Assembly: GCA_027295505.1 (NCBI GenBank) | Contig: JAPUKU010000108.1 | Coordinates: 1-34,625 of the forward strand | From: Acidobacteriota bacterium | GTDB taxonomy: Bacteria; Acidobacteriota; Polarisedimenticolia; JAPUKU01 | Length of the DNA stretch: 34,625 nucleotides | Direction of reading: 5' to 3' | Shown here: in pieces, positions 1 through 34,625 of the stretch | How the letters are laid out: each line of letters starts with the position of its first letter | How positions within the stretch are numbered: position 1 is the first letter of the stretch | Made by a program: the position numbers and the translations under genes | Notes under the pieces: model-generated | Told to the model about the DNA's origin: nothing | What the model saw: the letters and a program-made list of their open reading frames with translations, nothing else | Databases searched by the model: none

Positions 1-102
1 GTACCGGTGTCGGAGCCATGGGCTGGGCCGGCTCGGGCGGAGCCGCGGGCTGTACCGGTGTCGGAGCCCTGGGCTGGGCTGGCTCGGGTGGTGCCGTGGA
101 CT
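1..102. repeat. 51-bp tandem repeat, two copies at the window edge
   Basis: Positions 1-51 and 52-102 are two adjacent copies of a 51-base unit, matching at about 45 of 51 positions by hand count. They encode a 17-residue Pro/Ala/Glu/Gln-rich unit in the linker of the zinc-ribbon protein on the minus strand. More copies may lie beyond the edge. The period is a multiple of three, so copy-number change would keep the frame. It is a coding repeat, not a CRISPR array. Confidence 0.8.
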
Positions 103-229
103 CGGCGGGAGTTGGGGCGCTCAGCCTGAACATCGACCCGCAGGCACGGCACCGAACTGTGGCAGCCTTCCCGGGCGCCAGCACAGGTGCACGGTATTTC
201 TTAGCGCATCCTGGACAGGCAACTTTCAC
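1..229 (-). CDS. MJ0042-type zinc-ribbon protein, N-terminal part (runs off left edge)
   Basis: The first 76 codons of a gene that continues beyond the left edge. It starts with GTG at 229, whose GTGA overlaps the TGA stop of the upstream CheW-like gene. The protein opens with a zinc-ribbon carrying CPGC at residues 5-8 and CRAC at residues 27-30, with the pattern of the MJ0042 family (CPxCxxxY, then CxxCG.xF). After about residue 36 it becomes a Pro/Ala-rich linker with a 17-residue repeat. In this family the ribbon is usually followed by a linker and a variable C-terminal domain, often a membrane or effector domain, which is not visible here. Its role is unknown; its coupling to cheW suggests that it belongs to the chemosensory cluster. 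Codons were read by hand from the reverse complement. The zinc-binding call is fairly sure; the function is not. Confidence 0.75.
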   Translation of the reverse strand, partial: MKVACPGCAKKYRAPVLAPGKAATVRCRACGSMFRLSAPTPAESTAPPEPAQPRAPTPVQPAAPPEPAQPMAPTPV

Positions 230-885
230 GAGGCTGGGTCCGCCGCGGCCCCGGCCGGAACGAGACGTTCAAGATCGATGAGAGAGACGACCTGCTCTGC
301 CACACGCGCCACCGCACACACGGCCTGAGAGGCGCCGAGAGCAGACGCAGGCGCGCTCAAGCCCTCCAGCTCGTCTGCTGGCAGGACCTTGAGCACCTGG
401 TCCACGACCATGCCGTAGCGCTCGCCTTCAATCACCACGACTACAATGCGGCCACCGCGCGCCGGTGCCGCCCCCAACAAGATACCCATGTCCACTACCG
501 TGACCGCATGCCCGCGGAGAAACAGCACGCCGCGCACCGCTGCCGCGCTACGTGGCAGAGGCGCGACATCTTTCATGGGCAGGACCTCTTCAATGCTGGA
601 GATCGGCAGGGCGTAGAGGGAATCGGTAACTTTCACGATCAGCTGGGTGTCGCGCACCTCCGCGGTTGCCGGTGCTCCTACCGGAACTGTCGACGACCCC
701 GGAGCCGGCTCATCGCTGCTGGAGCGCACCAGAGGCGGCAGTAGATCCGTGAGCACCTGCGGCTCAGTTGCCCTGGGCTCCAGTCCGGCGGTAACCGTAT
801 CTTTCTCAGGAGCTGTCGGCGTGTGAACCACCTTGCGCGCCCGCAGCCGGGCAGAACTGCGGCCTTTTTGCCGACGCTGGCTCAT
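226..885 (-). CDS. CheW-like scaffold protein
   Basis: A 219-residue protein. Residues 1-80 form a basic, low-complexity leader (RRQKGRSSARLRARK) and a Pro/Ser-rich stretch; residues 80-212 form a CheW-like beta-barrel domain. Recognisable pieces are YALPISSIEEVLPM, the RGVLFLRGHAVTVVDM turn typical of CheW (RGxxxxRGxxVPVVDL), and GMVVDQVLKVL. CheW proteins link receptors to CheA kinase at the inner face of the membrane. The start at 885 overlaps the cheA stop as ATGA, so the two are translationally coupled and probably made in fixed ratio. The roughly 80-residue N-terminal extension is longer than in normal CheW proteins (about 150-170 residues in all). No chemoreceptor gene lies nearby, so its signal input is unknown. 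The family call is firm; the particular pathway is inferred. Confidence 0.88.
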   Translation of the reverse strand: MSQRRQKGRSSARLRARKVVHTPTAPEKDTVTAGLEPRATEPQVLTDLLPPLVRSSSDEPAPGSSTVPVGAPATAEVRDTQLIVKVTDSLYALPISSIEEVLPMKDVAPLPRSAAAVRGVLFLRGHAVTVVDMGILLGAAPARGGRIVVVVIEGERYGMVVDQVLKVLPADELEGLSAPASALGASQAVCAVARVAEQVVSLIDLERLVPAGAAADPAS

Positions 886-2840
886 GCCGGGGCTTCCTCT
901 CTAATCAGTCTGGCAACGTCCAGCATCAGCGCCACCCGATCCCCCTCCAGCTCCGCGGCGCCGTGCACAGCGGGATGTGATCCGAATCGCTGTGGCAGGG
1001 GCCGCATCATGACCTCGCGATGGCCGAGCAACGCATCGACCTCCAGACCAATAGCGCCTTCAGGCCCGCGGGCCACCACCAGAGGTTGCCGCGCCTGACG
1101 ACCCTCGCCGGACGTCCGGAAGCCCAGAAGGTCTCCCAGGTCAAAGACCGGGAGGGCAGCGGACCCCCGCAGCAGGAAGCGGTCCCGCTTCAAGGCGCTC
1201 AGGTCCTCTCCCTTGAGGACTCGGCTCTCGAGCACCGAATCAAGCGGAAGACCGATGACCGCGCCGGCCGTGCGCACCAGGAACGCCGGCACCACCGCCA
1301 GGGTTGCCGGCACCACGAGCTCAAAGGTAACCCCCTGTCCCGGAGTTGAATGGACTCGAAGCACACCTTTGAGCGCCAGAACCCGCTCCCTCACCTCGTC
1401 AAGCCCCACACCACGCCCCGAAGTCTCGCTCACCTTGGATGCGGTTGAGAGGCCGGGATGAAAGATCAGCTCGTTCAGGTGGCGGGGGTCGCTGTCCGGT
1501 TTCAGACCGTGCCTCACCGCCGCCTCACTCAGCTTCTGGAGATCGAGACCCCGTCCGTCATCCACGATGCGCAAGGTCACGTTGTGGCCGCGCGGCCATG
1601 CCTCGAGCGTGATCGTTCCGTGCTCCGGCTTGCCGGCCGCCAGGCGTTCCGCCGGAGGTTCGATGCCATGATCGACCGCGTTGCGCACCAGGTGCAGCAA
1701 GGGTGCCAGTAACGTGTCCGCGACACGCTTGTCCACCTCGGTGCCTACACCGAGACAGCGGAATTCGATCTTCTTGCCGGTGCGCCGGGTAAGGTCGCGC
1801 ACGGTGCGATCCAGTCGCGACGCAAGCCTGCGGATGGGGATCATGCGCAGCTCAACTAGGCTGGTGTGAAACTGACTCATCGCGTGGGCCAACCTCTCGG
1901 CCAGCCGACTGGCATTCTTCAGATCGATCGACGTTTCGATTGCGCCCGGTGTCCCCAGGAGAAGTTGCTCGAGACGACGGGCGTCGAGCGCCAGCTCGCC
2001 GGCCCGGCTCAAGACCGGATCGAGCCGTTCGATGTCAACCCGCACGGTATGTCCCAGATCTTCCTCGGCGGGCGGCGGTACCGCGGCCGGCTGGATCAGC
2101 GGCTGCACGCGGCCCACATTTCCGCTGGCCTGGCGGACAGCTTCTGGATCTCCCGCGATCAGGATCACGAACTCAGCGCCGTCGGCCGTGGTACGTTCCG
2201 GGACCGACGCAATCACCTCGCCCGCCGGCTCCAACCGGCCTAACAGATCCTGAAGACCGGAACTCATTTCCTCGAGGCTCCAGCAGGCCCGCACCCTGCT
2301 GAGTGGAGTCTGCCGGCGGAGATGAAAATCAAGGCGGCTCTCTTCGTACTGGCTGAGCACCGAACGCAGCGAGGCCTCATCCACTGCAGGTGGCACGCTC
2401 TGCTCAGCAGGCACCTGCGCTGGCTCGTTTGCTGCCTGTCCCACCTCGGGAGGACACACTCCCACCAGCGGATCGGGGCTGGGGCTTTTCCCTTCCGCGA
2501 GCTGCCGGACCTCGGCCTGAATGGCCCGGCACGCCTCCCGCAGCCAGGAACAGATCTCGGGGTTCCAGGCCTGTTTGCCGAGCCGCAGGCCATCGAGACT
2601 ATCCTCCAGCTGGTGGGCGGCCGCCGAGAGGCCCTTCAGATCGCTCATGCCAGCCAGCCCTTTCAAGGAATGGGCATGCCGGAATAGCGCATGAAGCTTC
2701 GGCGGCCGGGCCTCAGCACGGCTCGCGTCCGCCTCCAGATGATCGATTCCGTCCCAGAACGCCTCGAGCAATTCCTCCGCCTCGGCGCAGAAGTCCCTGA
2801 GCACGGTGCTTTTAGTCCGCATCGTCAAATAGTCACCCAT
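882..2840 (-). CDS. cheA: CheA-family chemosensory histidine kinase (first copy)
   Basis: A 652-residue kinase. Domains in order: HPt (P1) at about 10-115 with the phosphorylatable His57 in HSLKG; a Pro-rich linker; a 160-250 module starting LSQYEESRL and ending GEVIASVP, which resembles the middle module of CheA/FrzE-like kinases of gliding bacteria; a dimerisation helix pair at about 265-345; an HATPase core with N box HLVRNAVDHG (Asn387), DDGRG (427-431) and GRGVGL (475-480); and a CheW-like C-terminal domain at 515-652. All catalytic motifs are intact and there is no fused receiver. It would pass phosphate to a receiver, most simply the DUF4388-receiver protein just upstream. It overlaps the following cheW by four bases. 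The start is ATG at 2840; an in-frame ATG at 2822 is also possible. It is unlike the second CheA at 28316, so the two are not a recent duplication. Confidence 0.93.
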   Translation of the reverse strand: MGDYLTMRTKSTVLRDFCAEAEELLEAFWDGIDHLEADASRAEARPPKLHALFRHAHSLKGLAGMSDLKGLSAAAHQLEDSLDGLRLGKQAWNPEICSWLREACRAIQAEVRQLAEGKSPSPDPLVGVCPPEVGQAANEPAQVPAEQSVPPAVDEASLRSVLSQYEESRLDFHLRRQTPLSRVRACWSLEEMSSGLQDLLGRLEPAGEVIASVPERTTADGAEFVILIAGDPEAVRQASGNVGRVQPLIQPAAVPPPAEEDLGHTVRVDIERLDPVLSRAGELALDARRLEQLLLGTPGAIETSIDLKNASRLAERLAHAMSQFHTSLVELRMIPIRRLASRLDRTVRDLTRRTGKKIEFRCLGVGTEVDKRVADTLLAPLLHLVRNAVDHGIEPPAERLAAGKPEHGTITLEAWPRGHNVTLRIVDDGRGLDLQKLSEAAVRHGLKPDSDPRHLNELIFHPGLSTASKVSETSGRGVGLDEVRERVLALKGVLRVHSTPGQGVTFELVVPATLAVVPAFLVRTAGAVIGLPLDSVLESRVLKGEDLSALKRDRFLLRGSAALPVFDLGDLLGFRTSGEGRQARQPLVVARGPEGAIGLEVDALLGHREVMMRPLPQRFGSHPAVHGAAELEGDRVALMLDVARLIREEAPA

Positions 2841-2874
2841 GACCTGCCCGCAGGGCGGACGGTCTACCCGGTTT

Positions 2875-2903
2875 TATTTAGTGTCCGGATTGAGGCTTTT
2901 CAA
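2875..2903 (-). promoter_or_regulatory. Candidate internal promoter for cheA (first copy)
   Basis: The 111-base gap between the DUF4388 gene and cheA is the largest inside this cluster. On the minus strand it holds TTGAAA (2903-2898), a 17-base spacer and TAAATA (2880-2875). The -35 matches consensus at 5 of 6 positions, but the -10 only at 3 of 6. It may give cheA-cheW its own transcription; this is weak evidence. Confidence 0.35.
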
Positions 2904-2951
2904 CCGACAAGCAGCTGCACTGGAAGAAGATCCTCGGGGAACCGGAGCGGC

Positions 2952-4634
2952 TCAGCCCGCGACTGGAGAGGCGTTGACGCGCTGCTGGAGGGCGGCGTTT
3001 TCGAGGGACAGCCCGAGCTGGACCAAGAAGATCTCGAGGCTGCGTAGATCCGGAAGCGGGGTGCGCCCCTTGGCATTGTCAACGTAAAGGAGGGCGATCA
3101 CCTGGCCGGCGGCAACGAGCGGCATGAGCCCGTACTGAGTGGGGCGCAGCGGCCCGAGCGCTTCCACGATGGGCATCGCCCCAGGCTCCTCTTCGGGCGA
3201 GCCGATTCGCAGCGTGCGGTCGGAGGCCGTAGCCACAAGGAGCGGATTCTCGTCGGCATCGAACGACAGCTTGCTGACATTCGTCTCCACGTTCGATTCT
3301 TCGCCGGTGGGACCAAACCCGCCGAAGGCGACGTACCGGTGGCGGCGGCGCACGAACAGGACTGCTCGCTCCAGGAACTCGGAGGCCACGCGCAAGACCA
3401 GGATCCAGGCCTCGGAGGGATTCTCCGGCTGCCGCAGTTCACCCATGAGGCCGCGCAGGAAACCGACGGGATCGGTCACCCGCCGGCCGCTGCTTCCGGA
3501 TGAGGTACCGGGTTCGAGGCCGGCAAGGGGATCGTCTGGATCCGCGTTGGAGCGTCTCGGCCCGCTACGTATCTGCCACACGAGGGTGTGCGCCAGATCC
3601 TGGATCGCTGCCGGCAGCGCCCCCAGCGGTGTCGCGGTCAGATCCGGCTTCGAGACCAGAGCCTCGATCGGCAGTCCCTGAGTCTCCTGACGGTACTCAT
3701 CCTGACGACCCGCGCACAACCCGATCACGCGTGCCTGGATTCCATCCTGCATCAGCAGGCGCGTGAATTCGATGCCCCCTAGAAATCCTTCACCCGAGCT
3801 GTCCGGCATCAGGAGATCCACAATAACGATCGGCTTGCTACCCCCTTCAGTCCACTCTGTACAGATGCCGAGCGCCTCGGTCGCTCCGGAGGCGGTGGAG
3901 ACCCGGAACCCCTCGCTCTCCAGCTCGGTGGCAAGACGGGATCGATAAAGGGCCTCATCGTCCAGGATCAGAACCCTTGTGGCCTCCGGCGGATCGCTCT
4001 GGGTCTGAGGCCCACCCACGCTGGCCCTCCGGCGGGCCGGCTTGGCGGGAGGACCTTCACCGGGGCCGGGCACCGGATCCTCGGGCGCCGCAGGCGGCTC
4101 TGGGACGGGCGGCTCCCCCAGCCCCCGCACCGCCTCATCGACCTGGCGCGTGGCTTCAATCAGAAGATGCTGCGGACTGATCCCCTCGGTGTGGATCCAG
4201 CGCCCCGAGCGCCGGGCGTTTCCGAGCAGCGTGGCTTCCTCGATGAGCTCAAACGAGAAGTTGCCGCTGTCGAAACCAAACAGCTCTCCGATCGTGGTCT
4301 GGATCTCACGGCTCTGCACGGCACGCAGGGCCTCCGCGTCCACATCCGTGTTCTCAATCAGGAATGCTGCCGGATCCACGGAGCCGTCGGCCGGAAATCC
4401 GCGCAGCGCGGCCGCCGCCTGCTCACGCCCCATGAGGCGGTGTTCGACCAGCAAATCGTCAATTCGCCCGCTGCGTGTCGGAGTGCCAGCCGCGACGATG
4501 CAACCGTCACGAAACGCCACCCAGACTTGGCCCGTCGCCACCCTCAGTCGCAGGAGGCCCGTGCGGTGGCTGAGGTTGATGATCTGCAGGATGTCGGAGA
4601 GCGGCAGATCCTCCAGGTTCCCGATGAGGCTCAT
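2952..4634 (-). CDS. DUF4388 / receiver / GAF-like response regulator
   Basis: A 560-residue, three-part cytoplasmic protein. Residues 1-170 match the DUF4388 (PATAN-like) type: opening MSLIGNLEDLPLSDILQIIN, then TGLLRL and a FRDGCIVAA strand. Residues 170-215 are a Pro-rich linker. Residues 218-355 form a receiver with acidic pair Asp225/Asp226, phospho-acceptor Asp273 in VIVDLLMP, and Lys329 in SKPD. About eight extra residues (DSSGEGFLG) sit just after the acceptor Asp loop. Residues 385-550 look like a GAF-type sensor fold (AVLFVRRRHRYVAFGGFG, then GQVIALLYVDN). The next gene downstream is cheA, 111 bases away, so it is a likely phosphate target of that kinase. Its start overlaps the nusB stop as ATGA. 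No DNA-binding or enzymatic output domain is visible, so the output is unknown. The receiver and DUF4388 calls are solid; GAF is likely. Confidence 0.85.
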   Translation of the reverse strand: MSLIGNLEDLPLSDILQIINLSHRTGLLRLRVATGQVWVAFRDGCIVAAGTPTRSGRIDDLLVEHRLMGREQAAAALRGFPADGSVDPAAFLIENTDVDAEALRAVQSREIQTTIGELFGFDSGNFSFELIEEATLLGNARRSGRWIHTEGISPQHLLIEATRQVDEAVRGLGEPPVPEPPAAPEDPVPGPGEGPPAKPARRRASVGGPQTQSDPPEATRVLILDDEALYRSRLATELESEGFRVSTASGATEALGICTEWTEGGSKPIVIVDLLMPDSSGEGFLGGIEFTRLLMQDGIQARVIGLCAGRQDEYRQETQGLPIEALVSKPDLTATPLGALPAAIQDLAHTLVWQIRSGPRRSNADPDDPLAGLEPGTSSGSSGRRVTDPVGFLRGLMGELRQPENPSEAWILVLRVASEFLERAVLFVRRRHRYVAFGGFGPTGEESNVETNVSKLSFDADENPLLVATASDRTLRIGSPEEEPGAMPIVEALGPLRPTQYGLMPLVAAGQVIALLYVDNAKGRTPLPDLRSLEIFLVQLGLSLENAALQQRVNASPVAG

Positions 4635-5122
4635 CGACGCTCCTCCGCTTCCCCTGCCAGCACATGCTCGAGCAGTTCGAGCATGTGCACAGGCTCCGAC
4701 ATCTCGGGAGCGTCCAGACCGACAATGCGCTCCCGCAGCTGATCGAGCACTCCGTTGATGAACTGTCCGGAATCCTCGCTGCCGAAGCGCTTGGCGATCT
4801 CGATGGCTTCGTTGATCACCACCACCCGAGGGGTGTCCGGCTGAAAGAGCATCTCGTAGAGCGCCATTCGCAGCAGGTTTCGGTCGACCACAGGCATACG
4901 ATCCAGGCGCCAGTGAGCGCTGGTGCGCGCCAGCAGAGTGTCGAGTCGCGGACGAATCTGTACCGTTCCTTGGAAGAGATCTTCCGCAAATTGCTTCACG
5001 TCATCGCCCACCGTGTGGCTCTGCCAGAAGAGCGGCATGACCTCCTGGGGCTTCTGATCGGTCATGTCGACCTGAAATAGCATTTGAAGCGCAAACTCAC
5101 GTCCTCTGCGGCGCAGGCTCAT
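4631..5122 (-). CDS. nusB: Transcription antitermination factor NusB
   Basis: A 163-residue, all-helical RNA-binding protein that with NusE (S10) binds boxA RNA and supports rRNA transcription antitermination. It opens SLRRRGREFALQMLFQVD, the typical N-terminal arginine-rich first helix, and carries the conserved core WRLDRMPVVDRNLLRMALYE and the ending VVINEAIEIAKRFGSEDS. Length is normal to slightly long. It lies three bases downstream of ribH, a very common ribH-nusB order in bacteria, and overlaps the DUF4388 gene by four bases. It is transcribed with ribH from the promoter near 5653-5681. The identification is secure. Confidence 0.96.
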   Translation of the reverse strand: MSLRRRGREFALQMLFQVDMTDQKPQEVMPLFWQSHTVGDDVKQFAEDLFQGTVQIRPRLDTLLARTSAHWRLDRMPVVDRNLLRMALYEMLFQPDTPRVVVINEAIEIAKRFGSEDSGQFINGVLDQLRERIVGLDAPEMSEPVHMLELLEHVLAGEAEERR

Positions 5123-5125
5123 GGT

Positions 5126-5605
5126 CTATCTCCGCAAGCGTCGCGCCAGCTGGGCCATCTCGACGGCCGCACGCGCGGCGTGGCGTCCACGGTTCCCGGC
5201 ACTGCCCCGTTCGGAGCGGGCTCGAGCCTGCTCCAGTGTCTCGGTGGTGAGCACTCCCAAGCTCACCGGCACGCGGGTCTCCCCCGCCACCCGGCTCAAG
5301 GCGTTCACGACCTCGTGGCCCAGGATGTCGTGATGGGAAGTTTCGCCTTTGACGATAACACCCAGCGCAACCACGGCATCCACGGTGTCGCTCTCGGCAA
5401 GCCACCGCGCCGCGAGCGGAATCTCGAACGCCCCCGGGACGCGAACGACACGCAATCCCGGTTTGGTGGCGCCGAGTTCTACCAGACAGTCGAGTGCATC
5501 CGCAAGCAGATCGTTCACAATCTCCTCGTTGAAACGCGCGGCAACTACGCCAATGCGCAACCCACGGGCCGACAGATCCACATCACGGGGTAAGTTCGAA
5601 CCCAT
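5126..5605 (-). CDS. ribH: 6,7-dimethyl-8-ribityllumazine synthase
   Basis: A 159-residue enzyme of riboflavin synthesis. It condenses 5-amino-6-ribitylamino-uracil with 3,4-dihydroxy-2-butanone 4-phosphate to form lumazine. Family motifs: GVVAARFNEEIV near residue 19, VRVPGAFEIPLAA (54-66), ALGVIVKGETSHHD (80-93) with the catalytic His at 91 or 92, PVSLGVLTTET, and a C-terminal AAVEMAQLARRL. The usual GxTxHF(E/D) here reads GETSHHD, a mild variation. The ATG at 5605 has a GGAGA ribosome site about seven bases upstream. It is the first gene of the ribH-nusB-DUF4388-cheA-cheW series. Other riboflavin genes are not in the window. Confidence 0.96.
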   Translation of the reverse strand: MGSNLPRDVDLSARGLRIGVVAARFNEEIVNDLLADALDCLVELGATKPGLRVVRVPGAFEIPLAARWLAESDTVDAVVALGVIVKGETSHHDILGHEVVNALSRVAGETRVPVSLGVLTTETLEQARARSERGSAGNRGRHAARAAVEMAQLARRLRR

Positions 5606-5652
5606 CGAATCTCCGCATCTTTCGATCCTGCAAACAGTTACCCAGAGTTCAA

Positions 5653-5681
5653 ATTTTAGGTTCCGGCCAGGGCCGGGTCAA
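5653..5681 (-). promoter_or_regulatory. Candidate sigma70-type promoter for ribH-nusB cluster
   Basis: On the minus strand TTGACC (5681-5676), a 17-base spacer and TAAAAT (5658-5653); each hexamer matches consensus at 5 of 6 positions. The expected start is near 5646, about 40 bases before the ribH ATG. The -35 overlaps the stop codon of the upstream membrane-protein gene. The spacer contains the inverted repeat CCGGCC-n2-GGCCGG (5663-5676), which could be an operator or a hairpin from the upstream transcript. Confidence 0.6.
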
Positions 5682-6430
5682 GGAGTGCCCCCCAGGACCG
5701 CCAGGAGCAAGCGGCGCCAGGGAGCGGCAAGGACAGTCTTGAGAACGGCGTCGAGGAGCACCCCCCCGAGGCCCGCCCACAGGAGCGGCCAGCAGATCGG
5801 GTGCGCCGGCTCGGGGCGCGGAGGGATGCGGGCCAGAAGGGGTCGCGCCAGGGCCGTGCCCAGGGCGATGTAGGAGACGACCCGGACCAGGGCCCAGGGA
5901 GGCCACCCGAGCACCAGCACGGCGGGTACCCCCCCTCCCAGCCGGCACAGGCTCGCCACGTAGTAGGACATGTAGTTGAGTTGGGCCGCACCGAGCACCA
6001 GGGCGCCCAGACCTCCCGTTGCTACAGAAACCAGAGAAAACAGGGCAAACACCAGCGCGTGGCGGGGCAGGAACAGGGCCGGTGAGCCTTCCGGCCCCTC
6101 CCCCGTCCTCACCCATTGAACGCTCTCTTCGGCGTACTGGCGGGAACGCAGGATGGCGGCCTCCGCTTCGGGCTGCCAGAGCATCGACACGGCGGTGGCG
6201 CACAGGATCAACGCCACGGCCCACACCAGAACCGAGCTCAGTGCGCTGCGATCGTCCCCCCTGCGCACGGCAGAGGCAAAGACCGGAAACAGGGGCGCGG
6301 CCAGCAGAAACGGCAGGAGGGCCGCAGGGCTCCACCGGAAGGAGAGCAGGAAAATGGCCGCCGCCGCCGGCGCGGGCACCAGGATCACCAGCGCACGACG
6401 TACCCTGCAGAGCGGCAACGACACGCTCAC
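5678..6430 (-). CDS. Polytopic membrane protein of unknown function
   Basis: Not recognised. A 250-residue, strongly hydrophobic protein with about six predicted membrane segments: near residues 10-30, 33-53, 62-82, 120-150, 160-180 and 212-245. The central stretch HALVFALFSLVSVATGGLG and the following LNYMSYYVASL look like the most characteristic part. The loops are Arg-rich and Pro-rich (RIPPRPEP). It starts with GTG at 6430, overlapping the PfkB kinase stop as GTGA, so it is coupled to mtnP-pfkB. No catalytic motif or transporter signature was seen. Its base composition matches the neighbours. The coding call rests on clean overlap, a long open frame and plausible membrane topology. A link to nucleoside or sugar movement would be guesswork from neighbourhood only. 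Confidence 0.7.
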   Translation of the reverse strand: MSVSLPLCRVRRALVILVPAPAAAAIFLLSFRWSPAALLPFLLAAPLFPVFASAVRRGDDRSALSSVLVWAVALILCATAVSMLWQPEAEAAILRSRQYAEESVQWVRTGEGPEGSPALFLPRHALVFALFSLVSVATGGLGALVLGAAQLNYMSYYVASLCRLGGGVPAVLVLGWPPWALVRVVSYIALGTALARPLLARIPPRPEPAHPICWPLLWAGLGGVLLDAVLKTVLAAPWRRLLLAVLGGTP

Positions 6431-7335
6431 AGATCCTCGAAGTGGGTCAACCGCTTCATGGCGCGGTATCGATCCTCAATCTCACGGTAGCTCAGCTTGC
6501 TGAGCCGGTCCAGGCTGAACGCCTCAACGTTGAAGGAAGCCATCACGCTACCCATGATAATGGCCTGGCGGATAGAGGACTCTCCGAAATTGCCGCTGTT
6601 TGCGAGATATCCCATGAACCCCCCCGCGAACGAGTCCCCCGCGCCGGTCGGATCGAGGACCGACTCGAGCGGGTAGGCCGGTGCTGCGAAGGTGGCCTCA
6701 CGCGTGAACATCAGCACTCCGTACTCCCCGCGCTTGACCACCAGCGTCGAGGGCCCCCACTCGAAGATCCTCTGCGCCGTCCGCACCAGGTTCACCTCAC
6801 CCGAAAGCTGGCGGGCCTCTCCATCGTTAATCATCAACAGATTGATCTTCGAAAGGGTGCGGCGCAGGGAGTCGAGCTTGCTATCGATCCAGAAGTTCAT
6901 CGTGTCCAGGGCAACGAGCTTCGGGTCCTTCACCTGTTCCAGAACCTGCCTCTGCAGGTCGGGATCGATGTTGGCGAGGAACACCAGCTCACTGTCGCGG
7001 TACGAATCGGGGAGCCTGGGCTGGAAGTGCTCAAAAACGTTCAGCGCTGTCACCAGCGTATGAGCTTCGTTGAGGTTGTAGCCATACTTCCCGCTCCAGC
7101 GAAAGGTCTTGCCTTTCTCGGTGCACAGGCCGCTCAGATCAATTTTGCGCCGCTCGAGCACTGCCCGATCCTCCGCACGGAAATCTTCCCCCACCGCCGC
7201 CACCAGGCGCACCGAGGTGAAGAAAGACGCGGCCACCGAGAAATACGATGCCGAGCCGCCAAGCACATCCTCGGCCTGGCCAAAAGGGGTCTTCACGGTA
7301 TCGTAAGCGACCGATCCCACAACCAGAATGTTCAT
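6427..7335 (-). CDS. PfkB-family sugar/nucleoside kinase
   Basis: A 302-residue ribokinase-fold kinase. It has the N-terminal VLGGSASYFSVAA (24-36), substrate-side DTMNFWI (144-150), LMINDGEARQL (167-177) and the C-terminal signature LDPTGAGDSFAGGF (227-240) whose Asp234 is the expected catalytic base. It transfers phosphate from ATP to a sugar or nucleoside; the exact substrate cannot be read from sequence. It overlaps the mtnP stop as ATGA, so methylthioribose-1-phosphate or adenosine-related chemistry is a reasonable but unproven guess. The chain has the length typical of ribokinases and adenosine-kinase-like proteins. The family is sure; the substrate is open. Confidence 0.9.
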   Translation of the reverse strand: MNILVVGSVAYDTVKTPFGQAEDVLGGSASYFSVAASFFTSVRLVAAVGEDFRAEDRAVLERRKIDLSGLCTEKGKTFRWSGKYGYNLNEAHTLVTALNVFEHFQPRLPDSYRDSELVFLANIDPDLQRQVLEQVKDPKLVALDTMNFWIDSKLDSLRRTLSKINLLMINDGEARQLSGEVNLVRTAQRIFEWGPSTLVVKRGEYGVLMFTREATFAAPAYPLESVLDPTGAGDSFAGGFMGYLANSGNFGESSIRQAIIMGSVMASFNVEAFSLDRLSKLSYREIEDRYRAMKRLTHFEDL

Positions 7336-8261
7336 CGTCGAGCTCCCGCCGCCCGGGCAGGCCGGCGCCGGCGCGCAGGCGTCGCTGCACGGGAGGGCTT
7401 GTCATAAGGCCGGATGAGAAGACCGAGCCGGCGCTTCGCCGCCGCGGGAAACGGCGGCTGCGTAATCAGGGCTGTGGCCAGGGCGCGGCTGCAGCCGCAG
7501 CTGCGCTCCGCTGGCAGGGCACGGACAGTCTGTTTGATGACGCGGACGGCCGTATCAGCGTTTCGCTTGAGGTTGGAGAGAACCGCATCGACACTGACAG
7601 CGTCTTCCGTCTCCCGCCAGCAGTCATAATCGGTCACCAGGGCAAGCGTCGAGTAACACAGCTCGGCCTCGCGCGCCAGGCGCGCCTCGGGAAAGTTTGT
7701 CATGCCAATCACCTCAACACCCCAGGAGCGGTACAGATCCGACTCGGCCCGGGTCGAAAACTGCGGCCCCTCAATACACAGGTAGGTGCCCCGCGCGTGC
7801 ACCCGGGCGCCCGCCTTGTGGCCGGCCTGGATCAGGGCCTCGCGCAGAACACTGCAGAATGGATCCGCCAGAGAAACGTGCGCCACGATACCGCTCCCAA
7901 AGAAGCTCATCGGTCTCGACACCGTGCGATCGATCAGTTGATCCGGCACCAGCAGGTGCAGCGGTTCAATCTCCTCACGCATGCTGCCCACGGCACTGGC
8001 CGATATCACGCGGGTCACACCGAGCTGGCGAAAGCCATGGATGTTGGCGCGAACGTTAATCTCGGAAGGCTGCACCCTGTGTCCGATGCCGTGCCGGGCG
8101 AGAAATGCCACGCACCGGCCCTCGAGCATGCCAACGCGATACGGTGCCGACGGTGAGCCGAACGGCGTGCGAACACGCACATCTCGAGGCGATTGCAACC
8201 CAGGGAAATCGTACAGACCACTTCCTCCGATGATGCCGATCTCTGCTTTGATTTTTTGCAC
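7332..8261 (-). CDS. mtnP: S-methyl-5'-thioadenosine phosphorylase
   Basis: Cleaves methylthioadenosine with phosphate to adenine and 5-methylthioribose 1-phosphate, in methionine and polyamine salvage. Motifs: IGIIGGSGLYDF at the N-terminus (phosphate-binding), ARHGIGHR, the ASAVGSMREEI loop, YLCIEGPQFSTRAES, GMTNFPEARLAREAE and VTDYDCW, whose Asp is the likely acid in purine binding. This is the MtnP rather than PNP pattern. Two in-frame GTG starts are possible. GTG at 8261 gives an N-terminus like the family norm and lies just after a candidate promoter; GTG at 8279 adds six residues. The last 20 residues are an Arg/Ala-rich tail not normal in the family. It overlaps pfkB by four bases. 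Confidence 0.93.
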   Translation of the reverse strand: MQKIKAEIGIIGGSGLYDFPGLQSPRDVRVRTPFGSPSAPYRVGMLEGRCVAFLARHGIGHRVQPSEINVRANIHGFRQLGVTRVISASAVGSMREEIEPLHLLVPDQLIDRTVSRPMSFFGSGIVAHVSLADPFCSVLREALIQAGHKAGARVHARGTYLCIEGPQFSTRAESDLYRSWGVEVIGMTNFPEARLAREAELCYSTLALVTDYDCWRETEDAVSVDAVLSNLKRNADTAVRVIKQTVRALPAERSCGCSRALATALITQPPFPAAAKRRLGLLIRPYDKPSRAATPARRRRPARAAGARR

Positions 8262-8269
8262 GGCGGGCG

Positions 8270-8299
8270 AGTCTAGCACCCGGTTTTTCCGGGTGTCAA
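8270..8299 (-). promoter_or_regulatory. Candidate promoter with palindromic spacer upstream of mtnP
   Basis: Minus strand TTGACA (8299-8294, full consensus), an 18-base spacer and TAGACT (8275-8270, 4 of 6). Position 8277-8295 is a perfect inverted repeat, CACCCGG-n5-CCGGGTG, filling the spacer and overlapping the -35. If the promoter is real, transcription would begin near 8263 and the GTG at 8261 would be nearly leaderless. The same repeat could instead be an RNA hairpin after the preceding gene, though no U-run follows it. Confidence 0.45.
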
Positions 8300-8336
8300 C
8301 GCGTGAACCATTCCAGCAAAAGTCCGGCGCCAGCAG

Positions 8337-10394
8337 TCATGGCCGGCTGCGTGCCGGCCGGGTTTGCGGGGTCGGGCGTTCGGCACGAGGTTTCTCGACA
8401 CCGGCGTGAAAGGAAGCGCCGCTCTCGGCGCTCGGCGTTCGCGGCAGCCACGCGCCTGCCACTTGCTGGATGTCCTCCGCAGAACTCAGGGGACCGATTC
8501 GCTCTCTCCCGTCTACCAGTAACGCCGCCGCGCCTTCGGACTGCTCCAGCAAGGCCCGCTCGTCAGGATCGACACGCACCACGCTAGCGCGCGCATCGAA
8601 CCAATCAACCACAACCCAGCGGTGTCGCATCCTCGCCGCCTGCCGCGCCAGCGCCAGCGCCTGCTCGTGCTGCCCCCCCTTGCGTACAACCAGCCTCACC
8701 GGCCGACGCAGCGCGTGGTTCACGGCGCGCGCCAGAGGCGCTGCGTAAGTGCCATAAGAATCCACCTGATCGGCAAACATTTCGAGCGTCTGTTGCGCCT
8801 CGCCCACCAGCATGTTATTACCCGTCAGCGCCGACAGATCCAGCATGACCAGGGCAAATTCAGCGTTCTCGATCAGATCGCGGTCCGGGCGGCGCATGGC
8901 GCCACGCAGCCGCGGATCCTGAAAACGATCGACGAAAGTCGGCGTGGTTTCATCCCGGTAAAACGTTCGCACCGCGGTCACCAGGCTGCTGGCCTCGAGC
9001 AGGTACAGAGGGTTACCTGTCACCTGGTAGGCATCAAGGAGCGCCCGGGCAGTGGATACCTGATCCGTCAGGAGACCCACCATCTGGGCTCTCTCATCGA
9101 AATAGTGCGCCATGCCGCGTGAACCGGCCTTGGATGTTCCGAGAAGAAACTCCAGAATTCCCAGCGCCTCATCTCGATATCGCTCTTCGCCAGTGGCCTG
9201 GTAGGCGCGCAGTAGAGCGGTGGCAGCGTGGGCGTTCCAGGAGACGATTCTGAGCGGGAAAATAGGAGGAGGCTCCACCTTCCGGCGCTTGCGGCGGCTG
9301 AGCTGGAAGTAGCTGCCGAACGCATCCCCCGAACCCTGGGCGCGCATGAACCCGCCCTGGGGATGTGCGAAGCGCTCGATAAGGAAGTTCGCCTGCTCCC
9401 GCACTGCCCGCTCCAGCCAGCGCTCACCCGTGACCAGGAGCCCCTCGGCCATGGCCTCCAGGAGGCGCGCATTGACATCGAGCACCTTTTCGTAACGTGG
9501 CTTGGTCCAGTCACGTTCCATGGCAATCCGAAACACCCCTCCCTCTACTTCATCGTGGAGGGGCGAATCCCAGATCGCCCGCAAGGTGCGAAGGCCAAGG
9601 TCACGGGCTTGCGGATCTCCCTGCAGCCGCACCAGTTGCCAGCAGAACAACAGGGTCTGGGCATCCGGAACCTTCGGGTCCAGACCGAAGCCGCTATACG
9701 TACGATCAAATCGCTCCCTGAGCGCGTTGGCCACGGTCCGTACCACCGCGTAGTCGAGCGGGGCTGAAAACAGGTTCTGGTCGCGTTTGAACCTCCGCAC
9801 GATATCTTCAATCTTCAGATCGAGGATGGAACGATTGTCCCGGTAATAGTCGGCCACGGAACGCAGGTAGTTATAAAGTTCGCCGGCGGGGAGGACGGAT
9901 CCCGCGGCACGGATGTAACTCCCCTTCGGACTCTTCAGGTAAAGCGATTCGCCGCTGGGCATGACGATCGCGATGCTCGGCAGGGCGCCGGCGTTGAAGC
10001 GCTCCTTGATATCCGGCCGCCTGTCCACGTCCACCCGCACGGGAATGTAAAGATCCCGCAGCGTCGCCCAGACACGGGGATCGCTGAAGGTGTTGGCGTC
10101 CATAATCCGGCCCATGGTGTTCCAGGGATTGGTGAGATAGAGGAAAATGGGTCGATCCAGTTTCTCGGCAACCTCAAGCATGTGCATGGACCAGGTCCGC
10201 CAAGCCACGGCAGGTGCTCGCACGGTCCGCTCCATCGCGGGGCCGGACGAACGGGGCTCACCGGCCGGGTCTTCCGCTTCAGCTCCCGTTTCCAGGGGAG
10301 CGGATTTTTCCCGTTCGGTCGCGGGGAGTTGAACCCCCACCGACAGAAGCAGCGCGGCCGCAACCAGAGCTGTGAAAATCGTCCTTCTTCTCAT
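8337..10394 (-). CDS. Secreted YyaL/SSP411-like protein with degenerate thioredoxin-like domain
   Basis: A 685-residue protein. Residues 1-25 are a signal peptide (basic start, then ALVAAALLLSVGV), so it is exported. After a Pro/Glu-rich linker, residues 60-170 form a thioredoxin-like domain of the DUF255 type: RPIFLYL, FSDPRVWATLRDLYIPVRVD, DRRPDIKERF. Where this family has CHWC, the sequence reads NTMG, so both redox cysteines are gone. Residues 200-600 are an alpha/alpha-barrel resembling N-acylglucosamine epimerase or glycosidase folds (TGERWLERAVREQANFL, SWNAHAATALLRAYQATGEERY, EFALVMLDLSALTG). A tail after 660 is Pro/Arg-rich. The ATG at 10394 has AAGGAG seven bases upstream. It is likely a non-redox periplasmic protein; the substrate is unknown. 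The overall family call is moderately confident. Confidence 0.75.
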   Translation of the reverse strand: MRRRTIFTALVAAALLLSVGVQLPATEREKSAPLETGAEAEDPAGEPRSSGPAMERTVRAPAVAWRTWSMHMLEVAEKLDRPIFLYLTNPWNTMGRIMDANTFSDPRVWATLRDLYIPVRVDVDRRPDIKERFNAGALPSIAIVMPSGESLYLKSPKGSYIRAAGSVLPAGELYNYLRSVADYYRDNRSILDLKIEDIVRRFKRDQNLFSAPLDYAVVRTVANALRERFDRTYSGFGLDPKVPDAQTLLFCWQLVRLQGDPQARDLGLRTLRAIWDSPLHDEVEGGVFRIAMERDWTKPRYEKVLDVNARLLEAMAEGLLVTGERWLERAVREQANFLIERFAHPQGGFMRAQGSGDAFGSYFQLSRRKRRKVEPPPIFPLRIVSWNAHAATALLRAYQATGEERYRDEALGILEFLLGTSKAGSRGMAHYFDERAQMVGLLTDQVSTARALLDAYQVTGNPLYLLEASSLVTAVRTFYRDETTPTFVDRFQDPRLRGAMRRPDRDLIENAEFALVMLDLSALTGNNMLVGEAQQTLEMFADQVDSYGTYAAPLARAVNHALRRPVRLVVRKGGQHEQALALARQAARMRHRWVVVDWFDARASVVRVDPDERALLEQSEGAAALLVDGRERIGPLSSAEDIQQVAGAWLPRTPSAESGASFHAGVEKPRAERPTPQTRPARSRP

Positions 10395-10465
10395 CGTTCT
10401 CCTTCAAGCCAGACTTTCACGGCAGCAGCGGGCGAACTCAACCGCCGGTACAACTCGAATTCGGA

Positions 10466-10858
10466 TCACCGGTCTTGGAATGGCCCGCTCAGGGTCATGA
10501 CCAGAGCGTTACGCCCGGCGGCTTCAATGCTAAAGCCATTGAGGGCGCGCCCCGCACGGGCCTTGCGCAGCACGCGCGCCGCAGCGCCACCGCACTGAAG
10601 GCGCACGCGCAGGCTCTGCGGGCAACGCAGGAGTCGCAGGCGCACTGGCCCGGAACCCCTCGCGGCGGTGGCCACCAGGTCCAGGACCTCGCCTGCCAGC
10701 GCACTGGCGTGCCGCACCCCGAGGCCGGCCAACCGCGCAAAAGCGGCGACGAGCGGCGCCAGCGAGGCGATCAATGCGGGGCCGGCCGCCACCACGACCT
10801 CGACGGCCTCCTGCGGTGCGCTCTGCCTGGAAACCGGCTCTCGGGGGCTCAAACTCAT
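10466..10858 (-). CDS. Small protein of unknown function coupled to scoB
   Basis: Not recognised with confidence. A 130-residue, Ala/Leu/Arg-rich soluble protein. Its ATG at 10858 overlaps the scoB stop by one base (TGATG), which supports it being a real, coupled gene. The order is a beta strand (VEVVVAAG), helices with ALIASLAPLVAAFARLAGLG and ALAGEVLDLVATAA, then strands (PVRLRLLRCP, LRVRLQC) and a final strand pair. This resembles the layout of RsbW/SpoIIAB-type ATPase domains, but the Asn box and Gly-rich boxes are missing, so an active GHKL ATPase is unlikely. It may be a divergent regulator of the operon or a spurious frame in GC-rich DNA. Confidence 0.5.
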   Translation of the reverse strand: MSLSPREPVSRQSAPQEAVEVVVAAGPALIASLAPLVAAFARLAGLGVRHASALAGEVLDLVATAARGSGPVRLRLLRCPQSLRVRLQCGGAAARVLRKARAGRALNGFSIEAAGRNALVMTLSGPFQDR

Positions 10859-11523
10859 CAGCAATCCATCTTCCTCACACCGGCGGCGGGCATCAGCAGG
10901 CGGGCGCCGCTTGCCGCCTGGACCTCCTCGACGCTGGTTTCCGGGGCGATCTCCTCGAGCACGAGGCCGTCCGGCGTGACGACAATGTAGGCCAGCTCGG
11001 TGACAATCTCGGTCACCACGCGCTCACCGGTCAGCGGCAGGCTGCAACGCTCCAGGATCTTCGGCTCCCCGGTCTTGGTCGTATGGGTCATGGTGACCAT
11101 CACTCGGCGGGCTCCCGCCACCAGATCCATGGCGCCACCCATCCCTTTGACGCGCTTTCCGGGAATCATCCAGTTTGCAAGATTGCCCAGCTCGTCAACC
11201 TGCATGGCGCCCAGCACGCTGATATCAATGTGTCCGCCCCGGATCATGGCGAACGAGTCGGCGCTCGAGAAATACGAGGCGCCTGGCAGCTCAGTGATGG
11301 TCTCCTTGCCGGCGTTGATCAGATCGGCGTCCTCCTCTCCCTCCAGCGGATAAGGGCCGACACCGAGCATGCCGTTCTCCGTCTGCAGCACGACCTGCAC
11401 CGTCGGCGGCAGCACACTCGGGATCAGCGTCGGGATGCCGATCCCCAAGTTGGCAACCATGCCGTTCTTGAATTCCTTAGCTGCTCGGCGTACGATGCGT
11501 TCTCTTCTCGATCCAGCGCTCAT
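10858..11523 (-). CDS. scoB: 3-oxoacid CoA-transferase subunit B
   Basis: A 221-residue catalytic subunit. With subunit A it moves CoA from succinyl-CoA (or acetyl-CoA) to acetoacetate or similar 3-oxoacids, linking ketone bodies to acetyl-CoA. The family pattern is clear: [24 protein letters not shown] (25-33), the TENGMLG loop with catalytic Glu49, [15 protein letters not shown], and [15 protein letters not shown]. An upstream ATG at 11574 would add 17 poorly conserved residues and overlap scoA by 98 bases. The chosen ATG at 11523 has GGAGAG four bases upstream and fits the family's usual start. It still overlaps scoA by 47 bases, which is more than at the other junctions. Confidence 0.95.
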
Positions 11524-12178
11524 AGTTCTCTCCGCGAACAACGCGGTCCACGTAGACTCCGGGTGTGACGACACACTCCGGATCGATCTCTCCCGGCTCC
11601 GCGATATGCTCCACTTCCGCTATGGTGCACCGTGCCGCGGTGGCCATGACCGGATTGAAGTTTCGCGCCGTCTTGCGATATATGAGATTACCCGTGGTGT
11701 CCCCCCGGAAGGCCCGCACCAGCGCAAAATCCGCGCGCAGAGGCCGCTCCAGCACGTAGCGACGGCCGTCGAACTCGCGCACTTCCTTGCCCTCAGCCAC
11801 CAGAGTGCCAGCCCCCGTGGGCGTGTAGAACGCAGCGATCCCGGCTCCCGCAGCGCGCATGCGCTCCGACAGCGTTCCCTGGGGGGTGAGCTCGACTTCG
11901 ATTTTCTTCTGAAGGATCTGCTCTTCGAAGAGCTTGTTCTCACCAATATAGCTGGAGATCATCTTGCGGATCTGCCCCGTGGCCAGCAGCAGGGCCAGGC
12001 CATGGCCCGGCATGCCCGCGTTATTGCTGATGATGGTGAGACCTTTCACTCCCCGCTCGCGCAGAGCGAGGATCAGGTTCTCGGGCACACCCGCCATGCC
12101 GAACCCACCGCACATCAGGGTGGCGCCGTCCGGAACGTCGGCAACCGCTTCCAGGGCGCTAGCTACCACCTTGTTCAT
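11477..12178 (-). CDS. scoA: 3-oxoacid CoA-transferase subunit A
   Basis: A 233-residue partner of ScoB. It has the N-terminal CoA-transferase family I signature: [20 protein letters not shown] (17-36) with the Gly-rich loop, [44 protein letters not shown] and [17 protein letters not shown]. The central [28 protein letters not shown] is typical. The start at 12178 overlaps the methylmalonyl-CoA epimerase stop as ATGA. Together with acyl-CoA dehydrogenase and epimerase it points to catabolism of branched-chain amino acids, odd-chain or short-chain acyl groups. The natural acceptor (acetoacetate, 3-oxoadipate or another acid) cannot be told from sequence. Confidence 0.95.
11528..11533 (-). promoter_or_regulatory. 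Ribosome binding site deciding the scoB start
   Basis: GGAGAG on the minus strand, four bases before ATG 11523. It lies inside the scoA coding region and argues for the shorter scoB start over the ATG at 11574. Confidence 0.65.
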
Positions 12179-12591
12179 GCGGATCCTCCGCCACCTTTCT
12201 CGCGCAGCTCGATGAGAACGCCACCGGTGGATCGCGGATGGAAAAACGCCACCCGCTCACCCTCCGCCCCCTCACGCGGATAGCCAGGCAACAGCTCCAA
12301 TCCCCGGGACCGCAGATCGGGGATCCGCTTCTCCAGTTCGTCCACCTGGAAGCAGACGTGGTGAAGGCCCTCTCCGCGCTTCTTGAGGAAGCGGGCTATC
12401 GGAGAGGACTCGTTTGTAGGTTCCAGAAGCTCCAGCCGCGTCTCACCGATCGGCAGAAAGGCGACCCTCACTCCTTCCTCGGGTACCTCCTCGACACTGC
12501 CGACCTCCAACCCCAGACCGTCCCGATAGACGCCGAGCGCCTTTTCGATCCCATGCACCGCCACTCCGAAGTGATCGATCTTTTTCAGCAT
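12175..12591 (-). CDS. mce: Methylmalonyl-CoA epimerase
   Basis: A 138-residue vicinal-oxygen-chelate enzyme interconverting (2S)- and (2R)-methylmalonyl-CoA in propionate metabolism. Two beta-alpha-beta-beta-beta units are visible. Expected metal ligands: His7 in KIDHFGVAV, Glu54 in the TRLELLEP strand, His78 in GEGLHHVCFQV and Glu128 in VLIELRE. The TNESSPIARFLKKRGEGLHH stretch is a strong family marker. It lies between meaB and scoA with a four-base overlap into scoA and a 23-base gap from meaB. The mutase that uses its product is not in the window. Confidence 0.94.
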   Translation of the reverse strand: MLKKIDHFGVAVHGIEKALGVYRDGLGLEVGSVEEVPEEGVRVAFLPIGETRLELLEPTNESSPIARFLKKRGEGLHHVCFQVDELEKRIPDLRSRGLELLPGYPREGAEGERVAFFHPRSTGGVLIELREKGGGGSA

Positions 12592-12614
12592 CCCGTTCCC
12601 TTCTCTATACGGTT

Positions 12615-13598
12615 TTACTTGCCAGCCTTCAACCTCACCCGGCGCAATATCGACTCCGCCACCGAGAAGGGGTCACGCCGCCGGCCGGCGATCTCCGCCA
12701 CCAGGCCGTCCATCTCCTGCGCCAGAGGCATGGCCTCGAGCAGGCGGCTCCAGAGCCCTTCGTCAATCAACTCCCGGAGCCTGCGGGCCCACGCCCGGCG
12801 CAGGCGCTCCTGGCGCCGGGGCCGGTTGCGGGGGTCCGCCGCGTGCTGCTCAATGGCGGCGCGCAGTTCCTCGATCCCCTCGCCCGTGGTCGCCACCGTT
12901 CTCACGATGGGCGAGACCCACTCCCCCTTCGGGTGCTCGACCAGGCCGCGGAGGTTCTCGAGTTCCTGATGCAGCCGGTCCGCTCCCTCATGGTCAGACT
13001 TATTGATGACGAAGATGTCCGCTACCTCAAGGATACCAGCTTTAATGGCCTGGACGTCATCTCCCAGCCCCGGGACCATGGCCACGACCACGGTATCGGC
13101 CATTTCGATGACCTCAATCTCGTCCTGGCCCACCCCCACGGTCTCGATCAGGATGCGCTGGTGTCCAGCGGCGTCGATCAGATCGACGACGGCCGGAGTC
13201 GCCACCGCGAGCCCTCCCAGGTGCTGCCGCGTGGCCATGCTGCGGATGAAAACTCCCGGATCGGACGTGTGGCGCTGCATGCGGATGCGGTCGCCCAGGA
13301 GGGCCCCCCCGCTGAAGGCGCTGGAGGGGTCAACCGCCACCACGCCCACCCGCTCGTCAGCCTTCCGGTAGAGGGTCGCCAGGCCGTCCACGAGAGTGCT
13401 CTTGCCCGCGCCCGGAATACCGGTCACCCCCACCACGAACGCGGACCCCGCATGCGTGAAGGTGAGTTGCGTCATCTGACGGCCGGCCTCTCCACCCCCT
13501 TCCACCAGGGAAATTGCCCGTGCCAGCGCACGGGTGTCGCCCGCGAGCAGGCGCTCCTTGAGGGCTTCCAGGCCATCCTTCGACCGTGCGCCGCCCAT
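12615..13598 (-). CDS. meaB: MeaB/ArgK-type G3E GTPase, methylmalonyl-CoA mutase chaperone
   Basis: A 327-residue P-loop GTPase that protects and reloads adenosylcobalamin in methylmalonyl-CoA mutase. It has Walker A GIPGAGKS (60-67), VVAVDPSSAFSGGALLGDR, RMQRHTSDPGVFIRSMATR, the LIETVGVGQDE switch, ADTVVVAMVPGLGDDVQAIKAGI and FVINKSDHEG for guanine binding. The start ATG at 13598 forms TAATG with the stop of the acyl-CoA dehydrogenase gene; a longer frame beginning at 13679 would add 27 unlike residues and overlap that gene. It implies a B12-dependent mutase elsewhere on the genome. The identification is secure. Confidence 0.95.
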   Translation of the reverse strand: MGGARSKDGLEALKERLLAGDTRALARAISLVEGGGEAGRQMTQLTFTHAGSAFVVGVTGIPGAGKSTLVDGLATLYRKADERVGVVAVDPSSAFSGGALLGDRIRMQRHTSDPGVFIRSMATRQHLGGLAVATPAVVDLIDAAGHQRILIETVGVGQDEIEVIEMADTVVVAMVPGLGDDVQAIKAGILEVADIFVINKSDHEGADRLHQELENLRGLVEHPKGEWVSPIVRTVATTGEGIEELRAAIEQHAADPRNRPRRQERLRRAWARRLRELIDEGLWSRLLEAMPLAQEMDGLVAEIAGRRRDPFSVAESILRRVRLKAGK

Positions 13599-14752
13599 TA
13601 CCCCGCCGATCTCCTGCCGATCAACGAGCGGGCGATCACCAGGCGCTGGATTTCCGAGGTGCCCTCTCCGATGGTGCACAACTTCACGTCGCGGTAAAAC
13701 TTTTCCACCGGATAGTCCTTGGTGAAGCCATAGCCACCGTGAATCTGCACCGCAACATTGGCGGCCTGTACCGCGATCTCACCCGAGTACAGCTTGGCCA
13801 TGGCAGCGGCGCAGCCCACATCCTGATCCTGATCCTTCAGGCTGGCGGCCCGGTAGGTGAGCCAGCGAGCCGCCTCGGCGCGGGTTGCCATGTCGGCAAG
13901 CATGAACTGCACCGCCTGGAACTGTGCGATAGGCCGATTGAACTGCTCGCGCTGCCGCGCGTACGAGAGGGAATGATGCAGGCAACCCTGGGCCATCCCC
14001 ACGGCGAGGGCCGCAATCGAGATCCGCCCACCATCCAATATCTGCAGGGCGTTGACGAACCCCTGCCCTTCCTGGCCCAGCAGGGCTTCGGCAGGCACCC
14101 GGCAGTCGTCCATAATCAGCTCGGAAGTCTCGCTGGCACGCATGCCGAGCTTGTTCTCTTTCTTGCCGGCGCGGAACCCCTCGGTGTTCTTGGCGATGAT
14201 GAAAGCCGAAATGCCCTTCTTGCCGGCCTGGCGATCGCTGACCGCGAACACCACCGCCACGTCGCACACGCTGCCATGGGTGGCGAATGTCTTCGAGCCG
14301 TTCAGCACCCAGTTGTCACCCTCACGCTTGGCCTGCGTTTTCGTGCCGCTGGCATCACTGCCCGCGGTTGGCTCGGTGAGGGACCAGGCGCCGATGAACT
14401 CCCCTCTCGCCAATGGCTTCAGGTAGCGCTCCTTCTGCTCCTCGGTGCCGAACTTATAAATGTGGTTGGAGCAAAGACTGTTGTGGGCGGCGACGGAGAG
14501 CGCGATGGAGCCGTCCACCCGGGCCAGCCCCTCGAGAACGGTGACGTAATCGACATACGACAGACCGGCACCGTCATACTCGGGCGGAAACAGGATGCCC
14601 AGCAACCCGAGCTCCGCGAGGCTCCGGAAGATCGCCCGCGGGAATTCCTGTTTTTCGTCGAAGTGGAGCACCCTCGGCGCAATCTCGCGCTCGGCGAACT
14701 CACGCACGGTGCGCCGGATCTCCTGGTTTTCTACAGTGAAGGAAAAGTCCAT
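13598..14752 (-). CDS. Short-chain-type acyl-CoA dehydrogenase
   Basis: A 384-residue FAD enzyme that oxidises an acyl-CoA to the 2-enoyl-CoA and hands electrons to ETF. Domains: N-terminal helical (1-120), central beta with WSLTEPTAGSDASG (118-131) and NGSKTFATHG, and C-terminal helical with REQFNRPIAQFQAVQF, AAMAKLYSGE, QIHGGYGFTKDYPVEKFYRD and CTIGEGTSEIQ, in which Glu363 is the expected catalytic base. This position of the Glu is that of short-chain, butyryl- and glutaryl-type members. Exact chain preference is not readable. It is the first gene of the operon; its stop overlaps meaB's start (TAATG). A candidate promoter sits at 14767-14796. Confidence 0.94.
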   Translation of the reverse strand: MDFSFTVENQEIRRTVREFAEREIAPRVLHFDEKQEFPRAIFRSLAELGLLGILFPPEYDGAGLSYVDYVTVLEGLARVDGSIALSVAAHNSLCSNHIYKFGTEEQKERYLKPLARGEFIGAWSLTEPTAGSDASGTKTQAKREGDNWVLNGSKTFATHGSVCDVAVVFAVSDRQAGKKGISAFIIAKNTEGFRAGKKENKLGMRASETSELIMDDCRVPAEALLGQEGQGFVNALQILDGGRISIAALAVGMAQGCLHHSLSYARQREQFNRPIAQFQAVQFMLADMATRAEAARWLTYRAASLKDQDQDVGCAAAMAKLYSGEIAVQAANVAVQIHGGYGFTKDYPVEKFYRDVKLCTIGEGTSEIQRLVIARSLIGRRSAG

Positions 14753-14766
14753 AGCTCGGAACAGTT

Positions 14767-14796
14767 AGAGTAGCGTGAGGGTCGGCACGAGGTCAA
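14767..14796 (-). promoter_or_regulatory. Candidate promoter for acyl-CoA dehydrogenase operon
   Basis: Minus strand TTGACC (14796-14791, 5 of 6), an 18-base spacer and TACTCT (14772-14767, 3 of 6), some 15 bases before the ATG at 14752. The -10 is weak and the leader would be very short, so confidence is modest. It is the best pair in the 91-base gap. Confidence 0.4.
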
Positions 14797-14800
14797 TTGA

Positions 14801-14824
14801 GCGAGGCGGAAACCCTCCGGTCGC
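14801..14824 (-). terminator. Weak hairpin after the threonine aldolase gene
   Basis: Arms GCGA and CGGA pair with TCCG and TCGC around a GGGTT loop, with a small internal mismatch. It lies 20 bases past the stop of the long Bat operon. No U-run follows, so it is at best a weak or Rho-assisted stop. Confidence 0.25.
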
Positions 14825-14843
14825 GGACCCTGGGAGAAGTGAC

Positions 14844-15884
14844 TCAGCCGAGCAGTTTTGAGGCAATCTGAAGTGTGCGTTCGACCCCCGCGTCGGTGAT
14901 TCCATAGTGGGTCACCATGCGCACAATCCGCGAATCCATGGGCAGAGCGAGAACTCCCTCCGCGCCCAAGGCCTGCACCAGACGCGGGGCATCCCAGCCA
15001 TCCTCCGTCACCTCCAGCATGAGGATGTTGGTCTGCACCTCCTCCGGCCGGGTGCGGAGCCCCTTCAGCTCTCCGAGTCCTTCGGCCAGGCGGCGGGCGC
15101 GGTCGTGGTCTTGCCCAAGACGATCGATCGTTTCATCAAATGCCACCAGACCGGCCGCTGCCAGGACGCCCGCCTGTCGCATGCCGCCTCCGAAGCGCTT
15201 GCGGATCCGGCGCGCCTCGGCAATGCGCTCGACGTCAGAAGCCAACACCGAACCGACCGGGGCCCCGAGTCCCTTGGAAAGACAGGTCATAACGCTGGTG
15301 AATCCGTCCGTGAGTTTGGCGGCCTCAACTCCAAGCGCGGCACTGGCGTTGAAGATGCGAGCGCCGTCCAGATGAACGGGTATCTGCAGACGGTGCGCCA
15401 CCGCCAGCATGGCACGCGTGGATTCCGAGGAAGCGACGGTGCCTCCGGCCAGATTGTGCGTGTTTTCCCAGGTGATGAGAGCCGTGCGAGGCATGTAATA
15501 CAGATCGGGCCGCAGCGCTTTCTCTATATCAGCGGAGCTGGGAAATCCCCGGCGCGAGGGCACCGGCCGCGCCATTGCTCCGGAGAGATCCGCCATGGCG
15601 GCCATCTCGAAGTTATAGATGTGGGATCGCTCGTCAACGATCACCTCCTCCCCTCTGCGGGCAAGCAGGCGAATCGCTATCTGGTTGCCCATCGTTCCGG
15701 AGGGCACGAACAGGGCTGCCGCGAAGCCGAGCAGCTCCGCCGCACGCTCTTCCAGGCGGCGAACGGTCGGATCCTCGCCGTAGACATCGTCGCCCACCTC
15801 CGCGCCGGCCATGGCGCGGCGCATGGAAGGCGTCGGCTGGGTGACCGTATCACTGCGCAGATCGATCCGCTGTTCGGGGCTCAC
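14844..15884 (-). CDS. ltaE: Low-specificity L-threonine aldolase
   Basis: A 346-residue PLP enzyme cleaving threonine or allo-threonine to glycine and acetaldehyde. Family features: [12 protein letters not shown] at the N-terminus, [24 protein letters not shown] (59-71), [32 protein letters not shown] (171-181) and [13 protein letters not shown] with the PLP lysine Lys204. The C-terminal [15 protein letters not shown] is also typical. GTG at 15884 is chosen because it overlaps the hemW stop as GTGA; a longer frame from 15965 adds unlike, Pro/Gly-rich residues. Last gene of the long Bat operon, though its enzymatic role has no evident link to it. A related beta-eliminating aldolase is possible but less likely. 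Confidence 0.93.
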
Positions 15885-17017
15885 AGAAACTCCGCCCACA
15901 CACTGTTGGCGACCGGCAGGGCCGTGTCGGTCAGGCGCAATCGCCCCCGGACCTGCTCGAGCCACCCCTGCTCCTCGAGGCGCCGCACCGTTTCACCGTA
16001 GACGGCCCAGGCATCCCGCCCATGCGCCCGCCCGCAGGCTTCAAGATCGATTCCGTCGCGCAGCCGCAGACCCATGATCACCGCCTCCGCCAAACGCCGG
16101 TCCGGGTCGACGGGCTCGATCGAGTCGTCCGGAATGCGGCCTGCGTCGATTGCCTTCAAGTAACCCTCCAGGTCCGCCACACGCCGCCAGCGCCGACCCT
16201 CAATGTAGGACCATGCGGAGGGACCGATTCCCAGGAACGGCTCGTCGAGCCAGTATTTGAGGTTGTGGTGGCTGCGGTAGCCGGGGCGAGCAAAGTTCGA
16301 GATCTCGTAGTGCTCATAGCCGGCTGTGTCAAGAAGTTTCAGAGATCCTTCGAACGCCCCCAGCACCTCCTGCTCGGAGGGCAGCTGCGCACGACCGGCT
16401 TCCACCTCACCGAGCAGGGGTGTCTGCTTGTCCATGTCGAGCATGTAGATCGATAGGTGCTCGGGCCGGTGCCGATCCACCAGCGTGCCGAGCTGGTCCA
16501 CCCATTTGGATCGTTCCAGCCCCGGCAGGCCGCAGATGAGGTCGAGGTTCAGGTTGTCGAATCCGGCTTCGCGCGCTGCATGCGCTGCGGCGTGCACCTC
16601 CGGTTCTCCATGCAGCCGCCCTAGTGCGCGCAGCGTTGCGCCGTCCAGCGTCTGCACTCCGAGGCTGAGCCGGTTGATACCCGCAGCACGCAGCGCCTCC
16701 AAGTGTGCGACCCGCAGATCCTCCGGGTTTGCCTCCAGCGTCACTTCCGCAGGGTCGCGCCACTCGAAGAGACGGCGCACCGACTCCACGACGGCCCCGA
16801 TCTCGCCGGGATCCAGGCGCGAGGGAGTGCCGCCACCGAAGTAGAGAGTGTCAACCTCGCGAAACTGAAGGCCTGCCCGCGCCGCCAGCTCGAGATCGCG
16901 GACCAGGGATCGGGCCAGCCGGGAGCGCGCACCGTCGGAAGCGTCCGGGAGCGTGAAGAAGTCGCAGTAGGCGCAACGCCTTACGCAGAACGGCACGTGC
17001 GCATAGATGCCCAGCAT
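15881..17017 (-). CDS. hemW: HemW-type radical SAM protein (coproporphyrinogen oxidase-like)
   Basis: A 378-residue radical SAM protein. The cluster motif CVRRCAYC (Cys11, Cys15, Cys18) lies right at the N-terminus after GIYAHVPF. Further motifs: [52 protein letters not shown] and [20 protein letters not shown], all usual in HemW. HemW is regarded as a heme chaperone rather than the true oxidase HemN, which has a longer N-terminus. The start ATG at 17017 comes one base after the batE stop. A long upstream frame from 17203 overlaps batE and is Cys/Arg-rich noise. Heme trafficking is the likely role; why it follows bat genes is unclear. Confidence 0.93.
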
Positions 17018-17018
17018 T

Positions 17019-17777
17019 TCAGATTCTCTCCACGCTGGAGCTGGGTAGCCAACCGTTGAGTCCGTTCGGCAGCAGGACCTGGACCCACTCTCCCGATTCC
17101 TTGCGCACCTGCACCTTGAGCCCCTCGTGGATTGTGAACAGAGTCGGGTGTCCTTCGTCAGGGCCGCTGCGTCCCTGCACCTTCTCGTCCATGACAATGG
17201 CACCCCTGTCGGAGGACTCGATCGAGCCCCTCACCACAAGCAGACCCCCCGCCGGAACCACAAGCACCAGCAGGACAATCGTCGCAAAGCGCGCCAGTCG
17301 ACGAAGCCGTTCATCGCGTACCCCTATCCAGGCACCCACGGCAGCCATAGTCGGAAGGTAGATCCACAGCAGCAGCCAGGCGTCTCCGTCGAATCCCACG
17401 AGACGGATCCAGCCGGTGTAGGCGTCAGCGATCCAGTGCCGGGCGGCCGCCTCTCGATCGACGAGCTGCTCACGCGAGTACTCCAGGTTGAAGAGCACGT
17501 CCTCATCCGCCGGTGCCAGGCGCAGGGCACGCTCATAGTTCAGGATGGCCTGGCCCGGTCGCCCCTGCCGGAAGACCGCGTTACCGAGATTGTAGTAGAC
17601 CTCCGGCGCCTGGAGACCGTATTCCAGGATCGCGCGGTACTCGCGCTCCGCCCCGGCAAAATCTCCCCCCTCGTAGGCGCGATTGGCGGCCTCGAAGCGT
17701 TCCTCCACAGGGCCGGCGCTGGCAGCCGATCCGCTTACGAAGATCAGTGCCAGGACCACCCGGGCCCTCCAGTTCAC
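17019..17777 (-). CDS. batE: BatE-like TPR and SH3 membrane protein
   Basis: A 252-residue protein with a signal peptide (1-21), TPR units (about 24-105, with YYNLGNAVFRQGRPGQAILNYERALRLAP), two membrane helices (about 130-150 and 160-182) and a C-terminal SH3-like domain (195-252; GLKVQVRKESGEWVQVLLPNGLNGWLP). This layout is that of BatE in aerotolerance operons, where the protein is thought to hold the complex in the membrane or bind cell-wall material. GTG at 17777 overlaps the batD stop as GTGA. It is next to BatD, as in Bacteroides-type bat operons. Function in this organism is not proven. Confidence 0.85.
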   Translation of the reverse strand: MNWRARVVLALIFVSGSAASAGPVEERFEAANRAYEGGDFAGAEREYRAILEYGLQAPEVYYNLGNAVFRQGRPGQAILNYERALRLAPADEDVLFNLEYSREQLVDREAAARHWIADAYTGWIRLVGFDGDAWLLLWIYLPTMAAVGAWIGVRDERLRRLARFATIVLLVLVVPAGGLLVVRGSIESSDRGAIVMDEKVQGRSGPDEGHPTLFTIHEGLKVQVRKESGEWVQVLLPNGLNGWLPSSSVERI

Positions 17778-19597
17778 AGGCGTGCCTCCAGGTTGTCAAC
17801 GGCGCTTCGCGCCTGCTGGACCAGCTCGGCACGGGCTGCTGGCCGCGCTGCGCTGGGCGCGAACTGTGCACGATCGCACGCTTCGAGACAGCTCCGCACC
17901 AGCCCGCAGTCCATCGCCCCAACTCCGGCGCTCGAAAGCGCGTTCTCGATCTCCCGGATGGTCAGACCGGCAGCGGATCGATCCAGCTTGTCCGCCACGT
18001 ACTGGCGCAGGGCCTTCGAGACCGCCTCAAAGAACCCGGCCGAAGAATGCTTCGCCGCGGCGGCCGCATGATGAAGAGCGCGGCGCGCCCAGCGCGCCGC
18101 CCGGCGCCGGCGCAACTCCCCCGGCGCGGCCTGCCGTGTCTCCCTCCTCCAGACCGCCAGCATCAGAACCAGGTTGGCGGTGGCCGGAACCGCAAGCGCC
18201 GCCACAAACCCCGCCCGCTGGCGCAGCATACGGGATCGATCCATGAGCTGTTCCGGCGTGGGGCGCAGGTGCCGGATATCGGTGCGAAGCTCTCTCACCT
18301 CGCGCGGCTGCACGCCCGCTACCGTGGTGCCCACCTGCAATTCACCGCGCTCCACCTGCACGCGAATCGGAGTGCTACGCAAAACCTGATAGCGGGCACT
18401 GTCGGGATCAAAATACGAGAACTCGATCGACGGGATCTCCTGGCTCCCGGGCGCCAGGGGAAGCAGAACGTAATCCCAGGTCTTGGAGCCCTTCAGGCGC
18501 CCGCCCTCGATGCGGATCTTTTCATCCACCTTGGGATCGTAGGCCTTGAAGTCGGGCATCTGCGGAAAGGCCGGCTCCCCCACCGGACGCAAATTCCCCT
18601 CGCCGTGAACACGCACGCGAAGCGATATGGCATCGTTGACGCGCGCCTCCTGTCGATCCGGAGACACGTTGAGCCGGTAGTGGCCGACAGCGCCGCTGAA
18701 GCTGGCGGGCCTGCCCTCCTCGGGGAGCGGTTGAACCTCGAGCGCCAGAGGAGGGCTCTTGCGATACACGGTCTGTCCCGAGCCGAAGAACAGGCTCTCG
18801 AACGGGTCACGGCTCGTGCCGCGCACCCCCAGGCTGAACCGCAGGGCGGGTATTTCCAAGCGACCAGCCCGGGTCGGGAACAGCGCCTTCTTCAGGACCG
18901 TGTACTCGATATAGCTCTCACCCTCACGCACGGCGCGCCTCCCCAGAGGGTTCGGATCGATCTTCAGCTCCTCCACCCAGAATCCGGGATAGGAGGGCGC
19001 ATTGACGAGTTCCAGCCCGGTGATATCCAACTGCGTGTAGACGCGGTAAACGACCGTCACCTGCTGGCCGACGAAGGCGCTCTTTCGATCGAGCTCCGCC
19101 TCAATATTCACCTTGGCGTTGCTGGAGCTGCTCTGCTGGCGCGGGCCGGTCAGACCTTGACGGGGGGTGCGCCTGCGTCGCTCGGCGACGGTGCCCTCGA
19201 CAACCTCGACCTCGATCGGAGCGGTCTGCACAGAGCCTCCACCGAAAACCTTCAGTATCACCTCGGGGATCTCGAGGGCCCCCTGCCGCAAAGGCTGCAG
19301 CACGTAGGTGAAGGTGCGGAATGAGCGTGACCTGCCGTTGACCCACTGGAACTGGCTGGAGACGGAAGGTCCGCGCAGAACCCGAAAATCATCCATGTCC
19401 GCCAGCGTGGGTGCGCCCACGCGTTTGGCCCCGTCCCCCTCGATGCGCACCGTGAGAACGAGCGTGTCCTCGGTGCCGATGCGCTTTCGATCCACCTCGG
19501 CCGACACGGTCGGCGCATCGGCCGCCAGGGCGGCGCACACCGACAGGGCCACCGCCGTCAGCGCCGCAAGACTGAGCTGGTGGAGTCGCCCGCTCAC
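17774..19597 (-). CDS. batD: BatD-like protein
   Basis: A 607-residue protein with a signal peptide (1-25), several Ig-like beta modules from about 28 to 430 (repeated GTEDTLVLTVRIEGDG, GQQVTVVYRVYTQLDI, VNDAISLRVRVHGEGN) ending in LRQGALEIPE- and PGSQEIPSIEFSYFD-type strands, one membrane helix near 460 (FVAALAVPATANLVLMLAVW) and a cytoplasmic helical end with LRQYVADKLD and LEACDRAQFAP. BatD is the secreted/anchored surface part of the Bat system, tied to oxidative stress or envelope integrity in studied bacteria. GTG at 19597 overlaps the batC stop as GTGA. The cytoplasmic end is shared with the 22320 gene in this operon. Confidence 0.88.
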   Translation of the reverse strand: MSGRLHQLSLAALTAVALSVCAALAADAPTVSAEVDRKRIGTEDTLVLTVRIEGDGAKRVGAPTLADMDDFRVLRGPSVSSQFQWVNGRSRSFRTFTYVLQPLRQGALEIPEVILKVFGGGSVQTAPIEVEVVEGTVAERRRRTPRQGLTGPRQQSSSSNAKVNIEAELDRKSAFVGQQVTVVYRVYTQLDITGLELVNAPSYPGFWVEELKIDPNPLGRRAVREGESYIEYTVLKKALFPTRAGRLEIPALRFSLGVRGTSRDPFESLFFGSGQTVYRKSPPLALEVQPLPEEGRPASFSGAVGHYRLNVSPDRQEARVNDAISLRVRVHGEGNLRPVGEPAFPQMPDFKAYDPKVDEKIRIEGGRLKGSKTWDYVLLPLAPGSQEIPSIEFSYFDPDSARYQVLRSTPIRVQVERGELQVGTTVAGVQPREVRELRTDIRHLRPTPEQLMDRSRMLRQRAGFVAALAVPATANLVLMLAVWRRETRQAAPGELRRRRAARWARRALHHAAAAAKHSSAGFFEAVSKALRQYVADKLDRSAAGLTIREIENALSSAGVGAMDCGLVRSCLEACDRAQFAPSAARPAARAELVQQARSAVDNLEARL

Positions 19598-20277
19598 CAG
19601 TCTTTACCTCCGGGCGGTGTGACGCGCCCCTTGCGCCGCTGCCTCTTGATGTTGTCCTGCTCCTCCTGCGCCAGTGCCTCCAGCAAGCGCTCCGCCTCTT
19701 CGGGGCTCAGCTCTCCCTCCCGGGGCTGCGGTCTGGGCGGGTCCGGATGCGCCTGCTCCCGCTGCGGCTGGCTGGGCCGCGGGGACTGCGGGGCTGATTC
19801 CTGTTCGCGGTTTTCCTCCTGCCTGTCATCGTCCCCTCCCTGGGGCGGCGGCTGCTCGAGCCGGGCCAGGGCAATTTCGAGGTTCCTTTTGGCATCGCGG
19901 TCGCTGGGATCGATGCGCAGCGCCTGGGTGTACGCCTGCACCGCTCCACCAAAGTCCTGGGCCATGAAACGGGAATCGCCCAGGTTGTAGAAAACGTCTC
20001 GAGCCAGCGTGCCCTCAGCATTCTCGAGGGCCTTCCCGTAAGCCTCCGAGGCCCGATCGTAGGCCTGCTGGCGGTAGAAGACGTTACCGATGTTGTACTC
20101 GATGATCGGGCTGTCCGGAGAATCGACCTGTGCCTCCGTGTAGGAGCGCAGGGCATCATCATAACGAGTGCGCCGGTACGCCTCGTTGCCCTGTTCGTTA
20201 AGGGAACGGGTGGAGGCAGGCCAGACCGGCAGGCTCATCACCGCCACCATCACTGCAGCGGGCCAGGTGCGGCTCAT
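19594..20277 (-). CDS. batC: BatC-like TPR protein
   Basis: A 227-residue protein with a short signal peptide or anchor (1-20), then TPR repeats at about 25-140 (NEQGNEAYRRTRYDDALRSY, IIEYNIGNVFYRQQAYDRAS, VFYNLGDSRFMAQDFGGAVQ) and a charged Gln/Pro/Arg-rich tail. The tail (about 140-195) is low-complexity and probably unfolded; the last 30 residues are basic. BatC is proposed to bridge BatB to the other partners by TPR contact. ATG 20277 overlaps the batB stop as ATGA. Whether it is periplasmic or membrane-tethered is uncertain. Confidence 0.85.
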   Translation of the reverse strand: MSRTWPAAVMVAVMSLPVWPASTRSLNEQGNEAYRRTRYDDALRSYTEAQVDSPDSPIIEYNIGNVFYRQQAYDRASEAYGKALENAEGTLARDVFYNLGDSRFMAQDFGGAVQAYTQALRIDPSDRDAKRNLEIALARLEQPPPQGGDDDRQEENREQESAPQSPRPSQPQREQAHPDPPRPQPREGELSPEEAERLLEALAQEEQDNIKRQRRKGRVTPPGGKDW

Positions 20278-21302
20278 GTTTGTATCTCCGTTCGCGCCTT
20301 GACACCGTGCTTGCGGTCCGCTACGAGTGCCTCCACGGCAAGCAGCAGAAATGCTGCAGCCAGCGGCAACTGGTAGCGGTCTTCCCGCCGCGACTGCTGG
20401 CCAACCTCGAGAGCCTGGCGCTCGAAAGCCGCAATTTCGTCGGCCAGGCGCGACACCTCCTGCTGGTCACCGCTCAACCGGTAGTAGCGACCTCCACCGG
20501 CGCGCGCCAGCTCGGAGAGCAGTGTTTCATTGAGCCGGCTGGTCACCACACGCCCCTCGGCGTCTTTCTTGTAGCCACGCAGGGAGCCGTCCGCTGAGCG
20601 AACCGGCACCGGCTCTCCGCGCCCGGACCCCACACCCAGAGTGTAGATGACCACGCCCTGATCCGCTGCTCCCCGCGCCGCCTTCAGCGCCTCCTCTTCG
20701 TGGTCCTCGCCGTCGGTAATGATGACGATAACCTTGAGGCGGCGGTTGGCCGGACCGAAAGCAGCCATGGAGGTGTGGATCGCCTCCCCCAGGGCCGTAC
20801 CGGCCACCGGAACCCGCCGCGGATCGATGGTATCCATGAACATGCGCGCCGCCTCATGGTCTGAGGTCAGGGGGCACTCCACCTCGGCACTTCCTGCGAA
20901 ACCCACCACCCCGACACGGTCGAGCGGCAGGCGCTCGATCAACTCTGCGGCCGCCGACTTGGCGCGTGCCAGGCGGTTCGGACGCAGATCCTCCGCCAGC
21001 ATGCTGTCGCTCGCGTCCAGGGCGATGATGATGTCGATTCCGCGCACCACCAACGGCTCCAGGCGCATGCCCCACTGGGGCCGGGCCAGGGCCAGGCTGA
21101 GCAAGATCAGGCCTGCGGCGATGAGTATGGTTTTGCTGACCTCGCGCTCCATGCTGCGGCCGAAGGCCAGGCGTCCCACGAGCTCGGCACTCAGGAAGCG
21201 TCTCAGATCCCGCCGGCGCCGGCGCAGTGCCCAGATTGAGATGCCCACCAGGACCGGCACCAGGGCCAAGGCCATCCATCCAAGCGGTTGTGCAAAGCGC
21301 AT
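20274..21302 (-). CDS. batB: BatB von Willebrand factor A membrane protein
   Basis: A 342-residue protein with two membrane helices at the start (about 8-27 and 58-76), the second leading to ALARPQWG, a VWA domain (85-275) with an intact metal-ion site DASDSM (96-101), later TDGEDHEEE and TLGVGSGRGEPVP, and a third helix at about 312-328. The MIDAS Asp-x-Ser-x-Ser is intact, so it likely binds Mg2+ and a partner protein. It is paired with BatA just upstream (12-base gap); this twin VWA arrangement marks bat operons. It is a close paralogue of BatA in fold but not in detail. Confidence 0.93.
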   Translation of the reverse strand: MRFAQPLGWMALALVPVLVGISIWALRRRRRDLRRFLSAELVGRLAFGRSMEREVSKTILIAAGLILLSLALARPQWGMRLEPLVVRGIDIIIALDASDSMLAEDLRPNRLARAKSAAAELIERLPLDRVGVVGFAGSAEVECPLTSDHEAARMFMDTIDPRRVPVAGTALGEAIHTSMAAFGPANRRLKVIVIITDGEDHEEEALKAARGAADQGVVIYTLGVGSGRGEPVPVRSADGSLRGYKKDAEGRVVTSRLNETLLSELARAGGGRYYRLSGDQQEVSRLADEIAAFERQALEVGQQSRREDRYQLPLAAAFLLLAVEALVADRKHGVKARTEIQT

Positions 21303-21314
21303 GCGGAGTCTCGG

Positions 21315-22313
21315 CTACGGAATCGCGCGCATCCAGGTGGCGCGCAGCAGCTGCTCGAGAACGAGCAGGACAGCGGCCGGCCAGAGAAAGAAGGGGAACA
21401 GCTCCGCGTACAGCACGTGCTGGCGGACCTTGATGTCAGATTGCTCCAGAGCATCGATGTGCTCGAAGATACCCGAAAGGGACTGGCTGTCGGTGGCACG
21501 GAAGTAGTATCCGCCCGTGAGCTCCGCAACTTGAGTGAGCGTCTCCTCGTCCAGCTCGACGTGCATCATGGCGTACCGCTGGCCGTACATCGGGTCGTCA
21601 ATCGGAAACCGCGCCTCTCCTTCGGTGCCAACGCCGATCGAGTAAACCTTGATCCCGTAGGTGCTCGCCAGTTGAGATGCGGTGAGGGGGTCGATCTGGC
21701 CGCGGTTGTTGCGGCCGTCTGTGAGCAGGATGATGACCCGGCTCTTGGCATCCGATCGCCGCAGCCGGTTGACAGCACTGGCCAGTCCCATGCCGATGGC
21801 GGTGCCGTCTTCCTCTTTGCGCGCAAGCTCGATGCCGTCGAGAGCCTCCAGGAGGAGGCCGTAGTCGATGGTCAGCGGACACAGGGTCAGCGAGCGGGCC
21901 GCGAACGAGACCATGCCGATGCGATCGTGCTTCCTGCCCTCGATGAACCCGGCCACCACCTCTTTGGCAACGTGCAGGCGGTTGCGTGGCTTGAAGTCCT
22001 CGGCGGCCATGCTCCCCGAATGATCGATGGCGATGACGATGTCGATCCCCCGGGTCAGAAGCTCTTCTTCACTGTGGCCCGCCTGGGGGCGCGCCAGGCC
22101 GATCACCACCAGAGCCAGGCCTGCGAACCGGAGTCCGGTGAGAAGCCAGGGCCTGAGACGGGCGGACCAGGACAGGTCGAGCCCATCCAGCAGGCCGAAC
22201 GAGGGGAAGCGTACGAAGGCCCGCTGGCGCGCCTGGCGCCGGCGGATCAGCCAGACGGCCATGGGCAAAGTCAGCAGCAAGAGCAGCCATGCAGGATGCA
22301 TGAAACGGAACAT
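21315..22313 (-). CDS. batA: BatA von Willebrand factor A membrane protein
   Basis: A 332-residue membrane protein: two helices near the N-terminus (about 7-24 and 55-73), the linking GLARPQAGHSEEELLTRGIDI, a VWA domain with the metal site DHSGSM (97-102), LLTDGRNNRGQIDP, and VYSIGVGTEGEARFP, followed by a last helix (about 310-325, PFFLWPAAVLLVLEQLL). The MIDAS residues are intact. In Bat and MoxR systems these proteins are thought to form a complex at the membrane that MoxR remodels. The upstream gene's stop is six bases away and batB follows 12 bases later. No ribosome site is obvious at the ATG at 22313, which suggests translation by coupling. Confidence 0.93.
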   Translation of the reverse strand: MFRFMHPAWLLLLLTLPMAVWLIRRRQARQRAFVRFPSFGLLDGLDLSWSARLRPWLLTGLRFAGLALVVIGLARPQAGHSEEELLTRGIDIVIAIDHSGSMAAEDFKPRNRLHVAKEVVAGFIEGRKHDRIGMVSFAARSLTLCPLTIDYGLLLEALDGIELARKEEDGTAIGMGLASAVNRLRRSDAKSRVIILLTDGRNNRGQIDPLTASQLASTYGIKVYSIGVGTEGEARFPIDDPMYGQRYAMMHVELDEETLTQVAELTGGYYFRATDSQSLSGIFEHIDALEQSDIKVRQHVLYAELFPFFLWPAAVLLVLEQLLRATWMRAIP

Positions 22314-22319
22314 GGTGGC

Positions 22320-23326
22320 TCAGCCTACCGCTTCCGCCGGCTCCGGAGGTCGGGTTGATTCCACGAAAGCGCGTGTCCGCTCCAGAACCCCCTCGGCCTC
22401 CGTGCGCGCCGATTCGTGGCGAGCGAACTTGACGATGTCACAAGCCTCCAGCACTCCACGCACATCGGAAACCAGGCCGCTACCGAGCTTTGAAACTCTC
22501 ATGGAAAAGATGAGCTCCGAGGTTGTAAGCTCCAGCGCCTGGACACCATATCGTCGGCTGAGGTATCCCTTTAACACTTCAGCCAGAAGTACATGGTAAT
22601 CAAGCCATCGTCCTTCGGCCAACAGGTCGGAGCGGGCCAGGCGATCCAGTTCCCGCAAGGCCCAGTCGTAAGGGAGCAGGGGTGGCTCGGCGGATGATTC
22701 AATCAAGCTCTGAAGCTGTCGCCTGCGTCTCCAGCGCAGGTAGTAGGCCAGGCCCCCGGCGGTCACCAGTACAGCACCAGCAGCCACGATCCAGGGCCAC
22801 AGCACGCGCGGCAGGCTGTGCGGGTTCTTGAGATCGGAGATCTCCGCCGCCTCGGGTGTCGCCAGGATCGACTGGATGACCAGATCGATCGGAGGCGTCA
22901 GCACCTCCCCGGCAACCCCCTTCGCTGAATAGTATGGAATGGTGAGGGGTGGGATCTCCACCGGACCTGGGGCGAACGCAGCGCCGGTCAGATGATCTTG
23001 CCGTACCCAGCCTCCCGCGTCGGCGGGCCGGGGGTCCCCGATCTCCACGCTCGACATCTGAAGCCCCCCCCACTCCTCACCGGGCATCGGCACGCCGACC
23101 TCTGTACCCTCGGGATAGGTGAAGGTCAGCGTAATGTGCACAGCGTCTCCCACCGTGAAGCTCCCCGGCACCACTTCAACCTTCACGGTGACGGGAGGAG
23201 GCCCATCCGGGGATTCCTGCGCCCGGACCGTGATCGACACCAGGCTCAAGGCAACGGCCACGATCAATGCCCGCGGGTAACGGCGTTCCCCGAAGCCCGC
23301 CGTGATTCGCGGTCGGATGACGCTCA

Positions 23327-23330
<4 letters not shown>
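22320..23330 (-). CDS. BatD-like single-pass membrane protein (second BatD-type)
   Basis: A 336-residue protein: signal peptide (about 18-37), a beta-rich extracytoplasmic region with the Ig-like strand pattern (VKVEVVPGSFTVGDAVHITLTFTYP split by loops), a membrane helix at 177-198 (LWPWIVAAGAVLVTAGGLAYYL) and a helical cytoplasmic part (210-330) with YLSRRYGVQALELTTSE and VLEACDIVKFA. This cytoplasmic part matches that of BatD in the same operon, so it is a shorter relative; proteins at this site are often listed as DUF4381-like. ATG 23330 overlaps the DUF58 stop as ATGA; ATG 23327 is equally possible. It should work with MoxR, DUF58 and the VWA proteins. Confidence 0.8.
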
Positions 23331-24208
<878 letters not shown>

Positions 24209-24241
24209 GGCTCAGGGGAACTCCATCCCGGAGCCGCCGGC

Positions 24242-25228
24242 TCAGGGGACCTCGACGGCATCGAACACCCGGCGGATGATCTCCTCCGTCGTCACCTCCT
24301 CGGCCTCTGCCTCGTAGGTGAGAATAATCCGGTGGCGCAGGACGTCGTAACCGATCGACTTGACGTCTTCCGGCGTGACGTAGCCTCGCCCGTGGAGAAA
24401 AGCATGGGCCTTGGCGGCCACGGTCAGGTGGAGCATCGCACGCGGCGAGGCCCCGAAAGCGATCAGGTTGGCCACATCGAGGTTGAAGGCTGCCGGTTCC
24501 CGGGTGGCGCGCACCAGGTCCACGATGTAATCGCGGATGCGCGGGTCGAGATACACCTCGTGGGCCACCTGGCGCGCCCGCAGCAGATCCTGGCGCCCTA
24601 GCACCGGCTTGATCGAGGCGGGCTGGCCTATCGCCATGCGGTCGAGGATCTGGCGCTCCTCCTCACGTGAGGGGTACTCCACCTTGAGCTTCAGCATGAA
24701 GCGGTCGACCTGAGCCTCCGGCAGAGGATAGGTCCCCTCCTGCTCGATCGGGTTCTGGGTGGCCAGCACCAGGAATGGCTCCTCGAGCTTGAAGGAGGTA
24801 TCGCCGATCGTCACCTGACGCTCCTGCATTGCTTCAAGCAGGGCCGACTGCACCTTGGCGGGTGCACGGTTGATCTCATCCGCCAGCACCACATTGGCGA
24901 AGATCGGACCCTTGCGCGGAGTGAATGTCCCCTCTCGGGGGTTGAAGATCATGGTGCCGATGAGGTCCGCCGGAAGCAGGTCCGGGGTGAACTGGATTCT
25001 CTGGAAGCGGACGTCGATGGCGTCCGCGAAGGTCTTTACCGAGAGGGTCTTGGCTAGACCGGGAACACCTTCGACCAAAATATGTCCCTGGGTCAGAATA
25101 CCGATCAGAATGCGCTCCAGCAACAGCCGCTGCCCCACGATGACCTTGCGCACTTCTGTGAGCAAGCGCTCGACGCTGGCGGCCTCGGAGTGGACTCGTT
25201 CCTGGATGACTCGAATGTCGGGATCCAT
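24242..25228 (-). CDS. moxR: MoxR-type AAA+ ATPase
   Basis: A 328-residue chaperone-like AAA+ ATPase of the MoxR family. Walker A GVPGLAKT (54-61), Walker B LADEINRAP, the family segment FLVLATQNPIEQEGTYPLPE, an EAQVDRF sensor stretch, and a C-terminal lid with GASPRAMLHL (sensor 2 Arg) and YVTPEDVK. MoxR proteins fold or load metal centres or assemble VWA-domain complexes; here the obvious clients are the DUF58 and VWA products of the same operon. First gene of the operon, with a strong promoter at 25263-25291. No ribosome site is obvious before ATG 25228. The identification is secure. Confidence 0.96.
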   Translation of the reverse strand: MDPDIRVIQERVHSEAASVERLLTEVRKVIVGQRLLLERILIGILTQGHILVEGVPGLAKTLSVKTFADAIDVRFQRIQFTPDLLPADLIGTMIFNPREGTFTPRKGPIFANVVLADEINRAPAKVQSALLEAMQERQVTIGDTSFKLEEPFLVLATQNPIEQEGTYPLPEAQVDRFMLKLKVEYPSREEERQILDRMAIGQPASIKPVLGRQDLLRARQVAHEVYLDPRIRDYIVDLVRATREPAAFNLDVANLIAFGASPRAMLHLTVAAKAHAFLHGRGYVTPEDVKSIGYDVLRHRIILTYEAEAEEVTTEEIIRRVFDAVEVP

Positions 25229-25262
25229 ACGGCAGGCAACGCCAGGGGCGCGCCGAGTGATT

Positions 25263-25291
25263 AGGATAAATCAGCGTCGCGGAGGGGTCAA
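25263..25291 (-). promoter_or_regulatory. Candidate sigma70-type promoter of the moxR-bat operon
   Basis: Minus strand TTGACC (25291-25286, 5 of 6), a 17-base spacer and TATCCT (25268-25263, 4 of 6). The start would be near 25256, giving a leader of about 28 bases. No second promoter of similar quality was found further down, so it probably drives genes down to 14844. Confidence 0.6.
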
Positions 25292-25302
25292 GGAAATCGC
25301 CA

Positions 25303-25331
25303 TTGCAGCGACGCAACCTAGAGCCTAAATT
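25303..25331 (+). promoter_or_regulatory. Weak candidate promoter of the cheR operon
   Basis: Plus strand TTGCAG (25303-25308), a 17-base spacer and TAAATT (25326-25331), about 32 bases before the ATG at 25363. Only 3 of 6 and 4 of 6 match consensus. Chemotaxis genes may use another sigma factor; no clear sigma28 or sigma54 site was seen in this 134-base divergent gap. Confidence 0.3.
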
Positions 25332-25362
25332 CGGCGTGGCTCCACCTTACACCCGTCCATTC

Positions 25363-26202
25363 ATGCCAAGCATCAGCATCGATCCACTCGCCGAGATTGC
25401 CCGACATGTTGAAGAGCGCCACGGCATCGATTTCGGCCGCTACAAACCACGCTGTCTGATGCGCCGGCTGAACGTGCGGATGCGCGCCGTGGGCGCCGAT
25501 GACCTGGAGGCATACGCCGCCTATCTGGTCTCACATCATGAAGAGGCGGACCGGCTCGTCGAGGCCCTGGCCATCAACTTCTCATTCTTCTACCGGGATC
25601 GGGGGCTGTTCCGTATCCTGGGCGAGCAGGTGCTCCCCGACCTGGTGCGACGGTTTCCCACGGGCCCCCTGCGTATCTGGTCGGCCGGCTGCGCGGCAGG
25701 CGAGGAAATCTACTCGCTGGGGATTCTCGCCCTGGAGACCCTGGCCGAGCGGGATCATGGCCGTCTGGTGCTGATCGGCACGGACATCGACCCGCCGGCC
25801 CTGGAGGAGGCCAGGGAGGGCATTTATAACCGGTCCAAGGTTACATCTCTTGACAACCCCTTGATCGAGCAATATTTTCACCCTGATGCAGCAAGTGGAA
25901 TGTTGCGGGTGAGAGATGCGTTGCGCACGCGTGCCCAGTTCCGGCGCGCCGATCTTCTGGGGCCAACTCCCTACCGTGGCGTCTCCCTCATATGTTGCCG
26001 AAACGTGATGATTTACCTGCAGCCACAACATCAGGAACGCATCCTGGAGCACCTCGCCTCGGCACTGCGGCCCGGCGGGGTTCTCGCGCTGGGGCGCGTC
26101 GAGCGTCTCACAGGCGACAGCCGCCGCTGGTTCGACACGGTGGACGCTGCCGAGCGTGTCTACCGGCGTAAGTGCATGGCCGGGGAATCACAATGCAGCT
26201 GA
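25363..26202 (+). CDS. cheR: CheR chemoreceptor glutamate methyltransferase
   Basis: A 279-residue SAM enzyme that methylates glutamates of chemoreceptors. It has an N-terminal helical domain (1-75) and a Rossmann domain with [15 protein letters not shown] (107-121, the SAM loop), [18 protein letters not shown] (138-155) and [10 protein letters not shown], the CheR hallmark. The usual NVTSFFR near residue 72 reads [12 protein letters not shown] 25363 is chosen; an earlier TTG at 25303 would add unlike residues and lies inside the candidate promoter. No clear ribosome site precedes it. First gene of the chemotaxis operon; its only in-operon receptor is the MCP just downstream. No CheB esterase is present to undo its action. 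Confidence 0.94.
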
Positions 26203-27437
26203 AGCTCGCTTTTGCCTTTCTGTGCGTGGCCGGGGCCGTCCTGGTGTCGAATCTGCTGGTCAGCGCTTTCGTTCCATCCGCTAAACACCCGCTCTTTCAC
26301 ATGGTGGGGCTGGCCTGCACCGACATTCTCATCGGCCTGGGCGCGGCCCACTACCTCTCCCGGTATTTCACGCGGCACATCAAAGCGCTCGCGGCGACCA
26401 GCACCATCATCAGCCAGGGAGATCTGACGCAGCGCGCTTCCCTGGACAGCGACGACGAGGTCGGGGATCTGGCGCGGGCCTTCAACATCATGCTCGACAA
26501 CCTGATTAAGGTGGTGCGAGAGGTATCCTCCACGGGCCGCACGATCTTCGACTCGGCCCAGTCCCTGTCCGCCACGGCCGAGCAAATGAACGCCTCTACC
26601 CAGGAAATCTCTTCGACGATTCAAAACATCGCCCAGGGCGCCGAGAACCAGGCATCCATGGTCAACAAGACCTCCAAAATCACCAAGGCCCTGGCCAGTT
26701 CGGTCGAGGAAATCGCCCGCAAGGCGGAGCTGGTCAACGAGAGGGCCACCGAGTCCGGCTACAAGGCAAAACAGGGTGGAGAGTTTGCCAACCTGGCCAT
26801 GGAAAAAATCACCGAGGTCGCGGAGCGCATTCAGGGGACGAAAGACGCGGTGGAGGGCTTCCGAGCCCGGGCGCTCGAGATCAACAAGACCGTCGATTTC
26901 ATCACCACCATCGCCTCACAGACCCACCTGCTGGCTCTCAACGCCGCCATCGAGGCGGCGCGGGCTGGCGAACAGGGCCGGGGCTTCGCCGTGGTGGCCG
27001 AGGAGGTCGGCAAGCTGGCTGAGAACGCCAAGGGATTTGCCGATCAGATTTCAGAGCTCGCCGGCCGCATCAACAACGAATCGGAGAGCGTTCTCAACTC
27101 GATGACTGAGTCGACACGCGCCGCCCGCGAGGGCCGCGAGGTCGTGCAGGAAGCGAACCGCACGCTGGAGGAGATCGTCAGCGCGGTGCTGACCACGGTG
27201 GAGGCCGTGCAGGAGATCTCCCAGCTCACTCAGGCCCAGACCCAGGGAGCCGCGGAGCTCGTACAGGCCATCGAGGAGATCTCGAAGATCGCCGAGGACA
27301 ACGCCGCCGGCACACAGGAAACTTCCGCGGCCACCCAGGAGCAGACAGCCTCGATGCAGGAGCTTTCGGGATCGGCGCAGGCCCTGGCACGCACCTCGGA
27401 CACTCTCAAGGGACTTGTCTCGGTGTTCCGCATATGA
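26193..27437 (+). CDS. Methyl-accepting chemotaxis protein with minimal periplasmic part
   Basis: A 414-residue receptor. Two membrane helices (about 4-27 and 36-54) are separated by only about eight residues, so there is essentially no ligand-binding domain. A HAMP-like region follows (about 55-105, with [19 protein letters not shown]), then a long coiled-coil signalling domain. The hairpin tip is [19 protein letters not shown], then [20 protein letters not shown]. The receptor would sense membrane state, cytoplasmic signals or a partner protein. There is no CheR-docking pentapeptide at the C-terminus (ends VSVFRI). Two highly conserved tip positions differ (Asn to His, Arg to Gly). ATG 26193 is preferred because GGGGAA lies nearby; earlier GTG 26172 and ATG 26175 exist. 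It overlaps cheR by ten bases and cheW by four. Confidence 0.92.
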
Positions 27438-27916
27438 CAACCGCCGCGGCACAGCAGCTGAATCTCGAGTTCACCATGGCGCGGGAGCGATTCGCCCTCG
27501 ATGCCGCTCTGATCCAGGAGATCACCGAAGTTCCGGTTGTGCAAAGGGTGCCCAAAGCGCCCGCCGTGGTCGCGGGACTCGCCGATATCCGGGGCCGTGT
27601 GGTGACCCTAATCGATCTCGAGCACGTGTTCGGTGTCGATCAGCGTTCCGAGGGTCAGCCTGTGGCGCTCATCCTGGCCCCGCCCGACGCGCATCTCGGC
27701 CTCCTGGTGCACGGCCAGCCGCAGGTCGTACGCCTGGATCTGAGCACCGCCGAACCCGCGGGCGGACTCATCGAAAGCACCTTGCTCGCATCAGACAAAC
27801 TTTATAACATCGTTAGCCCTCGCCGGGTTCTCGCCTACTGCGAGAAGCAGATCCTCGATGTATTCCGGATCGTCAGTGGGGACGGACAATCCACGCCATC
27901 AGGGAGGCACGCATGA
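27434..27916 (+). CDS. cheW: CheW adaptor protein
   Basis: A 160-residue CheW domain protein that couples the receptor to CheA. Features: [22 protein letters not shown] at the start, [20 protein letters not shown] in the middle, which is the RGxxxxLxDL pattern, and [15 protein letters not shown] then [19 protein letters not shown]. It is normal in length, without the long leader of the CheW-like gene at 226-885. ATG 27434 overlaps the MCP stop as ATGA, and it overlaps cheY by four bases, so MCP, CheW and CheY are translated as a coupled set. Identification is sure. Confidence 0.92.
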
Positions 27917-28287
27917 GCAATAAAGTCCTCATCGTCGACGATGCTCTCTTCATGCGCTCGATGATCAAGGACATCCTGGTCAACTCCGGAGAGTTCGAAG
28001 TTGCTGGTGAAGCCAGCAACGGCCGTGAGGCCGTGGATCGCTACGAGGAGCTACAGCCCTCACTGGTGACCATGGACATCGTCATGCCGGAAATGGACGG
28101 CATCGAGGCGACCAAGGAGATCCTCCAGCGCGACCCCAAAGCGATCGTGATCATGTGCAGCGCCCTGGGCCAGGAGGCACTGGTCATCGAGTCGCTCGCA
28201 GCCGGCGCCAAGGATTTCATCGTTAAACCCTTCTCGGCGGAGCGGGTGCTCAAGGTCATTCGCAGCATTCTCTCATCGCAGTCCTGA
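27913..28287 (+). CDS. cheY: CheY single-domain response regulator
   Basis: A 124-residue receiver, the expected soluble target of the CheA at 28316. Acidic pair Asp9/Asp10 in VLIVDDALFM, phospho-acceptor Asp55 in VTMDIVMPEMDG, Ser83 in MCSALGQE and Lys105 in FIVKPF, so all active-site residues are present. The GEASNGREAVDRY stretch and MCSALGQE are like CheY of Thermotoga and Firmicutes, fitting the CheC/CheD content. ATG 27913 overlaps the cheW stop as ATGA and has AGGGAGG upstream inside cheW. It would act on a flagellar motor or another target that is not in the window. Confidence 0.96.
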   Translation: MSNKVLIVDDALFMRSMIKDILVNSGEFEVAGEASNGREAVDRYEELQPSLVTMDIVMPEMDGIEATKEILQRDPKAIVIMCSALGQEALVIESLAAGAKDFIVKPFSAERVLKVIRSILSSQS

Positions 28288-28290
28288 GGC

Positions 28291-28305
28291 ATCCCGCCCC
28301 GGGAT
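28291..28305. other. Small hairpin between cheY and cheA
   Basis: In the 28-base gap, ATCCC-n5-GGGAT forms a 5-base-pair stem. No U-run follows. It could tune the cheY to cheA expression ratio by RNA processing or by hindering initiation, but a stem this short may be chance. Confidence 0.25.
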
Positions 28306-28315
28306 TCCTACGAGC

Positions 28316-30298
28316 ATGGACGCCCGAAAATATCTCGATCTGTTCCTTTCCGAAGCGCGGGAACATCTAGATCAGATCGCGCGCATAGGCCGCGAGCTCT
28401 CAGCTTCCTCCCCTCCCGAGTCCCTGCACGCCCTGTTCCGCTCGTTTCACTCGCTCAAGGGCATGGCGGCTTCCATGGAGTTCAAGTCCCTCTCCGAGCT
28501 GGCGCACGCCGTGGAGGATCTTTATGACCAGGCGCGCCAGGGGAAGAGAGCGATCGATGCCGAGCTCAGCGAGATCACGCTCGATGCCGTCGACCTGATC
28601 ACCACCCTGATCGATGAAATTGTCGCCAACGGACAGTCATCCTCCTCCACGGAAGACCTCACCGCCCGGGTGCGCGCGTTGCTTGCGGGCACCGCTCCCT
28701 CAACCGGAGTCGATAACTCCCCGGGAGGCGGTGGATCCAATGCGCGCGACGGGGGTGAAGGCGTCCCGGCACCGCAGGCTCCACCCTCCGGAGCACAACC
28801 CGCCGCGTCCGGCGACGCTGTTGACAAGACCTCCGCGTCCTCCGGCGCCTCCGCCGGAACGATCACCCTGGAGGTGCACTTCGGGGTGTCGACCGGCGCA
28901 CCCCTGCCGGCGGCGCGAGCCATGGTCGCCCTGAAGCGCCTGCAGACCCTTGGCGCCGTGGATCAGTGTGACCCCGATCCGGCCCAGTGGGCCGGATCCG
29001 CCTTCGCCGGCAAGGTGAAGGTCAGGCTCCAATCCAGCCTCACTCCCGAAGCCATCATCCGTGAGATCACCGCTCTTGCCGACATCAGCACCTGCCAGGT
29101 AAACCCTACGGAGAAGACAGGCGCCCGTCCGGCGTCGGCCGCCGTACGGCCTGCCTCGTCGACGATCCGGGTGCGCACCGACGTGCTCGACCGGCTCATG
29201 GACGGCGTGGGCGACATGCTCGTGGCCTCGGCCCTGGTCGAGCAGCAGCTTCCCCGTTCCCCGGCGAGCACCCCGGTGGTGCAGAGACTCAAGCGCGCCC
29301 TGACGCGCCTGCACGATGACGTTCTGGAACTGCGCATGGTGCCGTTCGATTTCATCGCGCAGCGCTTCTACCAGTCGGTGAGGCACCTGGCCCAGAACCT
29401 AAGAAAGAAGGCCTCGCTCGAGATCAGCGGCGCGGATGTGCGCATGGACCGCGCCATGCTCGAGGAGCTAGTGGATCCGCTCAATCACATCATACGCAAC
29501 GCCATCGATCATGGAGTGGAAGACCCGGAACAGCGTGCCGCCGCCGGTAAGCCGGTGGACGGACGAATCCGGCTGGCGCTCGAGAGACAGGGAGAGGTCG
29601 TGCGCGTGCGGCTGTCTGACGACGGCCGCGGCATGGACCCGGCACGCATTCGCGAGGCGGCGGTGCGTAAGGGATTCGTGACGGAGGATCACGCCCGTGC
29701 TCTGAGCGAGGAAGACGCTCTCATGCTGACCACGATCCCCGGATTCTCGACCGCCGACAAGCTCAGCGAGATCTCAGGGCGCGGCGTCGGCATGGACGTC
29801 GTGCGCACCCGCATCGAGAGTCTGGGGGGCCACATGAGGATCCTCTCCCGGTTCGGCGAGGGAACCGAGATCGAGATGGTGCTGCCGCTCACGGTCGCGG
29901 TCATCGACTCACTGCTCCTGCGACTAGGCTCCGAACTGTACGCCGTTCCCATTCACTCGGTGCAGCAGACGCTCGAGGTACACCCCGATCAGGTCCAGTA
30001 CTCAAACGGCAACGCCGTGCTGCGTTGGGCCAATCACACGGTGAACCTCAAGGCCCTTCGCGACCTGCTCGGTGAAGGAGACGCGGGTGCGTGGTCAAGC
30101 ACTTGCCCTACCGTCGTGTATGAGGCCGAGGGGCAGATGTTCGGACTGGGAGTCGATTCGGTGATCGGCAAACGCCCGATCGTCGTCAAACCGCTCAAGA
30201 GCCCGCTCGAGAACCTGCGTGAGTACTCGGGGGCCACGGTCCTCGAGGACGGAAAGATCGCGCTCATACTGGACTTGGCAAACCTGGCAGGCATGTGA
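28316..30298 (+). CDS. cheA: CheA chemotaxis histidine kinase (second copy)
   Basis: A 660-residue kinase. HPt at 1-120 with His45 in FHSLKGMAA; a Ser/Gly/Pro/Ala-rich linker (125-180); a P2-like CheY-docking domain (about 182-265: TITLEVHFG, RAMVALKRLQTLGAVDQ, then KVKVRLQS); dimerisation (285-350, VRTDVLDRLMDGVGDMLVAS); HATPase with N box IIRNAIDHG (Asn395), DDGRGM (435-440) and GRGVGM (488-493); and a CheW-like P5 (525-660). All motifs are intact. The P2-like domain, lacking in the first CheA, fits a partnership with the adjacent CheY. It lies 28 bases after cheY. Identification is secure. Confidence 0.96.
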   Translation: MDARKYLDLFLSEAREHLDQIARIGRELSASSPPESLHALFRSFHSLKGMAASMEFKSLSELAHAVEDLYDQARQGKRAIDAELSEITLDAVDLITTLIDEIVANGQSSSSTEDLTARVRALLAGTAPSTGVDNSPGGGGSNARDGGEGVPAPQAPPSGAQPAASGDAVDKTSASSGASAGTITLEVHFGVSTGAPLPAARAMVALKRLQTLGAVDQCDPDPAQWAGSAFAGKVKVRLQSSLTPEAIIREITALADISTCQVNPTEKTGARPASAAVRPASSTIRVRTDVLDRLMDGVGDMLVASALVEQQLPRSPASTPVVQRLKRALTRLHDDVLELRMVPFDFIAQRFYQSVRHLAQNLRKKASLEISGADVRMDRAMLEELVDPLNHIIRNAIDHGVEDPEQRAAAGKPVDGRIRLALERQGEVVRVRLSDDGRGMDPARIREAAVRKGFVTEDHARALSEEDALMLTTIPGFSTADKLSEISGRGVGMDVVRTRIESLGGHMRILSRFGEGTEIEMVLPLTVAVIDSLLLRLGSELYAVPIHSVQQTLEVHPDQVQYSNGNAVLRWANHTVNLKALRDLLGEGDAGAWSSTCPTVVYEAEGQMFGLGVDSVIGKRPIVVKPLKSPLENLREYSGATVLEDGKIALILDLANLAGM

Positions 30299-30319
30299 GA
30301 AAGAACAAGGGAGGGAACG

Positions 30320-30931
30320 ATGCTTTTTTGCGATCTGGATAACCGCCAAGTGGACGCGCTGCGGGAAGTGGGCAATATTGGCGCCGGTCATGCCGCCACC
30401 GCCCTGTCCCAGCTCGTCGGCCGTTCCGTGAGCCTGTCCGTTCCCAAGGTCGATGTGGTTCCCTTCCCGCGCATCTGTGCCCTCCTGGGCGGGCCGGAAA
30501 CGGAAGTGGCCGCCCTCTACATGAAGGTGTACGGGGACACGAGGGGCAATATACTCATCGTCTTTTCGCCGGACAATCTGGCAACGCTCGCGGGGCAGAT
30601 GCTCGGCAAGCCGGTGTCGTCGGTGCACTCCCTGTCGGCACTCGAGCGCTCTGCGATGCTGGAGCTGGGAAACATCCTGTCTTCCGCCTACCTGACCTCC
30701 ATCAGCCAGCTCCTGCACCTCAGCCTTATCCCCTCAGTTCCTTCCCTGGCCATCGACATGGTCGGGGCGATACTGGAGGCACCGATTCTGGAGATTAGCC
30801 GTGTGGCGGACACGGCCCTGGTGCTGCAGACCGAGTTCCAGGACACCAACAACGCGTTCGCCGGGCATTTCTTCCTGCTCCCGGATCCGCAATCTCTCGA
30901 CACTATGCTGGACGCTCTTTCCCGTTCGTGA
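30320..30931 (+). CDS. cheC: CheC chemotaxis phosphatase
   Basis: A 203-residue CheC/CheX-family protein that dephosphorylates CheY-P and binds CheD. Two copies of the active-site signature ExxN followed by Pro 23 positions on: Glu16/Asn19/Pro42 and Glu115/Asn118/Pro141, matching the CheC family consensus. The start ATG at 30320 has a strong GGGAGGG site just upstream (in the AAGGGAGGGAACG run). It follows cheA by 21 bases and is one base from cheD. CheC plus CheD without CheZ fits a Bacillus/Thermotoga-like adaptation scheme. Both sites look intact, which argues for an active phosphatase rather than a FliY-like or degenerate form. Confidence 0.93.
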   Translation: MLFCDLDNRQVDALREVGNIGAGHAATALSQLVGRSVSLSVPKVDVVPFPRICALLGGPETEVAALYMKVYGDTRGNILIVFSPDNLATLAGQMLGKPVSSVHSLSALERSAMLELGNILSSAYLTSISQLLHLSLIPSVPSLAIDMVGAILEAPILEISRVADTALVLQTEFQDTNNAFAGHFFLLPDPQSLDTMLDALSRS

Positions 30932-30932
30932 A

Positions 30933-31433
30933 ATGGCCATCCAGACCGCTGCGATACTCGAGCAACCGGTACCCATGGGCCGGCTGCTCGTCTGTCCCGT
31001 GCCGGCGGTGTTGACCGTGGTCGGACTCGGATCGTGCGTGGCGATCTTCCTGCACCATCCTGATCACCGCATTGGCGGACTCGCGCACGCCCTGCTGCCC
31101 TCGGGAAAGCGCTCCGAGCGCGAGCGCACCCCCGGAAAGTTCGTCCCTTCAGCCATCGAACTCATGCTTCAGAAGTTCGATGACCTGGGTGTGCGCGGCA
31201 AAGGCCTGGTCGCGAAGCTGGTGGGCGGAGCCTCGATGTTCGTAGGCGCAACCCGTGAGCGCCAGGGCATTGGAGACCGCAACATCCATGCGGCCCAGAA
31301 GGTGCTCGCCGAGCGCGGGATCCCGGTGGTGGCGAGCGATACCGGAGGTCACAGTGGCCGCAGCCTGCGAGCCTACACCCAGGACGGCCGGCTGGAAGTA
31401 AGCACACTTCGACAGCCGCCGCAGGTGCTGTGA
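30933..31433 (+). CDS. cheD: CheD chemoreceptor glutamine deamidase
   Basis: A 166-residue enzyme that deamidates receptor glutamines to glutamate and is tuned by CheC. Catalytic Cys35 lies in GLGSCVAIFL and His52 in GGLAHALLP, the usual Cys-His pair. KLVGGASMF and GIGDRNI are further family pieces. ATG 30933 is chosen because it follows the cheC stop with one base between; a longer frame reaching 30801 lies inside cheC and is not conserved. It is the last gene of the operon. No U-rich terminator was found in the 34 bases before the convergent thioredoxin gene. Confidence 0.94.
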   Translation: MAIQTAAILEQPVPMGRLLVCPVPAVLTVVGLGSCVAIFLHHPDHRIGGLAHALLPSGKRSERERTPGKFVPSAIELMLQKFDDLGVRGKGLVAKLVGGASMFVGATRERQGIGDRNIHAAQKVLAERGIPVVASDTGGHSGRSLRAYTQDGRLEVSTLRQPPQVL

Positions 31434-31467
31434 AGGCGGGACAGCCCACTGCGGCCACGAATCATTT

Positions 31468-31794
31468 TTAGCTGACGTGCTTGTCGATGAGCTCCTGGAT
31501 CGAGTCCTTGGGAACCATGCCGATCAGCTGATCGACGGTCTGACCGTCCTTGAAAACCAGAAGGGTCGGAATGCTGCGGATTTGAAATCGCGTGGCGATC
31601 GATCCATTCTGATCAACATCCACCTTGCCTACCCTCACGCGTCCCTCATATTCTTTCGCCAGGGCTTCGAGATGGGGGGCGATTAGGCGACAGGGGGCGC
31701 ACCACGTGGCCCAGAAGTCGACCACGATCGGCATTTCCTTGCTGGTTTCCTGATCGAAGTTTGCTTCGTCCAAAACGATGATATTCTCTGGCAT
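31468..31794 (-). CDS. trxA: Thioredoxin
   Basis: A 108-residue thioredoxin. It has the redox motif WCAPC (Trp31-Cys35; Ala replaces the common Gly), PIVVDFWATWC before it, KVDVDQNGSIATRF and the cis-Pro segment SIPTLLVFKDGQ. It reduces protein disulfides in the cytoplasm; there is no signal peptide. ATG 31794 is preferred because GGAGG lies six bases upstream, while a longer frame from 31863 adds Arg-rich, unlike residues. Transcription runs against both neighbours; its promoter and palindrome are listed at 31896-31924. The identification is secure. Confidence 0.95.
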   Translation of the reverse strand: MPENIIVLDEANFDQETSKEMPIVVDFWATWCAPCRLIAPHLEALAKEYEGRVRVGKVDVDQNGSIATRFQIRSIPTLLVFKDGQTVDQLIGMVPKDSIQELIDKHVS

Positions 31795-31895
31795 CCCCAA
31801 CCTCCGCCCACACCGCCGCTGCCGCGAGCTTCCAGAAACGATACCTGCCGTCTCCTTTCGCACCGCGGCTGGCCTCGAATTGCAAGCGTTGCCAA

Positions 31896-31924
31896 ACTAT
31901 ACCATACGCTTTGAAAGCGTTGAA
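31896..31924 (-). promoter_or_regulatory. Extended -10 promoter of trxA with 7-1-7 palindromic operator candidate
   Basis: Minus strand TGG-TATAGT is an extended -10 (hexamer 31901-31896, 5 of 6). A poor -35, TTCAAC, lies 17 bases upstream (31924-31919). Between them, 31906-31920 is a perfect palindrome, ACGCTTT-n1-AAAGCGT. The octamer AAGCGTTG occurs on the plus strand at 31884-31891 and again at 31915-31922, spaced 31 bases. A repressor or activator site is likely. The leader would be about 95 bases. Confidence 0.5.
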
Positions 31925-31959
31925 AGTTCACCGCTGTCCAGGCGCCCAGGAATCCGGCA

Positions 31960-32844
31960 ATGATGGCCGCCAGAGTCACCCGCGCCCACAGTTCCCGGCC
32001 GCGAGGCGGCCCGGGCAAGCCGCGCCGCACGTCACGCCGCCGCCGCGCGTACGGCCAGCACTTCCTGATGCCTGGCCCGACCGTGGAGCGCGCCGTGGCC
32101 AGTTTTTCCCCGATCGCCGGTGAGGCGGTGCTCGAGATCGGGCCCGGCCGGGGTGTCCTGACCCGTCATCTGCTGGCGGCGGGCGCCCGGGTCCTGGCCG
32201 TCGAACTCGATCTCGCTCTGTGCCAATCGCTCGAAGCCGATCTCGCCTCCCGTCCCGGCTTCCAGTTGATCCAAGCCGATGTCCTGAAGCTGGATCTGCG
32301 GCATGTTCTCGAGGAAACCTTCGGGTCGCAGAGCGTCAGGGTGTTTTCGAGTCTCCCCTATTCGAGCGGCACGGCGATCCTCGAGAAGATCTGTGACCTC
32401 ATGCCGCCCGTGGCAACCGCGTGTGTGCTGCTGCAGCAGGAGGTGGCTGAGCGCATCACTGCCCGCCCCGGCGACTCCGACTATGGCTACCTGAGCGTTG
32501 TCGTGGCGAGCCGCTGCCGCGCAAAGCCGGGCGAGCGCGTGCGGCCGGGTGCGTTCGATCCCCCCCCTCGGGTTGTCTCACGGTGGCTGGAGCTCGTGCC
32601 CCTCGCCGAACCTCCGGTGCCGGCTGAGAAGCGCGCCGCTTTCCTGAAGTTCTGCGGACTCCTGTTCAGGCATCCGCGCAAGACCCTGGCAAACAATCTT
32701 CGCGCCGCCGGCTATGGGGCCCCGGCCCTGGCCGCAGCCCGTGACACGGGTGACCCGACGGGACGTCCGGGGACCTGGGATGTTGAGCGCCTTGCTGAAC
32801 TCCACGCGCGCGTGCTGGCTTTGCACGGCGCTGTGCTAGAATAA
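31960..32844 (+). CDS. ksgA: KsgA-type rRNA adenine dimethyltransferase
   Basis: A 294-residue SAM enzyme expected to dimethylate two adjacent adenines near the 3' end of 16S rRNA. The N-terminus is basic and low-complexity (about 30 residues), then YGQHFLMPG (usual GQNFL), LEIGPGRGVLTRHLL for SAM, AVELDLALCQSL, LIQADVLKLDL and the catalytic stretch reading VFSSLPYSSGTAIL, where NLPY is normal; then LLQQEVAERI and a C-terminal FRHPRKTLANNLRAAG that marks KsgA. It starts at ATG 31960 or 31963. It lies 11 bases before rnj and is probably co-transcribed with it. Because of SLPY the activity is open; a KsgA paralogue elsewhere would change the reading. Confidence 0.87.
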   Translation: MMAARVTRAHSSRPRGGPGKPRRTSRRRRAYGQHFLMPGPTVERAVASFSPIAGEAVLEIGPGRGVLTRHLLAAGARVLAVELDLALCQSLEADLASRPGFQLIQADVLKLDLRHVLEETFGSQSVRVFSSLPYSSGTAILEKICDLMPPVATACVLLQQEVAERITARPGDSDYGYLSVVVASRCRAKPGERVRPGAFDPPPRVVSRWLELVPLAEPPVPAEKRAAFLKFCGLLFRHPRKTLANNLRAAGYGAPALAAARDTGDPTGRPGTWDVERLAELHARVLALHGAVLE

Positions 32845-32855
32845 CGGTCCGTAAA

Positions 32856-34532
32856 ATGCCCGCCGACGCTCCCCCTCCTCCCGATACCGTACAGGTCATT
32901 CCGCTGGGCGGCCTGGGTGAATTTGGCATGAACCTGACCGTGTTCCGATCCCATGACGGCATCATGGTGGTCGACGCGGGGTTGATGTTCCCCGAGCAGG
33001 AATTCCTTGGTGTGGACATCGTCATTCCGGACATGTCGTACCTGTCCGATCATGCCGATGAGGTGAAGGGCGTCGTGCTGTCACATGGACACGAGGACCA
33101 TGTGGGCGCGCTGCCTTACATGCTTCCCTGGCTGCGGGCACCCATCTACGCTTCGGCCTACACCCTGGCGCTGGTTCGCGCCAAGATCAAGGAGCACGCT
33201 CCGCAGGTCCCTCCCGAGCTGCGCACGGTCACCCCACGCCAGCGCGTGCCGATCGGATCCTTTGAAGTCGAGTTCCTCCAGGTGACGCACAGCATCCCGG
33301 ACGCGATGGCGCTCGCCATTCGCACTCCCGCCGGTGTGATCCTGCACACCTGCGATTTCAAGCTCGATCAGACCCCGGTCGACGGCCGGACGTTCGACTA
33401 TCAGCGTTTCAGCCAGTACGGTGACAAGGGTGTGCGGCTCCTGCTCTCCGACTCGACCAACGCTGAGCGCCCGGGGTTTACGCCATCCGAAGCGAGCGTA
33501 CGCCCGACATTGTCGGACATCCTTCAAACCGCCAAATCGCGCGTGTTCGTCACCACCTTTGGCAGCCACATCCACCGAGTCCAGCAACTGATTGACCTGG
33601 CCGCCGAGCATGGACGCCGGATCTGTCTGCTCGGCAGGAGCCTGAACAACAACGTGGGCATTGCCAGCGACCTCGGCATCATTTCGATTCCGAGCGGCCT
33701 GAGCGTAGATGCGCGCCACTTTGATAGCGTGCCGCGAGACAAATTGCTGGTCATTGCCACCGGCACGCAGGGAGAGCCGACCTCGGCCATGTCGCGCATC
33801 GCGCTCGACGACCATCGTGACGTCAAGATTGCTCCCGACGATCTGGCCGTGTTCTCGTCCCGGCTCATTCCGGGCAACGAGAAAGCCATTTCCCGCATGA
33901 TCAACCACCTCTACCGACGCGGAGCTAAGGTGATCACCAGCGAGGACGCGCCGGTGCACGTCTCGGGCCACGCGAGCGCCGAGGAGCTCAAGATCATGCT
34001 CAACCTGGTGCGCCCCGAGTATTTCATGCCGGTTCACGGCGAGCTCCGCCAGCTCATCAGACACGCCAAGCTGGCCGAAGACACCGGAATCAAAACCGAT
34101 CACATCCTGACGGTTGAGACCGGCACCGTCATCGAGGTCAGCGCGGAGGCTGTGAGGCCAACCGGCGAGGTGCCCACGGGAATGGTGTTCATCGACGGTA
34201 CCCTGGAGGAGGTCGAGGAGATCGTGCTGCGGGATCGCCGTCACATCTCGGAGGATGGAATCGTCCTGCCAATCATCGCCATCAGGATGAAGACGGGGAC
34301 CATCGAGGGGGAGCCCGAACTCATCAGCCGTGGCTTCGTGCACGTCGACGAATCCGAGGAGCTCATAGGTGAGGCCACCCGGGTCGTGATGAAGACCGTG
34401 CAGGCCTGCAGCGCCGAAGAAAGGGGCGATGCGGCCGTTCTCAAGGCCAAGGTGCACACCGATCTCAAGCGCTACCTCCGCAAAACAACCCAGCGCCGGC
34501 CCATGATCATTCCGGTGATCATCGAGATCTGA
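32856..34532 (+). CDS. rnj: Ribonuclease J
   Basis: A 558-residue metallo-beta-lactamase/beta-CASP RNase with endonuclease and 5' exonuclease activity, used in mRNA decay and rRNA maturation. Residues HGHEDH (77-82) are the zinc-binding loop; [13 protein letters not shown] (14-26) is the family N-terminus (usual EIGKN). Further: [13 protein letters not shown], the beta-[51 protein letters not shown], and [14 protein letters not shown] and [13 protein letters not shown]. The C-terminal domain is present, so the length is full. It sits between ksgA and uppP. No good ribosome site was seen before ATG 32856. Identification is secure. Confidence 0.96.
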
Positions 34533-34533
34533 G

Positions 34534-34625
34534 ATGTCCTGGGCGGAGGCGCTGTTGCTTGCGGTCGTGCAGGGATTGACGGAATTTCTGCCCGTCTCGT
34601 CAAGTGGTCATCTGGCGGCGCTGCA
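34534..34625 (+). CDS. uppP: Undecaprenyl-diphosphatase, N-terminal part (runs off right edge)
   Basis: The first 30 codons of a gene cut by the window end. The translation opens [18 protein letters not shown] and continues [12 protein letters not shown], which holds the UppP/BacA signature QG(L/I)[12 protein letters not shown]. The enzyme recycles the lipid carrier undecaprenyl pyrophosphate for cell-wall synthesis and sits in the membrane. It starts one base after the rnj stop, so it is coupled to it. The start choice is supported by the conserved short distance from the start codon to the first motif. Nothing can be said on the rest. Confidence 0.93.

Follow-up and report, generated by a model that had tools for sequence, protein, structure and literature searches.

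Chemosensory systems related to the locus

The chemosensory gene clusters of the so-called beta-group of Geobacter comprise cheA, cheW, cheB and cheR, with no mcp gene, and preliminary mutants of one such cluster link it to the extracellular matrix rather than to polarity (PMC2577667). EsnB and EsnC represent a CheW and a CheA, respectively, their genes being separated by that of an ATPase, and they work with an unlinked MCP, EsnA, and a diguanylate cyclase (PMC5585712). In Myxococcus xanthus, the receiver domain (REC) of RomR binds RomX, which in turn binds MglA-GTP (PMC12719032), and in cyanobacteria the motors of type IV pili are targets of PATAN-CheY proteins (PMC7690835). The locus described below shares features with each of these systems, and its counterparts in relatives also share one with the Che7 pathway of M. 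xanthus and its HEAT-repeat protein Cpc7 (PMC11514114).

A chemosensory operon divided between two contigs

The window, i.e., the whole stretch of 34,625 nucleotides that was analyzed, represents the entire contig C11 of an Acidobacteriota MAG (G000) made up of 259 contigs and 95.5% complete, so that genes scored as absent from this genome are provisionally absent. Near its start, all on the minus strand, the window encodes RibH (5126..5605), NusB (4631..5122), a DUF4388-REC-GAF regulator of 560 residues (2952..4634), CheA (882..2840), CheW (226..885) and the start of a zinc-ribbon protein (1..229), in agreement with the initial annotation. The nusB gene lies directly upstream of the regulator gene in the operon, with ribH upstream in turn, and cheW overlaps the cheA stop codon through an ATGA. 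CheA possesses Hpt (with an HSLKG motif at residue 57), dimerisation, HATPase and CheW domains, while a P2 domain was not matched in this protein. None of the cluster regulators received a specific name from NCBIfam, and scanning the window with Rfam and for tRNAs gave no matches.

Base 1 of the window is the end of contig C11 and falls within a 51-bp tandem repeat of the zinc-ribbon gene (1..102, no strand assigned), of which 4.4 copies are present on contig C29. When G000 was searched with window positions 1-5600, the first 124 bp of C29 (L012) were found to match window positions 1-124 with three mismatches, approximately 27 bp of this shared stretch preceding the start of the repeat, and no other contig of the genome matched. 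Since the overlap is inexact, the join rests on its terminal position, reading frame and synteny: the zinc-ribbon open reading frame remains open and in frame across the joined contigs, and continues on C29 (L012:1-1089) with a linker of Pro/Ala repeats, a degenerate receiver and a RomX-like domain. This gene is followed on C29 by genes for CheR (L012, 1104-1958), a receiver-containing CheB (1955-3085), CheY (3124-3528) and LeuS (3582-6089). As judged from these sequences, the cluster in the window and the genes on C29 form the upstream and the downstream halves, respectively, of one complete chemosensory operon. The cluster had initially been described as devoid of MCP, CheR, CheB and CheY; the latter three are encoded on C29, and their absence from the window is therefore an assembly artefact, while it holds for the MCP that G000 encodes none between nusB and leuS. 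Where genes appear to be missing at a contig end, the rest of the assembly needs checking.

Conservation of the cluster and its linkage to nusB

Homologous loci in other genomes were found by an alignment-based scan, a scan of the genome contigs with single proteins having returned no matches. The fuller clusters encode RibH, NusB, the DUF4388-REC-GAF protein, CheY, CheA, an ATPase, CheW, the zinc ribbon-REC-RomX protein, a HEAT-repeat protein, CheR and CheB; CheY and LeuS are encoded downstream of the cluster in some relatives, and the order CheA-ATPase-CheW is seen in L050, L080 and L083. In the Deltaproteobacteria MAGs L081, L084 and L085, an MCP gene follows cheW inside the cluster. Related genomes thus carry both MCP and CheY genes beside the cluster, an arrangement which the initial description had itself named as refuting it.

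The start of the regulator gene does overlap nusB, the two sharing an ATGA, and nusB is located upstream of the DUF4388 gene on 23 distinct contigs, the loci having been chosen by similarity of the DUF4388 protein alone. Such conserved adjacency would be in line with a regulator that acts together with NusB in transcription antitermination, as had been suggested; this functional coupling nevertheless found no support, and we regard it as extremely improbable, as the gap between the two genes ranges from -4 to +1700 bp with a gene intervening in some lineages, the other neighbours of the cluster are unrelated housekeeping genes (MTAP, PfkB, RibH and LeuS), and no Rfam RNA element lies within the window. 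The linkage is instead a co-location in an operon, which fits shared transcription.

One family of relatives (G011, G018, G033 and G027) yielded no genome match to CheA or to an MCP in any of its four searched genomes. The DUF4388 protein is nonetheless kept at nusB in all four, and the RomX protein follows it in three; in G027, where the DUF4388 gene is interrupted by the end of the contig, the RomX match is located on another contig. In the remaining three (L049, L051 and L048 of G011, G018 and G033, respectively), an intact-looking DUF4388 receiver is accompanied by an added methyltransferase-like gene.

The DUF4388-REC-GAF regulator

The regulator encoded next to nusB matches Pfam DUF4388 (5.4e-19) and Response_reg (9.4e-9). 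Its DUF4388 domain (residues 5-167; 4134..4622, minus strand), which we take to be equivalent to the PATAN domain from knowledge of the family and a match in Synechococcus, carries an alpha-helical insertion. A family profile of this insertion matches PilF of Thermus thermophilus (E=2e-13), and the insertion of the present protein searched alone gave no PilF match. DUF4388 is a widely used domain in this genome, with 11 matches on ten contigs, those of the present cluster included. The GAF domain (approximately residues 389-555; 2970..3470, minus strand) is assigned from homologues and predicted structure: it was not matched by Pfam in this regulator, but GAF_2 was matched by seven of twelve homologues and the predicted fold of the C-terminal part resembles GAF domains. 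The combination of a DUF4388/PATAN domain with a receiver, tied to a chemotaxis-like system, is shared with the cyanobacterial pilus regulators PixE and PixG, from which the present protein differs by its extra GAF domain.

In the receiver (residues 221-330; 3645..3974, minus strand), the DD acidic pair, the phospho-acceptor Asp and the Lys are kept, while the conserved T/S is replaced by Cys. Across homologues, key receiver residues are lost in several che-bearing relatives, whereas they look intact in che-less ones, a pattern which suggests that this receiver may not be the main target of CheA. The homologues concerned by this comparison include L053, L054, L056, L057, L058 and L080-L085.

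A RomX-like domain fused to a pseudo-receiver

A profile of the zinc-ribbon protein matches the RomX structure 8zna (E=7.6e-13) through its C-terminal domain. A profile of the RomX-like domain returned the same structure at E=1.1e-15, with the next match at 0.078, and the single sequence of the present domain did so at E=0.011. A structure search with a model of the zinc ribbon-receiver-RomX protein gave only receiver matches among the matches listed. RomX-domain matches were obtained in all 17 genomes searched, at least two of them in 15; a second such protein of G000, a GAF + RomX-like protein of 338 residues, is encoded on contig C200 (L134:4227-5243), unlinked to the operon. Of 16 distinct RomX-fused proteins, 15 have another residue in place of the phospho-acceptor Asp of the receiver, which is accordingly a pseudo-receiver.

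The likeness to the RomR/RomX-MglA system of M. xanthus, with its Frz input, extends to a receiver, a Pro-rich linker, a RomX domain, an mglBA operon, a chemosensory pathway as input, and surface motility as the proposed output. Yet RomR and RomX of M. xanthus are two distinct proteins, whereas here the RomX-like part is no small stand-alone protein but the C-terminal domain of a longer polypeptide, encoded in a che operon, that unites it with the pseudo-receiver and the zinc ribbon. Nor is this the layout of RomR, which has an N-terminal REC, a Pro-rich linker and a Glu-rich C-terminus, as here the linker comes before the REC and the protein ends in the RomX-like domain. On the basis of its predicted domains, the fusion of a RomX-like domain to a pseudo-receiver inside such an operon is new.

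Receptors and grouping of CheA

G000 encodes two MCPs. One, MCP2, belongs to a second, separate chemosensory cluster of the window (CheR, MCP2, CheW2, CheA2, CheC and CheD; 25303..31433, plus strand), which served as a comparator; the other is unlinked, on contig C24, and exhibits two predicted membrane segments and approximately 211 residues after the hairpin tip. MCPs form two classes, and those encoded within the Deltaproteobacteria clusters score 218-231 bits against the C24 MCP versus 88-97 against MCP2. In the cluster-bearing genomes with MCPs that were examined (the present one, families f6 and f9, G049 and G050), there is an MCP nearer to the long-coil C24 type than to MCP2. Furthermore, the CheA of the operon groups with nusB-linked CheAs, apart from CheA2 (tree support 0.999). 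Together, the similarity of the C24 MCP and the grouping of CheA fit an unlinked receptor, as is reported of EsnA in Geobacter, where class 40H is the one expected of the partner MCP, and the long-coil C24 MCP is likely to be the receptor of the operon, a pairing that is based on similarity and counts rather than on linkage.

The cluster had been called receptor-less, a designation which is not supported given that the unlinked C24 MCP is of the very type that Deltaproteobacteria MAGs encode in the cluster. One may still conceive of a kinase module that truly lacks a receptor, the MCP being replaced by a soluble partner such as the HEAT, GAF or DUF4388 protein, as the Acidobacteriota clusters include no MCP gene between nusB and leuS and several relatives encode a HEAT-repeat protein in the cluster. 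We consider this very improbable, however: the operon encodes CheR and CheB, which are known to act on MCPs; long-coil-type MCPs are carried by the examined cluster genomes, while the CheA-less family carries none; and the operon of G000 itself has no HEAT gene. The latter also sets it apart from Che7/Cpc7, which provides a precedent for the pairing of a HEAT-repeat protein with a chemosensory pathway that is seen in relatives.

Proposed output of the operon

Several observations bear on the output. G000 possesses its own mglB-mglA pair (an mglBA operon) on contig C140 and the type IV pilus marker PilM; Roadblock and small-GTPase matches were obtained in all 17 genomes, as was the pilus marker. 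FliG_C returned no matches in the 95.5%-complete G000. The earlier suggestion that the cluster controls something other than swimming therefore pointed in the right direction, FliG not being found and a pilus marker and a RomX-like domain being present. In a genome without a FliG match, the output of the second chemosensory cluster is probably not flagellar either. Elsewhere in G000, on contig C150 (L014:5654-7731), two CheW-like genes and then a gene for a protein that combines a receiver with a long Pro-rich tail lie upstream of a valyl-tRNA synthetase-like gene.

The reading we favour, and hold to be reasonably probable, is that the operon specifies a non-flagellar chemosensory pathway directed at the pilus or polarity machinery, its output being suggested by homology. 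The operon, located between nusB and leuS, supplies the DUF4388(PATAN)-REC-GAF protein, CheA, CheW, the zinc ribbon-pseudoreceiver-RomX protein, CheR, CheB and CheY. The long-coil C24 MCP, tuned by CheR and CheB, would serve as receptor and gate CheA via CheW; CheA would then phosphorylate CheY and possibly also the receiver of the PATAN protein, and the signal would pass to the type IV pilus/polarity machinery. There, the RomX-like domain, fused to a receiver that has no phospho-acceptor Asp, would engage MglA-GTP in the manner of the RomR-REC/RomX pair of M. xanthus, bearing in mind that homology to RomX alone does not establish MglA binding. In this scheme, we infer the pairing with the receptor, the phosphotransfer, the binding to MglA and the control of pili.

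A different output is suggested by the resemblance to the Geobacter beta-group/Esn system (GSU2220-GSU2222), a resemblance drawn from published descriptions of the latter: both have a cluster of cheA, cheW, cheR and cheB that lacks an mcp gene, a receptor that is (here, probably) unlinked, and an occurrence in deltaproteobacteria, and several Acidobacteriota relatives share the cheA-ATPase-cheW order. Given the reported effects of the former on extracellular matrix and the partnership of EsnB/EsnC with a diguanylate cyclase, the present pathway might control biofilm matrix or c-di-GMP, the role of the RomX-like domain then being that of a scaffold or GTPase adaptor with no part in polarity. 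This we judge rather unlikely, since the cluster encodes no diguanylate cyclase, the RomX publications examined describe it only as an MglA partner, and the Roadblock, small-GTPase and pilus matches extend to every genome searched. In comparison with the Geobacter system, G000 has no ATPase gene at that position, its cheA and cheW overlapping instead, and the publications examined mention no output of the RomX type.

Returning to the polarity-directed pathway, a more specific version may be put forward tentatively, namely that the nusB-leuS operon hard-wires CheA to MglA through a one-chain form of RomR/RomX, and that a core of PATAN and RomX proteins keeps working after loss of the kinase and receptor. 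The natural fusion of a receiver to RomX supports the proposed contact between RomR-REC and RomX. The outputs of beta-group/Esn-type clusters have been reported as largely unknown, and a RomX-like domain in such operons would offer a concrete and testable link that leads from CheA to MglA and to surface motility in bacteria other than myxobacteria.

Follow-up and report, generated by a model that had tools for sequence, protein, structure and literature searches.

A chemoreceptor without a sensor domain, probably Dif-like, in an Acidobacteriota genome

The Dif chemosensory system of Myxococcus xanthus regulates EPS (PMC12691611, PMC12288465), and type IV pili have been placed upstream of it by Black et al. 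2006, as that study is cited elsewhere (PMC12691611, PMC12288465, PMC2577667); EPS output and pilus input have been shown in M. xanthus alone. Its receptor, DifA, is 413 amino acids long, has two transmembrane segments, and belongs to class 44H (PMC3945109). The Dif-like clusters of Geobacter sulfurreducens and G. uraniireducens encode 44H receptors with two transmembrane segments and a short outside part (about 3-10 amino acids), together with cheA, cheW, cheY, cheC, cheD and cheR, and the authors of that work suggest that other proteins may do the sensing for receptors whose outside parts are small (PMC2577667). Descriptions of Dif-like systems in Acidobacteriota were not found in a literature search, most subscription papers lying outside its reach.

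Here, we analyse a 34,625-nucleotide stretch of DNA (the window) from a draft genome of an Acidobacteriota bacterium, and within it a chemoreceptor gene, mcp, and its neighbours. Because architecture, gene order and phylogeny agree, we regard the receptor as Dif-like, with a probability of roughly 0.75 that it is Dif-like, serves surface behaviour linked to pili or matrix, and senses via a partner. The range of Dif-like systems, known from Myxococcus and Geobacter, would thereby take in a branch of Acidobacteriota which is mostly without flagella and has been little studied for motility. The signalling tip of the receptor also carries unusual residues at two positions, and these prove to be of different age and standing.

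The receptor gene and its chemosensory cluster

The gene mcp is the second of an intact co-directional run, cheR-mcp-cheW-cheY-cheA-cheC-cheD, in which all Pfam matches lie above cut-off and the stop of one gene overlaps the start of the next at three junctions (cheR/mcp, mcp/cheW and cheW/cheY). The genes of the run, and the segments of the receptor, are:

25303..26202, + strand: cheR, receptor methyltransferase (Pfam CheR 5e-45, plus CheR_N); overlaps mcp
26193..27437, + strand: mcp, sensorless and probably Dif-like chemoreceptor, 414 aa; HAMP and MCPsignal (Pfam)
26205..26270, + strand: first transmembrane helix of the receptor, aa 5-26 (hydropathy)
26271..26300, + strand: loop between the helices, aa 27-36, the least conserved segment of the receptor
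26301..26360, + strand: second transmembrane helix, aa 37-56 (hydropathy)
26355..26504, + strand: HAMP, aa 55-104 (Pfam PF00672, 1.3e-12)
26784..27290, + strand: MCPsignal including the tip, aa 198-366 (Pfam PF00015, 8.1e-37)
27434..27916, + strand: cheW, coupling protein (Pfam CheW 8.9e-19); its start overlaps the mcp stop
27913..28287, + strand: cheY, single-domain response regulator (Pfam Response_reg 7.2e-29)
28316..30298, + strand: cheA, kinase, with Hpt, P2, dimerisation, ATPase and CheW domains (Pfam)
30320..30931, + strand: cheC, CheY phosphatase family (Pfam CheC 5.8e-19, two matched repeats)
30933..31433, + strand: cheD, receptor deamidase family (Pfam CheD 3.3e-26)

The likely start of cheR is an ATG near 25363, and the ATG start of cheD at about 30933 was taken from the sequence, the mechanical open reading frame beginning at 30801. 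The mcp frame is intact (26193-27437, + strand), running from an ATG at 26193 to a stop that ends at 27437. An alternative GTG at 26172 would give a longer frame, and the ATG is favoured over it because the relatives start M-R/Q-L-K-L; a different, later start codon was also considered and is unneeded, since the ATG at 26193 agrees with the relatives.

The product is a methyl-accepting chemotaxis protein (MCPsignal PF00015, 127.1 bits against a cut-off of 34.6), and a Pfam search of its 414 residues gave no domain beyond HAMP and MCPsignal. Hydropathy leaves only about 8-10 residues between the two helices, so that the earlier note was right to describe a receptor with no periplasmic ligand domain; the short helical hairpin is also present in the homologous relatives, which makes the absent sensor a rule of the family. 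The second helix keeps small residues throughout the family (G48, A51, A52 and S56), as would be suitable for contacts between this helix and a partner. The methylation-site consensus is matched four times, which, with cheR and cheD both present, suggests that signalling is regulated. An alignment of the signalling domain with that of Thermotoga maritima TM1143 (PDB 2ch7) runs for about 305 residues and needs no gap. TM1143 is assigned to class 44H (PMC2577667), and the hairpin is therefore placed in the same class, with the difference that the tip of TM1143 has QTN and EIR where this one has QTH and EVG.

The source genome (2.92 Mb) is a draft, 95.49 percent complete and spread over 259 contigs, and it encodes two receptors. 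The other receptor (L001, G000:C24:14220-14765) has the tip AAIIAAQAGE; at the two positions taken up below it has the common residues, Asn and Arg, with Ile and Gln in place of the usual Glu and Arg at the sites that we take to match E385 and R388 of Tsr; Ile at the Tsr E385 position is found in 13 of the 33 other acidobacterial receptors sampled. The window also holds a second chemosensory group on the minus strand, at 226-4634, which reaches the contig end and has no receptor in view:

2952-4634, - strand: protein with DUF4388 and a receiver domain
882-2840, - strand: second CheA
226-885, - strand: CheW of the second group

Apart from the main che operon, contig C29 (L168) carries a cluster of a receiver-domain protein, another cheR and cheB, and contig C150 (L166, 12000-20000) carries a pair of neighbouring cheW genes and then the gene for a 415-aa receiver protein, with neither cheA nor a receptor gene alongside.

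Relationship to Dif-like systems and a proposed surface role

The gene order around the homologues is alike in close relatives, with the full R-mcp-W-Y-A-C-D arrangement in one of them (G049), and Desulfobacterota homologues have the order R-mcp-W-Y(-A), the flanks examined reaching as far as cheY or cheA. We built an outgroup-rooted maximum-likelihood tree of the receptors in which both unusual tip positions were masked. In this tree the acidobacterial clade groups beside the short receptors of Desulfobacterota; support at the base of the clade is moderate (SH-aLRT 86, bootstrap 78-98) and some nodes are weak.

By description, DifA of M. xanthus is closely alike, at 413 versus 414 amino acids, with two transmembrane segments, a HAMP domain and a class 44H hairpin (PMC3945109, PMC2577667). 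The partners of the M. xanthus system are also of the same types – cheW, cheY, cheA, cheC and cheD – and it differs in having difB where the acidobacterial cluster and Geobacter have cheR. The haloarchaeal sensory rhodopsin transducers HtrI and HtrII, whose two helices are joined by hardly anything outside the membrane and which are driven by a membrane partner, are compared with the acidobacterial receptor here for mode of action only, and they differ in that the acidobacterial che cluster holds no gene for a rhodopsin-like partner.

Both the input and the output of the system are inferred. The receptor would itself bind no outside ligand, and its input would come from a partner in or at the membrane – by analogy with DifA of Myxococcus, one reporting on type IV pili – or from some alteration of the membrane or of the cytoplasm. 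The signal would pass through the transmembrane helices and HAMP to the hairpin, which would control CheA through CheW, with CheY and CheC tuning phosphate flow and CheR and CheD modifying the adaptation sites. The output would be surface behaviour, involving pili or extracellular matrix, rather than flagella.

The distribution of motility genes bears on that output. FlhA was not found in the source genome (95.49 percent complete) or in 16 of the 17 other carrier genomes checked, G010 being the single FlhA-bearing carrier (1/18), and PilT-family matches are present in 18/18 carriers, though PilT is common in general and its presence is weak evidence. With FlhA missing in 17/18 and PilT-family matches in all, flagellar steering is unlikely and a surface function likely. 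It is thus highly improbable that the receptor serves an ordinary flagella-steering chemotaxis system, even though CheC and CheD typify flagellar systems like the one in Bacillus, where class 44H is used too; the missing FlhA largely refutes this reading. Somewhat less improbable, and still unlikely, is that the receptor is a constitutive scaffold that keeps CheA active in arrays, with input arriving via other receptors or the second CheA system. Its want of a sensor domain, the poor conservation of its loop, and the presence of a second cheA-cheW pair at 226-2840 would all be compatible with such a role. However, the receptor retains HAMP and its adaptation sites, and the cluster retains cheR and cheD, which suggests regulated signalling; mixed arrays are also doubtful because the only other receptor in the genome has a quite different tip. 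We prefer a Dif-like receptor that takes its input from a partner.

Two residues of the signalling tip

The tip reads QTHLLALN and EVGKLA, as the earlier note had pointed out, and both codons were read directly:

26925..26927, + strand: codon CAC of His245, in QTHLLALN; a lineage trait
27009..27011, + strand: codon GGC of Gly273, in EVGKLA; not seen in any close relative

By E. coli Tsr numbering we take the counterparts to be N376 for His245 and R404 for Gly273; the residues presumed on the same numbering to match Tsr E385, R388 and N381, the best-known trimer contacts, are unchanged. A search of the accessible literature returned nothing on a role of Tsr N376 or R404. We compared 94 distinct receptor tips among the matches listed, most of them from some 80 named genomes across many phyla, and this set, a broad sample of distant receptors rather than an orthologue search, has Asn in 92/94 and His in 1/94 at the first position, and Arg in 88/94 and Lys in 6/94 at the second. 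It is therefore reasonable, as a general statement, to call this Asn and this Arg nearly invariant among known receptors. The further claim of an altered tip holds as a private change for the Gly, which no close relative shares, and fails for the His, which is present in 28 of 30 relatives.

These 30 homologous acidobacterial receptors, the window protein among them, were obtained by aligning the best matches from 60 relatives, with the sampled phylum recognised as Acidobacteriota from an RpoB tree (a named Acidobacteriaceae genome being nested within it, and the RpoB rows of G010, G042 and G044, taken in the wrong frame, being disregarded). Besides the 28 with His, one has Asn and one Gln. 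At the same position His is rare among other receptors of Acidobacteriota (2/33, with Asn in 30/33) and is lacking from the Desulfobacterota matches (0/18; Asn in 15/18, the rest Asp or Thr). Four further acidobacterial receptors that resemble the family have Asn (two) or Glu (two), so His is not universal; QTE is the tip of two homologues, L225 and L226 (G012 and G008). Across 199 Acidobacteriota genomes, the QTH pattern occurs in 27 and QTN in 77. The His receptors form one acidobacterial clade, adjoining the Desulfobacterota short receptors, although both sites were masked in the tree, and the His was for this reason probably gained once. On these alignments His245 is best read as an old substitution of the acidobacterial branch that is compatible with function, and not as a local defect.

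At the second position the same 30 receptors have Arg in 24, Ser in five and Gly in one, the window protein, and the Ser carriers fall within one subclade of the tree. The GGC codon differs by a single base from CGC, the most frequent codon among the relatives, and likewise from AGC (Ser), so that a point mutation, a neutral variant and an assembly error all fit. We read Gly273 as an apparently recent, private single-base change whose effect would be doubtful or nil.

With an old and conserved His and a Gly that is recent or an error, the two changes are unrelated. That counts against the suggestion that they form a joint adaptation of this receptor, rewiring its kinase coupling or blocking receptor mixing. 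In its favour, both positions are strongly conserved among receptors at large, and the only other receptor in the genome is of another type; but the separate histories of the residues (His in 28/30 relatives, Gly in none) and the unchanged state of the three best-known trimer contacts leave it little credence. That Gly273 reflects a mistake in assembly or sequencing, or a neutral variant within the population, is a more serious alternative, which we still consider somewhat unlikely. It would fit a fragmented draft of 259 contigs, a codon one base off CGC, and a residue seen in no close relative. Against it stand the intact mcp frame, the unrelated acidobacterial receptor L207 (G045:C51:8958-9842), which reads EVGRLA, and the Ser (AGC) of a sister branch at the same site, from which it follows that site 273 does drift.

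The conserved His remains a mild puzzle. It is doubtful, though conceivable, that the Asn-to-His change, fixed in most acidobacterial Dif-like receptors, is a functional variant of the tip; if it were, it might act, e.g., through pH- or charge-dependent trimer packing, or by keeping arrays apart from those of QTN receptors. As a conserved natural exception at a nearly invariant tip position, it could serve as a control for testing the role of that Asn.

Several of the more distant QTH receptors (L015-L020 and L022-L024) lie in che clusters of other kinds, a number of which have no CheY next to the receptor, and this counts against the Dif-like reading. QTH is also found in a second type of receptor, one whose tip is AAIIAAQAGE, in at least two genomes, G042 (L216, G042:C37:4420-5370) and G057 (L227, G057:C88:9462-10400), in both of which the Dif-like receptor is QTH as well. 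The idea that every receptor of these two genomes has become adapted to His was considered and rejected, because other receptors there have Asn. Two QTH matches per genome are present in several more genomes, belonging to families f14 and f39.
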